Shown one piece after another: positions 1-64,000 of a stretch of 64,000 nucleotides of DNA. The position numbers and the translations under genes were made by a program. Origin of the DNA: an uncultured Victivallales bacterium (GTDB taxonomy: Bacteria > Verrucomicrobiota > Lentisphaeria > Victivallales > UBA1829). The DNA is taken from positions 71,100-135,099 of the forward strand of contig CALXRI010000003.1 of assembly GCA_944390795.1 (NCBI GenBank), read 5' to 3'. Numbering within the stretch: position 1 is the stretch's first letter; every line of letters starts with the position of its first letter. The notes under the pieces are model-generated. The model worked only from the letters and a program-made list of their open reading frames with translations. It was not told the origin of the DNA and did not search any database.

Positions 1-1
1 T

Positions 2-391
2 CCGGAAGAATACCGGATTCGTTTTTCCGGAAAGATCAAGGAGGAGGATGAACAGGTCAAAGGAGGTTTTCTGACCGTTTCCCTGGATCAGAAGGTCACG
101 GTCCTGGTCCGGCTCGGCGCACGTGGGCCCAGCCAGATTCTCCACCCTGATCCGCAGAATCCCAAACGCAATACCGGGGCCACGCGGAAAACGCGGATTC
201 AGCTGAACGAAACGTTCCAGTGCGAGGTTTGCCGCCGGAAAGCCGGAGACGGCAGGTATGAATATTCCTTCACATTAAATGGAACGCCGGTCGGAAGTGT
301 TGTCGAGACTCCCGGTTCGCCCCGGCTGTCTTTCGGTTCCTGGCGCGTTTCCCCCGTTTTAACCGGTGTTGAAATCTTCCGTCTGCAATAA
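2..391 (+). CDS. C-terminal fragment of an unidentified protein (5' end outside window)
   Basis: An open frame runs from the window edge to a TAA stop and gives 129 residues with no start, so this is the tail of a longer gene. I do not recognise the family. The segment is rich in charged and beta-strand-like residues and ends in a stretch resembling the last strands of a beta-sandwich (FGSWRV, then GVEIFRLQ). The next gene starts 21 bases downstream on the same strand, so the two are probably co-transcribed, and this fragment may belong to the same secreted carbohydrate locus. Function is unassigned. Confidence 0.6.
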   Translation, partial: PEEYRIRFSGKIKEEDEQVKGGFLTVSLDQKVTVLVRLGARGPSQILHPDPQNPKRNTGATRKTRIQLNETFQCEVCRRKAGDGRYEYSFTLNGTPVGSVVETPGSPRLSFGSWRVSPVLTGVEIFRLQ

Positions 392-412
392 CTGAATCTG
401 AGGGTGCCTTTC

Positions 413-3400
413 ATGAAAAAAAATCATCTGCTTCGTATTTTCCTTTTGCCACTTTTGGTCTCGTCTTTTGCGGATGCGGCTGCCGCGCCGCAGGCCGGCG
501 CACCGGTTTTCGCCGATTCCTTCGATTCGGTCGGAACGTTCGCGGAAAACTGGATTTCCGGCGGAGGAACGAAATCCGGAAACGGCGAGGTGACGGTGAA
601 AGGCGCCTTTCAATTGCGCCGCCCGCTTCCGAAGGAATTCTTCCTGGAGTGCGATCTCACTCTGGAACATGACATGAAGAAGCCGCGCGGCTTTGCGGGA
701 ATGTCGATCTCCGGCTACCATTTCAAGGTGCAGCCGGACGGAAAGTCCTTTCTGGTCTGGAAAACGAAATCGGACAAACGCTCCAGAGGCAATTATCAGA
801 AAATTGACGGTTTCGCGCTCGGGCAGAAGGTGCACTGCGCGGTTGCCCGGACCGTCGCCGGAACGCGCGTGACCTATACTTATTTCATCAACGGCAAATT
901 CATGGGGTCCTTCGAGGACATGCTTCCCGAAGAGACGGAAAAAGGCCCCTTCGCCACTCTTTCCTTCGGCTGCTGGCGCGTGGATTCGCTGAAGGTGGAC
1001 AACTTCAAGCTCAGCATGGTCAAACGCTCCGAGGACGATTCGCCGAATCTGACGATCAACAGCTCCTTTGAGCACCTGCAGGACGGATATCCCCTTTACA
1101 TCGCCCCCAACACCGAGGCAAATGTCGGGAATCCGGGCTTTACCATGGAGGACTATCACCGGACATTCGGGGTCGATGAGACGGACCGCCGGAGCGGAAA
1201 ATACTCCTTCCGGATGAAACTGGATCCCGTGAATTACGGCAGCCACACCGTGTTTTTCCATGGCACGGGGACGGCGAAAGGGCAGTCCGGCGTTTTTTCC
1301 GCCTATATGAAAGGAGACCGGGACGATCTGAAGGTCCGCCTCAGATACGGCAGTGCGACAAAGGTCGTGTCCGTCGGACGGGAATGGAAGCGTTACGAAG
1401 TGGTGTGTCCCGAACTTCCCGCGCCGTCCACCTATTCCCCGGCAGTTCTCATCTTCCGCACGGCGGACGGCAATCCCATGGGCGCGACCCTCCGGATGGA
1501 CGACGTTCAGGCGGAATATCTGCCTTCCGTCATCTCGAAACAGGAGCTTGCGGACGCGGAAAAGGCCGGCAGGACCTTTGCCACGCCTTACAAGGCCAGC
1601 GAACTTGACAAGGCGAAGTTTTCCCCGGTTCCGAAACCGGTCCGGGCCGCGTCGTTTCAGATTCCCGCGCTGCCCGATGGCCTCCGTCCTTCCGCGGATC
1701 TGGATTCCTGGGTGTCCCATGCGGCGAAACAGGTGAATTTCCGCCAGAAGAATCAGGATTCGAAACGGAAGACCGAAGGATATTTCGCCTGCGACAGGGA
1801 GAACCTGTATGTGGGTCTCCGCGTCTACGGGGATGATTTTTCCGCCCATAAGAAAGGAGACCGGGATTCGCTTGCCGTCTGCAATCACGGCATGGAACTG
1901 CTGATCGACCCGTCCGCAGCCGGAAAAAAATGGGTGCATTTCGGCGCCAATGCGGCCGGAACCATGATGGATCTTGGGTTCGGAGAGGACAAGAACTGGA
2001 ACGGCGACTGGAAATGCGCCGGAGTCGACAACCGGAAAAAAGGCTGTGTCGATCTTTTCCTTGCCATCCCGTTCTCCGACCTTGCCGGAAGCGATTTTTC
2101 CAGCCGCTGGCTGCTGAATCTCGGCGCCAATGACAGCGTTCACAAACAGTTCAGCTGCCTCGGCAGCAGTCCGGGAGGGCTTTATCGCGCGGTGGACTAC
2201 TGGCCGGAGGCGGTGATCCCCGGGGACACGGCATTGGCCTACAAGGCGGGCGTCAGACAGCTTTACACCTCGCAGAATGCCGCAGGGGGGACGACGCTGG
2301 GGGCGGAATTCGTGAATTCCACCGGCCGGACGAAGACGCTCAAACTTTCGCTTTACAGCGCGGATGCTTCGCACAGGCTTCTGGCGGAGAAGGAATTCCA
2401 GGCAAAGGAAGGCGTTACGCTTCTTGATCTCGGTTCCTCCGTCCCCGCGACGCGGGTCAACGCTGTCGTCCGCGAGAAGGGAAAAACCATTTTCAACCGC
2501 AATCTCCCGGTCGAGAAAAAACTTCCGCTTTTTCTTCTCGGGCGCCTGAATTTCTATATGAACGAACCCGAGGCGGAGTTTCAGGTGCACTGCTCCCTGC
2601 CGGAGATGGAGAAGCTGACCGCGGAGCTGGAGTGCGGCGGGAAAAAGATCCATGCACCGGTTTCTCCCGTCTTCCGCATGAAACTTCCGATCAGCGGTCT
2701 GAAGCCGGGCGTCCATGATGTGAAACTTGTCGTCCGCAACGGAAACACGGTCGCGGGGACGGCAAAGGACCGGCTCGTGAAACGGGAATACTGGGAAGGA
2801 GCCACGCAGATCAACCGCTTCTCCCGTTCCGTCCTGCACGGGGGAAAGCCAGTGATGCCGTTTTCCCTGTTTTTCGTTTCCTGGCATCCGGGGCCGGTGG
2901 AACGGTATACCAATCAGGTCCGCTGGCAGAACCGGGAAAAATTCCGCACGCTTCACATCCTTTTTGACGCGCGCGCTTCCGAAAAGAACGCCGCGGTTCT
3001 GGCGGAAGCGGAAAAATGCGGAATGCCTCTCATCTACTGGCACGACATGAAGTCATACCGCCAGGAAAATGCGCCATCCAAAGCGGATGACGGCAAGCTT
3101 GCCGCGCTGGCTGCGGAATTCAGCCGGAAGCACACCAACATCCTCACCCAGCTTGTCATGGACGAGCCGGAACTGTACATGAAGTCCGACGACGCCCTTG
3201 CGATTCTGCGGAAAGCCAGACCGCTGTTTCCCTATCATCCGGTCCAGATGAACAACACCGTCATCGGACTGCCCAACAATTACGCCAACATGGAAACGGA
3301 CATCCTGATGCTGGACGATTATCTTACCAATCAGGAAAAACGGAGTGTCTATTCGGTCATCCGCTTTACCGACCTGATGTGGAAAATCGGGGCTTCCGAA

Positions 3401-3889
3401 GGGAAACCCTGCTGGTACTTCCTCGTCGGCGGCAATTTCCCGCTCCATTACCGGGAACCGTCCTATCGCGAACAGATCGCGCAGTGCTACGGTCACATCG
3501 CCTCCGGCGGCACCGGCATCACTCTGTTTTATGGAAGGATCCAGACGCCGGGCAACTGGAAGGCCGTGAAACAGCTGAACCGGGAATTCACTGTTCTGAA
3601 CGACGTCATCACCAGCGAGGAGCTGGTCGAAGACGCAGGAATCAGCGGCAATCCGGAAACCATGCGGATGCGCACCAGAAAGCATCAGGGGCATCTTTAC
3701 CTGATCGCGGCAAATATCGGCGACGCTTCCGCGGAGAATGCCGTAATCACGCTGCCCGCGGAATACCGGAATGCGGATTCCGCCGAGGTGATGTTTGAAA
3801 ACCGGAAGATCGCAGTCCGGAACGGCCGCTTCACGGACACTTTCCCCGCGCTGTCGCGCCATGTCTACAAACTGAAAATCAGGGATTGA
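413..3889 (+). CDS. Large secreted multidomain carbohydrate-active protein (glycoside-hydrolase-like)
   Basis: The 1158-aa product begins with a signal peptide (MKKNHLLRIFLLPLLVSS). I chose ATG 413 over the upstream in-frame GTG 404 because GAGGG lies 8 bases before it. Domains read in order: a concanavalin/LamG-like beta-sandwich at about 30-195, a CBM4/9-like module at about 215-360 (starting NLTINSSFEHL), a CBM9-like module at about 425-600, an Ig-like linker, and from about 810 a TIM-barrel-like region. That last region carries MDEPELYM near residue 916, a plausible acidic catalytic site by analogy with clan-A hydrolases (inference). The protein probably acts on polysaccharide outside the cytoplasm. 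A secreted esterase follows directly. Assignment to a numbered GH family is not possible by eye. Confidence 0.75.
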   Translation: MKKNHLLRIFLLPLLVSSFADAAAAPQAGAPVFADSFDSVGTFAENWISGGGTKSGNGEVTVKGAFQLRRPLPKEFFLECDLTLEHDMKKPRGFAGMSISGYHFKVQPDGKSFLVWKTKSDKRSRGNYQKIDGFALGQKVHCAVARTVAGTRVTYTYFINGKFMGSFEDMLPEETEKGPFATLSFGCWRVDSLKVDNFKLSMVKRSEDDSPNLTINSSFEHLQDGYPLYIAPNTEANVGNPGFTMEDYHRTFGVDETDRRSGKYSFRMKLDPVNYGSHTVFFHGTGTAKGQSGVFSAYMKGDRDDLKVRLRYGSATKVVSVGREWKRYEVVCPELPAPSTYSPAVLIFRTADGNPMGATLRMDDVQAEYLPSVISKQELADAEKAGRTFATPYKASELDKAKFSPVPKPVRAASFQIPALPDGLRPSADLDSWVSHAAKQVNFRQKNQDSKRKTEGYFACDRENLYVGLRVYGDDFSAHKKGDRDSLAVCNHGMELLIDPSAAGKKWVHFGANAAGTMMDLGFGEDKNWNGDWKCAGVDNRKKGCVDLFLAIPFSDLAGSDFSSRWLLNLGANDSVHKQFSCLGSSPGGLYRAVDYWPEAVIPGDTALAYKAGVRQLYTSQNAAGGTTLGAEFVNSTGRTKTLKLSLYSADASHRLLAEKEFQAKEGVTLLDLGSSVPATRVNAVVREKGKTIFNRNLPVEKKLPLFLLGRLNFYMNEPEAEFQVHCSLPEMEKLTAELECGGKKIHAPVSPVFRMKLPISGLKPGVHDVKLVVRNGNTVAGTAKDRLVKREYWEGATQINRFSRSVLHGGKPVMPFSLFFVSWHPGPVERYTNQVRWQNREKFRTLHILFDARASEKNAAVLAEAEKCGMPLIYWHDMKSYRQENAPSKADDGKLAALAAEFSRKHTNILTQLVMDEPELYMKSDDALAILRKARPLFPYHPVQMNNTVIGLPNNYANMETDILMLDDYLTNQEKRSVYSVIRFTDLMWKIGASEGKPCWYFLVGGNFPLHYREPSYREQIAQCYGHIASGGTGITLFYGRIQTPGNWKAVKQLNREFTVLNDVITSEELVEDAGISGNPETMRMRTRKHQGHLYLIAANIGDASAENAVITLPAEYRNADSAEVMFENRKIAVRNGRFTDTFPALSRHVYKLKIRD

Positions 3890-3921
3890 GCATTTGTCTG
3901 ATCCGGGAGAAACGCTTGTTT

Positions 3922-5211
3922 ATGGGAAAAGAAATCGTCGCCGCGCTCTGCGCCGCTGCTTTGTGTCAGTCCGGCCTGTCCGGGCAGATTCCGGAGTTCA
4001 AAATGGGCTGTGGACGGGATACGCCTGTTTTTCAGCTCAATGAAAAGGTGGTGTTTACCGCGGAATGCGGAACTGCGCCCGCAGACTGGGAGGGAAGTGT
4101 CCGCGCCAGGCTGTATCATGACGGGAAGCTTGTGAGGCAGGAGAGCTCCTCCCTCCGGAAGATTTTTACCGTCGAGACGGCGCTCGACCGTCCCGGCTGG
4201 ATTCTCTGGAAACTGGAACTGCTCCGGAAGGACGGCTCGCCGTTTCTTTCGGAGCGGAAACGCCCCGTTCAATATGCCACAGGCGTGATTGTCGCGCCGT
4301 TTTCCATCCGGCCGGGAAGCCCGAAGCCGCCTGATCTGGAAAAACGCTGGGAGCGGGAGATCCGGAAGCTCCGCGCCGTTCCTCTCGAGGTGAAGTACGT
4401 TGGACGCCCGTTTGTCTCCGGAAACGGAATCCGGGTGACGGAGGTCAGCATCGGCATGGGCGGTCATTGCCTGCCGGTCACCGGCTACCTGAGCATTCCC
4501 GCAGACGCGAAGGAGAAATCCCTGCCTCTTCAGCTGAGTGTTCCGGGCGCCAATCTGTTCCCGTTTTCCCCGGTTCCGCAGCCGTATGCCCGCGCCTCCG
4601 GCGTGATTCAGCTCCATATCAATCCGCACGGATTTCCCATCCGGAACTGCGACCGCACGTTCTATCTGGAAAACCATGCCAAAAAGAAGGGCGGTTATCT
4701 GAATCATCCGTGGGATGAGAAACTGGACCGCTGCTACTACAGGAATGTGGTCCTGCGCATGATCCGCGGCATTGACTTCCTGAAGACACTGCCGCAATGG
4801 GACGGGAAAACCATCAAGGTGATCGGTTCCAGCCAGGGGGGAGGACTTGCCATCATTTCCGCGGCGCTTCACTCCGATGTCACGGAGGTGACCGCTTATG
4901 TTCCCGCTCTCTGCGATTTCGGCGCCGCCTCCGCCGGACATCAGCCCGGATGGCCTCAGCCGGCGCGTCAGGGGGATCCCGGAGAGATGAGTTATCTTGA
5001 CGCGGCTCATTTTGCTTCCATGATCCGCTGCCCGATCACTCTCTATACCGGATTGACGGATACGGTTTGTTCGCCGACGTCGGTATTTGCCGCCTGCAAC
5101 AGTCTGCCGGCGGACACTCCCAGGAAAATTTCCGTTTCGCCTTCCGGCGGTCACAGCGGTCCGGACAGAAACACCCGTGTTCTGCAGGATACTCTGCGCC
5201 GGAATCCCTGA
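3922..5211 (+). CDS. Secreted acetyl-xylan-esterase-like alpha/beta hydrolase (AXE1 family)
   Basis: The 429-aa product has an N-terminal signal peptide and a C-terminal alpha/beta-hydrolase domain. The nucleophile elbow GSSQGGG lies near residue 301, a candidate acid (TGLTDTVC) near 378 and the catalytic His (SGGHSG) near 410. Order and spacing match the AXE1/cephalosporin-C deacetylase family, which removes acetyl groups from xylan or acetylated sugars. The first ~120 residues look like an Ig-like module. ATG 3922 is preferred because the signal peptide starts there; a longer frame begins inside the previous stop. It is 32 bases after the large carbohydrate-active gene, so the two probably work together on an acetylated polysaccharide. 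Confidence 0.85.
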   Translation: MGKEIVAALCAAALCQSGLSGQIPEFKMGCGRDTPVFQLNEKVVFTAECGTAPADWEGSVRARLYHDGKLVRQESSSLRKIFTVETALDRPGWILWKLELLRKDGSPFLSERKRPVQYATGVIVAPFSIRPGSPKPPDLEKRWEREIRKLRAVPLEVKYVGRPFVSGNGIRVTEVSIGMGGHCLPVTGYLSIPADAKEKSLPLQLSVPGANLFPFSPVPQPYARASGVIQLHINPHGFPIRNCDRTFYLENHAKKKGGYLNHPWDEKLDRCYYRNVVLRMIRGIDFLKTLPQWDGKTIKVIGSSQGGGLAIISAALHSDVTEVTAYVPALCDFGAASAGHQPGWPQPARQGDPGEMSYLDAAHFASMIRCPITLYTGLTDTVCSPTSVFAACNSLPADTPRKISVSPSGGHSGPDRNTRVLQDTLRRNP

Positions 5212-5284
5212 TTCCTGTCAACCTTTATTGTGCTGGCCAAATTAACGTCAGTATGCTATATTACGCGTTATGCAAACGGAAAAA

Positions 5285-5365
5285 GTCAAAACCACCGGCT
5301 AAGCCGGTGGCTTGCACTTGCCCTATAAGGGCATGATACCGGCCTGCCCCTCAAGGGGCGTTGAA
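5285..5365. repeat. Triple-hairpin end of an IS200/IS605-type element
   Basis: Three perfect inverted repeats stand in tandem: CCACCGGC/GCCGGTGG at 5292-5310, GCCCT/AGGGC at 5320-5332 and GCCCCT/AGGGGC at 5346-5359. Subterminal hairpins are how IS200/IS605 transposases recognise their ends. This block lies about 60 bases past the stop of the degraded tnpA on the minus strand, so it would be the right end. The matching left end was not found. Confidence 0.6.
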
Positions 5366-5422
5366 CTTGGTTCGCCAGTCGCACCCCTTCCACTGACAAC
5401 TGCTCAAGCAGTCCTTTGTGGC

Positions 5423-5773
5423 TTACTTTTTATGACGTTCTTCTCCCGTGAAAGGATCAAACAACTCCGGCTGGGACAATCTGTCTTCGGCCAAATCCTC
5501 CAACAATTGGTTTCTAATGTATTCCGCAATTACTTTTTTATTTCTCCCTACGGTATCTACAAAGTAACCACGACACCAAAAATGGCGATTCCCATATTTG
5601 TATTTCAGATTTGCGTGACGATCAAAGATCATCAGGGAACTCTTCTGACAGTTGTGCCTCCCAATAATCTCGTCCTTCCCGTCCCATGCCGTCCTCCCAT
5701 TATTCCGGTTTGTGGCAGAACATACCACGCTGTCTGCCTCAAATCCAGATGGGCTGGCTGGGCACTTACTCAT
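5423..5773 (-). pseudogene. tnpA: Degraded IS200/IS605 TnpA (HUH Y1 transposase) remnant
   Basis: The C-terminal half is a clear IS200 TnpA: FDRHANLKYKYGNRHFWC, then YFVDTVGRNKK and EYIRNQ, whose Tyr is the nucleophile of Y1 transposases. The ATG at 5773 gives MSK as in TnpA, but only about 45 residues separate it from the conserved KSSLMIF block, where the family has about 85, and the HUH (His-x-His) metal site is absent. A deletion or frameshift has removed the central part, so this copy should not be able to cut DNA. No tnpB is next to it. The surrounding kilobase has no other gene, as expected for a decaying insertion. Confidence 0.8.
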
Positions 5774-6279
5774 GTGCGAGAATAAATGGTTTCGTTTTTC
5801 AGTAAAAACAGGTGACACTTTTCTCCATGTCAATAAATTGACAGTCAATAAGATGCAACAATGTATCATATTCTGGCAATAAGAATAAGACGGCATGAAG
5901 AAATACGATTGCAAATCAAGAATATTTGAATGACGGATGAAAGGTGAATGCGAAAAAACGGGCAGGATCTTTCCTTGCAAAGATTTGCTCCGTTTTTTTA
6001 TGAAGGTCGTTTGTTCTGAAAAAGCGGAATTCGCAAAACTCGAGAAATTCTCTAAACCGAAAAGACTCTATTCCCACAGGTCGGAAAGTCCGAAACAAAA
6101 AATTTTCCGGAAAGTTCTGCCATTTGGCCGGAAGAATTATAGTTTCGACTTTTATGAGAGCATCAGTTTCATCGCCCCCGGGGAAGGGGAAGAGACGTTT
6201 CTTTCACGGGACGTCTGACCAGGACATCGGAAATCAACCCCGCAGCACATCTTTTTTCCCTGTCAGATCACCTGGTGAT
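5774..6279. other. Gene-free stretch beside the IS remnant
   Basis: About 500 bases with lower GC than the flanks. The only open frames are short and have no ribosome binding site or recognisable sequence. The stretch probably includes the lost left end of the IS element and the region downstream of the helicase gene. I see no RNA gene or clear hairpin terminator. Confidence 0.5.
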
Positions 6280-8310
6280 TCAATCCTCGTTCAGATCTTT
6301 TAAGATATCCGCGAAAACATTTGTCATTTCCTCTTCCGAAACTGTTTGAAAATATTCATCCAGCTTCGGTTTCTCCACATAATCGTCGGGAAGATCGTTC
6401 AGAAAGGAGGAGGGACGCTGGCGGATGAATTCATGATATTTGAAACGCTCCGCGCAATAGGTCATGAAGAGATACTCGCGGGCGCGGGTGATTGCCACAT
6501 AGAAAAGACGACGTTCCTCGTCGCCGGAGTGTTCCTCCAGCGAGCGTTCGTGCGGAAAGAGTCCGTGCTCCATGCCGACCAGAAAGACACAGGGAAACTC
6601 CAGTCCTTTGGAGGCGTGAACCGTCGTCATGACAGGTGCGTCGCGCTCCTCGTCGTCGGTTCGGTCATTGTCGTCCATCAGCGAGTAGGATTCCATGAAC
6701 TCGGCCAGTGTGCAGGCTCCGCCGCGCGCCGCTTCAAAGGAGCCCATATAGTTGGTGAATTCCAGAATGTTCTCCCTGCGTTTCTCTGCATCCTTGATAT
6801 CCCTGTAGATTTTCTGAAGGCCGTTCAGATAGCCGATCTGATCCAGATAGTCCTGCGCATGGAAGGCAAGATTCCCTTTTTCAGAAAAGATTTCCCGGAA
6901 AGCTGCGACGCACCCGGCGAATGCACGTGCCGCGCCTGCCGCGTTTTTGGTTACGGAGGCCAGGTATTCTTCCGATCCCAGCAGCGTCAGGAGCGGTTGG
7001 TGTTTGCGTTTCTGCATGTCGCGCAGCGTTAGGATTGCCTTGTCGCCGAGACCGCGCGGAGGTACGGAAAGAACACGCAGAAGACTCTGGTCATCCCGAG
7101 GATTCACGATCAGTTTGAGATACGCGGCTGCGTCCTTGACCTCTTTGCGCTGAAAGAATTCCTGGCCGCCGATGATTTTCGGGCGGATGCCTCTGCGGCG
7201 GAATTCCTGTTCAAAGAGACGGGAAAGATAATTGGAGCGGTAGAGAATTGCAAAGTCGGAGTAGGACATCTCCGGATTTCGCGCGATCATGTCCTCAATC
7301 GCATCCGCAACGAATTGAGCCTCGGCTTCGCCGTTGCGGAGGCGGAACACCTTGACCATTTCTCCGTGCCCCTTCGCGGACCAGAGATTTTTCTCGTAAC
7401 GCCTGCCGTTTTTGGCGATGACCGCGTTTGCCGTATTCAGGATTGCATTGGTGGAGCGGTAGTTCTGTTCCAGCTTGATCTCCTTCGCCCCGGGAAAGCA
7501 GTTCGGAAAATCCAGAATGTTCGATACGACCGCCCCCCGCCAGGAATAAATGCTCTGGTCGTCGTCGCCGACCACGCAGATGTTCCGGTTTCTTCCCGCA
7601 AGCAGACGCAGGATGCGGAACTGCGCCATGTTCGTGTCCTGATACTCGTCCACCAGCAGATAACGGTAGATTTCCTGATAGTGCTTGAGCGCTTCCGGGT
7701 GCTCTTCGAAGATTTTGAGCGTCAGAAGAAGCATGTCGTCAAAATCCAGTGTGTTCTGGAGTTCCAGCATCTGCTGGTAGCGTTCGTAAATCTTGGCGTA
7801 ATGGGCGCGGTCGCTGTAGGAGTCGGCATCTTCCGCAAGAGCGTCGGCAGGCCATTTGAGCTGGTTTTTCATCCGGCTGATATATCCGAGCGCATCGCTT
7901 GTATTGATTTCATCTTTCGAATATCCAAGTTCAGCCGCAGCCTGACGGACGATACTGGTCTGGTCCGCGTCGTCGGAGATGCTGAAGTTGGAATTGTAGT
8001 TGCCCGCAAGATGGATGTCCCGGTGAAGCACGCGCGCGCAGAAGGCATGAAAGGTCCCCAGCGTCACCAGTTTGGAGAGCGCAGGCGGGACAAGTGTGTT
8101 GAGACGCTCGCGCATTTCCCGCGCCGCCTTGTTGGTGAATGTCACGCCGAGAATGGATGACGGCGCAATTCCCTGTTCGATCATATAGGCGATGCGGCAG
8201 GTGATGACACGGGTTTTTCCTGTTCCCGCGCCGGCGAGAACGAGCAGCGGACCTTCGATTGTCGAGGCGGCCGCCCGCTGCTCGGGATTCAGGGTGTCAA
8301 TGACCGACAT
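6280..8310 (-). CDS. UvrD/PcrA/Rep-family superfamily 1A DNA helicase
   Basis: The 676-aa product is an ATP-dependent 3'-5' DNA helicase of the UvrD/Rep type, active in repair and replication restart. Visible motifs: Walker A AGAGTGKT at 26-33, DEYQDTN near 218, GDDDQSIYSWRG near 248, LEQNYRST, HASKGLEFP near 563 and YVAITRARE near 603. ATG 8310 is chosen because the product then opens with SVIDTLNPEQ, the usual PcrA-like start, and lies 16 bases after the purO stop; the longer frame to 8352 would overlap purO. It is slightly shorter than typical PcrA (about 720 aa). It is co-transcribed with purO, with no functional link obvious. Confidence 0.93.
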   Translation of the reverse strand: MSVIDTLNPEQRAAASTIEGPLLVLAGAGTGKTRVITCRIAYMIEQGIAPSSILGVTFTNKAAREMRERLNTLVPPALSKLVTLGTFHAFCARVLHRDIHLAGNYNSNFSISDDADQTSIVRQAAAELGYSKDEINTSDALGYISRMKNQLKWPADALAEDADSYSDRAHYAKIYERYQQMLELQNTLDFDDMLLLTLKIFEEHPEALKHYQEIYRYLLVDEYQDTNMAQFRILRLLAGRNRNICVVGDDDQSIYSWRGAVVSNILDFPNCFPGAKEIKLEQNYRSTNAILNTANAVIAKNGRRYEKNLWSAKGHGEMVKVFRLRNGEAEAQFVADAIEDMIARNPEMSYSDFAILYRSNYLSRLFEQEFRRRGIRPKIIGGQEFFQRKEVKDAAAYLKLIVNPRDDQSLLRVLSVPPRGLGDKAILTLRDMQKRKHQPLLTLLGSEEYLASVTKNAAGAARAFAGCVAAFREIFSEKGNLAFHAQDYLDQIGYLNGLQKIYRDIKDAEKRRENILEFTNYMGSFEAARGGACTLAEFMESYSLMDDNDRTDDEERDAPVMTTVHASKGLEFPCVFLVGMEHGLFPHERSLEEHSGDEERRLFYVAITRAREYLFMTYCAERFKYHEFIRQRPSSFLNDLPDDYVEKPKLDEYFQTVSEEEMTNVFADILKDLNED

Positions 8311-8326
8311 GATCGTGCTGTCCGCC

Positions 8327-8968
8327 TCAGACTGCCGCGTCCGCGACGGCAAGATCGTATTTCTTGCCGTTCCAGACGGCCGAAGCGGCGGTCACGGGCT
8401 TTTCAAAGCCGCCGAAGACTCCTCCGGAGATCATGTATCCGCAGATGTCGTCCGCGTGTTCGACGTCGAAGCCCTCGTCCATATTGTGTTTGCTGGGGGC
8501 GTTCCTTTCATAGGTGGAGACGTAGAAGATTTTTCCCGGCGCAAGTTCAAACTCCCGCACGAGAACGGCATCTCTGCGGACAATTCCGAGCGTCGCGATC
8601 TTTTTGGATGCATCTACGGCGGCGCAGACGCGCGGCGTGCAGAGCGTGTCCTTTTCATAATCCATGGCGAGCAGCACCAGCGTCATCGCATCGCGCACGG
8701 GCATGCCCATTGCGATTTTTTCAATGATCGGATCGGTTTGAGAGCCGTTTGTCGCCAGTGCGATGGAGCCGGAGAGGCGCAACGCATTGTAGGCGATGTA
8801 GGGGCTCTTCGCCAGATCGGATTCATGGCCCCGTCTCGGCATGATGGCGACGGTCTCGTCCCGGAGCTGTGCCGTCCGGTTCGGGAAAGAGCGGGAGGAT
8901 ACCCGGTAAGCTGCTGTCACATTTCCGTTCGGGGTCATTCCCGCCGCGACGATTCTGCCGATATACAT
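8327..8968 (-). CDS. purO: IMP cyclohydrolase, archaeal PurO type
   Basis: The 213-aa product matches the PurO-type IMP cyclohydrolase family (IMP_cyclohyd), which closes FAICAR to IMP in the last step of purine synthesis. It opens with MYIGRIVAAG and contains the family-typical YRVSSRSFPNR near 20, then AIMPRRGHE and NALRLSG. It is unrelated to the usual bacterial PurH. The start has the SD-like sequence AAAGGA about 8 bases upstream, and a strong sigma70-like promoter lies at 9010-9038. The helicase gene follows in the same transcript. purO is typical of archaea and rare in bacteria, so it may have been acquired by transfer (inference). Confidence 0.85.
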   Translation of the reverse strand: MYIGRIVAAGMTPNGNVTAAYRVSSRSFPNRTAQLRDETVAIMPRRGHESDLAKSPYIAYNALRLSGSIALATNGSQTDPIIEKIAMGMPVRDAMTLVLLAMDYEKDTLCTPRVCAAVDASKKIATLGIVRRDAVLVREFELAPGKIFYVSTYERNAPSKHNMDEGFDVEHADDICGYMISGGVFGGFEKPVTAASAVWNGKKYDLAVADAAV

Positions 8969-9009
8969 GAGTCAGTCCTTTCTTTAGGATGTTTGAAAAA
9001 ACAGTCCGC

Positions 9010-9038
9010 AATATACTCGTCCGGAGCTGAAGTTTCAA
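9010..9038 (-). promoter_or_regulatory. Sigma70-like promoter for purO-helicase
   Basis: On the minus strand TTGAAA (9033-9038) and TATATT (9010-9015) are separated by 17 bases, close to consensus. Transcription would start about 35 bases before the purO start codon. Confidence 0.65.
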
Positions 9039-9148
9039 GAGTTGGAAGACGCAATGCCCGAAGATCGAAGTTTTTTCCTCTTTTTTTCCTGGATTTAACT
9101 GTTGTCCGGACGGGATGCGGACGCTGCCAGGCCGTGTGCCCGAAGCGC

Positions 9149-10096
9149 TTATTCCTGATATTCCGCGGAAAAAACGACCGAGGAATTTGAAAGAATTCCT
9201 CCGCGGACGGTTCCCTTCAGGAGCTGAATGGAAAACGGGGTATTCGTGAGACGCTTGAAAACGACATCGTCGTCCATCAGATCCGCATCCAGAAAATGCA
9301 CTTCAATCCAGTCTCCGATCCGCCAGTCGATTTCAAAGGAGACATCTTTCCATTTCACATATCGCCCCGTTCCGCGGAACCCCCGCGCCCGGGAGTCGAA
9401 AATCAAACGTCCGTTCTGCCGCACGACAATCCGGTGATCCAGTTTTTCCAGCGATTTTGCTGCGCAGTCCGCCAGTTCCCGGAACGTCTGTTCTTTGAGC
9501 ATGCGCGAGCGCTTTTCCGGCGGAGACTCCTGGAGACGGATCATGAAATCCGCCATCCGGCGCTTGAAATCCTCTCCCTTGACAGTGCCCCCGCAGGCGA
9601 CCGCGTCCTCCGGCGCGAAAGACGATTCTTTCAGAGTGATCCTGTATTTCCCTTCCGGCACGGACAGTGCAAGTTCGACTGTCGCTTTTTCCGTTTTCAT
9701 AATCTTTCCGAACAGTTCACTCAAAGCGTCCGGCGACGCGGATCCCGCATTGAGAAGAATCTCTCTTCCGAGAATGTTTTTCCGGCAGAAAATCACTCGG
9801 ATCTGGTCGCCCGGGCGATAGTGAAAACGGAATTTTTCCCCGATTTTGAAATTTCGCGTGCCTTTCCGGAGGGTTCGGGGATAAACCTGCACTTCATTCA
9901 CAAAGACAAACAGCTCATGACGCCTGTATCCGACGACATCCGCATCGGCCGCTTCCGCCAGCCGGATCACTCCGGTATATTCCGTTGACCCGTCCGCAGC
10001 GGAACTGTGGGCGACGCAGCAGAAAAACACAAGGAGAAAAAGGATTTTCAGCGCCGGATTCCAAGGTGTTTCAGTTCTGGAACATATTGGGCCCAT
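9149..10096 (-). CDS. Hypothetical exported protein
   Basis: The product is 315 aa if started at ATG 10096. An N-terminal hydrophobic stretch (ILFLLVFFCCVAH) acts as a signal sequence or anchor, followed by a mostly beta-strand soluble region without motifs I know. Two similar-looking blocks (VYPRTLRKGTRNFKIGEKF and IVVRQNGRLIFDSRARGF) each precede a 'GD-I-V-F' strand, hinting at a repeated beta-sandwich domain. ATG 10096 overlaps the end of the upstream 51-aa lipoprotein gene; ATG 10126 is also possible, so the start is uncertain. It is probably translated together with that lipoprotein and acts in the envelope. Confidence 0.6.
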   Translation of the reverse strand: MGPICSRTETPWNPALKILFLLVFFCCVAHSSAADGSTEYTGVIRLAEAADADVVGYRRHELFVFVNEVQVYPRTLRKGTRNFKIGEKFRFHYRPGDQIRVIFCRKNILGREILLNAGSASPDALSELFGKIMKTEKATVELALSVPEGKYRITLKESSFAPEDAVACGGTVKGEDFKRRMADFMIRLQESPPEKRSRMLKEQTFRELADCAAKSLEKLDHRIVVRQNGRLIFDSRARGFRGTGRYVKWKDVSFEIDWRIGDWIEVHFLDADLMDDDVVFKRLTNTPFSIQLLKGTVRGGILSNSSVVFSAEYQE

Positions 10097-10226
10097 ACGG
10101 ATTGATTTCCCAGTTGCTGGGTTCATTGAAGGGACGCGGATTGACTCCCGCCCGTTCGTAGTCGGTACAGGCGCAGAGCAGGATTCCCGCGGACAGCAGG
10201 ATCAGTGCGGCAGTCAGAATTTTCAT
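10071..10226 (-). CDS. Small predicted lipoprotein (51 aa)
   Basis: The frame begins at ATG 10226 after a near-perfect ribosome binding site (AAGGAGG, 7 bases upstream) and ends at TGA 10071. The first 20 residues form a lipoprotein signal: basic start, hydrophobic core (LTAALILLSAGILL), then Cys 18 and Cys 20. The mature part is short and rich in Pro and Asn (YERAGVNPRPFNEPSNWE). I do not recognise the family. It overlaps the start of the 315-aa exported protein, so the two are probably translationally coupled. A terminator-like hairpin lies just upstream, separating it from the 35-aa peptide gene. Such a short gene is easily missed by gene callers. Confidence 0.7.
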   Translation of the reverse strand: MKILTAALILLSAGILLCACTDYERAGVNPRPFNEPSNWEINPYGPNMFQN

Positions 10227-10244
10227 GCGTAAGTCCTCCTTATA

Positions 10245-10281
10245 CAAAAAAAACCGTCACAGCCTCGAAGCGGACGGTTTT
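10245..10281 (-). terminator. Rho-independent terminator (minus strand)
   Basis: Read on the minus strand, AAACCGTC and GACGGTTT pair across a 14-base loop and are followed by a run of T. It closes the transcript carrying the coiled-coil protein and the 35-aa peptide. Confidence 0.75.
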
Positions 10282-10308
10282 CTCATTGTTCTGCGGATTC
10301 AGATGCAA

Positions 10309-10416
10309 TTAAAACATTTCATACGCCTTCATCTCAAGCGCCTGCAGCACCAGAACTGCCACAAGGAGAAGAAAGGTGAGAATGGTTGTTGCCGTAAAAA
10401 CTCTGGAAGCATACAT
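10309..10416 (-). CDS. Small single-pass membrane peptide (35 aa)
   Basis: ATG 10416 is preceded by AAGGAG 8 bases upstream, and the frame stops at TAA 10309. The peptide is almost entirely one membrane helix (TILTFLLLVAVLVLQAL) with a short polar end on each side. It begins 12 bases after the stop of the coiled-coil membrane protein and is followed by a terminator, so it is the last gene of that transcript. No family recognised. Ribosome binding site, position and helix together make it a credible small gene; it may be a partner or stabiliser of its larger neighbour (inference). Confidence 0.65.
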   Translation of the reverse strand: MYASRVFTATTILTFLLLVAVLVLQALEMKAYEMF

Positions 10417-10428
10417 GAGAGAGTCTCC

Positions 10429-11700
10429 TTATTTTTTTGCCGGAGCTTTCTGGTCCTGAGCGGCGGTCTTTCCCGTTGCGGCGGCGATGTCTTCGGCTGC
10501 GAAATAAACGTCGTCGCCGATGCGAAGATCGGAAAGTTTGCCGCTGACAAGATTGCAGATCGCGCTGTAGTCATCCACTTTCGCCACGAGGACCTTTCCA
10601 ATGAATTCCGGGCTGCTGCTGTTCAAGCCGCGCGCAACAGTCATGATTTTTCCGGTGGTCAGCGGGAAATGAACCTTGTTGTCCTTGATGCCGTATTTCT
10701 GCACGAATTCGTATTTTTTCCCGATGTTGATCGTGATGAAACCGTAATCCTTGTCGATGTATTCCACTTTGCCTTTGACATAAGCGTAACATTCGGGATC
10801 CTTGCCGTTCAGCAGTTTTTCCGGAATGCGCGACTTCCCGTCGTCGGAGATCACGCGGAGAAGCTCGTCGATCCTCTGCTGCTTCGATTTGATGTCGGCC
10901 AGGTGGTTGGAGATCGTTTTGCGGTGTGCGGCGATCTGATTGTTCAATGAAGCGGTTTTTCTCTTTTCCGCGGCGAGAGCGTTTTTCGTGGTGTCCGCAT
11001 CCGCCTTGTACTTCCGGATTGCGGCAAGCGAGGTGTTCAGTTCGGCAGGATAGTTCTTTCCGGAGAGGTTCGGATTCTTGACGCCGAGTGTCCGGCTGAC
11101 AGCGGCAATGTGCGAGGAGAAGCGGTCGCGGCGCGCCTTGATGTCGTTGATTTGCGCATTGACCTTCTGGACTGCGGCATTTGCCTTGGAGGAATCCTTC
11201 AGGTCATTGGCGGAGATGGAGGCGCCTGCGATGCTGCCGGTCTGGACATAGCTGGAGAACACATTGTCCCGGTTGCGTTTGAAATCCGAGATTTTTGAAC
11301 TGAGATCCTTGTTCTTGCTCTCATAGGTGGTGACATTCTGGAAGTCTTTGGCGTTTACGCCGGAGATCTCGAGGGTGTTCGCCGCTTTCTGGAGGGACAT
11401 GGCCAGGTCATTGCGCTGCTTGATGATTTTTGACGCGTTGTCCTTCAGTTTCGGGAGAACCTGATCCAGATTCGCATATTCGGTGTGTTTCATTTTTTCT
11501 GCGGCGAGTTCCTGGGCTGCCTTCGTGCCGGAGGCGTTTTTGTCATCCAGCGTTGCGGCTGTCGCATTGATTGCCTCCGCCATTTTCCGCCATCCGTCCG
11601 TCAGTTCGTTGCGCTTGCTGAAGAGCATATAGGAAAACACCACGGCCGCAATCGCTGCAAGCAAAATCAGGATGTTGATGACTCTGTTCAGAATACCCAT
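10429..11700 (-). CDS. Membrane-anchored coiled-coil protein, function unknown
   Basis: The 423-aa product has one N-terminal transmembrane helix (INILILLAAIAAVVFSYML) followed by about 250 residues of predicted coiled coil, rich in Ala, Lys, Asp and Gln with heptad-like spacing, and a C-terminal domain of about 130 residues with a beta-strand pattern (VKGKVEYIDKDYGFITINIG). ATG 11700 is chosen over the longer frame to 11745 because AGGAGAG lies 8-9 bases before it. The layout resembles envelope scaffolding proteins, but no specific family is recognised. It heads a two-gene transcript with the 35-aa membrane peptide. Confidence 0.7.
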   Translation of the reverse strand: MGILNRVINILILLAAIAAVVFSYMLFSKRNELTDGWRKMAEAINATAATLDDKNASGTKAAQELAAEKMKHTEYANLDQVLPKLKDNASKIIKQRNDLAMSLQKAANTLEISGVNAKDFQNVTTYESKNKDLSSKISDFKRNRDNVFSSYVQTGSIAGASISANDLKDSSKANAAVQKVNAQINDIKARRDRFSSHIAAVSRTLGVKNPNLSGKNYPAELNTSLAAIRKYKADADTTKNALAAEKRKTASLNNQIAAHRKTISNHLADIKSKQQRIDELLRVISDDGKSRIPEKLLNGKDPECYAYVKGKVEYIDKDYGFITINIGKKYEFVQKYGIKDNKVHFPLTTGKIMTVARGLNSSSPEFIGKVLVAKVDDYSAICNLVSGKLSDLRIGDDVYFAAEDIAAATGKTAAQDQKAPAKK

Positions 11701-11876
11701 GACTCGTTTCTCTCCTGTCAAAATGTTACTGCAAGTAAAACACACATTTTATTACGTTTTGATTCCCCTTACACTACATTCACAAATCTTCTTGTCAAAT
11801 CAAAAAACGGGAATCCGCGCGGATTTTCCGGCTTTTTTTCGCTTTTTTGCATGAAAAATTCCTGATTGCGCCGGAA

Positions 11877-12437
11877 TCATGCCTTTCCGATAAAAAGAAA
11901 ACGGGTTCCGCCGAAGGATTTGAGCGTCCGGATTTTCCATGGCTCAGGAAAGACTTTCAGCTGAAAAGCCGTGTCGGGGAGTTCCCAGATCAGGAGCGCG
12001 TCTCCCGTCCATGTGCGGAAGGCTGCTTCCCGCAGAAGACCGTCGAGCAGTTCCGCGGATTCTGCATACGGCGGGTCTGCAAAGAGGAGGTCCGGAGCCG
12101 GAAAGGCGGCAAGGCGCCCGGCGCATTCCGGCAGACGGCCGCAGATTACATTGAATGTGCAGTCCGGACAGTGCGGTGCGATCTTCTTCTGATTCGCCCG
12201 GATCGCGGCGAGAGACTGCTGCGCGGCTTCTACCAGAAGAACGGACGCCGCCCCGCGGCTTGCAGACTCGAATCCAATCGCTCCCGTTCCGGAAAAAAGG
12301 TCGCAGACATGTTTTCCGGAGAGATCGCCGAGACTGTCGAACAACGCTCTGCGCGCCCGGACCGCGGTCGGACGGACCGCGGCGTCGGAGGGCGCCTTCA
12401 GAACCATTCCCTTTGCTGTTCCTCCCAGAATTTCCAT
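11877..12437 (-). CDS. rsmD: 16S rRNA (guanine-966-N2)-methyltransferase RsmD
   Basis: The 186-aa SAM-dependent methyltransferase opens with MEILGGTAKG, equivalent to the family's 'MRIIGGxxRGR', then has VRPTAVRARRALF, the SAM site DLFSGTGAIGFE and the catalytic FADPPY. RsmD methylates G966 of 16S rRNA on the assembled 30S subunit. ATG 12437 lies 7 bases after the guaA stop and fits the family start better than ATG 12458, which overlaps guaA. It is probably translated from the guaA transcript. Length is normal for the family. Confidence 0.92.
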   Translation of the reverse strand: MEILGGTAKGMVLKAPSDAAVRPTAVRARRALFDSLGDLSGKHVCDLFSGTGAIGFESASRGAASVLLVEAAQQSLAAIRANQKKIAPHCPDCTFNVICGRLPECAGRLAAFPAPDLLFADPPYAESAELLDGLLREAAFRTWTGDALLIWELPDTAFQLKVFPEPWKIRTLKSFGGTRFLFIGKA

Positions 12438-12444
12438 CGGGCGC

Positions 12445-13989
12445 TTATTCCCATTCAATGGTTCCCGGCGGTTTGGATGTTATGTCATAGACCACACGGT
12501 TCACGCCGTTCACCTCGTTGATGATGCGGTTGGAAATCCTTCCGAGGAGATCGTAGGGGAGGGGGACCCAGTCCGCCGTCATGCCGTCCTGACTGTCCAC
12601 CGCGCGCAGGGCGATCACATTGTCATACGTCCGTTCATCCCCCATCACGCCGACGGTCTTGACGGGGATGAACACGCCGAACGTCTGCCATGTCTTGTAG
12701 TAGAGCCCCGCCTTTTTCATTTCGTCGACGATGATCTCGTCCGCGTCGCGGAGCGTGTCCAGGTCTTTCTTGTTGACTTCGCCGAGCATGCGGACCGCCA
12801 GCCCCGGGCCGGGGAAGGGCTGGCGCATCACCATTTCCTCGGGAAGCCCGAGCTTGCGTCCCACTTCGCGGACTTCGTCCTTGAAGAGTCTGCTCAAAGG
12901 CTCCAGAAGTTTCAGGTTCATCGTCGCGGGAAGTCCCCCGACGTTGTGGTGGCTTTTGATTACCGCGCTCGGATTCCCGTCGATAGAGACGCTTTCAATG
13001 ACATCCGGATAGGTTGTGCCCTGCGCAAGAAATTTCACGTCCGAGATCTCGGAAGCGGCTTCGTCAAAGACTTTGACGAACTCGTGCCCGATGATTTTGC
13101 GCTTGCGCTCGGGATCGCTCGCCCCCTTGAGTTTTTCCAGAAAGCGCGCCTCCGCGTCGACATATTTGAGCGTCATGCGGAACGCGCCGCCGAACAGCTC
13201 CTTGACCCGCTCCGGCTCTCCTTTGCGCAGGCCTCCGTTGTTTACGAAAATGCAGGTGAGCTGATCGCCGATCGCCTTGTGGATCAGCGCCGCGGCCACG
13301 GAGGAATCGACGCCCCCGCTGAGTCCCAGGATCACCTTTTCATTTCCGACTTTTTCACGGATGTCGCGGATGCTTGTTTCTATGAACGACTCCATGTTCC
13401 AGCTGCCGGAGCAGCCGCAGATGTTCCGGCAGAAGTTCGTGATGATGGTCTGCCCTTTCGGCGTGTGGACGACTTCCGGATGGAACTGGATGCCGTAGAT
13501 TTTCCTTTCCGGATTCTGAATTCCGGCAAATTCCGTGTTGGCCGTCCGGGCAAAGCGGGAGAAGCCGGCCGGAATCCGCGTGACCTTGTCCCCGTGCGAC
13601 ATCCAGACCTGTCCCCTGTCCGGGAATCCGGCGAACAGGGGGGATTCCGCACAGACTTCAATTTCGGCCTTCCCGTATTCCCGGGCCTTCCCCCGGGCGA
13701 CCTCGCCGCCGAGCGTCCGCACCGTGAGCTGCATGCCGTAGCAGATGCCGAGAACCGGAATCCCAAGCTCGAAAATCCGGGGATCGCACTGCGGCGCTCC
13801 CTCCTGGTAAACACTTGCGGGCCCTCCACTGAGGATGATGCCCGCCGGCGCTTCTTTCTGAACGGCATCGGCGCTGATCCGGAACGGGACAATCCGGCTG
13901 TAGACACTGCACTCCCGGATCCGGCGCGCGATCAGCTGGCTGTACTGGGAGCCGAAATCGAGGACCAGTATGGTTTCGCTTTTCAACAT
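12445..13989 (-). CDS. guaA: GMP synthase (glutamine-hydrolysing)
   Basis: The 514-aa enzyme converts XMP to GMP using ATP and glutamine. The N-terminal class I glutamine amidotransferase domain (about 1-195) shows the nucleophile in GICYGMQ near 82 and the catalytic His in HPEVVHT near 168. The ATP-pyrophosphatase loop LSGGVDSSV is near 221, and the C-terminal dimerisation domain ends with the conserved [11 protein letters not shown] 13989 gives the standard start ([13 protein letters not shown]); an extension to 14106 is non-homologous. AGAGAAAG lies upstream. Followed by rsmD. Confidence 0.97.
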
Positions 13990-14153
13990 AGATCTTTCTC
14001 TTTGTTTGATGATTGATTCTGATCCTATTAATAGACTCCGTTTTCCACTTTTTTTCCAGCTTTTTTTCAAAGGAAATGCGAATTTTGTCCGGGCGGACCT
14101 TTTCATGGAGGACAGAGAGGGATGCTGTCTCCCGGAGTCCCGACGGAGATGGA

Positions 14154-15971
14154 TCAGAGCTCGTGCTGATGCAGCACTTCGGGCACTTTTTTCTGCAGAT
14201 ATTCCATGGAGCAGGCAAGCGCGTCTTCGGCGGTTTCCGCGGCAAGCGCCTGTTCCGCAAGACGTTCGGCGTCATACATGGACACGTTGCGGATCAGGCG
14301 CCGGATATGTCCGATGGAGAGCGGCGACATGCTCAGTTCCTTCACGCCGAGCCCGATCAGGATCGGCACGTAGCGCGGATCTCCCGCCACTTCGCCGCAG
14401 ACCCCGACCCAGATGCCGTTGCGGTCCGCGGCGTCCACCGTCCGCCAGATCAGCTCCAGAACCGCAGGACTTGTCGGCGCGTAAAGATGCGCGACGCGTT
14501 CATTGTTCCGGTCGACCGCCAGCGTGTATTGCACAAGGTCGTTGGTGCCGATGCTGAAGAAGTCCACCTTCTTCGCCAGCTTGTCTGCGATCAGGGCGGC
14601 GGACGGAATTTCGATCATGAGTCCGATGTCCATGGACCCGTCGAATTTCGTATTGGAATTTTTCAGGTCCGAACGGACCTCGTCCAGAAGTTTCAGCAGT
14701 TTGTTCAGTTCGTCCATGCACGACACCATCGGAAACATCATGCGGATTTTTCCGAAGACTCCGGCGCGCAGGATCGCCCGCATCTGGGTTTTCAGGATTT
14801 CCGGCTTTTCCAGGCACAGACGCACCGCGCGGAGTCCGAGGAAAGGATTCTGTTCATGGTAGGAACCCAGCGCTTCCGAAAGCTTGTCTCCGCCGATGTC
14901 CAGTGTCCGGATGATTGCCGGCTGGCCGTCCATTGCCGTTGCCACTTTCCTGTAGACTTCGAACTGTTCCTCCTCGTCCGGCAGCATGGCGCGGTTCATG
15001 TAAAGATATTCCGTGCGGAAAAGCCCGATGCCGGACGCGCCGTATTTCTTGACATCCTCCAGAGCATCCGCGTTTTCGACATTCGCCGCAAGGTGAATCC
15101 GGTAGCCGTCCGTGGTTTCCGACTGGAGCTGCGTTTCCCGGAGAAGCTCGTTGTAGAGTTTCGCCTTGCGGTTCTCTTTCTGCTCGTAGAGCTCCACCGT
15201 CTGTTTTTCGGGATTGAGGATCGCAATGCCGAGAAAGCCGTCGATGATCATCCGGTCGCCGTCTTCCACCCGTTCGACGAAGTGACTCATCCCGACGATT
15301 GCGGGAATCCGCATGGAGCGCGCCAGAATCGCGCTGTGGGAGGTTTTGCTGCCGGACTCCGTTGCAAACGCCAGAACGTTGGAACGGTCGAGAAGCGCCG
15401 TGTCGGAAGGTGTCAGATCCCTTGCAATGATGATGCGCGGTCCCGGCAGATGATCCAGTTTCGGACGTTCCAGACCATACAGATTGGAAAGAATCCGCGC
15501 CGCCACATCCTGCACGTCCGCGGCGCGTTCGCGAAGATAGGGATCCGGCACCGCGGAAATCGCCGCAATGTATTTCTGCATCGTCTGGGAGAATGCCGCG
15601 TCCGCGGGAATCAGTTTTTTGGTGACTGACGAACAGACCTCGTTCATCAGCATCTTGTCGTCGACAATGAGAAAATGCGCATCGAAAATATTGGCTTCGT
15701 GAGATTCCAGCGAGGACTGCACGCGGGTCCGAAGCTCTTTGATTTCCTCCCTCGTCTTGTCGACGGCCTGCCGGAAACGCGTGATCTCCGGATCGACCTG
15801 CTCCGGGGTGATTTTGGCGGTTTTGACATCCCGTACCAGATCACGGTGCGAATCGGCGATGAGCATTACCTCGCCGATGGCGATTCCGGGAGAAGCCGGA
15901 ATCCCGTGGAAAAGAATCTCCCGCTTGATGGTTTTGTCGGGAGGTCCCGCTTTGCCGTCGCTATTCTTCAT
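14154..15971 (-). CDS. ptsI: Phosphoenolpyruvate-protein phosphotransferase (PTS enzyme I)
   Basis: The 605-aa product passes phosphate from PEP to HPr. Key sites: active His in [12 protein letters not shown] near 211, [17 protein letters not shown], the PEP-binding [14 protein letters not shown] near 471, and Cys in CGEVAGD near 523. It is slightly longer than E. coli EI (575 aa) because of about 20 extra N-terminal residues. Its start overlaps the HPr stop by 11 bases, so the pair is translationally coupled. No sugar-specific EII is present in the window, so the pair could serve distant EII genes or a regulatory role. Confidence 0.96.
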
Positions 15972-16242
15972 CGAATCCTTTCATGATGAGCGCTCCGAGC
16001 GATTCCAGCGCCCGATCCGCATCGGCCCCCCGTGCCGTTATCGTCAGGCGTGTCCCGCACGGCGCGGCCAGCATCAGGAGCCCCATCAGGCTTTTCCCGT
16101 CCGCCTTGTCCCCGGTCGTTTCGTTCTGCACGGAAATTTCGGCGTCGTAGACGGACGCCTCCTGCACAAAAAGCGACGCCGGTCTTGCATGAAGACCGCA
16201 GGAATTCCTGATTTCAAAACTTCCGCTGACTGTCTTGCCCAT
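15961..16242 (-). CDS. ptsH: HPr phosphocarrier protein
   Basis: The 93-aa product contains the phospho-accepting His 18 in GLHARPAS and the regulatory-serine segment GKSLMGLLMLAA (Ser 51), where HPr kinase acts in other bacteria. Upstream in-frame codons to 16392 would add 50 non-homologous residues and run into the divergent DA1-like gene, so ATG 16242 is the start. It overlaps ptsI by 11 bases. The retained Ser suggests HPr-kinase-type regulation is possible, but no kinase gene is in the window. Confidence 0.95.
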   Translation of the reverse strand: MGKTVSGSFEIRNSCGLHARPASLFVQEASVYDAEISVQNETTGDKADGKSLMGLLMLAAPCGTRLTITARGADADRALESLGALIMKGFDEE

Positions 16243-16360
16243 CTTCTTGAAACTCCGGGACCGGGGAAGCAACGGGAACAAATCCGCTTGCATTCCTGTC
16301 CTTTTCATTATACAGTACAGTAACTCCGTTTCGCCGGAAATGCAACAGGGAGTCCCGCTT

Positions 16361-17410
16361 ATGAGACGAATAAAATCCATATTTTTTCCCACAGGACGTT
16401 TTTATTTTCCTCTCCTTCTGCTGCTTTTTCCGTTTCTCCTGTTTGCGGCGGGGCGGATGAAATGCGCCTGGTGCGGAAGGAAAATCGCACCGGGACGCGC
16501 TTACTATTCTCTCAAGAATAAAAACTACTGTTCGCGTTCCTGTGCGGACCGGAGTCTGGAACGTTCCCTTCCGCAGTGTTCCGTCTGCGGCGGAAAAATC
16601 CGGGGCGCCTATCTGTCTTCCGGAGATAAAATCTTCTGTTCCCGCAAGTGCTATGAATCGCAGCTTCCGCAATGCACCGTCTGCGGCAAACGCTCCGCCG
16701 CCGGGGCTCTCGCGGCGGACAACTCCTTTTTCGCATGTCCGGACTGTCTCAAAAAGCCGCGCTGTTTCGCCTGCCAGATTCCCACGGACGGCAGAAGGCT
16801 TGCGGACGGGCGCGTCATCTGTCCGAAGTGCGCGGAAAGCGCCGTTTCCGATGAAGGCGAGGCGCGCGGCTGTTTTCAGCTCGTGCGGAACGATCTGAAG
16901 CATAAGCTTGGAATCGGAACCGAGCACCCGATCCGTTTCTTCCTGATCGACCAGGAAACGCTCCACCGGAAGTCGCGCGGAGAGTCCGGGGTTGTGACGG
17001 AGCAGGGGCTCTTCGAATATCTCGCCGAGATGAAGACCGTCGTGAAGCGCAATCTGCTGGGCCGGAAGATTTCCGAAGAAGAGAAGAAGACGTCCGAACG
17101 TTTCCATGTCTATGTGCTGGAGGGACTTCCGAAGGAACGCATGGAGTATGTCATGGCGCACGAGCTGGGGCATGACTGGCTTGTGACATACTTCCCCGGA
17201 ATCCGCGATCCCGCGGTCCGGGAGGGGTTTGCCGAATATGTCGGTTGGCTCTACAACAGGCTTCACGGGCGCGATGAGCTGAACCGGCGCATCGAGTCCA
17301 ATACGGACCCTGTTTACGGGCAGGGCTTCCGCATGGTGAAGGCGATTGCCGACAAGGAGGGGTTCGAAGGCCTGAAGAAATTCCTCGATTCCCGGAGAAC
17401 CGGGCGCTGA
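16361..17410 (+). CDS. Membrane-anchored LIM-like zinc-finger / DA1-like metallopeptidase
   Basis: The 349-aa product has an N-terminal membrane helix (YFPLLLLLFPFLLFAA), then about 120 residues with eight CxxC or CxxxC pairs (CAWC, CSRSC, CSVC, CSRKC, CTVC, CPDC, CFAC, CPKC), enough for about four zinc sites or two LIM-type double fingers. The C-terminal domain carries HELGH at 267-271 and a downstream Glu in VREGFAEYVGWLY near 288, the zincin ligand set. This LIM-plus-zincin order matches DA1, the ubiquitin-activated peptidase of plants; bacterial DA1-like proteins exist but are poorly studied. ATG 16361 follows AGGGAG by 8 bases. It is divergent from ptsH. The substrate is unknown. Confidence 0.75.
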   Translation: MRRIKSIFFPTGRFYFPLLLLLFPFLLFAAGRMKCAWCGRKIAPGRAYYSLKNKNYCSRSCADRSLERSLPQCSVCGGKIRGAYLSSGDKIFCSRKCYESQLPQCTVCGKRSAAGALAADNSFFACPDCLKKPRCFACQIPTDGRRLADGRVICPKCAESAVSDEGEARGCFQLVRNDLKHKLGIGTEHPIRFFLIDQETLHRKSRGESGVVTEQGLFEYLAEMKTVVKRNLLGRKISEEEKKTSERFHVYVLEGLPKERMEYVMAHELGHDWLVTYFPGIRDPAVREGFAEYVGWLYNRLHGRDELNRRIESNTDPVYGQGFRMVKAIADKEGFEGLKKFLDSRRTGR

Positions 17411-17441
17411 GAGCCGTTTTCCCGCGCACGGGGCAGGGGAG

Positions 17442-18755
17442 TCAGACGGGCTCCTCCGGATATTCCGGCTCGGTGACGATGCCGGGGACCGGCACCGCCG
17501 CCCCGTGAGCCCGCAGCAGTTCCCGGATCGAATCGAGCGGAACCTCCCGCGAAGGGATGCCTGTCCGGACCGCAAGCGCGGCAGCCGCTCCCGCCGCCTG
17601 TCCCATGGCCATGCAGGAGGCTCCGACGCGCAGAGCGGAAAACGCGCCCCGGTCCGAGGAGATGGAACGGCCTGCCGCGAGAATGTGCTTCATTCCGCGG
17701 GGAATCAGCGCGCCGAACGGGATCGTCGGAAAGACGCCCGGCGCAAGATGGCGCCGCCGGACACCGGTCTCATGATGAACGTCGATGAAGTAGCTGCTCC
17801 AGGCAATTGCGTCTTCATACAGGACGCCTTGAAGATACTCATCCTCCGTGACGGTCCGTTCTCCGAGGATTCTCCAGCCTTCGCGGACGGCCGTCAGCGG
17901 CGCGGCGTCGGCGATGACACAGTTTTCCAGGCCCGGCTGGCGGCGGAGAAAACGCAGCATGGCCAGAAGACGCTGCCTTCCTGCGATGCTGGCGCCGGTC
18001 TGCTTTTCGGAATCCGAAGCGTCCGCAGGAAAGATGTGCTGGAGATTGTAGCCGCGGCTCCGGAGATAGCGGATCAGGGGCCTGTCCGCGTCACAGTAGT
18101 CGCCGGGCTGGAGTTCGCCGTCGGCAAGGGCTTTCCGGAAGGCCCGTTCCAGCGAATCCGCATCCAGAGCGGCGCAGTCATAGCCGGAAAGCTGGAATTC
18201 CAGCGTGCCCGGCTGGCGTTCTTCCCCGCGGACGCAGGGGCCGCCGGCGAGCCGGACCGCCGTAGCATCGCCCGTGCAGTCGATGACCTCGTGCGCCCTG
18301 ATCTTCCGGAATACGCCGTTGCCCGTCACTTCCGCCTCCCAGCCGTTTCCGAGCGGCCTCAGGGCCGTCAGAATCTCCTGATAGCGGAGCCGCACGCCGG
18401 CCCGCAGGCATTTCTCCTCCGCCAGAAGGGGGTAGAGATTCGGATCGACATATACGGCATGGCCGGTATGTCCCGGAACCGGGACCCGGAAATCCGGCAG
18501 TTTCCCGCCGGAGAGTTCCACGGTTTCCTTCACGAGCTCCCAGCCGATTCCGCCGACGATTCTCCGCCCTCCGGCGAAAAAATAGGCCGGCGAGGATACT
18601 TTCCCGAAAGTCATGGTGCCGCCGGGAAGCGGATTCATTTCCGTGAGAATGACGTCGGCGCCCGCCCGTCCCGCCTGAATCGCGGCGATGACTCCGGTCG
18701 TTCCGCCTCCCGCAACCAGACAGTCGCAGCTTTCCGTCCTGAACTTTCCGCCCAT
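17442..18755 (-). CDS. FAD-dependent oxidoreductase
   Basis: The 437-aa flavoprotein has the Rossmann fingerprint VAGGGTTGVIAAIQAGRAG near 15-35, then EMNPLPGGTMTFG, the conserved VIDCTGDATAVRLAG in the middle and a C-terminal GRSISSDRGAFSALRVG. It matches the FAD_oxidored family, frequent in glycan loci of Planctomycetes, Verrucomicrobia and Lentisphaerae, whose substrates are mostly unknown. ATG 18755 is used because the FAD motif follows at once and GGAGG lies upstream; the longer frame adds non-homologous residues from the pseudopilin region. It begins 16 bases past the pseudopilin stop and is the last gene of the 24.7-17.4 kb operon. Confidence 0.85.
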   Translation of the reverse strand: MGGKFRTESCDCLVAGGGTTGVIAAIQAGRAGADVILTEMNPLPGGTMTFGKVSSPAYFFAGGRRIVGGIGWELVKETVELSGGKLPDFRVPVPGHTGHAVYVDPNLYPLLAEEKCLRAGVRLRYQEILTALRPLGNGWEAEVTGNGVFRKIRAHEVIDCTGDATAVRLAGGPCVRGEERQPGTLEFQLSGYDCAALDADSLERAFRKALADGELQPGDYCDADRPLIRYLRSRGYNLQHIFPADASDSEKQTGASIAGRQRLLAMLRFLRRQPGLENCVIADAAPLTAVREGWRILGERTVTEDEYLQGVLYEDAIAWSSYFIDVHHETGVRRRHLAPGVFPTIPFGALIPRGMKHILAAGRSISSDRGAFSALRVGASCMAMGQAAGAAAALAVRTGIPSREVPLDSIRELLRAHGAAVPVPGIVTEPEYPEEPV

Positions 18756-18771
18756 GCCGCCGCCTCCGATG

Positions 18772-19578
18772 TCACAAATGCAGGAGCGAGCCCGGATTTT
18801 TCGTCTGCCGGGTGTTCCAGGGAAGCATCGTCGAACAGTTCGTATTCGACAAAGCCTGTTTCGAGACGGCCGACACGTTGCCGCCCAGAAAAAGAACATT
18901 GGCTTTTCCCGCGTGCCGGGCATGGATGTAGCCGTTCTGCGGCAGCGGACTGGAGGCGAACGCGACGGGCGTCGGTTTGACGTAGGCGTGATGGCTGGCG
19001 GAGACGTCCGCGCATTCCGCGGCGGGTTCCGAAATCAGCAGCTGTTCGGAGTGTCTGACGATCGTCGTGATTTTTCTGGAAAAGTTCGAGGCGGTGAATT
19101 TTGTGGCGTCTCCCTGGTCGATTGCCATGTTGATGCCGTAGCCCAGATGGCTGGTGTACCGGGTGAGGGAGCGCCAGCAGGGGGAGGTGACGGACGGGCA
19201 GAGAAAGATTTTGGAGATCGGATGCCCTGCTGACACCTGGTAATTGTTTCCAGTCGGTTCAATCGCACCTTTCCCCGAACCCGTGTAGTCCAGCAGGAGC
19301 GCCGCCCAGTACAGGGATTTGCTGTGATCCGGATAGAAGACCATGGCGGGGGTGATGTACTCCCTGTTGTCCCCGATGTACATCTGCATGGCGGAGCCGA
19401 TCTGACGGAGATTGGCGACGCAGTTGGCGTTTCTTCCTTTTTCCCGCGCCATCTGGAGCGCCGGAAGAAGCATTCCCGCGAGAATTGCGATGATCGCAAT
19501 CACGATGAGGAGTTCGATCAAGGTGAAATGGCGCGGCGCCGCTCTGCCTGCGGGTTCCGCCGGGTTTCGGTGTCTCAT
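18772..19578 (-). CDS. Pseudopilin-like protein (prepilin N-terminal motif)
   Basis: The 268-aa product has a basic leader, then [20 protein letters not shown], the type IV pilin/type II secretion methylation motif, and a C-terminal soluble domain with [16 protein letters not shown] near the end, a variant of the H-X9-DG motif in which DG is GG. The residue before the Phe is His, not the Gly that prepilin peptidases normally need. A strong AGGAGG site precedes ATG 19578, which overlaps the stop of the GH-like gene as ATGA, so translation is coupled. It probably sits in the inner membrane or periplasm, possibly handling glycan with its operon partners (inference). Confidence 0.85.
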
Positions 19579-22310
19579 GGCTGTCCTCCTGTTTTTCTGC
19601 TGCCGAATCTTTCTGTTCTGAAATGTTTTTTTTCCGGTTTTTTTGCGTTTCTGCCGGATTCGCCTTTGGTGTTTCCTTTTTTCTTTGCCGTCTGTTCCGT
19701 CTGTTCCGCGCCGGAAAGCCTCACATTCCACATGCGGCGGACATTGACGTAGCCGTAACGGAGACGCGGCCGGACGGGGCGGGGAACTTCGGGCGAAGCC
19801 GTGATGCGCGCGCCGCTTCCCGGATCATTCCAGCTCCGGAGGAAGCCGATCCGGAAACTGTGGCCGGTGAGAGCATGGGGAAGCGTGAGCGCTGCCTGCC
19901 AGAAGCCGTTTCCCCGCTGAACATCCGCTCCGATTCCCGGAATCGCGGGAACACTGTTCCGACGGCGGTTCAGGGCGAGACAGAGCGGCGGTTTTTCGCA
20001 TCCCGCGGAGATCCCGACGAACATTTCGTCGGTTTCGTGGTCTCCCCGCATCCGGAGCGTGATGACGACCCTGTTTCCCGCACGGTCGATTTTCCACGAA
20101 AAATCCTCCGCTTCCATGAACCCGTCTCCGGCGGTGTAATCCGCATCGGTCCGGAGCGGGGGCGGGGGAGTCTTCAGCCAGGAGCGCAGGAGCGCCGCCC
20201 TCGCATGAAGCTTTTCCGGGAAAAAGCGGAAAGAGACGCTTTCCGAATGGAAACCGAGACTCGGCAGCTGTGCGCAGAGTTCCGCCATGCGTTCGGAGGC
20301 CGCCGCCTCTTCCCGCATGATGCGTCTCATCTCCTCCCGCGGGCCGTTTTCTCCGCGGATCCGGTAGAAACGGAAAATGCGTTCCGCGGAACGGAAGAGT
20401 ATTCCGAGCGCCTCCATGAGAAGATATTCCCGTTTCTGCGCGGGTGTCTCCTTCCGCAGGGCGCGCATCTCCGCAAGGGCTTCGTCCCAGAGGCCGGCAA
20501 GCAGGCGCGCCTGCGCCTCCGCCTCGTTCAATGTGAAATCCTGGAGACAGTCCCCGATATGATCCCCGCTGACCGGCATGTCCGGCACCCAGGTCATTGC
20601 CAGCTCCCGGTACTGCGCCGTCGGATAAAGCGGCCAGACGATGCCGTCGTGATAGGGGCCGTAATACTGCATTGCATTGCTCAGCGGATACTGCGAATAT
20701 GCTTCCGCGGCCTTTTTCCAGACCTTCGCGATGCCGGATTCCTGCCCGCGCCATTGTGGTGACGCAAGTCGGCAAAGAAAGTCATCCTCTCCGCCGGTGA
20801 ACTCCTCGAAGGCGAGCATGCCCGCGGCCCTGTTCATCAGACCCGGGTAATTGCCGAAATACCAGCACATGAGGCAGGTGGTGACGCCCAGGCGGCGCAT
20901 CGCCTCATATTTGCGATAGAGCAGTCCCGGAACCGGAAGGAAGGGAACCGTCGCGCATTCATGGGAGGAGCAGGTCTGGATTTTCGCTCCGAGCTGTCCT
21001 CCCGGCGCAAGGTTGCGCGCGACGGTTTCAAACCGTGCGGACGGCCCCGGAAGCGAGAGCCAGTAATCCCCGCCGACCCGTTTTCCCCCCTGCTGGACAG
21101 CCTCTATGCCGGATTCGAAATTGTAAAGAAAAATCACGCCTTCCGGGACTTTCCGCGACAGCTCCGTGATCCACGGCATGACCGGCTTGTCCTGCGCGCG
21201 GTAGATCCAGCTGATGAATTCCGCATCGGGCGAGACGGAACGCATCCCTTCCGCCATGGCGGATACGGAGCGATACAGAATTTCTTCCGGCTGCAGCGAT
21301 GCGCATCGCGGACAGCGAACCTCCGTGGAGCTTCCGAGAAACGGGGACAGGGAGGAAAGACAGCTTGTCGTCCGCTCTCCGAGACTGATGTTGATGATTC
21401 CGCCCAGTCCCGGCACGGCGAGAAAAATGCTCCGCACCGCGGCGGACAGAATCCCGTGCGCCTTCCCGCTCGACGGACAGAAACAGTGCGTTCCCGCCGC
21501 TGTGACTGCGCCGTCCAGTTCCGGATGCCGTTTCAGGACCGGGGAATCCGCGGAAAAGGCGCATGGCTCGATCGTCAGCAGAAAAACGCGGATTCCGTAA
21601 GCGGAGCATTTTTTCACGACATTCGAGAGTTTTGCCAGTTTCGGCGCGGCATGGACGCCCCATTCGGGAATCTCCGGAACGCGGCAGAGGTCGCTGAATT
21701 CCCCCTGAATCCAGAGCCCGTTGACTCCTTCATGCGCCAGACGCTCCAGATAGGCGTCAGGATAATAGTCCGTCTCATCGTCCAGCTCTCCGCGGAAGTC
21801 CGGCGCGCGCCGCACCGGACTGAAAAAACAGCGGGAGATCCGGTTTTTCAGCCATGCCCTGCGCCGGATCAGGCCGGTTGGAAGGAAGGGGCCTCCCGCA
21901 CCGAGCAGCAGATCCTCCAGATGGTAAATCCCCCTGCGGACGCCTTCGGCAAGCGCCGCGCGGATGACACAGCGTTCCGGCGCGACCTCGATTTCAAAGG
22001 AGTCCCAGGGGGTGACGCCGGAATCTTGTTCCATCCGGATTTCATACGGTCCGTTTCCGGAGGGGATTCCCGTTTCCCGGAAAAAATCATTCAGATCGGA
22101 AACGGCGGTGCGGAGAACATCCCGCGCATCGGGAAACGACATCCGGACACGGACGCCCTTCCGCAGATCCGCTTCTCCTTCCTCCGGCATGCCGCGCGGC
22201 GCATGAAAACGCCGCGTTTCCCGTGTGCGGAGCTCCTCCGCAAATCCCCATGTCTCCCGCGGAGGCTGCGGAACGGAGGATATGTTTTCCGGAATGTCCT
22301 GCGTCGTCAT
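19575..22310 (-). CDS. Glycoside-hydrolase-like protein, GH20/GH67-type layout
   Basis: The 911-aa product has an N-terminal domain ending [18 protein letters not shown], the pattern that precedes the catalytic barrel in GH20, GH67 and related hydrolases. A TIM-barrel-like region follows from about 160 ([30 protein letters not shown]), then a helical region and a beta-rich C-terminal part. A short Cys pair (VRCPRCASL) sits mid-barrel. No signal peptide is evident, so it may be cytoplasmic. It ends in a Lys-rich 45-residue tail overlapping the next gene's ribosome binding site. ATG 22310 (after GGAAAGGG) is preferred over the frame to 22385, which overlaps the upstream gene. The substrate is unknown. 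Confidence 0.65.
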
Positions 22311-22324
22311 GGCTGCCCTTTCCG

Positions 22325-24661
22325 TCAGCGGACCAGCATGGCGCGGTCGAAGAGGACCGCGTTCTGTTTTTTCGATCCGGGACAATAGGCCGGCCCCTGA
22401 AACTTCACGGAAACCCAGAGGTCATAGGAGTTCGGGTCCTCCTGCGCGCCGTCGGAGATCAGGAAAAAGCCGTCAAGCCGGATTCCAGCCTGCCAGTCCA
22501 GCGCGTAGAAGCGGGAGGCCGGTCCCAGGGAGATTCTCCCGACATGCTGCCAGTGATATTTCTCGTCTCCGCCGGCCTGCAGCGTGGAGGGGAAATTCTT
22601 TTTCCATTTCTGATCGTAGACGCCGCATCCGATGGTTTCCGTGAACTTCTCCGGATTCGGATTCGTCCAGACGAGAACGCGGGGCATGGTGGAATCCGGA
22701 TCCGTCGCCAGCTTTGCATTCCTCCCACCGGAGGAAAGGCGCGAGGAACCGAGAAAACGGATGTGCTCCTTCGGAATCTCCGCAAGCTGCGGGGGAAGGT
22801 CATGGAAGACGAGACTCTCCTCCGCCTCCTGATCGCGGATCCCTTTGACGATGGCGTCCCGTTTGCGTTTCACGAATCCGCAGGAGTCAATCACCCGGAT
22901 CCGGTTTGCGGTCAGATTTTTTTCCAGCGCCTTCCGCTCCTCCGCATATGCGGGATTCGGACGCAATGCCCTGACCAGCGCCCGGTCCACCGCGTTCTGT
23001 TCCGCCAGAATCCGGAGGTGAATGACAGGATCCCGCTCCCTGCTGAACGCCTTGCGGATCATGGCGCGGCAGGTTCGGAGCATTTCCGGAGTGATGTGTC
23101 TGAGATCGCGCCTGTGCCATGCCGCCATGTCGGAGGTGGGGTTTTCCGCCTGCATGCGTCCGAGATAGGCGAGATACTCTTTCATTTCCGCATGGGCTTT
23201 GCCGAACCATGCGCGGCAGTGGACGTCGATCAGCTTTTCGAGATTCTGGTCCGGATTGAAATAGAACTGCGCCAGGACGAAGTTCTTCAGATGCACGAAA
23301 CTGGCTCCCTCGTTCCGGAATTCCGTCTCCATGAAAATCCAGTCAATCCTGTTGTCACGGAAGAATTTCGCGTCCGCGGGAATGGCGTCGACCAGGTTCA
23401 GCGGCAGATCGCCCGACTGCAGAATGTAATCCCAGACCATCAGGTGTTCCGCATGTTTGCTCCAGGCTTTCATGAGTTCCATCCGTTCCCGGTTGACCGG
23501 ATGCGTCAGGGAATGGAGATTGTTGCATTTTGCATAGAGATCGCAGTACTGGATGATGACATTGTCTTCCGCCCGGATGCCGGAAGGGATTTTTTCCGTG
23601 GAAACATAGGCGTAGGTCCGGATGAGCACGTCCGGATATTTTTCCCGTATGGCGCGCGCCAGGCGGTTGACGAACCATAGAAGGAGTCCAGCGTCGGAAT
23701 CTCCGTATTTCCGGATGATTTTGGCGCATTCCGGACAGCAGCAGATGTAATTGGTGTTGTCCTCCTGGGAAAAGTCATAGACGCGCGGATATCCGTCCGG
23801 ATCGGCCGCGCGGTCCCGGGCGATGCTTTTCTCCAGATGGCGGAGGACGATTTTGAAAACCTCCGGATTGCTCAAACAGAGCTGCCCGCCCGCGTTCCTG
23901 CGCCAGTCGCGGACTCCGTCGCGGTTCATGGAGAAATATTCCGGATGCTCTTTCGCATAATCCCCCGGAGAAAGATAATCGTAGAAATTGTGGATGGCGC
24001 GGCCCGGCGTCGTGGACACGACATAATTTTTCTCGCGGTACTTGAGATAGGGTTTCATGGAAGGGCATTCCCCGCCTTCGGACGAGATGCGGTTGCGTCG
24101 GTCGAATTCATACCACTGCTCCCGGGTTTTCCGGTCGCGCCACGTATATCCCGCATGGTAGATTCTGCGGCTTTTGATTGCGGGAGAGAGCGTCAGATCG
24201 ATTTCCGACAGAGCCGGCATCCGCCGCGTTCCGATGAATTCCGCGCCCGGCGCCACATACCAGATGTCGCAGCAGCGCTGCAGAAATTCATACATGCCGT
24301 ACAGCGTTCCGAGCGGCGTTCCGCCGAGAATGCACAACCCTCCCGGCACGCTCTTCAGGCGGAAGGCCTGATTCTCCAGCTTTTCTGCGGACAGACCTGC
24401 CTTTCGCGCGGCAGCCGTCTCGCCGATGAAAATTACATTTCCTCCCGCGGGGATCTCCTTTTCCCGAACGACTTCCGGCTTTTCTCCATATGCCCGTCCC
24501 AGAATCGAGGCGAGCTCCATGGCGGCGTCAAGGGTGCAGGATTCCGGATTGTCCGGCGTTGCAATCACTGTGCCGGCTGTATTTCCCCATGCCTCCCGGA
24601 TCCCGCAGGCGAAAAGAACCGCACCGCTCAGAAACAAGACGGCGACTCTGCTGAATTTCAT
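22325..24661 (-). CDS. DUF4838-type exported glycan protein
   Basis: The 778-aa product starts with a signal sequence whose LFAC could be a lipobox. Residues about 30-160 form the alpha-glucuronidase-N-terminal-like domain (GGTPLGTLYGMYEFLQR), followed by a DUF4838-like region containing DFSQEDNTNYICCCPECAKI, a CxCxxC-type cluster also present in the 53437 gene. The C-terminal part is beta-rich. Relatives occur in glycan loci of gut Lentisphaerae and Bacteroidetes; the enzymatic activity is not established. ATG 24661 follows AGGAGA by 9 bases. It heads a four-gene operon and is preceded by a 230-base leader and a promoter with an overlapping palindrome. Confidence 0.75.
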   Translation of the reverse strand: MKFSRVAVLFLSGAVLFACGIREAWGNTAGTVIATPDNPESCTLDAAMELASILGRAYGEKPEVVREKEIPAGGNVIFIGETAAARKAGLSAEKLENQAFRLKSVPGGLCILGGTPLGTLYGMYEFLQRCCDIWYVAPGAEFIGTRRMPALSEIDLTLSPAIKSRRIYHAGYTWRDRKTREQWYEFDRRNRISSEGGECPSMKPYLKYREKNYVVSTTPGRAIHNFYDYLSPGDYAKEHPEYFSMNRDGVRDWRRNAGGQLCLSNPEVFKIVLRHLEKSIARDRAADPDGYPRVYDFSQEDNTNYICCCPECAKIIRKYGDSDAGLLLWFVNRLARAIREKYPDVLIRTYAYVSTEKIPSGIRAEDNVIIQYCDLYAKCNNLHSLTHPVNRERMELMKAWSKHAEHLMVWDYILQSGDLPLNLVDAIPADAKFFRDNRIDWIFMETEFRNEGASFVHLKNFVLAQFYFNPDQNLEKLIDVHCRAWFGKAHAEMKEYLAYLGRMQAENPTSDMAAWHRRDLRHITPEMLRTCRAMIRKAFSRERDPVIHLRILAEQNAVDRALVRALRPNPAYAEERKALEKNLTANRIRVIDSCGFVKRKRDAIVKGIRDQEAEESLVFHDLPPQLAEIPKEHIRFLGSSRLSSGGRNAKLATDPDSTMPRVLVWTNPNPEKFTETIGCGVYDQKWKKNFPSTLQAGGDEKYHWQHVGRISLGPASRFYALDWQAGIRLDGFFLISDGAQEDPNSYDLWVSVKFQGPAYCPGSKKQNAVLFDRAMLVR

Positions 24662-24811
24662 GACGCTTTTCTCCTGATGTTTTGTTCTGTTTATTGCGGC
24701 ACAGACCATGCAGCAGCGGACATCGGAGCGCATTTCGCGGATCGGGAACACGGGAAATATTCCCTGCTGAAATGGTGTCTCTTTCCGCCGGAGCCCCGTG
24801 TCTTCCGTCTG

Positions 24812-24845
24812 ACCGGAGATGTTTCCATCTTCCGCTCCCTCCGGT
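24812..24845 (-). promoter_or_regulatory. Leader inverted repeats before the DUF4838 gene
   Basis: Within the ~230-base untranslated leader, ACCGGAG (24812-24818) can pair with CTCCGGT (24839-24845). A smaller hairpin AGATG/CATCT at 24817-24830, read on the minus strand with a GAAA loop, shares bases with the larger one. The two pairings overlap, as in attenuators or protein-binding leaders. No known riboswitch class recognised. Confidence 0.35.
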
Positions 24846-24889
24846 CTGCTGTGCGCTTTCAGAACGGGGGAATATTTTTTTGTGATTTG

Positions 24890-24927
24890 CGTATATTTAA
24901 GTATACGATAAAATGGGGTTTTGTCAA
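24890..24927 (-). promoter_or_regulatory. Strong promoter with overlapping palindromic operator
   Basis: On the minus strand TTGACA (24922-24927) and TATACT (24900-24905) are spaced 16 bases apart. The palindrome CGTATATTTAAGTATACG at 24890-24907, with one mismatched pair, covers the -10 box and the start site, the usual position for a repressor. Its AT-rich centre differs from the CpG-centred LacI-type sites elsewhere in the window. Confidence 0.7.
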
Positions 24928-25135
24928 GACTTGATTTCCCGGAAATCAGATTTTTTTCTTTCTTTCTCCGGAGACCGCGCCATTCGGAGCGTGGGAGGAT
25001 ATGCAAATCCTTCCCTGAAAAATATGCGTGCATGCGGCCGGAAGCGGAAGGTTTGACGGATGTGAATCCCCGTCTCCTGGAGTGAAACAAGGCGGAGGGA
25101 AGGAAAATGCGGTCCCGGAGGAGGGGCAAAACGCA

Positions 25136-26119
25136 TCAGGGGCTTTGGCGCTTTTTAATTTTCTGCGCGGCGGCGCGTTTCATCCGTTTCTGGTGGTTCA
25201 GTGTGTTGCGTTCCCAGAAACAGCCGTCCGTGTATCCCTGGATGCGGGAATCCCTTTCCGCGCAGCGCAGACGTTTTTCGGTGAACAGGCAGTATTCCAG
25301 TTCCATTTCGACCGAAGCGAAATGACGCCCGAGTTTTTTTGCCGTCACGGCGGTGGTCCCCGATCCGGCAAACGGATCGAAGACAAAAGCGCCGGGCGCT
25401 GAACTTGCCAGAATCAGTTTGGCCAGAAGTTTTTCCGGCTTCTGGGTCGGATGCGGCGTATTTTCGGGCATCGACCAGTAAGGGACCGAAATGTCGTCCC
25501 AGAAATTCGAAGGGTGTGTCAGGCGGAACGCTCCGGAGCTCTCTTCCGTCCAGTCTTTCGGTGCGCCGCATGCCGAACGGTAGGGGGCAATCACGCGCCG
25601 CTTCATTTTGACCGCCTCGACATTGAAGTAATAGTCGGAGGACATTGTGGCGAACCAGATGTCCTCCATTGCGTTTTTCCAGTTGGTGACCGCGCCGCGC
25701 CCTTTTTCCCGCTGCCAGGTGATCCGGTTGCGGACGCGGCAGTGCTTCGCAAGCACGGAATAGATCACCGGCGAGGATCTCCAGTCGCAGCAGACGTAGA
25801 TGGTGGCATTTTTTTTCAGCAGACGCAGGAGCGGACGGAACCAGCTTTCCACATAGGAGGCGTAATCCGTGTCGGAAGCGGCGTGAAAACGCGTCCCATT
25901 GTAATTTTTCGTGAGATTGTAGGGAGGATCGAGGATGAGCAGGTCGACGAAGGCGGACGGCAGATCCGGCAGCACGGTTCTGAAATCCGCGAGAATCGTG
26001 CGGTCCGTGATGTCTCCGGCGGACAGCTTCCGTCCTTCCGGAAGGACAAGGCGGGATTGCAGTTCCGCCCGTTCTTTTTCAGTCAGCGTCATCGTTCGGT
26101 TTCTGCCGGAAGGAGTCAT
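25136..26119 (-). CDS. Site-specific DNA methyltransferase (N4-cytosine/N6-adenine, beta-type order)
   Basis: The 327-aa product has the catalytic motif LDPPYNLT near 70 before the SAM-binding motif FDPFAGSGTTA near 255, the order of beta-class DNA amino-methyltransferases. TQKPEKL, typical of this class, lies just before motif I. No restriction endonuclease or specificity subunit is next to it, so it appears to be an orphan that may mark DNA for regulation or repair (inference). ATG 26119 follows GGAGAAG; a TTG at 26137 is a weaker alternative. Target sequence cannot be read from the protein. Confidence 0.88.
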   Translation of the reverse strand: MTPSGRNRTMTLTEKERAELQSRLVLPEGRKLSAGDITDRTILADFRTVLPDLPSAFVDLLILDPPYNLTKNYNGTRFHAASDTDYASYVESWFRPLLRLLKKNATIYVCCDWRSSPVIYSVLAKHCRVRNRITWQREKGRGAVTNWKNAMEDIWFATMSSDYYFNVEAVKMKRRVIAPYRSACGAPKDWTEESSGAFRLTHPSNFWDDISVPYWSMPENTPHPTQKPEKLLAKLILASSAPGAFVFDPFAGSGTTAVTAKKLGRHFASVEMELEYCLFTEKRLRCAERDSRIQGYTDGCFWERNTLNHQKRMKRAAAQKIKKRQSP

Positions 26120-26140
26120 CCGCTCTTCTCCATTCAACAG

Positions 26141-26172
26141 AAAATCCCGCAGCGGATCAAATCATGCGGGAT
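26141..26172 (-). terminator. Rho-independent terminator after khpB
   Basis: On the minus strand ATCCCGCA pairs with TGCGGGAT across a 13-base loop and is followed by TTTT. It closes the rpmH-rnpA-yidD-yidC-khpB transcript before the methyltransferase gene. Confidence 0.75.
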
Positions 26173-26255
26173 CTGCGGATTCCGCCGTCTTCGCATCCGG
26201 AAGCCGTTTTCGGATGCGCGGAACGGCGGCAGTGTGCAAAGCTGCAGGGCGCGGT

Positions 26256-26951
26256 TCATTTCTTGAGCGAGATGACAACGCTCTTGAAATTGCCTTCGCC
26301 GGAGCTCTCCGTCTGGAGGTCGCTCTCCCCTTCGAGCGTGATGTGAATGATGCGCCGGTCATGGGCGTTCATCGGGGGAAGGGTGACGGGTTCCCCCCAG
26401 CGCCGGACCTCCTTGGATGCGTCGATCGCCTGCTGGCGGAGATTGCTGTCGTTTTCCCCCTCGTCGTCATCCCGGAAGGAGCGGCCTCCATCCCGGTTTC
26501 CGTCGCGCCGTCCGCGCGGAGCTCTCTCCCTGCGTTCGCGGCGGCCTTCGCCGTCTCGGCGGTCGGATCCCCGTTCGCGTTTGGAGGAGTAGCCGTCGAT
26601 GTCGATATAGACTTTCGGGAAGTCGATATTCTCCTTCTGCATCATCCGGTTGAGCAGAATCTGGAGACTCTCCAGAGACTGGCCTTTTCTGCCGATGATG
26701 CGGCCCGCGTCCTCGCTGCTGACGAGCAGATTGATCTTGGAGGGACGTCCTTCCGCCTTGACCGTGGCTTCCAGCCCGAGATAGTCCAGCATGGTGGCGA
26801 GCGTCTTTTTGGACTTGTCAAGCATTTCGGGTGTCACGGCGATCTGGGGGCGGGTCTCCTTCACCTCCTGCTGTTCGGGGGCGGGTGTCTGAACTTCGGC
26901 TTCCGCTGCGGGCGTCTGTTCCACTGTGTCGGTAACGGTTTCGTTTTCCAT
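26256..26951 (-). CDS. khpB: RNA-binding protein KhpB/Jag (KH and R3H domains)
   Basis: The 231-aa product has an acidic N-terminal segment, a Jag-N/KH region (about 40-125) with GRIIGRKGQSLESLQILLNR, an Arg/Gly/Asp-rich linker of about 40 residues, and a C-terminal R3H domain (NLRQQAIDASKEVRRWGEP, NAHDRRIIHI). KhpB pairs with KhpA and binds many transcripts, affecting cell elongation and division in other bacteria. It lies 21 bases after yidC, its usual neighbour. The Arg-rich linker is unusually long and may add nonspecific RNA binding. The partner khpA is at 30967. Confidence 0.92.
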   Translation of the reverse strand: MENETVTDTVEQTPAAEAEVQTPAPEQQEVKETRPQIAVTPEMLDKSKKTLATMLDYLGLEATVKAEGRPSKINLLVSSEDAGRIIGRKGQSLESLQILLNRMMQKENIDFPKVYIDIDGYSSKRERGSDRRDGEGRRERRERAPRGRRDGNRDGGRSFRDDDEGENDSNLRQQAIDASKEVRRWGEPVTLPPMNAHDRRIIHITLEGESDLQTESSGEGNFKSVVISLKK

Positions 26952-26972
26952 GGTTTACCTCTTGCACTTCTG

Positions 26973-28739
26973 TTAGGCGGATTTTGACTTGAGGGCCTCT
27001 TTTTCGTCTTCCCTCTTTGCGATGTATTGACTGTATTTCATCTGAAGAATGCTGAACACCTGGCTGACGGTCCAGTAGAGGGTCAGCCCGGACGGCAGAT
27101 TGTAAAGCATGACGAGCATGATGACCGGCATCGCCATCATCATTTTCTGCTGCATGGGTTCCATTGTCGTCGGCGTCATCTTCTGCTGCACGACCATCAG
27201 GGCGGTCATGGCGAGAATCAGCGGATGAATGCCGCAGCCGAACAGGAGCGGCGGGCCGACCAGGTCCGGCTTCGTGAGATCCGTCGCCCAGAGGAAGGAA
27301 ACATGCCGCAGCTCCACCGCCGACTCCAGCACGGAATACAGCGCGAAGAAGACCGGCAGCTGAAGCAGGATCGGCAGACAGCCGCCGACGGGGTTGACCT
27401 TCTCCTCCCGGTAGAGCTCCATCATTTTCGCATTCATTTCCTGCGGGCGTTCCTTGTATTTCTCCCGCAGTTCCTTGATTCTCGGCTGAATCTTCTGCAT
27501 CTTGCGCATCGAATTGTTCGCACGCTGCGTCACCGGCCAGAAGACGACGCGGACGATGATCGTGAGAAGAATGATCGCGATTCCGTAGGAACCGCTGAGA
27601 TCCTTGAGATAATCCAGCAGCCACATCAGCGGCCGGGCGAGGAACTCCATCCAGGAGAAATAGGAGAGATGCAGAATGGAAATTGCGGACTCCGGCAGGC
27701 GGCGGACTTCCTTGAGCGACTTCGGCCCCGTGAAGCAGGAGAAGTCCAGTTCCAGCGTGCTTCCCGCGTTCAGGAGCACGTTTTTGTATACGCCGCAGAT
27801 CGATGGAAGATGATAGATGTCACCGGGTTTTCCGAGTTCATTGGGCACGGCGTTGCGCATGAGTTCAAATCCGCCGTCAAAGGGTTTTGCGGCAAACAGC
27901 AGCGAGGCGAAATACTTGTTTGTGACGCCGACCCATTCCACCGGAACGGCGCCGTTCACGGCGTTGAACTTGCCGTCCTTCATCTCCGGATCGAGCGAGA
28001 CACCTTTTTTCGCGGAAAGCGGACCATACTCGATGTAGCGGGGATCGCGCACCAGAACGTCGCCGGAAAAATTGCGCAGCGGAGGAAGTCCCGCCGTCCA
28101 GATCCTGAGTGCGGGAATGACCAGATTTTCCGGGGAGAGATTCTGAATTGCCACACGGCATTTCAGGCTGTAGGAGTCCTTTTCCAGGGAGAAGAGCTGA
28201 GTGATTCGGATCCGGTCTCCGTTTTTGGCCAGAATCCGGGAGAGCGTCAGCGTCTCCTCCGTCCGGACCGGCTTTGCGATTTCGACGGTATTCCATCCGT
28301 CGAGTCCGGCAATGGCGAAAGTGCGGTTCGGCGCATGAACCGAATCATAGACGAGAGGCTCTTTCCGGTTGGAGGTGGTGAACTGCCGGAAGGCCACTTT
28401 GTCAATAGTGCCGCTGTTCGGATTGATCGTAAAATCGACGACGGCATTGCCGAATGTGACAGGAGCCCGGCGAGGGAGAACGGGAAGCGCGGGAGCCGTG
28501 ACGGGTTCCGGTGCGGTTTTCACGCCTTCCGCCGAAGCCGGCATCGTCTGCGGCGCATTTTTCCGAACCGCAGACGAACGGAGAATCTCCGCGTATTCCG
28601 CCTGCGCCTGCGCAATCATCGCCTGCCGCTGACGGGCCTTCATTTCCTCCGCCTGCTGTCTGGGGTAGTAAATGCCCCAGGCGACCAGAACCGCAAGGGC
28701 GATCGCGATTACAATACACGTCTCTTTATCTATTTTCAC
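26973..28739 (-). CDS. yidC: Membrane protein insertase YidC
   Basis: The 588-aa product has an N-terminal membrane helix (CIVIAIALAVLVAWGIYY), a large periplasmic beta domain (about 90-350, as in Gram-negative YidC) and a C-terminal core of five helices with QRANNSMRKMQKIQPRIKEL near 405 and NPVGGCLPILLQLPVFFALY. It inserts and folds inner-membrane proteins with or without Sec. The Gram-negative-type periplasmic domain supports a diderm cell. It sits between yidD and khpB in the conserved rpmH-rnpA-yidD-yidC-khpB order. Confidence 0.97.
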   Translation of the reverse strand: MKIDKETCIVIAIALAVLVAWGIYYPRQQAEEMKARQRQAMIAQAQAEYAEILRSSAVRKNAPQTMPASAEGVKTAPEPVTAPALPVLPRRAPVTFGNAVVDFTINPNSGTIDKVAFRQFTTSNRKEPLVYDSVHAPNRTFAIAGLDGWNTVEIAKPVRTEETLTLSRILAKNGDRIRITQLFSLEKDSYSLKCRVAIQNLSPENLVIPALRIWTAGLPPLRNFSGDVLVRDPRYIEYGPLSAKKGVSLDPEMKDGKFNAVNGAVPVEWVGVTNKYFASLLFAAKPFDGGFELMRNAVPNELGKPGDIYHLPSICGVYKNVLLNAGSTLELDFSCFTGPKSLKEVRRLPESAISILHLSYFSWMEFLARPLMWLLDYLKDLSGSYGIAIILLTIIVRVVFWPVTQRANNSMRKMQKIQPRIKELREKYKERPQEMNAKMMELYREEKVNPVGGCLPILLQLPVFFALYSVLESAVELRHVSFLWATDLTKPDLVGPPLLFGCGIHPLILAMTALMVVQQKMTPTTMEPMQQKMMMAMPVIMLVMLYNLPSGLTLYWTVSQVFSILQMKYSQYIAKREDEKEALKSKSA

Positions 28740-28751
28740 TATTTCAACCTT

Positions 28752-29006
28752 TCATGATTTTGCCCGCCAGGATCCCCGCGGCGGAACCGGGTCATATCCC
28801 CCTCTGCACAGAGGCTGGCAGCGGAGCAGGCGCCATGCGGCCAGGCAGAGGCCTTTCAGAACGCCATGGGTCATGATGGCTTCCGCGGCATACGCGGAAC
28901 AGGTCGGCGTGAACCGGCAGCAGCGCGGCAGCATGGGGGAAACCGCTTTCTTGTAGCACCAGATCAGCAGCAGAAGCAGTCCGGAAAGGGAAAACGTGAA
29001 TTTTAT
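28752..29006 (-). CDS. yidD: Membrane protein insertion efficiency factor YidD
   Basis: The product is a short membrane-associated protein with the YidD core [18 protein letters not shown], then [11 protein letters not shown] and GGYDPVP. It helps YidC insert proteins. The start is unclear: the frame has no ATG, GTG or TTG near the expected site. The listed start assumes ATA 29006, overlapping the rnpA stop (84 aa); CTG 28979 (75 aa) or an ATG far inside rnpA are alternatives. The conserved part is certain, the N-terminus is not. Ends 12 bases before yidC. Confidence 0.8.
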
Positions 29007-29383
29007 TTCCGGGAATGCTTCAGGATTCCCGCTCTCGTGAACATGAGTTCCATCCGCGCGGCCACATCCTGCATCCGCGCATTGAGTATTTCCCGTCTCG
29101 GGATGAAGATCATCCGGCATGGCATAATCCTCGGCTTCATCAGGCGGAACGACTCCCAGAGCAGACGCCTTGCACGATTCCGTTTCACCGCCCTGCGGTC
29201 GAATCTTCTGCTGCAGATGATCCCGCATTTCACCGTTTCCTCCGGAAGAGGCGCTTCCTGCGGGGGGAGATAGAGCAGCACAGCATACGGGCCTGCTTCC
29301 CTGCGCCCTTTTTCGCGAACCAGCATGAAATCGGATTTGAGCTTCAGTTTGTCCTGTTCCGTCAATGTCTGCTTCAACTTCAC
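29003..29383 (-). CDS. rnpA: Ribonuclease P protein component
   Basis: With a GTG start at 29383 the product is 126 aa, normal for the family. The RNase P signature [19 protein letters not shown] lies near 62-80, followed by FRLMKPR. The protein supports the RNase P RNA in maturing tRNA 5' ends. The GTG is preferred because GGAG lies 8 bases before it; the upstream ATG 29467 would add residues that overlap rpmH. It lies about 85 bases after rpmH, its usual partner. Confidence 0.92.
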
Positions 29384-29468
29384 GCACCGCGCTCCACTTG
29401 GAAAACGATAGAAATCCGGCGTAAGGCGTGTGTCGGCGCCCGTACGGTCCGGAGAGGCGGAAAACACG

Positions 29469-29606
29469 TCAGACGAGTGCGAGTCTCTTCCGGCCTTTTG
29501 CCCGGCGGCTTCTGAGGACGGCGCGTCCGCCGCGGGTCGCCATTCTGGCTCTGAAACCGCATTTCCGGGCTCTTTTCAGTCTTGAGGGCTGATACGTTCT
29601 CTTCAT
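29469..29606 (-). CDS. rpmH: Ribosomal protein L34
   Basis: A 45-codon frame from ATG 29606 to TGA 29469 encodes [18 protein letters not shown], then [20 protein letters not shown], the classic L34 sequence. AAAGGA lies about 9 bases before the ATG. L34 is part of the large ribosomal subunit. It heads the rpmH-rnpA-yidD-yidC-khpB block; no dnaA lies upstream, unlike in many bacteria. Confidence 0.97.
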
Positions 29607-29764
29607 GATTCTTCATTCCTTTCTCCGGGGAAACAGCTTTTCCCCGACTGTATTGCAAATTGACGATTTTTATTGCGCGACTGCAAAAAACGAGTTGATA
29701 AGATAACGCCGGAAGAGCGTTTTTCAAGGCGCGCAATGAGATTTTTATCGAAAAAGAAATCCCG

Positions 29765-30259
29765 TTATGATTTTTTCTCCGGCGAGGCCTGCGCTTCTTC
29801 CGTGTCCGGAGCGGAAATTTCCAGCTTCGGCGCGGGCAGCGATGTCGGCAGCAGTTTGAATTTGATCCGGTAGACCGCATCCTTTGAGGGGACGGGGAAC
29901 AGCAGCTTGAAGTTCCTGGAGCCGTCAAGCTGTTCCAGTTTCCAGGTGCTTCCGGAATAGCCTTCTCCCTCCGGCGCCACGGCGACACAGGGATATTCCG
30001 TTCCGTCAGCGGTCAGGACATAGTCGTGAATGCTGACGGAACGTCCCACATCCGGTTTGACCGTCACTTCAATCCAGCAGGGGGACGAGTTCTTCTGTTC
30101 GCCGTAGGGTGTGTCGATTGCGGGTTTTTCCGCAAGCGCCGCGGCGGAAAGCAGGGTTCCCGTTTTCAGAAGAGCGGAGGGGATCTTTTCCTCCTGGGAT
30201 TTCTCCTCCGCGGAAAGAGTGAATGCCAGTGCAGTCAGAAGCAGAATACGGGCGAACAT
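29765..30259 (-). CDS. Hypothetical exported protein
   Basis: The 164-aa product has a clear signal peptide (MFARILLLTALAFTLSAEE) and a single beta-rich domain (WIEVTVKPDVGRSVSIHDYV and WKLEQLDGSRNFKLLFPV), followed by an acidic, Ala/Pro/Lys-rich tail. No family recognised. AGGAGA precedes ATG 30259 at normal spacing. It stands alone between rpmH and the divergent rpsP. It is probably a periplasmic or envelope protein specific to the lineage. Confidence 0.65.
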   Translation of the reverse strand: MFARILLLTALAFTLSAEEKSQEEKIPSALLKTGTLLSAAALAEKPAIDTPYGEQKNSSPCWIEVTVKPDVGRSVSIHDYVLTADGTEYPCVAVAPEGEGYSGSTWKLEQLDGSRNFKLLFPVPSKDAVYRIKFKLLPTSLPAPKLEISAPDTEEAQASPEKKS

Positions 30260-30573
30260 GGATCCATTTCTCCTGGTTCAGTAAGTTTTGATGATTGCGA
30301 TTGCCGCCGGGACATGATACAGTATACGGGTTTGCGGGGAAATCAACCCTTTCCGGTGAAAACAATCCGGAAAATATCTTTTTTTGCAAAAAAAACGTTT
30401 CTTGTGTGAAAAAAACGGGAAAAGGATTTGCAATCATGAAAGGAATGGGTATATTATTTGACTTTTGCCGCTCCCCACTTCTCTCGACCGGGCGGCGAAG
30501 AGCGAAAACAGGGGCACGCCGGGGCATCCGTCGTGCCGGACAACAAACAGTATGAGAATAAGGTGATCTCACA
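30260..30573. other. Divergent intergenic region upstream of rpsP
   Basis: About 310 bases between two divergent genes. It holds the rpsP promoter (30428-30455) and a GC-rich leader of about 110 bases before rpsP containing GGGGCACGCCGGGG. No further gene or clear regulatory RNA seen. A TATACT-like element near 30320 could serve the minus-strand gene, but its -35 spacing is poor. Confidence 0.45.
30428..30455 (+). promoter_or_regulatory. Sigma70-like promoter for the rpsP-trmD operon
   Basis: TTGCAA (30428-30433) and TATATT (30450-30455) are separated by 16 bases. Transcription would start about 110 bases before rpsP, leaving a leader that could carry ribosomal-protein feedback structure. 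Confidence 0.6.
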
Positions 30574-30879
30574 ATGGTCAGAATCAGACTGAAAAAAACA
30601 GGTGCGAAGAACTGGATCAGCTTCCGCGTGGTTGCAACCGACATCCGTTCCTCACGCGACGGCTACACCCTTGAAACCCTCGGATTCTACGATCCGAGAC
30701 AGAGCAATGAGAAGCTTGATGTTGAAAGAACCGAATACTGGCTTTCCCAGGGCGCTCAGATGAGCGAAACCGTGGCGGATATCTACAAACGCGCCAAAGA
30801 GGGAAAATCCAAGGTCAGAGGCGTTGCCGATCCCTACACCAAGAAGAAGAATTTTAAGAAGGAAACGGCCGAAGCCTGA
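30574..30879 (+). CDS. rpsP: Ribosomal protein S16
   Basis: The 101-aa product opens MVRIRLKKTGAKNWISFRVV and continues SRDGYTLETLGFYDPR and ERTEYWLSQGAQMSETV, the S16 pattern. It is an assembly protein of the small ribosomal subunit. The Lys-rich tail is slightly longer than in E. coli (82 aa). It heads the conserved rpsP-khpA-trmD-rplS-rnhB order. Confidence 0.96.
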   Translation: MVRIRLKKTGAKNWISFRVVATDIRSSRDGYTLETLGFYDPRQSNEKLDVERTEYWLSQGAQMSETVADIYKRAKEGKSKVRGVADPYTKKKNFKKETAEA

Positions 30880-30966
30880 GCAGTCGCATGACTGTTTGAT
30901 CGAGGCGCTGCCCGTGATACGGCGGCGTCCTGTGTTTCAGGCGGCCTGATTCCTGGAGTATGCACC

Positions 30967-31305
30967 GTGGTTATCAAGGCATTAATGAAATTGTTCGGCG
31001 GCGGACATTCCGGAAGCGAAGAAAAGAAGCCGGTCTCCGCGGCGGGAAACACCCGTCCGGTGACGCTGAAGGATCTGGAAGGCTTCGTCGATTATGTGGT
31101 CCGCGCGCTGGTTGACAATCCCGACGAGGTCAAGGTCGCAACCGAGACGGACGGGGAAGTCAAAGTCATCCGCATTTCCTGCAGAAAGGAAGATACCGGG
31201 AAAATCATCGGCAAGAAGGGCAAAACCATCATCGCGTTGCGCGCCCTTGTCGCCGGAGCGGCCGGAAGAATGCAGGACAGAGTCAGCGTCGAGGTGATGG
31301 ACTGA
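30967..31305 (+). CDS. khpA: KH-domain RNA-binding protein KhpA
   Basis: The 112-aa product has a single KH domain ending in [18 protein letters not shown] and a C-terminal VSVEVMD. KhpA partners with KhpB (encoded at 26256) in RNA binding. It begins at GTG 30967 with GGAG 8 bases upstream. The 30-odd residue N-terminal extension ([13 protein letters not shown]) makes it longer than the usual 76 aa; ATG 30985 would give a slightly shorter protein. It sits between rpsP and trmD as in many bacteria. Confidence 0.9.
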
Positions 31306-31307
31306 GT

Positions 31308-32006
31308 TTGCGGATAGACATCCTTACCTTGTTTCCGGAGATTTTCTTTGGCCCGCTCGGAAGCAGCATCGTCGGGCGGGCGATGAAAAACGGACTCGTC
31401 GAGATCCATGCCGTCAACCTGCGCGATTATACGCATGACAGACATCAGACGGTTGACGACAAGCCTTTCGGCGGAGGTCCGGGGATGCTGATGAAGCCGG
31501 AACCGCTTTTCGAAGCGGTCGAGGCATTGAAAAAAGATGACACGAAAGTCATTCTGACGGGGCCGCGAGGCGAACGCTTCACCCAGAAGATCGCAACGGA
31601 ACTGGCGCGGGAAAGTCATCTTTTAATCGTTTGCGGACATTACGAGGGCGTGGACGAGCGTGTGAGGCTGCATCTCGCGGATCGGGAAATTTCGATCGGC
31701 GACTATGTGCTCACCAGCGGCAATCTCCCTGCGATGGTCATGTGCGATGCCGTCGTAAGGCTTCTGCCGGGCGCGCTGGGATGCGACGAGTCGGATGCGG
31801 ACGAATCCTTTTCGACGGAGTCGGGATTCCTGGAATATCCGCAGTACACCAGGCCGGCGGAATTCCGCTCCTGGAAGGTGCCGGACGTGCTTCTCTCCGG
31901 GAATCACGCCCTGATTGAGAAATGGAGGCGGAACGAGGCTTTCCTTGAAACATTGAGGAGGCGTCCCGATCTTGCCGGAAAAATGGAATCAAAATCGGAG
32001 GATTGA
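31308..32006 (+). CDS. trmD: tRNA (guanine-37-N1)-methyltransferase
   Basis: The 232-aa enzyme methylates G37 next to the anticodon, preventing frameshifts. It starts with TTG at 31308, two bases after the khpA stop. Family motifs: [23 protein letters not shown] near 52, [11 protein letters not shown] near 108 and [15 protein letters not shown] near 127, part of the trefoil-knot SAM site. The C-terminus is somewhat shorter than in E. coli. Followed by rplS after 4 bases. Confidence 0.96.
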
Positions 32007-32010
32007 AAAT

Positions 32011-32361
32011 ATGAACGTGATGGACAAAATCGAAAAAATGCAGTGCAGGCAGGATATTCCTGACTTCAACATCGGAGACACGGTGAAGGTCTACAACAAG
32101 ATCGTCGAAGGCGACAACGAGCGTATTCAGCTCTTCTCCGGTGTCGTCATCGCCCGCAGAGGCAGCGGAATCCGCGAGACCTTCACGGTCAGACGCGTTT
32201 CGTTCGGCGTCGGCGTGGAAAAGATCTTCCCGCTTCACACTCCCAGAATCGACCGGATCGAGGTTGAGCGCAAGGGCCATGTCAGACGCGCCAAGCTCTA
32301 CTATCTCAGAGACAAGGTCGGCAAGGCCGCGAAGGTCAAGGAAAAGAAGTTCAACGCCTGA
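32011..32361 (+). CDS. rplS: Ribosomal protein L19
   Basis: The 116-aa product shows the L19 pattern: [49 protein letters not shown] and [11 protein letters not shown]. It stabilises the 30S-50S interface. ATG 32011 lies after a strong GGAGG; the longer frame to 31972 overlaps trmD and has non-homologous residues. Confidence 0.97.
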
Positions 32362-32377
32362 TCCTCCGTCCGCGGAC

Positions 32378-33076
32378 ATGTCAGGAAAAAACACCGCTGC
32401 GGGAAATGTCTCTCCGGAAGCTTTTCTGTCCGTGCGGGATGAACTCCTCGCCTGCGAAACTGCAAAGTGGGCCGAGGGGTTTTCTTTTGTCGCGGGAGTT
32501 GACGAGGCCGGACGCGGCTGCATGGCCGGGCCCGTGGTTGCCGCCGCCGTGATCTTCACCGATCCGGAACGCGTTCCGGCAGGCGTCTTCGATTCCAAGC
32601 AGCTGACTCATGCCGAACGCATGCGGATGCGGGAACGTCTTCTCGGGGAACCTTCCGTCCTTTCCGCCGTCGGGGAGGTGTTTCCGGAGGAGATCGACAG
32701 AATCAATATTCTGCGCGCCACATGGAAAGCCATGGGAATGGCGCTTGCGCAGCTGAAAAATGCGCAGTTCGCCCTCATCGACGGCAATCCGGTCAGAGGG
32801 CTTTCCATCCCCTCGCTGTCGATCGTGAAGGGTGACGCGAAGTCCGCGTCCATCGCGGCGGCGAGCATTCTTGCGAAAACCCACCGCGACCTCTATATGG
32901 AGAAAATTGCGGAGACCTATCCGGAATATCATTTTGAAATTCACAAGGGATACTGCACCGCGGTTCATATCGAAGCGGTCCGGAAATACGGGCCCTGTCC
33001 GATTCACCGCCTGACCTTCGAGCCGGTCAAGTCGATTCTGCATCCTCCGACGCACGTTCAGCCGGAACTGTTCTGA
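32378..33076 (+). CDS. rnhB: Ribonuclease HII
   Basis: The 232-aa enzyme removes ribonucleotides from RNA-DNA hybrids. Motifs: GVDEAGRGCMAGP near 38 (catalytic Asp-Glu), DSKQLT, and DAKSASIAAASILAKTHRD near 150, which carries further acidic and substrate-binding residues. It follows rplS by 16 bases as the last gene of the block. Its last 50 bases overlap the end of the convergent GT-C-like membrane gene. Confidence 0.95.
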   Translation: MSGKNTAAGNVSPEAFLSVRDELLACETAKWAEGFSFVAGVDEAGRGCMAGPVVAAAVIFTDPERVPAGVFDSKQLTHAERMRMRERLLGEPSVLSAVGEVFPEEIDRINILRATWKAMGMALAQLKNAQFALIDGNPVRGLSIPSLSIVKGDAKSASIAAASILAKTHRDLYMEKIAETYPEYHFEIHKGYCTAVHIEAVRKYGPCPIHRLTFEPVKSILHPPTHVQPELF

Positions 33077-34967
33077 GTTTCTCCCGGATCAGAATCACCG
33101 TGTCATAACAGGCCCGCAGCAATGCGCACAGCATGAGGGAGGCGGTCACATACGGATTTGCCCAGTAAAATGTGAGAAGAAAGAGGCCGAGAAAACATAC
33201 AGGCCTGAGAGTTTGTAAAAAGAGGTTGCGGTCCTCCCGTTTTTTCCATAATTCAAAAAGAAAAGTCAGAAAGATAAGGACCGAAAGCGCCAGAACGCCC
33301 CATTGAAGAATTAGCGTGACGACCGGTGAAACCCCGTATTTCTGGAGATTCCATGGAAGAAGACGTGCCAGCTCCGGAGAGCCCGCCGGAGCGGTCAGAA
33401 ACACCGATGCAAACACGACTCCTCCGATCCGGAGCTTCAGCGAACGCGAAGCGCTTTTCCAGAAATCCGTCAGCACAAACGCCGCGGCAAACGCAAGGAA
33501 GACGGGCAGGATGAAGCGCGCCGCATGATTGAAGACCATCGGATAACCGAAGAAGAAAAAGACCAGCGGAAAAATCCACCAGGCAAGCAGCGTCCGGACC
33601 GTCCGGGAGGAAATGAAAAACAAGGATAGCGTCCCCGTGACGAACCATGCGTGATTGGAAATGCAGAGAAGCTGAATCCCGTAAGGCACCATGGAAAAGG
33701 AGAATCCCTTGCGCGCGCCTTCCGAATGCAGAATATACGGAAGCGTGAACGGATTGCCGAAGTGCAGGCAGTCCACGGCAAGCTGAATGGAGAAAACCGC
33801 AAGGAAGGCCGCTGCGCCTGTCGCGGCTGCGCGCAGCAGAGGGCGGAACCCGGAGAGAAGTCCGTCCCCGGCATAGCGCAGATACAGGATGAGCATCAGC
33901 AGCGGCGCGAAGAGGAGATTGTTGACCCTTACCAGGCAGGCCAGAGCGTAGAGCGCCGAAACCAGTGCGAGATTCCGCAGCCCGGGTTTCATGCATAAGG
34001 CCGAGGCGATGCAGGCGAATACCAGTGCCATGCTCACCGTGTCGCTGACACAGTTGTATCCGTAAAAGGTGTAAAGTTCATACAGGGAATAGGAGTAGGT
34101 CAGTTCCGGCAGGGCGGGGAGGGAACGGTAGACATACTGCGCATAGGAATCCGGCGTCGAGGTCCAGGAATAGCGGTGATGATACAGCAGCGTCATGACC
34201 AGCCAGAGCAGGATGGTCATGAAGGCCGGGGCGGACGAGGAAAGTTTCCGGACGGCGCAATAGGCCATGCAGAGGGCGAACGGCGTCACGATGAAGCAGT
34301 TGAACAGCAGGAACGGCGGATAGAATTCCTGCAGCGTTTCCGCTTGCAGGACGAGCTGAAACGGCAGATAAAACAGCGAGAGCCCGACGGTGTAGCTCCA
34401 GGGGCCGGTGAAATTCCCTTCCGCCATGTCTTTTGCCGCCCGGAAATAGAAAAAATCGTCCGCCTGATACTGAATGATGTTTCCGCTTCCGCCGATCAGA
34501 TAAAGCATGATCCCGTAAAAGAAGAGAATGACGGCGGCATACGGCAGCGCTTCCCGGTGTCGGAATGTCTGATACCGGAAGAAGAAAACGGTCGGAACGG
34601 CGGCGCAGAGGGCGCACAAACCGCCGAGCAGCATCAGAAGGGGATATTTTCCGAACTCATAGGAGAGAGTGTGTTTTTCCGGATCAACACGGACCGCGAT
34701 CTGCGGCGCGGCCCAGAAGTCGCCCTGTCCCGGAATCCGGAAGCGGTAAAAGGTGATGTCCTGCATGAGCGGCACCCGCAGGTGGCGGTGCAGAATGGTT
34801 CCTTCAACCTGGCATTCGGTTTCCCTGTTTGTCACGAGCGCGGGAGGCTTCTGCAGGTCGATTGTACGGAAAACAGGCGTGCCGGGCGGCAGGACGACTG
34901 TCCGGCGTTCCGCTCCGGACAGAAGAGCGGAGAAAATCAGAAAAGCCACCAGTAAAAATTGTTTCAT
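33027..34967 (-). CDS. GT-C-like polytopic membrane protein (predicted glycosyltransferase)
   Basis: The 646-aa product has a signal-like N-terminal helix, about 100 soluble residues, and then roughly a dozen membrane helices. After the second helix comes QADDFFYFRAAKDMAEG near 165, an acidic pair followed by an aromatic-rich loop, as in the first extracytoplasmic loop of GT-C glycosyltransferases and related dolichol/undecaprenyl-sugar enzymes. FTGPWSYTVGLSLFYLPF follows. It may add sugars at the envelope using a lipid-linked donor (inference). It converges on rnhB with a 50-base overlap and has no partners on its strand. The ribosome binding site GAGGA is very close to ATG 34967. Confidence 0.7.
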   Translation of the reverse strand: MKQFLLVAFLIFSALLSGAERRTVVLPPGTPVFRTIDLQKPPALVTNRETECQVEGTILHRHLRVPLMQDITFYRFRIPGQGDFWAAPQIAVRVDPEKHTLSYEFGKYPLLMLLGGLCALCAAVPTVFFFRYQTFRHREALPYAAVILFFYGIMLYLIGGSGNIIQYQADDFFYFRAAKDMAEGNFTGPWSYTVGLSLFYLPFQLVLQAETLQEFYPPFLLFNCFIVTPFALCMAYCAVRKLSSSAPAFMTILLWLVMTLLYHHRYSWTSTPDSYAQYVYRSLPALPELTYSYSLYELYTFYGYNCVSDTVSMALVFACIASALCMKPGLRNLALVSALYALACLVRVNNLLFAPLLMLILYLRYAGDGLLSGFRPLLRAAATGAAAFLAVFSIQLAVDCLHFGNPFTLPYILHSEGARKGFSFSMVPYGIQLLCISNHAWFVTGTLSLFFISSRTVRTLLAWWIFPLVFFFFGYPMVFNHAARFILPVFLAFAAAFVLTDFWKSASRSLKLRIGGVVFASVFLTAPAGSPELARLLPWNLQKYGVSPVVTLILQWGVLALSVLIFLTFLFELWKKREDRNLFLQTLRPVCFLGLFLLTFYWANPYVTASLMLCALLRACYDTVILIREKLRTVPAERASEDAEST

Positions 34968-35105
34968 TCCTCGGAATATTCCGGATTTTTATAAAATCAT
35001 CATCTTTCTCATGGTAAGATATGCCCAAACAGCCGGAAATCAAATCTTTTCGGAAAACTTGACTTGAATTCATGAAAAGAAAGCTTAAGTTTTTATATCG
35101 GCCTT

Positions 35106-35121
35106 GTATTAACGTTAACAC
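35106..35121. promoter_or_regulatory. LacI-type palindromic operator before the GH20 operon
   Basis: GTATTAACGTTAACAC is symmetric at 14 of 16 positions around a central CG, the hallmark of LacI-family sites. It lies 15 bases before the GH20 start codon. No convincing -35/-10 pair could be fixed, although TATATC at 35094 is a possible -10. The regulator may be the LacI gene at the end of this operon. Confidence 0.6.
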
Positions 35122-35136
35122 TTGGAAGGTGCCGGG

Positions 35137-36999
35137 ATGAATATCAATTATCGGATCCGCGCGGTCCAGCTTGATCTGGCGCGTCAGATGGAATCAATGG
35201 AATTTCTGAAGGATTTTATCGATTTCATTGCGGAGAATCATTACAACACGCTGTTTCTGTATCTGGAATGGCGCGTCCGGACGGAAACGTTTGACATCGG
35301 AAAAAAGGAAGGATACTCCGCGGAGGAACTGCAGGAGCTGATCGCGTATGCCGATACACGGGGAATCGACATCGTTCCCGGACTTGCAGCGCTCGGTCAT
35401 GCCGAACTCATTCTCAACAGGAAAAAATTTGCCTCCTATGCCGAACTGCGCGACGGAATCCGCGGACGTTTTCAAACTGCGGGCAAACGGGATTTCTGCC
35501 CGTCGCACCCGGAAGTTCGCAAATTCCTGGAGGCCTATTTTACGGAAGTCGCCGGAATTTTCAAGTCGGAATACATCCATGTCGGCGGCGACGAGGCATG
35601 GGATATCGGATTCTGCGCGCAATGCGCGGAGAAAGCCGCGGCCTATCGCGGCGAGCAGGAGCTTTACCGGGATCATTTCAAGTTCTGCCATCAGGTCGTG
35701 ACAAGGAAACTCGGCCGGCGCATGATGATGTGGGACGACATGTTCGAATACTATCCGGACATTCTTCCGGAAATGCCGCGCGACATCGTGATGGTCAACT
35801 GGCAGTATCAGCAGAATGCTTCCGGTTATCAGGGACATTTTGCGAACCTGGTGTTCCGCGATCAGCTTTCCGTGTATGAGAAACTCGGATTCGACTGTCT
35901 GATCGCGCCCGCGGACTATTTCTGGTCCAATACGGAATCCCTGACCGGATGCTCCCGGAGGCGCAGAGTGCTCGGCGGACTCCTGACGACCTGGGAAAAA
36001 TCCACTTCCCTGCTTTACAGGTCCTATCCGCTGATTGCCGCGGCAGGGTGGCTCTGGAGCGGAACCGTGCGCTCCGGCGATGACGCCGCGGACGTTGCGG
36101 CGAAACGGCTTTTCGGCGTGGAGGATGAACTTTTTCTGCAGGCCGTCCGCCAGTATGTTTCAGCCCCGGAGCGTTTCGCTCCGCCTTCCAGCGCGGATTT
36201 GACGGGATTTGCTTTCTTCGGACCCGACCGTCACGTGCTGGAGGCCTGGAAGACCTCGGCCATGCTTCTGATGCGTTTTTCCGGAAAGCTCCGGGATTCC
36301 CGCGCCGAAGTCGTGCTGGACGACATGATTGACGATTCCGTCATGAAAGTCCTTTCCTTCCGCGCGCAGCTGGCCGCCTGGCAGCTTCTGAACGGGCAGG
36401 AGGCCGAATCCATGGACGGTATCCTCCGCGAACTGGACACGCTGGCAGTGAGCCGGACCGAAGCCTGCATACGGCATCGCGGACGCGCCGCCGCAGCGTC
36501 TTTCCGCGCCATGTTCGGACAATCCCGTGCGGCGCTGTCGGATTTTGCGGAGGCGCTGAAAAAGAAAAAAGGTGTTCTGAAAGTTCTTTTCTGTCTGCCG
36601 GACAGCTACGGCGCGGAACGGATCCGGATTTCCGTCCGGAGCGGCGGGGAGGTGCGGGAGATTGCCGCCGGCGTGTTCAAGCATGGTCATGACGCCTTGT
36701 TTTACCGCTGCTTCTTCCTGCCGGAAAACATGGAAATTGATGCGGTGCGGATCGAAGCGTCCGGCTTCGGAGGGCAGGGCGTCTGCCATGTTTCCGCCGC
36801 AACGCGCCGCGGGAAATTCATCCCTGCCGCGCTGCTCGGGGCGGGCGGCATTGCGGAGCATCCCGAATATGTGCTTGCGCCTGATGCCGATTTCTGTTAT
36901 CTGGGGTCTCAGCGCATCATCGGCGCGTTTCAGGACCGTTCCATGGCGGAAATGACCAGCTGGATTGAAATCGCAATGAAGAAAACGGAATCGTTTTGA
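35137..36999 (+). CDS. Glycoside hydrolase family 20-like (beta-N-acetylhexosaminidase type)
   Basis: The 620-aa product begins directly with a barrel (IRAVQLDLARQMESMEFLK, then NHYNTLFLYLEW). The GH20 catalytic pair appears as HVGGDEAW, with Asp 152 and Glu 153, followed by MMMWDDMFEYYPD. GH20 enzymes remove terminal GlcNAc or GalNAc by substrate-assisted catalysis. There is no signal peptide, so it probably acts on imported oligosaccharides in the cytoplasm. ATG 35137 follows AAGGTG. Located immediately before a NagA-like gene, supporting amino-sugar use. The C-terminal third is poorly recognised. Confidence 0.85.
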   Translation: MNINYRIRAVQLDLARQMESMEFLKDFIDFIAENHYNTLFLYLEWRVRTETFDIGKKEGYSAEELQELIAYADTRGIDIVPGLAALGHAELILNRKKFASYAELRDGIRGRFQTAGKRDFCPSHPEVRKFLEAYFTEVAGIFKSEYIHVGGDEAWDIGFCAQCAEKAAAYRGEQELYRDHFKFCHQVVTRKLGRRMMMWDDMFEYYPDILPEMPRDIVMVNWQYQQNASGYQGHFANLVFRDQLSVYEKLGFDCLIAPADYFWSNTESLTGCSRRRRVLGGLLTTWEKSTSLLYRSYPLIAAAGWLWSGTVRSGDDAADVAAKRLFGVEDELFLQAVRQYVSAPERFAPPSSADLTGFAFFGPDRHVLEAWKTSAMLLMRFSGKLRDSRAEVVLDDMIDDSVMKVLSFRAQLAAWQLLNGQEAESMDGILRELDTLAVSRTEACIRHRGRAAAASFRAMFGQSRAALSDFAEALKKKKGVLKVLFCLPDSYGAERIRISVRSGGEVREIAAGVFKHGHDALFYRCFFLPENMEIDAVRIEASGFGGQGVCHVSAATRRGKFIPAALLGAGGIAEHPEYVLAPDADFCYLGSQRIIGAFQDRSMAEMTSWIEIAMKKTESF

Positions 37000-37023
37000 A
37001 ATAAACTTCAGAAGGAGGTTGCA

Positions 37024-37938
37024 ATGTCCATACCGGGGTATGCCGACATTCAGATCAACGGGTATCGGAACGTGGATTTTTCGGATCCCGCATTGACGGA
37101 GACGGATTTCCTGCGCACGGCGGAACGGATTTTCGAGAGCGGAACGTATCTTTTTCTGCCGACAGTCATCACAAGCAGCGAAGAGGTTTATCTGCGCAAC
37201 ATCCGCCTGATGCATGACGCGGTGGAAAAGGAGGGGCTGCAGAAACAGATTCCGGGCATTCACGCGGAAGGCCCTTTTCTTTCCGATCAGCCGGGCGCGG
37301 TCGGCTGTCACAATCCGGCGTGGGTACGGAAACCATCCTGCGCGTTTCTGGACAAGATCATGGACCGGACCGGCGGATTCATCAAGCTGATGACCGTCGC
37401 GGCGGAAAATGACGGCGCGGAAGAGCTGATCCGCCATGCCGTCTCCCTGGGGATCGCGGTCGGCTGCGGACACCAGCTCGCGAACTATGAACAGCTTCAG
37501 AAAGCCCAGAAAGCGGGAGCGCGCACTCTTACGCATCTCGGAAACGGCATTCCGAACATGATTCACCGCCATAAGAATCCGATCTGGTCCGGGCTTGCCT
37601 GCGACGATCTGACCGCCACGATCATTACCGACGGGCATCATCTGCCTCCGGAACTTATCAAATGCGTCATCCGGATGAAGGGGCCGGACAAGGTCATCGT
37701 CATCAGCGACGCATCGCCGGTCGCGGGACTGCCGCCGGGACGCTACCATATGCTTGGAAACGATGCCGTTCTGGAGGAGAACGGACTCTTTCACAATCCG
37801 GAGAAAGGCTGTCTCGTCGGCTCCTCCGCAAGCATGAGCGACTGCATGAAGTATCTGGAATCGCTGGAGCTTCTGGATCGCGAGGGACTGGAGAAAGTCG
37901 GTTATTACAATGCCGTGAAACTTCTCGGAATGCTCTGA
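37024..37938 (+). CDS. nagA: N-acetylglucosamine-6-phosphate deacetylase-like amidohydrolase
   Basis: The 304-aa product shows NagA landmarks: PGYADIQINGYRNVDFSD at the very start (compare E. coli PGFIDVQLNG), HAEGPFL with the metal Glu near 80, CGHQLANY and LTHLGNGIPN with the metal His residues, and VISDASPVAG with the catalytic Asp near 230. NagA deacetylates GlcNAc-6-P. It lacks the about 50 N-terminal residues that form part of the beta-sandwich in classical NagA, hence the short length. A strong AAGGAGG lies before ATG 37024. Directly follows the GH20 gene, so the two fit consecutive steps. Confidence 0.85.
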   Translation: MSIPGYADIQINGYRNVDFSDPALTETDFLRTAERIFESGTYLFLPTVITSSEEVYLRNIRLMHDAVEKEGLQKQIPGIHAEGPFLSDQPGAVGCHNPAWVRKPSCAFLDKIMDRTGGFIKLMTVAAENDGAEELIRHAVSLGIAVGCGHQLANYEQLQKAQKAGARTLTHLGNGIPNMIHRHKNPIWSGLACDDLTATIITDGHHLPPELIKCVIRMKGPDKVIVISDASPVAGLPPGRYHMLGNDAVLEENGLFHNPEKGCLVGSSASMSDCMKYLESLELLDREGLEKVGYYNAVKLLGML

Positions 37939-38049
37939 AGCGGAGTTTCCGCCTCGCGGACAAGGACGAAATACGATAGTTTTCAACGGTCCGGAAGCGT
38001 CTCCCGCTTTGCGGCCGGATGACTGAGAAAGAATAAGGAGTGATTGATT

Positions 38050-38700
38050 ATGAGTTACCTTGTGAAGAAAACGCCTGTCCCCGCCGCTCTTGACGCCGCC
38101 TGGGATTCCCCCGTGTGGAACGGAGCCGTGGAACTGAAACTGGATTACGTCTTCAGCAGAAGCGGCGATCACCATCCCGACACCCGGGTCAAAATGCTGT
38201 ATGACGATCGGAACATCTACGGGCTGTTTCAGGTTCATGACCGGTATGTCAAGGCCCTTGCGGTGAAAAATCAGGACCAGGTCTGCCTGGACAGCTGCGT
38301 GGAATTTTTTGTCAAACCCGCCGGGGCGGAACGCTACTTCAACTTTGAAATGAACTGCGGCGGAACGATCCTGCTGTATCATGTCAGAAACTGCCGCGCG
38401 GGCGACTACACCCCGGTTCCGGAAGCTGACCTGGCGACGATTGAGCGCTTTCATACGCTTCCGGAAAGAGTCCCCGAGGAGATCACCGATCCGGTCACCT
38501 GGCGTCTCGGCTTCCGGATTCCCATCGCCTTCTTTGTGAAATACTCGAAGATCAATCCGAACCTCTCCGGTCAGAAATGGATGGCCAATTTCACGAAATG
38601 CGCCGACCATACTTCGCATCCGCACTGGATCTCCTGGCAGGCGCTGCCCAAATGCGATTTTCATCAGCCCGATCACTTCGGGGAGCTGCTTTTCGAGTAA
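38050..38700 (+). CDS. CBM9-like domain protein without signal peptide
   Basis: The 216-aa product is essentially one CBM9-like beta-sandwich: LDAAWDSPVWNGAVELKLDY, RVKMLYDDRNIYGLFQVHD, DSCVEFFVKPAG and ISWQALPKCDFHQPDHFGEL. This family binds sugars or chain ends and usually sits on exported enzymes. Here it has no signal peptide and stands alone in a cytoplasmic amino-sugar operon, so it may be a cytoplasmic sugar-binding or carrier protein (inference). AAGGAG lies before ATG 38050. A TTG at 38044 would add two residues. Confidence 0.75.
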   Translation: MSYLVKKTPVPAALDAAWDSPVWNGAVELKLDYVFSRSGDHHPDTRVKMLYDDRNIYGLFQVHDRYVKALAVKNQDQVCLDSCVEFFVKPAGAERYFNFEMNCGGTILLYHVRNCRAGDYTPVPEADLATIERFHTLPERVPEEITDPVTWRLGFRIPIAFFVKYSKINPNLSGQKWMANFTKCADHTSHPHWISWQALPKCDFHQPDHFGELLFE

Positions 38701-38737
38701 ACGCCGAGGAAAAAAAGAATTTTCCGCTCCGGAGGGG

Positions 38738-38786
38738 TTGAAATTGTCTTTTTGTGTGTTATCATTGATAGGTGTCACGTGTTACC
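38738..38786 (+). promoter_or_regulatory. Promoter and LacI-type operator for the sugar isomerase-lacI pair
   Basis: TTGAAA (38738-38743) and TATCAT (38760-38765) are spaced 16 bases apart. The palindrome GGTGTCACGTGTTACC (38771-38786), CG-centred and symmetric at 12 of 16 positions, lies at the expected start site, where a repressor would block the polymerase. It gives the last two genes of the cluster their own control. Confidence 0.65.
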
Positions 38787-38818
38787 AAACTTGATCTTCA
38801 CACACAAAAAAAGGTGCC

Positions 38819-39679
38819 ATGCACATGGAAAATGGAAAAATTCTGCCGCTGGGAACCTTGTTCCGTCTGACGCAGTTCAAACCGGAACGCCTTGCCTTTC
38901 TGCATGAAGTCGGCATGAATGCCTGCCAGTTCTGCGGAATCGACGACAATTATCTTTCCGGTCCGGAAGGGGCGGAGAACACAAAGCGTCTTGCCGATGC
39001 TCTGGAGAAGTATGAAATCACGCCCGTTTCGCTTTTCTTCTCGTTTCCCTCCCAGAACTGGAGTCCGGACCGTTCCGTCAATACCGTCGGCATGACCAGG
39101 CTCTCCGTCCGGGCGAACCGTTTTGCATCCGCCGCGCGGCAGATGAACTGGGGGCTGAAGCATTTCGGCATCCGGCATCTGCTCTGCCATGTCGGTTTTC
39201 TGCCGGAGGACGAAACGGAATTTGCGCATTTCATCGACGACCTGCGCGAATTCTGCCGTCTGGCCCGGGACAACGGACAGTATTTCCTGTTTGAAACGGG
39301 TCCGGAAACCGACCTTGAACTTAAAAAATGCATTGACATGCTCGGGCTGGACAATGTCGGAATCAATCTGGATCCGGCGAACCTTCTGATTTACGACAAG
39401 ACGGAGCCTCTGGATTTTGTGGAGTCTCTCGGCGAATACGTGCTCGGCGTTCACTGCAAGGACGCGTGCCGCCCGGTCGGCGGCGCTCTCATGGGGAAGG
39501 AAACTCCTCTTGGAAAGGGCGACACGAAATTCGGCGAAGTCATGGAGAAACTGTATCGGAAAGGGTTCCGCGGTCCGCTCATCATTGAGCGGGAGATTCC
39601 GCCGGGACCGGAACAGGACGCGGACATCCGGGCTGCGATGACGTATCTGCGCGAACTCAGAAGTTCGCTGATGCGATGA
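38819..39679 (+). CDS. Sugar-phosphate isomerase/epimerase-like TIM barrel
   Basis: The 286-aa product matches the xylose-isomerase-like TIM barrel/AP-endonuclease 2 family. Characteristic strands: HVGFLPEDETEFAHFIDDL, YFLFETGPETD with a metal Glu, VGINLDPANLLIYDK, VLGVHCKDACRP and PLIIEREIPPG with a final metal Glu. Such enzymes epimerise or isomerise sugars, often in catabolic operons. The exact substrate is unknown; amino-sugar neighbours suggest a related sugar. It has its own promoter and operator. The stop overlaps an ATG of the lacI gene. Confidence 0.85.
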   Translation: MHMENGKILPLGTLFRLTQFKPERLAFLHEVGMNACQFCGIDDNYLSGPEGAENTKRLADALEKYEITPVSLFFSFPSQNWSPDRSVNTVGMTRLSVRANRFASAARQMNWGLKHFGIRHLLCHVGFLPEDETEFAHFIDDLREFCRLARDNGQYFLFETGPETDLELKKCIDMLGLDNVGINLDPANLLIYDKTEPLDFVESLGEYVLGVHCKDACRPVGGALMGKETPLGKGDTKFGEVMEKLYRKGFRGPLIIEREIPPGPEQDADIRAAMTYLRELRSSLMR

Positions 39680-39714
39680 GGAGCCGGGCGGCGCGGGAAC
39701 AGAAAAGGGAAAAA

Positions 39715-40755
39715 ATGGCCATTACATCCAAGGATATTGCAAAGCTTGCGGGCGTCTCCCGCTCCGCCGTTTCCGCGGTTCTGAACGGGCATTACAACAA
39801 GGTCTCTCTGGAAAAGCGCGAAAAGATTCTTGCCATCGCGCAGGACCTGCGTTACCGTCCGAATCCCGCCGCGCTGATTCTGGCGAAGAAGAAGACAAAA
39901 CGCATCGGAATCATCACCAGCCCTTTCATGTCGGCGATTTACAGCGATCTGACAAGCAAGATCGCCTTTCTGCTCCGCGAACGAGGATACGGTTCCTCCC
40001 TTGTGACGCCGCTTTCCGCCAGACAGGAGCTGGAGGCCGTGATGGATTTCGAATCCTTCGGCGCGGACGGCATCATCATCGCCTATGCGCTGAACGATGT
40101 GAGGAAGCTCAATACAAAGATTCCCGTTGTCAGCATGTCGCCCTATCCGGGGCAGTATGAGCTGCGCGTCGATCTCAAATACGCCTTTGAGCTTGCGGTG
40201 ACGCACTTCCGCAGACACGGCCATCGGAAAATCGGTTTTGTCTGTCCGGATCTTTCCGTTGTGCCGCTCCAGTGGGAGGGGTATCTCGCCGCGATCGGCG
40301 CTTCCGGCGCCTATAAGCTCGAAGTCACCGGGAATCCGAAGTTTTCCCGGGAACTTGACACGATGATCCAGAAGGAGGGGGTTCGGGCCTGGTGCGTCAC
40401 CAACGATCTGCTTGCCGCGCGCCTGATGCGCCATCTGTTTTCCTCCGGATACCGCGTCCCGGAAGATGCCGCGCTGATCGGGTTTGACGGTTCCGCCTTT
40501 GTGGAAGTGACCCCGAGTCCCCTGACGACCGTTGTGTTTCCCGCCGCGCGGATTGCGGAACGGAGCATCGGGCTTCTGTTCGAGAAAATCGAATCCGGGG
40601 AAACGGCATTCCGCCCGGAACCCGAACTTGTCAAGCCGGAACTTTTCATCGGGGAGAGCTGCGGCTGCCGTTCCGGAAAGCCCTACCGGATCAGCTGGGA
40701 CCGTCAGATCCTCACACTGGATGACGGAATCGGAGAGAAAAAGGAGCTGCACTGA
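39715..40755 (+). CDS. LacI-family transcriptional regulator
   Basis: The 346-aa product has an N-terminal LacI helix-turn-helix (ITSKDIAKLAGVSRSAVSAV) and hinge, followed by the periplasmic-binding-protein-like sugar-sensing domain (KTKRIGIITSPFMSAIYSD, GADGIIIAYALN, HRKIGFVCPD, IGFDGSAFVEVTPSPLTTV). ATG 39715 is preferred because it directly precedes the HTH and follows AAGGGA; an ATG at 39676 overlaps the previous stop. It ends the amino-sugar cluster and is the natural candidate to bind the operators at 35106 and 38771. Confidence 0.93.
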   Translation: MAITSKDIAKLAGVSRSAVSAVLNGHYNKVSLEKREKILAIAQDLRYRPNPAALILAKKKTKRIGIITSPFMSAIYSDLTSKIAFLLRERGYGSSLVTPLSARQELEAVMDFESFGADGIIIAYALNDVRKLNTKIPVVSMSPYPGQYELRVDLKYAFELAVTHFRRHGHRKIGFVCPDLSVVPLQWEGYLAAIGASGAYKLEVTGNPKFSRELDTMIQKEGVRAWCVTNDLLAARLMRHLFSSGYRVPEDAALIGFDGSAFVEVTPSPLTTVVFPAARIAERSIGLLFEKIESGETAFRPEPELVKPELFIGESCGCRSGKPYRISWDRQILTLDDGIGEKKELH

Positions 40756-40820
40756 AACAGCTTCGCGCTCTCCTGCCGGTCCGGCTGGACGAGCTGGCCG
40801 CCGCAGGCGGAATTCCCGCC

Positions 40821-40855
40821 GCCCCGCGTGTTCTGCCGCGGGGCAGCTCATTTTT
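40821..40855 (+). terminator. Rho-independent terminator after lacI
   Basis: GCCCCGCG (40821-40828) and CGCGGGGC (40837-40844) form an 8-base stem with an 8-base loop, followed by AGCTCATTTTT. It lies between the convergent lacI and ASRT genes. Confidence 0.7.
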
Positions 40856-40866
40856 ACGTCCGCGCC

Positions 40867-41232
40867 TCAGTCCGCGGGGAATGCCATCGTGCAGTAGTAG
40901 GCCAGATTCGGCTGGCGGACATCCATTCTGCCATACTGAACGGAGACGGGGACGCTGCTCCGGACGCGCAGCGCATACTGAGTCGCCCGTGGCACGTCGT
41001 ATTGCAGGTCGGACTCCTGATCCAGGCGGATGGCGCGGATGCGGCGCGCTCCGACGCGGTGGCGCAGCCCTAGCACGGGCTCCCGGTCCTCGAAATACAG
41101 ATCGATCAGGATTTCGGCGTCCGTGCCGGTCGTGTTGAGGATCATCAGCGATTCATGGTTCACCATGTCGCCGGAGCCTCCCGCGGGAGGCAGCCAGCAG
41201 TCCGGCACGATCCATTCCCTGCGCCCGCTCAT
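40867..41232 (-). CDS. Sensory rhodopsin transducer (ASRT) family protein
   Basis: The 121-aa product matches the Anabaena sensory rhodopsin transducer family (PF07100): an early WIVPDCWLPPAGG loop, SLMILNTTGTDAEILIDLYF then EDREPV, a central HRVGARRIRAIRLD, and the C-terminal SVPVSVQYGRMDVRQ followed by TMAFPAD. ASRT is a small beta-sandwich tetramer that partners a rhodopsin in cyanobacteria. No rhodopsin is present here, and the gene is the last of a LacI-controlled operon, with its ATG overlapping the amidohydrolase stop. A role as a small sugar-binding or sensing protein is plausible (inference). Confidence 0.85.
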   Translation of the reverse strand: MSGRREWIVPDCWLPPAGGSGDMVNHESLMILNTTGTDAEILIDLYFEDREPVLGLRHRVGARRIRAIRLDQESDLQYDVPRATQYALRVRSSVPVSVQYGRMDVRQPNLAYYCTMAFPAD

Positions 41233-42026
41233 AATCCGAGCACCTTCTGGGCGTTTCTGTAAAGGATCTTCGCCTTGTCCTCTTCCGGGATGTCCATTGC
41301 CCGGATCACCTCGCTGGCAAAGCGCATCTGCATCGGGCCCTGCAGGGGGGCGTCCGTTCCGTAGACGATGTGATCCGCGCCGGCGATCGCGTACATCTTC
41401 TCCATCACGCCGGGATAGACGTACATCAGATAATGCGCCGTGTCGACGTAGACGTTCGGCAGATTCATCTGCATGACCGCCTCCAGCGAATCCATGTTCG
41501 GGAAATAGGGATAGTTGCCGTTCTGGTAGATTCCGGCCATGTGCGCGAGGACGAATTTCGTTCCGGGATGGTTTTTCGCGATTTCCGCGACCGTCACGGC
41601 GGGGGAGAATCCGGTTCCCGGCATGCAGGAGACGTGGAAGATCATCATCGGCGTCATGTCCGCGACCGCCTCGACCCAGCGGCGGTTCGACGGCGTCGAA
41701 AGGACGTAGCCGTGATAGTCCGGATGGATTTTCACGCCCCGGAATTTCGGGTTGCGCTTCAGAAGCTCCAGATCGCCGAGGGACTCCGAGAAAGTCGGGC
41801 TGACGACCACGTAGCCGAGCAGTTTCGTGGTTTCCTGCAGCGCGGCGTCCACTTCCGCATTGCCTTCGCGGATGTCGTACATCAGCGAGCGGGAAGCGGA
41901 AACGCAGAGGGTGTCCACGCCGGACTGTTCGCAGTATTCCTCCAGTCGGGCGGCGTCGGCGCGCCAGAAGGGGGCGATGTTGATGTTTCCGAGATGTCCG
42001 TGAATGTCGATAATCATTTTCTTCAC
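41229..42026 (-). CDS. Amidohydrolase-family (amidohydro_2) metal-dependent hydrolase
   Basis: The 265-aa product is a TIM-barrel amidohydrolase: IDIHGHLG at the start (two metal His), GVKIHPDYHGY near 105 and FHVSCMPG with a metal His, VLAHMAG, and YGTDAPLQGP with the catalytic Asp near 235, ending in the helix NAQKVLGL. Relatives act on carboxylated rings and lactones; the substrate here is unknown. It starts at GTG 42026, overlapping the M24 stop as GTGA; ATG 42017 is an alternative. Coupled to the ASRT gene downstream. Confidence 0.85.
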   Translation of the reverse strand: MKKMIIDIHGHLGNINIAPFWRADAARLEEYCEQSGVDTLCVSASRSLMYDIREGNAEVDAALQETTKLLGYVVVSPTFSESLGDLELLKRNPKFRGVKIHPDYHGYVLSTPSNRRWVEAVADMTPMMIFHVSCMPGTGFSPAVTVAEIAKNHPGTKFVLAHMAGIYQNGNYPYFPNMDSLEAVMQMNLPNVYVDTAHYLMYVYPGVMEKMYAIAGADHIVYGTDAPLQGPMQMRFASEVIRAMDIPEEDKAKILYRNAQKVLGL

Positions 42027-43186
42027 ACTTTCAGAATGTTGAGTTCACGCCCGAGACTGGAGAGCTGTTCCGCCGGAGCGTCTTTCCGCACGATGAGACC
42101 GTCCTCCCAGCGGAATCCCATTCCGCCGCGGTGCAGGAACATGTCCGCCATGAAAGTCATGTTTTCCTCCAGCGGATAGGTGGAGGAGGTTTCGAGGAAC
42201 GGATATTCGCACTCCATCTGTCCGCACCCGTGCGCGGGACCGTAGAGGATCGCGTCGCCGTAGCCCTGTTCGCGGATGTAGCCGTGCACCTTCTTCGCGA
42301 CATCGGAAGCGAGTCTTCCCGCGCGCATTTCATCGAAGGTCATGTTCAGCGCGTCGAGTCCGACCTGGAGAAAACGGCGCGTCTCCTCCGGACAGCGCCC
42401 GAGGACGACGGGACGCCCGAGACTCGTGCTGTATCCCTCGACCTTCGCGCCGATGCTGAAGTGGATGATTTCGCCGCACCCGACCTTGCGCAGCGTCGGA
42501 CGGCTGATCGCCTGGTCCGAGTTCGGCCCGGAGCAGCACCAGACCGGATACCCGGTTGCCTCCGCGCCGTTTGCCAGCATGGCCGCTGTCGCGATTCCGC
42601 AGAGCTCCGCTTCCGTCATGCCGGGCCTGATGGCTTCGAGAACCGCCTTGAATCCGAGTTCGGACACCTTTGCGGATCTGCGCAGACATTCCAGCTCAAG
42701 CGGGCTCTTCTTCATGAAAACGGGGCGCAGCACGGCGTCGGCGTTGGCGACATGCTCCATGCCGCCGAGCGCGGCGCTGATGTTTGTCATGATCGCATAG
42801 GGGAACATGTGCCAGCCTGTGATTCCCAGCTTCCGCACCTTGAATTCCCCGAGGATCGCTTTCCAGTCGGGGTGTTTCGAACCGGGATAGTCCGGCTGGG
42901 AGGATTCGCGGAAGTCCATGGTCTGGATCACGCGCGGGATCCGGGTCCGCGCCGTTGCGTAGGTCAGGCTTTCCGGACCGATGATCAGGGCGGGGCTTCC
43001 TTCCCGCGGGATCAGCACGCCCGCCGTTTCAAAGCTCGGCCAGTAGTCCGAAAAATAGCGGACGCCAGCGGGTTCGGACTCCGTGGAGAAGACCAGCGCC
43101 GCATCGAGATCCGTTTTTGCAATTTCCGCCTGCGCCCGGACGATCCGGTCCGCAAACTCCTGTTTTGTAAGAATTCTTTCTTCCAT
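42023..43186 (-). CDS. M24-family (creatinase/Xaa-Pro-aminopeptidase-like) protein
   Basis: The 387-aa product has the creatinase-type N-terminal domain (about 20-140, VRYFSDYWPSFETAGVLIP) and a pita-bread C-terminal domain. Aligned with M24 metallopeptidases, the two metal Asp residues are Ser (HFSIGAKVEGYSTSLGRPV near 240-257), whereas the His in PAHGCGQ and two later Glu (ECEYP, RWEDG) are kept. Creatinase itself works without metal, so this is more likely a creatinase-like hydrolase than a peptidase (inference). It follows the lacI gene by 32 bases and its stop overlaps the amidohydrolase start. Confidence 0.82.
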   Translation of the reverse strand: MEERILTKQEFADRIVRAQAEIAKTDLDAALVFSTESEPAGVRYFSDYWPSFETAGVLIPREGSPALIIGPESLTYATARTRIPRVIQTMDFRESSQPDYPGSKHPDWKAILGEFKVRKLGITGWHMFPYAIMTNISAALGGMEHVANADAVLRPVFMKKSPLELECLRRSAKVSELGFKAVLEAIRPGMTEAELCGIATAAMLANGAEATGYPVWCCSGPNSDQAISRPTLRKVGCGEIIHFSIGAKVEGYSTSLGRPVVLGRCPEETRRFLQVGLDALNMTFDEMRAGRLASDVAKKVHGYIREQGYGDAILYGPAHGCGQMECEYPFLETSSTYPLEENMTFMADMFLHRGGMGFRWEDGLIVRKDAPAEQLSSLGRELNILKV

Positions 43187-43218
43187 ACTCCTGAGCTCCT
43201 CGTTTCGGGTTTGAGTTT

Positions 43219-44268
43219 TCACGTCTTTATCCGCCGCCGGACCGCGCGTCCGGCGGATTGCATTTCCAGAGTTGAGGCGCGTGCGCAGAGTTCCTGCTCC
43301 AGCACAATCCTCCTTGACGGAAGAGCCTTCTTTTCCATCAGCGCGCAGAGCATCCGCACCGCCCGGCGCGCGATCTCCTGATACGGCTGGCGGATCGAAG
43401 TCAGGGCCAGCGCCGAAAGCGCGGATATCTCCATGTTGTCGATTCCGGCAAGGGCAAAATCGCGTCCCGCGTGCAATCCGTGTTTCGCGGCTTCGTTCTG
43501 AAAGCCCAGCGCGCAGAGATCGTTCACGCAGAAAACGCCGTCCGTTTTGAATCCGTCCGCGGCAAGACGGCGGAAGGCCTCCGCGCCCGCTTCGAGCGTC
43601 ATCCCGGCCGGAATGCAGTTTTCCGCGCTCAATTCGATACCGGCGCGGTGCAGGGTGTCGCGGAAGGCTTCGCGCGTTTTGCGGAACGCGCTGAAAAAGA
43701 GCATGTCCGCGGCCGCGTCGACATAGGCCGGTTTCCTTGCCCCGACGGCCCGGAAATGATCCGCCATCAGCGCGCCGCACTGTGCCAGATCATTGATGAC
43801 GCAGGGACCGCCGTAGGTGTCCGGAACGCTGTCCAGCGCGACATAGGGAATTCCGGCACGGTCAAGGAGTTCGAAGGGTTCCGGGCTCTTTTCGCAGGAA
43901 CAGAGAAGCACGCCGCGGGCCCGCATCCGGATCAGACGCTCGACGGAGGCGCGTTCATGTTCCTCGTTCCAGTCGCTTCCGGCGGTAAAGAGCGTCAGGC
44001 CCATTTCGGAGAAGGCTCTCTGGGCGTGTTTGATCATCAGCGAATGAAACGGATTTGCCAGATCCGTCACCAGAAAGCCGACGATGTCCGTTTGTCCGGA
44101 ACGCAGCTGCCGCGCCGCCTGATTCGGGACGTAGTTGAGCTCCCGGGCGATTGACAGAATCCGTTTCCGTGTCGCTTCGCTGATCTTCGGGCTTCCCCGG
44201 AACGCCAGCGAGACGGCCATATTGGAAACTCCGGCTTTTTCCGCAATGTCATTGATCGTGGTCCGCAT
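43219..44268 (-). CDS. LacI-family transcriptional regulator, probably autoregulated
   Basis: The 349-aa product starts with the LacI HTH (TTINDIAEKAGVSNMAVSLA) and hinge (YVPNQAARQLRSGQTD) and has the sugar-sensing domain (IVGFLVTDLANPFHSLM, ARGVLLCSCEKSPEPFE, FALAGIDNMEISALS). ATG 44268 is used; a longer start (44307) would place the operator inside the gene. A CG-centred palindrome directly upstream suggests it represses its own operon, which includes the M24 protein, amidohydrolase and ASRT protein. Confidence 0.93.
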   Translation of the reverse strand: MRTTINDIAEKAGVSNMAVSLAFRGSPKISEATRKRILSIARELNYVPNQAARQLRSGQTDIVGFLVTDLANPFHSLMIKHAQRAFSEMGLTLFTAGSDWNEEHERASVERLIRMRARGVLLCSCEKSPEPFELLDRAGIPYVALDSVPDTYGGPCVINDLAQCGALMADHFRAVGARKPAYVDAAADMLFFSAFRKTREAFRDTLHRAGIELSAENCIPAGMTLEAGAEAFRRLAADGFKTDGVFCVNDLCALGFQNEAAKHGLHAGRDFALAGIDNMEISALSALALTSIRQPYQEIARRAVRMLCALMEKKALPSRRIVLEQELCARASTLEMQSAGRAVRRRIKT

Positions 44269-44288
44269 CTTCAGCTTTTTTTGGATAT

Positions 44289-44339
44289 GTTTGACGTTAA
44301 ACTTCATTTTAACAATAGACAGCAAAACAGAAAAAACAA
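44289..44339 (-). promoter_or_regulatory. Promoter and LacI-type operator for the ASRT operon
   Basis: On the minus strand TTGTTT (44334-44339) and TATTGT (44312-44317) are 16 bases apart. GTTTGACGTTAAAC (44289-44302), symmetric at 12 of 14 positions around CG, lies just after the expected start point and before the lacI ATG. Confidence 0.65.
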
Positions 44340-44649
44340 GCGGAGATTGCAAAAAAAAACGGAATTTTTCCGGATCGGAAAAAAGAGGAAAAAAGAGCGG
44401 GGAAATATCTGGATAACTCCGGTCAGAAGCATGACGGAAATGCGGATTCCCACGGCGGAGCTGCCGCATCATGACCGTATCGCATAAATGGGCATTTCCA
44501 TGAAATAAGAGGCTTTTTCTGTCAGAGAGGCGAATCCCCGCCTGCATTCCTTGTGCTTGGAAAAGCGGTATTTTTTCTGTCCGCCCGATACCGGGATTCC
44601 GGCTGCCCGGCCAGAGGCGGATGAATTTCCGGATGGATGCGGAGATCGG
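44340..44649. other. Gene-free spacer upstream of the ASRT operon
   Basis: About 310 bases between the acyltransferase stop and the lacI promoter. It contains A-rich tracts (44348-44395) but no convincing gene, RNA or hairpin terminator. Confidence 0.45.
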
Positions 44650-45315
44650 TCAGGATTTCGGAATTTCCGAAATTTCGTTCAGACGCTTCTGGACTTCCAG
44701 ACGCCATTTCTCCAGATCCTCTTCGTTCAAATCCGGCGGAATTGAGACGGGTTCCCCGAACCGGAGCGTGATTTTCGCCCAGGGTTTCGGAATCTGAAAA
44801 CGGTCCCAGCTGCCCAGTTCCCAGTAGGAGGAGTAATTGACGGAAACGGGAAGGATTCTGACGCCGGTTTCACTGGCAAGATGGATCGGTCCGCGGCTCA
44901 TGACATATTTCGGGCCGCGCGGGCCGTCCGGCGTGAAACTGACGTATTTCCGGTCCCGGATGATCTTCTTCATGGCGCCGTGAAGCACCTGAAGTGCCTT
45001 GCGCGAAGTGGAGCCCCGCACGCTTTCAATACCGAACTGCTTGACGAGATCCGCGATGTACTGACCGTCGCGGGAGGCGCTGATGACGGCCACGGTATGC
45101 TCGCGTTCCCATCTGTCGAACATCGCCGGGAAAAAAAGCAGGCGGTTGTGCCAAGTTACCGTGATTGCGGGCGGATTCTTCGCCGCGATGATGCCGTAGG
45201 GGTCGATGATTTCTGTCCGCATGACATGACGCAGAAGCGAAAGAAGTCTTGCCGGAAGCCAGTAAATCCAGTCCGGGAATTTCTTGATCTGGCGGAAACG
45301 CTGTTTCAGAGTCAT
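44650..45315 (-). CDS. Lysophospholipid-acyltransferase-like protein (DUF374 type)
   Basis: The 221-aa product has the acyltransferase fold: ITVTWHNRLLFFP near 55-70 (His of the catalytic block), ASRDGQYIADLVKQFG, VRGSTSRKALQ, and FTPDGPRGPKYVMSRG near 130-145. Its sequence fits DUF374, relatives of which act on lysophospholipid or lipid A. It overlaps the nth stop as ATGA, so translation is coupled. Close to pssA and psd, supporting a role in membrane lipid synthesis. Substrate unproven. Confidence 0.85.
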   Translation of the reverse strand: MTLKQRFRQIKKFPDWIYWLPARLLSLLRHVMRTEIIDPYGIIAAKNPPAITVTWHNRLLFFPAMFDRWEREHTVAVISASRDGQYIADLVKQFGIESVRGSTSRKALQVLHGAMKKIIRDRKYVSFTPDGPRGPKYVMSRGPIHLASETGVRILPVSVNYSSYWELGSWDRFQIPKPWAKITLRFGEPVSIPPDLNEEDLEKWRLEVQKRLNEISEIPKS

Positions 45316-45983
45316 GCCTTTTTCTCCGGATGTTTCGAGCCGCGGGCGCAGAGCGTCCGGATTTCGCAGTGCGCGCAGTCGGGCCGACCCGCCGGACAGC
45401 GGCTGCGTCCGTGCTGAATCACAAGATGGGAAAACTCCCCCCATTTCTCCGGCGCGAGATTGGCCGAGAGGCGCGCTTCGATCTTTTCCGGATCCTCCGT
45501 TCTGACGGCGCCGGTCAGATTCATGATCCGTTTTACGTGCGTATCGACCGGAAGTCCCGGAACGCCGAAGGCGTCCGCAAGCACCACATTCGCGGTTTTG
45601 CGCCCGACTCCGGGCAGGGAGGTGAGTTCCTCCATCGTATTCGGGATTTTCGAATGGAAGCGTTCTTCAATGGCACGTGCGGCCGCGATGATGTTTTTCG
45701 CCTTGGCGCGGTAATAGCCGCAGGAATGGATCAGTTTTTCCAGCTTTTCCACTTCCATCGCCGCGAAATCGGCAGGCTCCGGATAGTCCCGGAACAGGGA
45801 CTCCGTTACACGGTTGACCATCTTGTCTGTGCACTGCGCGGAGAGAATCGTGGCGACCAGAAGCTGGAAGGGCGTTTCATGATTCAGAAAACATTTCTGA
45901 GGTCCGTATGCAGCCAGAAGACGGTCGTAAATTTCCGTCAGTTTCCGCTTCAGGGCAACGGATTTTACTGCAGATGCCGGCAT
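45312..45983 (-). CDS. nth: Endonuclease III (DNA glycosylase/AP lyase)
   Basis: The 223-aa product has the helix-hairpin-helix LPGVGRKTANVVLADAFG near 118, catalytic Asp in VDTHVKRI, and the iron-sulphur cluster Cys residues in CPAGRPDCAHCEIRTLC near 195-211. It excises oxidised pyrimidines. The C-terminal stretch and 4Fe-4S spacing are normal. It overlaps the acyltransferase start. Confidence 0.96.
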   Translation of the reverse strand: MPASAVKSVALKRKLTEIYDRLLAAYGPQKCFLNHETPFQLLVATILSAQCTDKMVNRVTESLFRDYPEPADFAAMEVEKLEKLIHSCGYYRAKAKNIIAAARAIEERFHSKIPNTMEELTSLPGVGRKTANVVLADAFGVPGLPVDTHVKRIMNLTGAVRTEDPEKIEARLSANLAPEKWGEFSHLVIQHGRSRCPAGRPDCAHCEIRTLCARGSKHPEKKA

Positions 45984-46001
45984 ATGCTCCGCCTTTCCCC
46001 G

Positions 46002-46838
46002 TCAGATCCGGGTTTCCTGAGTATTGCGGAAAACGCCGATTTTCACCAGAAACCATGCCACCGGACCCCATACGATGTATCCGTTGATCAGGATCACGCC
46101 GGTCCAGGCGGGCTCGATGCAGAGCGCAACCAGCACGAGAAAGGCAATCAGCATCCGCTTCTTGTGCCGCGGAATGGAGAAAATCCATTTCCCGAAATGC
46201 TGATAGGGGATCGAACTGACCATCAGGAAACCGAGAATCGCGGTGTAGTAGGGCAGAAAGGAAATCAGGTTCGCCATTGCGGAGTTGTCCAGCGGCTGTT
46301 CCAGCGCATAGAAGATCGTCACGCTGCAGATCGCGCCCGCCGCGCCGGGGGAGGGGAGGCCGGAAAACTTGTCGCTGCTTTTCTTTTCCAGCATTGCGTG
46401 AACATTGTATTTTGCGAGACGCAGCGCGGCGCATCCGAGATAGATCGCGCAGAGACACCAGACCAGGCGGAACTGATTGCCTGCAAGAGAACGCATGGAA
46501 TGCGCCATGACCGCGACAAGGGTGGCCGGAGCAACGCCGAATGTCACCATATCCGCAAGGGAGTCCATCTGAATGCCGTGAAGGCTCGCCGCGTTCAGAA
46601 GGCGTGCCGCATATCCGTCGAACGCATCGAACACCATGGCGAAGAGAATCATGCACGCGCTGATGGCGAAGATCGTTTCAATTCCTTCCGATCCGTCGCG
46701 CTGCATCATTTTTTCATAGACCTGAAGCGTGTAGAGAATCGCCGCGAAGCCGCAGAGAGAATTGCCGAGCGTCAGCGCATTCGGGACCCATTTGATCCAG
46801 CGGTTGCGTTTGATCAGATCCTTGAAGTGCTGTTTCAT
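46002..46838 (-). CDS. pssA: CDP-diacylglycerol-serine O-phosphatidyltransferase
   Basis: The 278-aa membrane enzyme joins serine to CDP-diacylglycerol. The CDP-alcohol phosphatidyltransferase motif reads DAFDGYAARLLNAASLHG, then IQMDSLADMVTFG, near 75-110. Several membrane helices follow. ATG 46838 has GGAG upstream; the longer frame to 47069 is psd in another frame. Directly follows psd, so phosphatidylserine synthesis and decarboxylation are encoded together. Confidence 0.94.
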   Translation of the reverse strand: MKQHFKDLIKRNRWIKWVPNALTLGNSLCGFAAILYTLQVYEKMMQRDGSEGIETIFAISACMILFAMVFDAFDGYAARLLNAASLHGIQMDSLADMVTFGVAPATLVAVMAHSMRSLAGNQFRLVWCLCAIYLGCAALRLAKYNVHAMLEKKSSDKFSGLPSPGAAGAICSVTIFYALEQPLDNSAMANLISFLPYYTAILGFLMVSSIPYQHFGKWIFSIPRHKKRMLIAFLVLVALCIEPAWTGVILINGYIVWGPVAWFLVKIGVFRNTQETRI

Positions 46839-46852
46839 GCCGGCTCCGCGTT

Positions 46853-47605
46853 TCAGGAAGGGTTCTGGGGTTTCTGTCCCGGTATCACGGTATCCTGCTT
46901 TATGCAGAACCTGGCGATTTCGGTGACTCCGGCGAATACTCGGTCTCCGACGCTGACTGCGGGTGTGAAATTGCTTTTTACCGGAAGGTAAAGCTCTGTT
47001 CTGGAACCGAATTTGATCATGCCGTAGCGTTCCCCTTTTTCCAGAACGGCGCCGGAGTCGACCGGACACACGATGCGCCTTGCGACCGCGCCGGAGATCT
47101 GTTTCACCGCGACCGGGAATTCGGTCCCGTCTATTTTTCCGGTTCCACCCATGATGAGGGATTCGTTTTCTTTGGCGGCGCGTCCGTCGCGGGCGTCATG
47201 AAAACAGCCTTCCTTGTATGCGGTGAAACGAACGGTCATTCTGCATGGCGCACGGTTCAGATGCACATCGAAAACGGAAAGAAAAATGCCGATGCGGAGC
47301 ATGTCTCTGCCGTCAAAGAGCTTTGCCAGCTCCTCGTTGCCGCAGTTGCTGTTCGGGATCAGTTCTATGTCGCGCACGACACCGTCCGCGGGCGAGGTGA
47401 GAATCCGTTCATCAGATGGAATCTGGCGTTCGGGATCGCGGAAAAACGCCGCGAATGCCGCCCACAGGACAACGACAAAGACGGCGAGACAGAGTCCGGC
47501 CCGTCCGTTGACAATGACAGCCAGCACCGCGCACAGGATCAGGAGCACCGCCGCGCACACGGTTGCGCGGAGCCATTCTTTTCTGCCATAGTTTGTCAGT
47601 TTCAT
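46853..47605 (-). CDS. psd: Phosphatidylserine decarboxylase (short-chain type)
   Basis: The 250-aa product has an N-terminal membrane segment, the SPADGVVRDIE block near 73, VFDVHLNRAPCRM, and the autocleavage region MIKFGSRTELYLP, where the chain is cut before Ser to form the pyruvoyl group. It converts phosphatidylserine to phosphatidylethanolamine. Length matches the short bacterial/archaeal-like Psd. It lies 14 bases upstream of pssA. Confidence 0.94.
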   Translation of the reverse strand: MKLTNYGRKEWLRATVCAAVLLILCAVLAVIVNGRAGLCLAVFVVVLWAAFAAFFRDPERQIPSDERILTSPADGVVRDIELIPNSNCGNEELAKLFDGRDMLRIGIFLSVFDVHLNRAPCRMTVRFTAYKEGCFHDARDGRAAKENESLIMGGTGKIDGTEFPVAVKQISGAVARRIVCPVDSGAVLEKGERYGMIKFGSRTELYLPVKSNFTPAVSVGDRVFAGVTEIARFCIKQDTVIPGQKPQNPS

Positions 47606-47639
47606 TGATAATTCTCTCTCAGTAGTTGTTGCATTGCAT

Positions 47640-48146
47640 TCAAATCGGCTGTGTGAGAAACGCCGCCAGTTCCGGCCTTGCCGCAACGTTGCCGTGACAG
47701 ACCGCCAGCGCAAGCGCATCCGTGGAATCGTCGGGAATTCCCGAAACCTCCAGGCGGCAGAGCGCCGCAAGCACCGACGCAACCTGTTCCTTGGAGGCTG
47801 CTCCGATTCCGACCGCCGACCTTTTCGCCGTCTTCGGCGAATATTCGTAAACAGGCACGCCCGCATTTGCCGCGGAAGCGATCGCCGCGCCGCGCGCCAT
47901 GCTCAGAATCATCGTCGTCCGGACGTTTTTTCCGACGAACGCCATCTCAATGGACGCCGCGTCCGGACGGAATGTTTCAATCAGCTCGCCGATTCCCCCG
48001 TAGATCCGGCGCAGGCATTCGCTGTGCTTCAGCGACGGAGCGTTTTTGATGACTCCGCAGTCCAGCACGCTGATGCTGCCGTCCTCCATGCGGACCACTC
48101 CGTAGCCGGTCCGCCGGATTGCCGTATCTATTCCGAGAATGATCAT
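47640..48146 (-). CDS. ruvC: Crossover junction endodeoxyribonuclease RuvC
   Basis: The 168-aa Holliday junction resolvase has acidic residues in GIDTAIRRTGYG (Asp 7 or so), ASIEMAFVGKN (Glu) and DDSTDALALAVCH (two Asp). ATG 48146 is chosen over the longer frame, which overlaps yebC. It follows yebC by 22 bases, a frequent pairing. ruvA and ruvB are not in the window. Confidence 0.94.
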   Translation of the reverse strand: MIILGIDTAIRRTGYGVVRMEDGSISVLDCGVIKNAPSLKHSECLRRIYGGIGELIETFRPDAASIEMAFVGKNVRTTMILSMARGAAIASAANAGVPVYEYSPKTAKRSAVGIGAASKEQVASVLAALCRLEVSGIPDDSTDALALAVCHGNVAARPELAAFLTQPI

Positions 48147-48168
48147 CTCATGCGTTTCCCCGGGGGGA

Positions 48169-48930
48169 TTACTCCTGGGCGTCGATTTCGTCCAGAACCT
48201 CGCTGGCGATATTCGCGTTGTGATGCACGGCCTGCACATCCTCCAGATCGTCCAGCCTGTCCACAAGGCGCAGGATCTGCTGAGCGGTGGAGAGATCGTT
48301 TACTCCGACCGTGTTGTCCGGACGGCGCACGATGCCGGATTCGGAGGTTTCGATTCCCGCATCCTCCAGCGCCTTGGCGATGTCGGTGAAAGCTTCGGGG
48401 GGTCCCCAGATTTCCGCTATGCCGTCTTCCACCTCAATGTCTTCCGCCCCTGCGTCAAGCACGATGTCCATCAGTTTTTCCTCGTCGGCATTGGCTTCGT
48501 CGGTGATTACGAAATGCGCCTTGCGCTGGAACATCCAGCCGACCGCGCCGCTGGCCGCGAGATTGCCGTTGTTGCGGTCGAAGGTCATGCGCACGTCGCC
48601 GATGGTGCGGTTTTTATTGTCTGTCAGGCATTCGACAATGATTGCGGTCCCCTGCGGACCGTATCCTTCGTAGACAATCTCCTCGTAAACCACGTTGCCG
48701 AGTTCGCCGGCGCCTTTTTTGATGGCGCGGTCGATGTTTTCCCGCGGCATGTTGGCCGAGCGCGCCTCGATCAGAGCCATTCTCAGACGGGGATTCGAGT
48801 TCGGGTCCTTGCCGCTCTGCTTCACGCAGACCATGATCTCCTTGGCGAGCTTTGAAAAAATCTTGCCTTTCTTCTTATCCGAAGCTTCCTTCTTGTGCTT
48901 GATGTTCGCCCATTTGCTGTGACCTGACAT
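48169..48930 (-). CDS. yebC: YebC/PmpR-family transcription/translation factor
   Basis: The 253-aa product starts MSGHSKWANIKHKKEASDKK and contains the three-domain YebC pattern (RENIDRAIKKGAGE, YEGYGPQGTAIIVE, NKNRTIGDVRM, VDRLDDLEDVQAVHHNA). The family was described as a DNA-binding regulator and more recently linked to relief of ribosome stalling. Promoter at 49023-49051. First gene of yebC-ruvC-psd-pssA-nth-acyltransferase. Confidence 0.95.
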   Translation of the reverse strand: MSGHSKWANIKHKKEASDKKKGKIFSKLAKEIMVCVKQSGKDPNSNPRLRMALIEARSANMPRENIDRAIKKGAGELGNVVYEEIVYEGYGPQGTAIIVECLTDNKNRTIGDVRMTFDRNNGNLAASGAVGWMFQRKAHFVITDEANADEEKLMDIVLDAGAEDIEVEDGIAEIWGPPEAFTDIAKALEDAGIETSESGIVRRPDNTVGVNDLSTAQQILRLVDRLDDLEDVQAVHHNANIASEVLDEIDAQE

Positions 48931-49022
48931 CGGCTGCCCTTCCTTTTTTCTAAAAGTTATTTCATCTGAAAAATATTCCTGCAGATCATATCCGGGATAC
49001 CCCGGTACATGCAACGGCCTTT

Positions 49023-49051
49023 AAAATATCACGCCTTTGCCGGTTTGTCAA
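49023..49051 (-). promoter_or_regulatory. Sigma70-like promoter for the yebC operon
   Basis: On the minus strand TTGACA (49046-49051) and TATTTT (49023-49028) are separated by 17 bases. The -35 overlaps the end of the prepilin peptidase gene. Confidence 0.65.
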
Positions 49052-49902
49052 TTCAAAATCCGAAGATACATTCCGACAAGCGTTTCCCCGAAGAAAATCC
49101 AGAGCAGCATTCCGAATGCCAGAAAGGGGCCGAAACGCAGCGTCCGGCGTTTCCTGTATTTGGGGATCAGGCGCAGGAATGGCGCGGCGAGAAGTCCCGC
49201 CAGGGAGCCGGCGGCCACCGTGAACAACGCGCAGGGCAGTCCGGCCATTGCGCCGGCCGCCGCGATGAACTTCACGTCGCCCCAGCCGAGCGCCTCCCGG
49301 CGGAAAATTCTTCTGCCCGCCGCCGCGCAGAGCGCCATCAGACCTCCCGCCGCCGCCAGCGATCCCAGACTCAGCAGAAATGCCGTGATCCGGGATTCCA
49401 GATGCCAGGCCGAGGGAAACAGCAGGGCAAACAGCAATCCGCAGATCATGCCCGTATAAGTGAATTCATTCGGAATGATTCCCAGTTCGCAGTCCGTGAA
49501 GGCGCTGCAGATCAGAATTGCGGTCATCACGAAGAAGGGCGCCAGCAGCGTCAGCGGCTCGCCCGCAGCCGTGACCTTCAGGAAAATCAGCGCGAACAGG
49601 AGCCCCGTGACCAGCTCCACAAGAAAATAGCGGATCGTAATGGGTTCATGACAGGCGCTGCAGCGTCCCCGGAGAAAGATCCAGCTCAGAAGCGGAATAT
49701 TCTCCAGCGGCGTGATTTCGTGGTCGCATTTCGGGCAGTGCGACGGCGGCGAGACTACGGACATGCCGCGCGGCACCCTCCAGATGCAGACGTTCAGGAA
49801 ACTGCCGATGCAGCATCCGAACACAAAGACAATGACACACCAGACGGTGAAGAGCTGCGGATACATCTGGAAACAGGCGGAGACATCTGCCGGAGTTTGC
49901 AT
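49048..49902 (-). CDS. Prepilin peptidase (PilD/GspO type)
   Basis: The 284-aa polytopic membrane protein has an N-terminal methyltransferase-type half with Cys pairs (CPKC and CSAC) and catalytic Asp residues in FTDCELGIIPN and GWGDVKF. It cleaves leader peptides of type IV pilins and pseudopilins and N-methylates the new end. It probably processes the three pseudopilin-like proteins in the window. ATG 49902 is used; ATG 49935 would add 11 residues without a better binding site. No type II secretion genes are beside it. Confidence 0.93.
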   Translation of the reverse strand: MQTPADVSACFQMYPQLFTVWCVIVFVFGCCIGSFLNVCIWRVPRGMSVVSPPSHCPKCDHEITPLENIPLLSWIFLRGRCSACHEPITIRYFLVELVTGLLFALIFLKVTAAGEPLTLLAPFFVMTAILICSAFTDCELGIIPNEFTYTGMICGLLFALLFPSAWHLESRITAFLLSLGSLAAAGGLMALCAAAGRRIFRREALGWGDVKFIAAAGAMAGLPCALFTVAAGSLAGLLAAPFLRLIPKYRKRRTLRFGPFLAFGMLLWIFFGETLVGMYLRILN

Positions 49903-50061
49903 GGAATGATTTTCTTTCTGCCTGTTAAGCGGCATGCGTGCCGCACGAAGGCGCCATTACTGTACTCCCTGCCGGCTGTTTTTCAACTGTTGTCCTGAAT
50001 TCCTCCAGCGCTTTTCGCACCTTTTTCCTTCCGATTCCCGCTTTCCGCTTCAGGAATTTTC

Positions 50062-50089
50062 TTGACAAACGTTCCCGGCGTGTTATACT
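50062..50089 (+). promoter_or_regulatory. Strong sigma70-like promoter
   Basis: TTGACA (50062-50067) and TATACT (50084-50089) are 16 bases apart, close to consensus. It drives the CNNM/CorC-like gene from a leader of about 80 bases. Confidence 0.7.
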
Positions 50090-50173
50090 GCAATCCAAAG
50101 GCTCTCATGTTGAGACCGGACGCAGGGCACGTCTCAGGAAAGCAATACCGCCCGGGAGTTTTATTGCCGGCTT

Positions 50174-51421
50174 ATGGATTATCTTACAGAGATCGCAAGC
50201 ATTCTTTTCCTGCTTGCCATGTCCGCCTACTTTTCGGCGTCGGAAACCGCGTTTTCCACTTTGAACCGCACGCGCATGAAGGCGTATGTCGAAAAGGGCG
50301 TGCGCGGATCGTCCCTGGCCTACAAACTCTCCGAACATTACGACCGGCTGCTCTCCACTGTTCTGATCGGCAACAACATCGTGAACATTGCAATGGCTTC
50401 CATCAGCACGGTGCTGTTCACAAAAATCGTTTCCGGCAATGCGGAAAAGGGAGCCATGCTTTCCACGCTTGTGATTACTGTCGTCGTGCTTGTCTTCGGT
50501 GAAATCTCACCGAAAAGCATTGCAAAGGACTGTCCGGAGAGCTTCTCCATCTTTTCCGCCCCGCTGCTTCAGCTCCTGATCTGGATTCTGGCGCCGGTGA
50601 ACTTCCTTTTCACATGCTGGAAGAAGTTTCTTGCCAAAACCTTCCGGCTGCAGAGCGATTCCCGCATCTCCCAGGAGGAGCTGCTCATGATCGTCGACGA
50701 AGTCGAACAGGACGGAACATTGAACCGGAACGAGGGGGAACTCCTGCGAAACGCAATTGAATTTTCCGATTTCGAGGCGAAGGACATTCTGACCCCCCGC
50801 GTGAATCTTGTCGCGCTTCCCGTCACCGCGACCAGGGAGGAGATTGCGCAGCTCTTTTATGAAAAGAAATTTTCCCGCCTCCTGATCTATGAGGACAACA
50901 TCGACAATATCATCGGTGTCATTCATCTGAAGAATTTTTATGCAAATGCGGAAAATGAACACCCCATCAAGGAGATCATCGCTCCGGTCGCGTTCACGTT
51001 CGCGGGAGAGAAAATCAGCGCCATCATGCGGAAACTTCAGCAACAGCGCGTCCAGGTCGCCGTGGTGCTGGACGAATTCGGCGGCACGCTGGGCATCGTG
51101 ACCATGGAGGATGTCCTGGAAACGCTCGTCGGCGACATCTGGGATGAGCACGAACAGATCGTCAACCCCTTCCGGAAGGTCGCGAAGGGCGTGTTCCAGG
51201 TGGATGCCTTCGTTTCCCTTTCCGATTTCGCCAAGTTCTTCAATGTCAAGCTCAATTCGAAAATGGCCTCTCTCAACGGCTGGGTTCTTGAGAACTTCCA
51301 GGATATTCCGCAGAAGGGGGATTCCTTCCGCTATGAGCATCTGACGATCACCGTTCTTGCGACGGAGCACCGCCATGTTTCTCTCCTGGAGATCCGCTGC
51401 GAGGAAAAGGCGCCCGAGTGA
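50174..51421 (+). CDS. CNNM/CorC-type membrane protein (DUF21-CBS-transporter-associated)
   Basis: The 415-aa product has an N-terminal DUF21/CNNM domain with about three to four helices (YFSASETAFSTLNRTRM near 19, LIGNNIVNIAMASISTVLF near 65, VFGEISPKSIAKDCPE), two CBS domains (about 195-320, LTPRVNLVALPV, VVLDEFGGTLGIVTMED) and the C-terminal CorC_HlyC domain. Family members handle magnesium or act in stress resistance; 'hemolysin' is a historic label. The strong promoter suggests constitutive expression. No partner genes adjacent. Confidence 0.92.
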   Translation: MDYLTEIASILFLLAMSAYFSASETAFSTLNRTRMKAYVEKGVRGSSLAYKLSEHYDRLLSTVLIGNNIVNIAMASISTVLFTKIVSGNAEKGAMLSTLVITVVVLVFGEISPKSIAKDCPESFSIFSAPLLQLLIWILAPVNFLFTCWKKFLAKTFRLQSDSRISQEELLMIVDEVEQDGTLNRNEGELLRNAIEFSDFEAKDILTPRVNLVALPVTATREEIAQLFYEKKFSRLLIYEDNIDNIIGVIHLKNFYANAENEHPIKEIIAPVAFTFAGEKISAIMRKLQQQRVQVAVVLDEFGGTLGIVTMEDVLETLVGDIWDEHEQIVNPFRKVAKGVFQVDAFVSLSDFAKFFNVKLNSKMASLNGWVLENFQDIPQKGDSFRYEHLTITVLATEHRHVSLLEIRCEEKAPE

Positions 51422-51502
51422 GTCATGTTTCATCCTTATGTCTCAGAACCTCCCGGATTTCAGGGCATAAGGAAAAAATCCGGAACATTTTCCGCTCCCC
51501 CC

Positions 51503-51557
51503 TTGTTTTTTTCCCGCTTTCGAATATAATTTGGAAAAAGAAGATTTAACGTTATAT
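51503..51557 (+). promoter_or_regulatory. Promoter and LacI-type operator before the 51576 regulator
   Basis: TTGTTT (51503-51508) and TATAAT (51525-51530) are 16 bases apart. ATTTAACGTTATAT (51544-51557), symmetric around CG except one pair, starts just after the expected transcription start. Arrangement implies repression, probably autorepression. Confidence 0.7.
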
Positions 51558-51575
51558 TCATTCATCGGAGTGTGC

Positions 51576-52619
51576 ATGGCGGTTACCCTGAAAATGATTG
51601 CGGAACGGGCGGGAGTCTCCGTCATGGCGGTATCCACGGTTCTGAACCACCGCGGGAATTCCGGCGTGTCCCCCGCCACGCGGAGCAGGATCGAGAACAT
51701 CGCGCGCGAGCTGAACTATCATCCGAATCTGCTGGCGAGTTCCATCCGGACGGGAATCGTGAAAACCATTGCCGTGATTACGAACTGGAGCGATTATGCC
51801 GCCATGCGCAATGCCAGTGAAATTCTGTATGGAATCCAGCATACGGCCGCTTTGGAAGGATACTGTGTTCATCTTTACGGCGCGGAAGATCTGGAAAAAA
51901 CGTTTGCCGGAATAGCCTCCCAGCAAATTGAGCGCGTGATCCTGATTTCCGTGAACGAGTCTGTCTGCCGGGAGACTGCCGCATACTGCAGGAAAATGTC
52001 CTTTTCCCTGGTTTTTGCAAACAGTCCCGCAGGGTTCGGCTTTCCCGGCGTTCTGATGGACAATTTCTCCGCGATGTATGAAACCGTTTCGCATCTGATC
52101 CGTCTGGGGCACCGCGCAATCGGTCTGGTCTGTTCGCCGCATGCACTCTACGTCAACCGGGAGCGTCACCGGGGATACGAGCAGGCGATGCGGGATGCGG
52201 GGCTTCCCGTTCTTCCCGAATGGCAGACCTGCGGCGAATACCCGAACCGGGAGGGCTTGCACACTCTCCTGACGCTCCCGGAAGACAAGAAGGTTTCCGC
52301 CGTTGCGGCCGTCGCCTCCGCCTGGCTCTGCGACATTGCACGCTTCCTGCTGCGGAACGGCCTTTCCGTTCCGCGCGATCTCTCCCTCGCCGGATTCTGC
52401 GAGGATTCCCAGACTGCCGCTTACAGTCTGGTCCCCTTTTCCCATTCCGAATACCGGCCGGTGGAGATCGGCGTCAATGCCGCCTCGCTGCTCCTGAACG
52501 GGAAATGCGCCCTGGAAGCGGATGCTCCTGGAACATATCTTGTGAAATCCGTTTTTGTTCCGATGGAATCAACCGCCGCATACCGCGGCACAAAGGAGAG
52601 AGGAGCTCGGAAACAATGA
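51576..52619 (+). CDS. LacI-family transcriptional regulator
   Basis: The 347-aa product has the HTH ([20 protein letters not shown]) and hinge ([15 protein letters not shown]) and a degenerate sugar-binding core ([39 protein letters not shown]). ATG 51576 follows GGAG at 5 bases. Its stop overlaps the pseudopilin start (ATGA), so regulator and pseudopilin are coupled. It probably controls the pseudopilin-DUF4838-M20 genes downstream. Confidence 0.92.
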
Positions 52620-53392
52620 AACATGCATCCGCATTTTCCGCGGCGTCTTCCGCAAGACGCGCGGACAGGCTCGGTTTTACCTTGATCGAGCTTCTGATCG
52701 TGATCGCCGTTATCGCGATTCTTGCCGGCATGCTTCTCCCCGCCTTGAGCAAAGCCCGAGATGCGGCATATTCCGCGTCATGTCTGAACAAGCGCAAACA
52801 GCTGGGAGTGGTTTTCATGCTGTATGCCTCGGACTATAACCGCTGGAGCACCGGAGCGCCCTATCCCTACAAAGGGAGGCTGATCTATTCCTTTCTGCAG
52901 AATGAGGGATATCTGAGGGCGCCGGCGGATTTCTCCAAACGGGACTCCAGTCTTTTGAAATGTCCTTCCATGAATGCTGTCGAGGGCCAGCCCTACCATG
53001 TGACGACGGCGATGAACCCCAATGTCGGCGACGGAAGTCTCATGGGGAACACAGATTACCATTACAGCTTCATCTACAAGCAGGGGGAAGATGAGAGTTC
53101 CTTTTTCAAGCCGGACTCGGTGCCTGCGGGGACGTCTCTCCTCGCCTGGGCGGCGGACGGTCCCCGGATGTCGGATTATCCCATGTCCTTTCCTCATGCG
53201 CGGAGAAGCTGCATGCTCTTTCTGGACCTCCATGTGGAAAACGTCAGCTATCGTGTGCTGGGATCCTTTTTCAGATTTTCCACGGATCGCGGAAGCACGA
53301 CCGATCCGGCTCCCGCCAATCCCGGAATGATTCAGACTGCCTCGATCGGCGGAAGCAACTGGAACCGTTATCCGTTCCGGCTGGTCCGGTGA
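52616..53392 (+). CDS. Pseudopilin-like protein (prepilin N-terminal motif)
   Basis: The 258-aa product has a basic leader ending [20 protein letters not shown], with the canonical Gly before Phe for prepilin peptidase cleavage. The soluble domain ends with [19 protein letters not shown], matching the position of the H-X9-DG motif but with DL instead of DG. ATG 52616 overlaps the lacI stop. It lies 44 bases before a DUF4838/CBM9 gene, repeating the pairing seen at 18.8-24.7 kb. Probably inner-membrane anchored, facing the periplasm. Confidence 0.88.
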
Positions 53393-53436
53393 ATTCGCTG
53401 TCTGCAACGTTCAATGACAAATAAGGAGATTTGCAA

Positions 53437-56403
53437 ATGAGGAATCTGTGGAAATGCCTGTTCGTCTGTTTCGGTGCGGCGGGATGCTGCGCGCTTCCGG
53501 GCGCGGATCTGGTCAGGGATGGAAAGGCGCAGGCCGTGATTGTACTGGACTCCTCCGCCGGTGCGGTGGAAAAACATGCGGCGCGGGAACTGTCCGTGTT
53601 TGTGGAGAAGATCACCGGCGCGCGCCTTCCCGTTGCCGAAAAGGCCTCTCCCGGCAAAATTGCGGTGCGGATCGGGAAAACCGGCGCGGGAAATCCGCCT
53701 CCGGAATGGAAGACGCTCGCCGACCGGATCCGGGAGGACGGCTTCGGAGTGGCCGCAGGGAAAGATGGCGTTTTCCTGTTCGCGAATGTCGGACGCGGAC
53801 TCCTTTACGGCGTTTACCATGTCCTGCGGAAATACGGCGGCGTTTACTTCCTTTATCCGGGCGAGGAGGGGGAAGTGGTCCCGAAGCGTCCGGATTTTTC
53901 CATTCCGGACGGGAGCGAAGTGCGCAATCCCGTGTTTTCCTACCGGAAATTCCACCTGAACGGCGGATCCGGGTGGACCCCTGAAACTTACGACTGGCTT
54001 CTGCGGAACGGGCTGGTCCTCTATTCCGGTCCGGTGAATTTTTCGCCGTCGAACAGGCACTGCGCTTTTCTGGAAGAGCGCGGAACCGTTTTTCAGGAAG
54101 GCGGCCATACAATGGGCGTCATGCTGATCGGATCGACGAAAAGCAACCGGGAATACCGGGAGAAGACCGCGTCGCTTCTGAAGGAGCATCCCGAGTATTT
54201 CGGGCTTGTGGACGGCAAACGGCTGCCCGCCGGAAATTACGCGGGATGCTGCCAGCCCTGCACGTCGAATCCGGAAGTGCTGAAACGGATGCTTGCCTAT
54301 TGTCTGGAACGCAGCCGGATCTACGGGGGGCGTGAGCATCATCGCAACTTCTGCAATGACGACCACACGGTCTGGTGTCAGTGCGAGGCGTGCCGGAAAC
54401 TGGATTCCCCGCTGGAGACGAACAGCATGAGCCGCCGTTCGACACGCTGGTGGCATTTCGTGAATCACATGGCGCATGAAATTCTGGATTCCGGAAAGTT
54501 TCCGAATACGACCGTGACGACGCTCGCCTATCAGAACTTCCGGATGCCGCCGCTCGGGATCAAGCCCGATCCGCGCGTGCTGGTCGGTGTGGCGCCGCAT
54601 CAGCGCTGCTACATTCACCCGCTGACCGATCCCGCCTGTCCGATCAATGCGGACAAGTTCCGTGGCATGTTTGAAGCGTGGCACAAGGCCGGAATGCGTC
54701 TCTTCACCTTTGAATACCACCCCGAAATGCCGGGCGCGACGAATTATCTCTTCAACGAGAAGACCTGGGTGGAGGATCTGCGTTTCTACCGCCGGCTCGG
54801 CATGGCGGGCTACGGGATGGTCACGAATGCCCCGAACGCTCCTTATAACCACTACAGGAAGAATCCGCCGCGCCAGTATCAGTGCCGCAACCGCTGGATG
54901 AGTTCCTGGCAGAGACACTGGATGACCGGGTATTTCTCCTGGAATATCGACGCGGATTACGACGCCGTTTCCGAGAAGATCAACTCCCTGTATTACGGTC
55001 CGGCATGGAAGGTGATGCGGGATTACCGGAAGCTTCTCACCGAAGCGGTGCAGGATTCCCGCCTCCACATGGGATACGGCACGCCGAACAGCGTGCTCGG
55101 GAAGTGCTATGACCGTCCCGGGATTCCGCAGAACGCCATGCGGCTTCTTGCCGAGGCGGAGAAAGCCGCGGGAAGCGATCCGGTGATCCTCAGGCGCATC
55201 GCGCTGGACCGCGAGTATTTCAAGGCGAACTGGGAGGCCGCGCACCGGGAATATCTTGCCACGCGCCAGAAGGAATACAATGTGCGGCGCCGCACCGGCG
55301 CAATTTCGATTGACGGGAAACTGGACGAGGCGGACTGGAAGGACGCTGAATTCTGTTCCGACTTCAAGGTTTTCATTAAGGGCAATCCGACCGATGTGAA
55401 GGCCGATCCGGAAACGTTCGTCCGGATGCTGTATGACAATTCCAATCTCTATTTCGCCGTCGAGGCGATGAAGGCCCGGAACGGCCGGGTGAACGCTGAG
55501 GCGAAGAGCGACGGGATCTCCGCATTGAATGGAAGTCATATTGAAATCTTTCTGACGCCGCCGGAGCGGAAGGGCTACTATTATCACCTGGGATTCAGCG
55601 TCAACGGATATCTTTATCAGGCACTTACGACCTCCGGATCCTCCCGGGACGAAACGGTCCGCCTGAATCCCGAATACAAGGTGCGCGATCTCCCCGACCG
55701 CTGGATCCTGGAAGCGCGTGTTCCCGTCGGGCCGCTGAAGGTCAAACTCCGCGACGGCCTTGTCTGGCGGATCAACGTCGGGCGTTTTGCCCTTGCCGAT
55801 TCCGGGCGGATGCAGGGTTCCAGCTGGAGCGCGGGCGTTTTTCACGGTTCGGATGTGCACCGGACCGTGGCATTCGGCAAACAGGGCGCGATCCTGAGGA
55901 ACGGCGATCTGGAGGATCTGACCGGGCCGAAAATCCGGAAGAAAAGGAATCCCGCGAAAAAAGAGTGGGTTTATGGATCGGGAAGCGTGCCGAATTTCTG
56001 GTTCTTCAACGAGAACAACACCGGCAGTGTCGAAATGCGGAACGATTCTCCCGCATCCGGCAAGCAGTATATGCGCGTGAGCGGACTCAATGCCTTCATC
56101 GGGCAGGTGCTTACGCTTCCCGCGAAGATGCCGGGCCGCTTCCGGATCACCGCCCGGGTGCGCGGCAGGGGGGAGGCGCTTCTGCTGCTCTACCGGAACG
56201 GCAGATATTTCCGCGGGGATCAGAAGCGGAAAAGTTTCGACTCCCCCGGCGCATGGATCACGCTCTCCAATGAAATCGAATGCCCCGAAGGGAAGAACCT
56301 GACCTTCTACATGAGGATCACCGGCACGGTTGACATTGACGACATTCGCATTCTTCCCATGGACGGCGAGGAGGAAATGCCCAATGCGATGAAACACACC
56401 TGA
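53437..56403 (+). CDS. Exported DUF4838 protein with CBM9-like domain
   Basis: The 988-aa product has a signal peptide (LFVCFGAAGCCALPGA), an alpha-glucuronidase-N-terminal-like domain with GLLYGVYHVLRKYGGVYF near 125, a DUF4838 region with HRNFCNDDHTVWCQCEACRK (CxCxxC cluster) near 300-330, then a CBM9-like beta-sandwich at about 620-800 (IDGKLDEADWKDAEF, RMLYDDNSNLYFAVEA-like strand) and a C-terminal carbohydrate-binding-like domain. ATG 53437 follows AAGGAG. Probably binds or acts on complex glycans outside the cytoplasm. Activity not established. Confidence 0.8.
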   Translation: MRNLWKCLFVCFGAAGCCALPGADLVRDGKAQAVIVLDSSAGAVEKHAARELSVFVEKITGARLPVAEKASPGKIAVRIGKTGAGNPPPEWKTLADRIREDGFGVAAGKDGVFLFANVGRGLLYGVYHVLRKYGGVYFLYPGEEGEVVPKRPDFSIPDGSEVRNPVFSYRKFHLNGGSGWTPETYDWLLRNGLVLYSGPVNFSPSNRHCAFLEERGTVFQEGGHTMGVMLIGSTKSNREYREKTASLLKEHPEYFGLVDGKRLPAGNYAGCCQPCTSNPEVLKRMLAYCLERSRIYGGREHHRNFCNDDHTVWCQCEACRKLDSPLETNSMSRRSTRWWHFVNHMAHEILDSGKFPNTTVTTLAYQNFRMPPLGIKPDPRVLVGVAPHQRCYIHPLTDPACPINADKFRGMFEAWHKAGMRLFTFEYHPEMPGATNYLFNEKTWVEDLRFYRRLGMAGYGMVTNAPNAPYNHYRKNPPRQYQCRNRWMSSWQRHWMTGYFSWNIDADYDAVSEKINSLYYGPAWKVMRDYRKLLTEAVQDSRLHMGYGTPNSVLGKCYDRPGIPQNAMRLLAEAEKAAGSDPVILRRIALDREYFKANWEAAHREYLATRQKEYNVRRRTGAISIDGKLDEADWKDAEFCSDFKVFIKGNPTDVKADPETFVRMLYDNSNLYFAVEAMKARNGRVNAEAKSDGISALNGSHIEIFLTPPERKGYYYHLGFSVNGYLYQALTTSGSSRDETVRLNPEYKVRDLPDRWILEARVPVGPLKVKLRDGLVWRINVGRFALADSGRMQGSSWSAGVFHGSDVHRTVAFGKQGAILRNGDLEDLTGPKIRKKRNPAKKEWVYGSGSVPNFWFFNENNTGSVEMRNDSPASGKQYMRVSGLNAFIGQVLTLPAKMPGRFRITARVRGRGEALLLLYRNGRYFRGDQKRKSFDSPGAWITLSNEIECPEGKNLTFYMRITGTVDIDDIRILPMDGEEEMPNAMKHT

Positions 56404-56473
56404 GATGGCGGCGAAAGAGGAAAACGATCCGGATTCCGGATTGAGCAAATGAACAGGAAGGAGTTGTATTAGA

Positions 56474-57640
56474 ATGAAACATGATGAAAACGATCTGCTT
56501 TCCGCGGCGGAGAAGTATGCGGATCTTCTCCGGGAGATCCGGCGCGATCTGCACCGCCACCCGGAGCTGGGATTTCAGGAGTTCCGCACGACGGAGAAAA
56601 TCCGCGAATGCCTGAGATCCATTCCGGGAATGAAATTTCTTCCGCAGAAGTGTCCGACCGGCGTGATCGCCGAGCTGCCGGGCGAATCGGAACGGACGGT
56701 CGCCCTGCGCGCGGATATCGACGCGCTGGCGATTGCGGAGGCCAATTCGCACACTTACGTTTCGGAAACGCCGGGAGTCATGCACGCGTGCGGCCATGAC
56801 GGGCATGTGGCGCTGCTGCTCGGGGCTGCGCTGCTGCTCGGGGAGCGGAAACGTCCCTGGACCGTCCGTTTCCTTTTTCAGCCCGCCGAGGAGATTGTTC
56901 CGAGCGGCGCGCCGGTTTTCCTCCGGGAGGGCGCGCTGGACCATGTGGAGGCCGTTTTCGGGTTTCATCTGAACGCGACATCCGATTTCGGAAAAGTCGG
57001 TTGGTATGACGGCGCCGTCATGGCGGGAGGGGTCGCCTTCCGGATCTCCATCCGGGGAAAGGGCGGCCATTCGGCTTATCCGGAGAAGTGCGTGAATCCG
57101 ATTTTCACGGCATGCGACATCATATCCTCTCTTCCCGGCATCCGGGATTCGATCCATCCTTTCCATCCCTGCAACATCGTGCCTGTGAAATGCGTTGCCG
57201 ACGATTATGAGAACAAGATTCCGGATACGGCGCTTGTCGAAGGGCGCTTCAAATTTCTCGACGGGAAGGCCGAAACTGTGTTCCGCGAAAAAATAGCGTT
57301 TCTGGTGGACGGATGCGCAAGGAAGAGCGGTGCGCGGTGCGAACTGGAGCTGAGCCCGAAATATCCGATCACGTGGAATGCGCCGGAGCTCGGACGGCGT
57401 GTTGTGCTGCCGTCCGCCGAGCAGCTCGGGCTGGAGACCGTCCGCATCGTGCCCAGCATGGGATCCGACGACTTCGCATGGTATGCCGAAAAGGTTCCCG
57501 CCTATTACATGACGTTCGGAATCCGCAAGGGGGAGGATTTTCCGATTGCGCACACTCCCGTGTTCGATTTTGACGAGGCGATTCTTCCCCTCGGGGCCGC
57601 GCAGATGTGCGCCTGCGCCCTGAACTGCCGTTTGTCATAA
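56474..57640 (+). CDS. M20D-family metallohydrolase (hippurate hydrolase/amidohydrolase-like)
   Basis: The 388-aa product has RRDLHRHPELGFQEFRT near 24, ALRADIDALAIAE near 78 with a metal Asp, MHACGHDGHVA near 103, FLFQPAEEI with metal Glu pair near 137, a lid domain (about 185-290) and the late GSDDFAWYAE with a metal residue. M20D enzymes cleave amide bonds of acylated amino acids or similar compounds; an N-acyl sugar substrate is possible here (inference). No signal peptide. A terminator follows, closing the 51.6-57.7 kb operon. Confidence 0.9.
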   Translation: MKHDENDLLSAAEKYADLLREIRRDLHRHPELGFQEFRTTEKIRECLRSIPGMKFLPQKCPTGVIAELPGESERTVALRADIDALAIAEANSHTYVSETPGVMHACGHDGHVALLLGAALLLGERKRPWTVRFLFQPAEEIVPSGAPVFLREGALDHVEAVFGFHLNATSDFGKVGWYDGAVMAGGVAFRISIRGKGGHSAYPEKCVNPIFTACDIISSLPGIRDSIHPFHPCNIVPVKCVADDYENKIPDTALVEGRFKFLDGKAETVFREKIAFLVDGCARKSGARCELELSPKYPITWNAPELGRRVVLPSAEQLGLETVRIVPSMGSDDFAWYAEKVPAYYMTFGIRKGEDFPIAHTPVFDFDEAILPLGAAQMCACALNCRLS

Positions 57641-57668
57641 GCTGTCGTGCGGCGTTTCGTTTCCGTTC

Positions 57669-57708
57669 CGCGCAATTTCCGGATATTGCCGGAGTTGCGC
57701 GTTTTTTT
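57669..57708 (+). terminator. Rho-independent terminator after the M20 gene
   Basis: CGCGCAA (57669-57675) and TTGCGCG (57695-57701) enclose a smaller TCCGG/CCGGA pairing and are followed by seven T residues. It separates the glycan locus from the B12 operon. Confidence 0.85.
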
Positions 57709-57729
57709 GTGTTTTCGGCAGCGCGGAGA

Positions 57730-57758
57730 CTGGCAAAAAAGGATTTTCATATTATATT
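57730..57758 (+). promoter_or_regulatory. Sigma70-like promoter for the B12 operon
   Basis: CTGGCA (57730-57735) and TATATT (57753-57758) are 17 bases apart. The predicted start point (about 57765) is exactly where the riboswitch begins. Confidence 0.65.
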
Positions 57759-57762
57759 AAGA

Positions 57763-57895
57763 CGAAGTTGTTGACCGCATGCAGTGAATTCGGTGTGAGT
57801 CCGAAGCTGTCGCGCAACCGTTATAGTCGGGTCCTGCTGCGGTCGGATTGTTTTATGGCCGGTGTTGCAAAGCGGATGCCGGCCCGGATTGTGCG
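57763..57895 (+). promoter_or_regulatory. Cobalamin (B12) riboswitch
   Basis: The conserved cobalamin-aptamer core is present at 57785-57822: a GTGAATTCGGTGTGAGTCCG block followed by CTGTCGCGCAACCG. GACCGCA (57773-57779) pairs with TGCGGTC (57838-57844) to close the core. GGCCGG (57857-57862) and CCGGCC (57879-57884) form a hairpin just before the ribosome binding site of the first gene, AAAGGA at 57904-57909, placing it to affect translation. A textbook B12 box (GCCACTG) is not visible, so this is a short variant. Confidence 0.8.
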
Positions 57896-57918
57896 CGTAA
57901 CACAAAGGATGAAACATC

Positions 57919-58869
57919 ATGCCGCATCGTTCGATCTCCCCCTCCCGCCGGCCCGCGGATGTTCCCGCCGGGCGAATCGAGAAAGAAAAGGAAAAACGTT
58001 TTTTCACCCTCGTGGAGCTCCTCGTCGTGATTGCGATGATCGCAATTCTCGCGGGAATGCTTCTGCCTGCGCTCGCGCTTGCACGGGAGAAGGCGAAGGG
58101 GATTCAGTGCGCCTCGAATCTGAAGCAGGTCGGGACGGCATGGAAGTTCTATTCCGGCGACTGGGATTGCAACATGCCGATCTATGAATCCGGGAGCGTG
58201 TCGAAGTCCAGAAAATCCTGGATGGGATACAAGGGAAGCAAGGCCGGCGGAAAATACGGCAGCAATTCCGTGTATGAATGGGATCTGAAGCGGGGGTATC
58301 TCGGGGATTATCTTTCCCGGGAAGCGGTTCATTCGCTCAAATGCCCTTCCATGGAGCAGAATACCTCGACCGATGACGAGTTGATCGTGACCGGTTCCGG
58401 CGGATACGCCTACAATGTGAATATCGGTTCCTCTCTCTATTACCAGAGCGGGACCCGCTCCATGTACCGGGGATTCGGTTTGAAGGATTCCCAGATTGAA
58501 CAGCCGTCGCAGACGATTGTGTTCGGCGATTACGCGAGTCCCCCGATCTCCTTTGCGCTCGGCGAGGCGGTCGCCTATCCGGACATGTACGGGGTGTATT
58601 CCGTCGGAAGCAGTGTGGCGGACACCCGTCAGCTCGGACCGTTCGGTTCCGGGAAGGGGGACCTTGCGACCAACGGCTGTGGCATCCATTTCCGCCATGC
58701 CGGAGCGGCGAATGTCCTGTGGGCGGACGGACATGTCTCAGCGGAAAAGAGTCTCTCGCATGTCAACGAAAAGGAGGCGAGCGCCATTGCGTTTCTGCGT
58801 CTGCGCAGGATTGGAACCTTCGGCCCGGCCAACAATCTGTACTATGACCCGTGGAGCATTGTCGAATGA
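57919..58869 (+). CDS. Pseudopilin-like protein, first gene of the B12 operon
   Basis: The 316-aa product has a long basic leader, [20 protein letters not shown], and a soluble domain with the intact H-X9-DG motif [14 protein letters not shown] near 270. The residue before the motif's first Phe is Phe, not Gly. The gene lies directly after a cobalamin riboswitch and its ATG is preceded by AAAGGA. Its stop overlaps the btuF-like start (ATGA). Such proteins are normally assumed to be secretion or pilus parts; here the context points to corrinoid capture (inference). Confidence 0.88.
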
Positions 58870-59804
58870 AGAGGAAACTGTTCACGGTTCTGCTGTCGCT
58901 TCCTCTGCTGCTTTCCGCGGAGCTGGTCTCTGAAACACGGGAGACCCTTTCCTACCGCCAGGGCAACGGCGAAACTGTGACCATTCACAAGCTGCCGAAG
59001 CGTGTCGTTGTTCTGCACATTTCATTGACCGGAACGTGGTATGCGGCCGGGGGAAAGGCGGTCGCCCGGCCCCATGCGCCGCGTCTCCGCGTGCTTCCCG
59101 AAGCGGCGCGAAGTCTGCCCGAGGTCGGGAACTACTACAATCCGGATCTGGAAAAACTCCTTTCGCTGGAGCCCGATCTGGTTCTTCTCCACAGTAAAAG
59201 AGGGAAGCACTGGGAGATCCAGAAACTGCTCCGCGCCACCGGGGTGGAGAGCGTCTGCGTCGATTATGCGAACTATGCCGATTTTCTGATTCTGCTCGAC
59301 TTTTTCGCCCGTCTGAACGGCAATCCTCCCGAGGCGCTCGCCTTGCGCAAACGCATTTCGGATAAGGTGGATGCGCTGTGCCGCAAAACGGCCTCGCATG
59401 AAAAACCCTCTTTTCTCTGCATGATCGCGGCGGGGGACACTTTTCTTTCCGAGACGCCGCGCGGCAACACAGCGGGCATGGCGGCCCGTCTCGGAGCGCG
59501 CAATGTCGTGCCCGAAGCCTCTGCAGTCCGCGTGAAATACAGCATGGAGCAGCTGATGCTTGCGGATCCGGACGTGATTTTTCTCCTTCGCACCGGTTCG
59601 GATGGAAAAAGCTCTCCGGAGGTGCGCGCGGGCCTTGACAAACGGATGGAATGGCGTAATTTGAAGGCGGTAAGAAACAATCGCGTTTATGCGCTGGAGC
59701 CGGAAATGTTTCTGTATCTGCCGGGTGAACGGTACCCGGAAGCCTTCCGCAGAGTCGCGGAATGTCTTTATCCGGAAATGAAAACGGAGGAAAACGGAAG
59801 GTGA
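58866..59804 (+). CDS. Corrinoid ABC transporter substrate-binding protein (BtuF-like)
   Basis: The 312-aa product has a signal peptide ([20 protein letters not shown]) and a two-lobe binding fold: [40 protein letters not shown] and [23 protein letters not shown]. This is the helical-backbone class used for B12, haem and siderophore uptake. B12 is supported by the riboswitch and by the downstream cobalamin-synthesis gene. It is coupled to both neighbours by overlapping start/stop codons. Confidence 0.88.
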
Positions 59805-60811
59805 GCGGACCGGACATCAGACAGCGCACCGGATTCCGGATTGCGGTTTTGATCCTGCTGGGAGGCTTCTGCCTGGCATCCTTCCTTTTTTCCATGCGCT
59901 GCGGCTCGCGGAATCTTTCCTGTGCGGAGATACTGAAGACCCTGTGGGCGGCGGACGATTCGACCGATTACCTGATTCTTTATCATATCCGTCTGCCGCG
60001 CGTGCTGCTCGGCGGGCTGGTCGGTGCGGCGCTCGCTCTTTCCGGCGCGATTCTGCAGGGGGTCATGCGCAATCCGCTTGCCGCACCGGGAATCATCGGG
60101 GTGTCTTCCGGCGGCGCGCTGACGGCCGTGGGAATCCTGCTTCTCCTGCCGCAATTCTCCGAACTCCTTGTTCCCGCGGCGTTTCTGGGCGCGCTGGCGA
60201 CGGCGGTGCTGGTTTACGCGCTTGCCTGGAAGGGGGGGATTCAGCCGGTGCGGCTGATCCTCTCCGGCGTGGCGGTCGCAAGCATGCTGAGCGCACTGGT
60301 GAGCATGCTGCTTCTGTTCAATTCCGAGCGCGCGGTGGTGGTGCTGGATTTCATGATCGGGAGTCTTTCCGCGAAGTCCTGGACGCAGGTGCGTCTGATC
60401 TGGCCTTACATTGTCTGCGGCGCTTTTGCGTCGTTTCTTCTGGCGCGGTCCCTGAACATTCTGGCGCTCGGGGACGAGGTTGCGGCCGGGCTCGGGCTTC
60501 GCGTGGAGCTCATGCGCGTGATCCTGCTTGCCTTGAGCGCGCTTCTGGCTGCGGCGTCCGTGAGCGTCGTCGGGCTTCTCGGCTTTGTCGGGCTGATCGC
60601 GCCGCATGTCGTGCGTCTGATGATCGGTTCCGACTGCCGTTACCTCCTGCCGGGCGCGGCGCTTTTCGGGTCGGGGATGCTGGTCTGCTGCGACACGGTC
60701 GGGCGGATCGCGATGGATCCCGTCGAACTGCCCGCGGGGATCATTCTCGCCCTTCTGGGACCGCCGTTTTTCCTCTATCTGCTGAGAAGGAGCGCGGATC
60801 ATGAAGCTTGA
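59801..60811 (+). CDS. Corrinoid ABC transporter permease (BtuC/FecCD family)
   Basis: The 336-aa polytopic protein shows FecCD-type motifs: RLPRVLLGGLVGAALALSGA near 65, QGVMRNPLAAPGIIGVSSGG near 88, ALGDEVAAGLGLRVELMR near 230, and GFVGLIAPHVVRLMIGSDCR near 265. About ten membrane helices. It starts at GTG 59801, overlapping the btuF stop as GTGA. Its end overlaps the ATPase gene by 11 bases. Confidence 0.93.
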   Translation: MSGPDIRQRTGFRIAVLILLGGFCLASFLFSMRCGSRNLSCAEILKTLWAADDSTDYLILYHIRLPRVLLGGLVGAALALSGAILQGVMRNPLAAPGIIGVSSGGALTAVGILLLLPQFSELLVPAAFLGALATAVLVYALAWKGGIQPVRLILSGVAVASMLSALVSMLLLFNSERAVVVLDFMIGSLSAKSWTQVRLIWPYIVCGAFASFLLARSLNILALGDEVAAGLGLRVELMRVILLALSALLAAASVSVVGLLGFVGLIAPHVVRLMIGSDCRYLLPGAALFGSGMLVCCDTVGRIAMDPVELPAGIILALLGPPFFLYLLRRSADHEA

Positions 60812-61598
60812 CATTGCGGAACTGTGCGCGGGATATGCGTCGAAGCGTGTGATCGATCAGCTGAACCTGTCCGTCGCTTCGGGGGAGATTCTGACGTTCA
60901 TCGGACCGAACGGGTGCGGGAAGTCCACGCTTCTCAAAACCGTTGCGCGCATTCTGAAACCGCAGGGGGGGGCGGTTCTGCTGGACGGGAAAAGCGTCCA
61001 TTCGATGAACACCGCGCATCTGGCGAAACGGCTTGCCGTGCTTCCGCAGATTCATTCCGCCCCGGAAGACATGACTGTGCGGACTCTGGTGGAATGCGGG
61101 CGCTTTCCGCATCACGGGAACTGGCGCGCGCCTTCGGCGCACGACCGCGAGGCGGTGGAACGCGTCCTGGCAATGACGCGCCTTACGGAACTGGCCTCGC
61201 GCAGGGTGGCGAATCTTTCCGGCGGCGAACGGCAGCGGGCCTGGATCGCGATGACGCTCGCGCAGGAGCCGAAGGTTCTGCTTCTCGACGAACCGACGAC
61301 TTTTCTGGATGTCTGCTGCCAGTTCGAGGTGATTGATCTGGTGCGGCGTTTGAACGCAGAACTCGGAATTACCGTGCTGATGGTTCTGCACGATTTGAAT
61401 CTTGCCGCGCGCTGCTCGGACCGTCTCGCGGCAATCCGGGACAGACGCGTATTCCGTGTCGGGACTCCCCGGGAGATTCTCACACCCGCGTTTCTGCGCG
61501 AGGTGTTCCATATCGAGGCGCGGGTGATGCCGGACGACGGCGGCATTCCCTTTATTCTGCCGTCCGGCTCCTGCCGCGGGAAAGAGGTGCGTCCATGA
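60801..61598 (+). CDS. Corrinoid ABC transporter ATPase (BtuD-like)
   Basis: The 265-aa ATPase has Walker [13 protein letters not shown] near 36, the Q-loop, signature [17 protein letters not shown] near 137, Walker [13 protein letters not shown] near 158 and a switch His in [11 protein letters not shown]. It powers the BtuC-like permease. AAGGAG precedes ATG 60801. Its stop overlaps the next start (ATGA). Confidence 0.94.
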
Positions 61599-64000
61599 GC
61601 GCGGAACACGGCGGAAATCTCCGGAAACTTGCCGCGCTTGCCCGCTGCGCGCCGGAGGAGATCTGCGACTTCAGCGTGAACCTGAATCCGTGCGGAATGC
61701 CGCAGGGGCTTTTCAAAACCTGGTTCCGCGCGTTCGATTCCGTTTCCCCCTATCCCGATCCGCATGGCGAGCGCGTGTCGGAGCGCATCGCCGCGAAACT
61801 CGGCTGCCCGGAGACTTGTGTGCTTCCGGGAAACGGTTCTTCGGAATTGCTGAATCTTCTGCCGCGTGCCGTGCATGCCTCCCGCGCGGTGATCGTGACG
61901 CCGGGGTATCTGGACTACGAGGCGGCATGCCGCGCGGCGGAACTTCCGGTCGTTCACTTTCCGCTGCGCGAGGAGGAGGACTTCCGGCTTGACATTTCCG
62001 CGCTCGACGCGTTTCTGCGCCCCGGCGATCTCCTGATGCTCGGCAATCCGGGGAATCCCGCGGGAAACGCGGTTGCTCCCTCCGTGCTCCGGGAGCTGAT
62101 TGCGCGCCGGAAGGAGGTTGTTTCCGTGGTGGATGAGGCCTTCGTGGATTTCTGTCCGGAATATTCCCTCGGAAGCACGATTCTGCCGAATCTGGTTGTG
62201 ACGCGTTCGCTGACGAAATTCTATTCGCTCGGCGGCGTGCGCATGGGATACGCGCTTGGCGATCCATCCATAATCGCCCGCCTGAAGGAGCTCCAGCCCT
62301 GCTGGGCGCTCGGAACGGTCTCCTGTGCGCTGCTGGAGGCGGTCTTTTCGCTGGACGGCGCGTTTGCGGAAACAAGCCGGAAGGAGACCGTGCGTCTGCG
62401 CGAGGCGTTCGCTTCGGAGCTCCGGAGGATTCCGCGCGTGAAGGTTTATCCGTCGCAGGCGAACTATCTTCTTCTGCGCATTCCCTCTCCGGAACTGGCG
62501 GACCGTCTGCTGACCGAACATCGCATCGCGGTGCGCAGGTGTGCGGACTATCCGGGACTTTCCGCCCGTCATGTCCGCGTCGCTGTCCGTTCCGAAGCGG
62601 ACAATCTCCGTTTTCTTTCCGCGCTTTCCTCTCTCTCCGGGGAAGGGGAGCGGAAGAGCGCGAACCCGTCCGCATTCATCCCCCGGAAGCGGATCACGCC
62701 CGCCCTGATGCTTCAGGGAACGAGTTCGAACGCGGGCAAGAGCGTGCTGGTTGCAGCCTTCTGCCGGATTCTGCTTCAGGACGGAATCCACGTTGCGCCG
62801 TTCAAGGCGCAGAATATGGCGCTGAATTCGTTTGTCACGCTCTCCGGCGGCGAAATCGGCCGGGCGCAGGCGGTGCAGGCGGAGGCGTGCCGGCTGGATC
62901 CCGACGTCCGCATGAATCCGGTTCTCCTCAAGCCGAACAGCGATACGGGAAGTCAGGTGATTGTGCTGGGAAAGCCCGTCGGAAATCTGCGCGTCCGGGA
63001 GTTTTACGCCCGCAAACCGGAATTCCTGGAAATTGTGAAATCCAGTTATGATTCGCTCCGGAACGAATATCAGGCGATTGTGCTGGAGGGTGCGGGGAGT
63101 CCGGGAGAGATCAATCTCAAGGCGAATGACATTGTGAATATGCGCATGGCGCAGTATGCCGGGAGTCCGGTCCTGCTTGTCGGTGACATCGACCGCGGCG
63201 GCGTATACGCTTCCTTTATCGGAACTTACGCGACGCTTGAACCCTGGGAGCGCGGGCTTCTCAGGGGCTTCCTTGTGAACAAGTTCCGCGGCGATCCCTC
63301 CCTTCTGGATTCCGCCCATCGGGAGGTCGCCGCCTATACGGGACGGCCCGTTCTCGGCGTGATCGACTTTCAGCGCGATCTGGGACTTCCCGAGGAGGAT
63401 TCCGTGAATTTCTCCTTTGTCCGGGACGTGCCGAAACACGCGAAAACCCTGGATGCCGTCCTGATTCATACCGGACACATCGCGAACTTTACGGACTTCG
63501 TTCCGTTTGAGCTTGAACCGGACGTGACTGTCCGGAAGATCGGTTCCGCCGACGCGTTCGGATGCCCGGACATCGTGATCGTTCCCGGAAGCAAGGGGAC
63601 GGCCTCCGACATGGCGGATCTGGAGCGTCGGGGCCTGGCGCGGAAGATCCGCGAGGCCGTCGGGAACGGCGCATGGTATGTCGGGATCTGCGGCGGTCTT
63701 CAGATGGCGGGGAAAAGTCTGCTCGATCCGCTCGGCGTGGAGTCGGACTCTTCCGATACGCCCTGCCTGGGGCTCCTTCCGCTGGTGACGGAGATGAAGC
63801 GGGAAAAGATTCTGCGGCGGACGCGCGGAACCTGTTTCGGCATGCCCGTTTCCGGCTACGAGATTCATCACGGCGTGACGCACCCCGTGGGGGATGAGGT
63901 CGAGGAGCATTGTTCCGACACCGGAGCGGTGATCGGCTACACGCGCGGACGGATTTTCACAACCTATCTGCACGGCGTGTTCGACGATGACGCGTTCCGG
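61595..64000 (+). CDS. Fused threonine-phosphate decarboxylase (CobD/CobC) and cobyric acid synthase (CobQ), 3' end outside window
   Basis: One open frame of 802 codons with no internal stop runs off the window. Residues 1 to about 355 are a PLP-dependent class I/II aminotransferase-like domain of CobD/CobC type ([38 protein letters not shown], and the PLP Lys in [15 protein letters not shown]). After a linker of about 20 residues comes Cob[17 protein letters not shown] near 377, then [23 protein letters not shown], and the glutaminase-like [12 protein letters not shown] near 692 and GYEIHHG near 755. Roughly 50-60 residues of CobQ are missing at the edge. The fusion joins aminopropanol-phosphate supply to corrinoid amidation. 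Confidence 0.88.

Follow-up and report, generated by a model that had tools for sequence, protein, structure and literature searches.

The ASRT family is named after a bacterial light sensor, and work on it has so far centred on light-signal transduction in Anabaena. ASRT genes also recur, away from any light sensor, in clusters for the breakdown of sugars or metabolites, beside an M24 protein that is short of two of its five metal ligands; one such cluster lies in a gut Victivallales genome. The proposal that ASRT proteins bind sugars or metabolites inside the cell in sugar operons dates from 2009 (De Souza, Iyer and Aravind, 2009; PMC2739507), and the general idea of an ASRT binder in catabolic operons, which a sequence-only reading of this locus had also put forward, is thus not new. 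What is new here is a non-random linkage to M24 genes in about ten phyla, with an xxHDE signature in the M24 protein. Our literature search found no paper linking ASRT to M24, and the main text of the 2009 study never mentions M24, creatinase or amidohydrolase.

Organization of the operon

All four genes were confirmed on the minus strand of the window, the 64,000-nucleotide stretch of DNA that was analysed, and each passed its Pfam cut-offs.

40867-41232, minus strand: ASRT-family protein, 121 aa (PF07100, 114.3 bits)
41229-42026, minus strand: Amidohydro_2 metal-dependent hydrolase (PF04909), GTG start; alternative ATG at 42017
42023-43186, minus strand: HDE-type M24 (pita-bread) protein (PF00557, 114.7 bits) with a Creatinase_N domain (PF01321)
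43219-44268, minus strand: LacI-family transcription regulator, the first gene of the operon (PF00356 and PF13377 above cut-off)
44289-44302, strand not given: LacI-type operator-like palindrome GTTTGACGTTAAAC (reverse strand GTTTAACGTCAAAC) with a central CG

The tight packing with two overlapping gene pairs that the sequence-only reading described was confirmed. The M24 and amidohydrolase genes share 4 nt (GTGA) if translation begins at GTG, or are separated by 5 nt with the ATG start, and the ASRT start codon lies over the amidohydrolase stop in a second 4-nt overlap (ATGA); LacI and M24 are 32 nt apart. The single operator proposed for all four genes also agrees with the one LacI-type palindrome that precedes them. 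The end coordinate given earlier, 44268, is the correct edge of lacI and leaves this palindrome just outside.

Linkage of ASRT to M24 genes

We collected 84 non-redundant ASRT loci, and neighbour families were tallied over 80 called loci; loci outside the window's own phylum came from a scan with patterns derived from the window's ASRT clade, and the own-phylum sample was drawn by HMM irrespective of ASRT type. An M24 gene lay within 4.5 kb of ASRT in 57 of the 84 loci, always on the same strand and across about ten phyla, against a chance expectation of about 1.5% per locus, and in 29 of these 57 it overlapped ASRT or lay within 50 nt of it. The neighbourhood of ASRT is therefore not random, which goes against one of the two outcomes that the sequence-only reading had named as fatal to its proposal; the other, a rhodopsin partner, did not turn up either (see below). 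Within the phylum sample, 19 of 33 fetched loci were M24-linked, in addition to the window and one further locus (L195). Culturable relatives with an ASRT-M24 pair include Cohnella and Paenibacillus (loci L074 and L084). Relatives of the window M24 occurred in 19 of 20 ASRT-positive genomes and in 26 of 269 others (289 genomes; p=1.7e-16, with kinship between genomes ignored). About one third of ASRT loci had no M24 nearby, some of them near contig ends.

Recurrent M24 and amidohydrolase partners had both been anticipated, and this stood for the first only. M24 was the most frequent neighbour (56 of the 80 called loci), while no other catabolic family exceeded 17: FucI/AraA-like proteins were found at 17 loci, PIG-L at 16, LacI at 13 and PTE at 12. 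The amidohydrolase, by contrast, was near ASRT at 12 loci, mainly with one M24 subclass. Many genomes, including one of the same genus (L194), carry the M24-amidohydrolase pair with no ASRT nearby; ASRT is therefore not essential to the pair and looks accessory. Linkage to ASRT changed at least nine times on well-supported branches of the M24 tree, the SS class of M24 changed at least six times on the ASRT tree, and gene order varies (M24-amidohydrolase-ASRT versus ASRT-M24-amidohydrolase), which together argue for repeated assembly rather than one frozen arrangement.

An M24 clade with an altered metal site

Reference M24 metallopeptidases carry D,D,H,E,E at their five metal-ligand positions. 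By alignment, the window M24 reads S,S,H,D,E (the last three being H319, D348 and E361), and all 71 full-length ASRT-linked M24s lack both Asp ligands, with xxHDE in place of DDHEE. These linked proteins form one clade, the HDE clade having support of 99/96. An AlphaFold model of the window protein (pLDDT 92.6) adopts the pita-bread fold, with 2ZSG, 4EGE and 1WY2 as its best PDB matches; the nearest solved folds are X-Pro aminopeptidase, prolidase and creatinase. An NCBIfam scan returned only distant kin below cut-off.

The name creatinase-like, as first applied to this protein, fits its fold but not its active site. It shares with creatinase (1CHM) the two-domain architecture of Creatinase_N and pita-bread domains (TM-score 0.84-0.86, about 23% identity), yet creatinase has N,A,H,E and E or H at the ligand positions, and the column of its catalytic GAHNP His (His232) holds Ile in the window M24. 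X-Pro dipeptidases and aminopeptidases (prolidase, 1PV9, 2ZSG) are the closest solved folds and sequences, but the linked M24s have all lost both Asp ligands and changed one Glu to Asp. A third comparison is ectoine hydrolase EutD/DoeA, an M24 protein that forms a bimodule with the adjacent hydrolase/deacetylase EutE/DoeB in ectoine breakdown (PMC8739950). The pairing with a neighbouring hydrolase gene is alike, but the five ligand positions of DoeA are E,P,W,M,T, far from HDE, the ectoine operon is depicted without ASRT, and the window M24 scored only 45.7 bits against TIGR02993 (cut-off 613) and 59.3 bits against NF038259 (cut-off 575). Creatinase, prolidase and ectoine hydrolase activities were all rejected on these active-site residues, which do not fit. 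Members of this large clade are commonly annotated as Xaa-Pro peptidase or creatinase, and their active site fits neither.

The amidohydrolase scored 76.2 bits against PF04909 (cut-off 26.4) and carries the ligand motif; in 21 orthologues the HxH pair (H6, H8), H128, H159 and D222 are all invariant. Its predicted fold (pLDDT 89.1) best matched the dihydroxybenzoate decarboxylase/LigY/LigJ group in the PDB (TM 0.65-0.73), a broad set of decarboxylases, hydrolases and hydratases that gave no hint of substrate. NCBIfam named neither this protein nor ASRT.

The ASRT clade and its pocket

The window ASRT, the only one in its genome, aligns to positions 2-119 of the 119 in the PF07100 profile, far above the cut-off of 25 bits. 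It is homologous to 2II7 and 1NC7, from which its fold is taken. The family is described as tetrameric, the ligand cleft lying where subunits meet; the models computed for this locus, of the M24 protein and the amidohydrolase, are single chains. Like the solo ASRAH/ASRT proteins described previously (De Souza, Iyer and Aravind, 2009; PMC2739507; 1NC7, 2II7), it is a stand-alone protein of about 120 aa in a catabolic operon setting, with the conserved W and HE...N and a predicted ligand pocket; conserved residues are W7, D11, H26, E27, N33, R102 and D104. It departs from the SHExxCxxN signature, which was published as near-universal among solo ASRTs and is not Pfam's criterion: its NHESLMILN keeps H, E and N and replaces Cys with Met.

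This change marks a supported clade whose members all carry Met, Ile, Val or Leu in place of the Cys that is proposed to contact the ligand. That Cys is present in 11 of 11 proteins outside the clade and in none of 82 inside, where H26, E27, N33, R102 and W7 are invariant (82/82) and D104 nearly so (81/82). Thermotoga TM1070 retains it. The M24 neighbour likewise separates the clade from the solo ASRTs described earlier. No M24 gene neighbours the ASRTs outside it (from rhizobia, Deinococcus, Klebsiella and Natrialba plasmids), so the partnership does not extend to the family at large. A search for viral relatives found none.

Possible roles of ASRT

We judge the chances to be about even that ASRT binds a ligand and acts as an accessory to an HDE-type M24 catabolic enzyme in a LacI-repressed operon. 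The locus would then be a catabolic operon under LacI repression, built around a non-peptidase M24 protein and an amidohydrolase, with ASRT as an accessory of the M24 module. The ligand of the ASRT subunits would most likely be a small hydroxylated metabolite, whether substrate, product or intermediate, bound in their conserved His/Glu/Asn/Arg/Asp pocket, and contact with M24 or the partner hydrolase may help or gate the reaction, by analogy with the deacetylase EutE assisting EutD. Ligand binding, physical contact and the catabolic direction are what we infer. Since the neighbours include deacetylases, lactonase-like PTE and amidohydrolases, sugar isomerase-like proteins and glycosidases, they suggest sugar derivatives bearing an acyl, lactone or C-N bond as substrates. 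A tentative extension, which we hold possible at most, is that ASRT and the HDE-type M24 constitute a two-protein catabolic enzyme in about ten phyla. Its site would hold a single metal at most (His, Asp, Glu) and perform undescribed chemistry, its activity or specificity would depend on the ASRT tetramer, and an exchangeable third hydrolase (amidohydrolase, PTE, PIG-L, polysaccharide deacetylase or creatininase) would set the substrate. A partner this widespread and specific, recognizable by so sharp a sequence signature, offers biochemistry a concrete protein pair to work on.

It is unlikely, though worth serious thought, that the clade ASRT is itself a small helper enzyme, such as a sugar mutarotase, isomerase or lactonase, in HDE-M24 pathways. 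The invariance of its pocket exceeds what a passive binder needs, and the gene stands alone, often in sugar operons (PMC2739507); however, the papers examined report no activity for any family member, and the 1,2-ethanediol in a published Thermotoga structure was taken to mark a binding pocket (PMC2739507). Somewhat more doubtful is a reading in which ASRT and M24 perform independent steps in one broad operon class and are neighbours since both are common there. Other sugar genes are indeed frequent near ASRT, and each of the two proteins is also found alone, but M24 outnumbers the next catabolic neighbour more than threefold, across all M24 subclasses and with varied third partners, and 27 of 28 clade genomes with ASRT carry an HDE M24.

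A role as a metabolite sensor that joins LacI in bending promoter DNA, of the kind suggested for Anabaena ASRT, is very unlikely. The Anabaena protein loops the DNA it binds and alters reporter expression, albeit with weak affinity and little sequence dependence (PMC8660804), and the operon carries a regulator and a candidate operator of its own. Yet two of the three reported contacts (R109, Q110, N113) are not conserved across the clade, on which ground we rejected this role: only Q110 is retained, position 113 is Met, Leu, Cys or Phe in 82 of 82, and 55 of 82 have Thr at position 109. The window protein itself keeps R109 and Q110, with Leu at 113.

That ASRT is a remnant of light signalling whose rhodopsin is encoded at another locus is suggested by the family name alone and, within the limits of a genome that is 95% complete, is rejected as next to impossible: a PF01036 search with a positive control found no rhodopsin in this genome, extending the earlier remark on a missing opsin genome-wide, and the 12 of 376 phylum genomes with rhodopsins include none with ASRT. 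The window ASRT thus lacks the Anabaena-type partner, which family membership does not require.

Regulation of the locus

The LacI HTH, the periplasmic-binding-like effector domain and a candidate palindromic operator mark the first gene as a probable LacI-family repressor. Its closest NCBIfam kin are GntR, RbsR and CytR, at scores below every equivalog cut-off. LacI control, as originally proposed, is plausible here and appears local rather than general, because among phylum loci a close LacI relative occurs only at a same-genus locus. A search for a consensus sigma-70 promoter of the operon found none. The palindrome lies about 20 bp upstream of lacI, and GTTTRACGTYAAAC was matched once in the window (0.33 expected at up to 2 mismatches). 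Two loci of the same genus, L064 and L065, share the palindrome; in L065 the half-sites are swapped and the rest of the promoter has diverged.

Operon architecture

Gene calls, Pfam matches (all above cut-off) and the overlaps themselves agree with the sequence-only reading of a tightly packed four-gene operon with two overlapping pairs. The M24 stop overlaps the amidohydrolase GTG start in GTGA, the amidohydrolase stop overlaps the ASRT start in ATGA, and 32 nt separate the LacI and M24 genes.

44289-44302, palindrome GTTTGACGTTAAAC with central CG, about 20 bp before lacI
44268-43219, minus strand, LacI-family regulator
43186-42023, minus strand, M24 protein
42026 or 42017 (start)-41229, minus strand, Amidohydro_2 protein
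41232-40867, minus strand, ASRT (PF07100) protein

The palindrome is the sole match of its kind in the window and is retained at two same-genus loci, with half-sites swapped in one (L065) and the promoter otherwise diverged. Flanking genes are unrelated or convergent, and in a GTDB genome scan the close relatives were uncultured Victivallales/Lentisphaeria genomes. The convergent plus-strand group (38044-40755) encodes a CBM9-like protein, a xylose-isomerase-like TIM barrel (AP_endonuc_2) and, overlapping the barrel gene by ATGA, a second LacI-family regulator; it is probably another sugar operon. At 37024-37938 (plus strand), a match to NagA-like GlcNAc-6-phosphate deacetylase falls just below the NCBIfam cut-off (197 vs 226 bits) and begins at profile position 55, and no Pfam match was found for the product.

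M24 genes recur beside ASRT

ASRT loci were taken by profile from 388 genomes of the phylum, and a further 80 from a scan of GTDB genomes; 84 were kept once duplicates were dropped. An M24 gene lay within 4.5 kb of ASRT in 57 of the 84, always on the same strand (upstream in 45, downstream in 12) and with an overlap or at most 50 nt between them in 29, against a chance expectation of about 1.5% per locus (five M24 genes in the 3.44 Mb window genome). The neighbours of PF07100 are thus not random, and the predicted M24 partner is recurrent; the predicted amidohydrolase belongs mainly with one M24 subclass. Other catabolic neighbours reached at most 17 loci each. The linked loci span Lentisphaerota, Planctomycetota, Kiritimatiellota, Omnitrophota, Bacillota, Actinomycetota, Spirochaetota, Chloroflexota, Bacteroidota and Acidobacteriota, although many records come from metagenome bins and may be taxonomically mislabelled, and the loci are mutually related. 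The GTDB scan patterns were derived from the clade of the window's ASRT, which biases that sample; the profile sample, free of this bias, still showed linkage in 19 of the 33 loci fetched, with the window and L195 in addition.

Across genomes, a relative of the window M24 was present in 27 of 28 phylum genomes with a clade ASRT, the exception being 72% complete; none was found in G229 or G342, whose ASRTs fall outside the clade. Co-occurrence was significant (Fisher p=1.7e-16, 289-genome sample, kinship among genomes uncorrected). In two loci (L163, G201:C12; L155, G162:C21) the M24 match shows one internal TGA or TAG, possibly a match-boundary artefact; the called M24 ORFs are open. A second recurrent context comprises four clade ASRTs without M24 (L077, L083, L140, L142), beside LacI, a sugar ABC importer and a polysaccharide deacetylase, with a GH20b-domain protein in three.

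The claim that no opsin accompanies this ASRT, the only one in the genome, extends to the whole genome (95% complete), where a profile search found no PF01036 match. The same search recovered rhodopsins in 12 of 376 genomes of the phylum, none of them among the 30 that were ASRT-positive.

A distinct M24 active site

Aligned to Pyrococcus prolidase (metal ligands D,D,H,E,E), all 71 full-length ASRT-linked M24s carry x,x,H,D,E, a count that rose to 95 with further loci. The first Asp is replaced by Ser, Ala, Asn or Gln, the second by Ser, Thr, Ala, Val or Ile, and the first Glu by Asp, while His and the last Glu are retained; the window protein has S,S,H,D,E. These HDE-type proteins form one clade (support 99/96, with few outgroups on long branches). 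The clade exceeds its ASRT-linked members, because two of the four M24s elsewhere in the window's genome belong to it (those on contigs C15 and C4 are canonical):

G000:C7:81411-82508 (L207), HDE-type M24, N,S class, no ASRT near
G000:C2:226445-227062 (L205), HDE-type M24, G,V class, no ASRT near

The invariance of His319, Glu325, Glu327, Asp348, Arg359 and Glu361 is evidence for a working enzyme and against an inactive scaffold, and the His, Asp and Glu could hold a single metal. The fold is shared with metallopeptidases and creatinase; "creatinase-like" holds for the fold and fails for the active site. In creatinase, as read in a plasmid-encoded 1CHM homologue, the positions are N,A,H,E and a last Glu or His depending on alignment, and its GAHNP His column is Ile in the window protein. 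Ectoine hydrolase DoeA, with E,P,W,M,T, does not fit either, and a metallopeptidase is rejected on the loss of both Asp ligands and the change of the first Glu to Asp.

M24 subclass, named by the first two ligand positions, predicts the third partner:

S,S: Amidohydro_2
A,T: PIG-L, DUF2334-type polysaccharide deacetylase and FucI/AraA-like protein (distantly related to sulfoquinovose and arabinose isomerases)
N,S: another polysaccharide deacetylase, a 706-aa protein or creatininase
Q,A/Q,V and A,I: phosphotriesterase-like proteins

ASRT is the common element. Its linkage switches at least nine times on supported M24 branches, the ASRT tree shows at least six switches of the S,S class, and ASRT comes first (ASRT-M24-AHY, AHY being the amidohydrolase) in L081 and L115 and behind in the others; the association has thus been reassembled repeatedly.

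ASRT as a putative ligand-binding accessory

In 12 further loci (L181-L191, L194), one of them same-genus, an S,S M24 directly adjoins the amidohydrolase without ASRT, consistent with ASRT being an accessory of the pair. In the Thermotoga ASRT structure, as described by De Souza et al. (PMC2739507), His and Cys of SHExxCxxN touch 1,2-ethanediol. All 11 sequences outside the clade have this Cys, and none of the 82 within it does; its place is taken there by Met, Ile, Val or Leu, which suggests that the proposed pocket binds a different ligand. His, Glu, Asn, Arg and Trp do not vary within the clade. Of the Anabaena DNA contacts R109, Q110 and N113 (PMC8660804), Q110 alone is kept throughout the clade, an argument against a DNA role for this ASRT.

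Repression by LacI-family proteins is relieved by inducer, and by family analogy the regulator would hold the operon repressed until its inducer arrives. Judging from co-occurrence and conserved active sites, the M24 protein and amidohydrolase would act in sequence on a small metabolite, while ASRT may bind the pathway ligand and assist or gate the M24 step. A parallel is EutD, an M24 enzyme needing its neighbouring partner EutE (PMC8739950). Deacetylases, lactonase-like hydrolases, sugar isomerase-like proteins and glycosidases at related loci point to sugar derivatives as substrates.

The general idea of ASRT as a sugar or metabolite binder in catabolism was already published: De Souza, Iyer and Aravind (2009; PMC2739507) argued that solo ASRT proteins are intracellular sugar/metabolite sensors in diverse sugar operons. 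The contexts in its main text are isomerase/aldolase/kinase, ABC importer, amylase and pyruvate oxidase; words beginning with peptidase, creatinase, prolidase, amidohydrolase or M24 are absent from that main text. Annotated plasmid loci resemble these contexts, with no annotated M24 found within 7 kb of ASRT. On a Sphingobium plasmid (L176, 6986-12754) an ectABC/ectoine hydroxylase cluster adjoins ASRT across a MarR regulator, possibly by chance. In Sinorhizobium meliloti (L175, 6965-9110) one FAD-binding gene separates two ASRT paralogues, which adjoin pyruvate oxidase and maltose alpha-D-glucosyltransferase. On a Klebsiella pneumoniae conjugative plasmid (L179, 6971-7363) ASRT adjoins a sugar transporter, with a mandelate racemase-like gene near and IS elements flanking.
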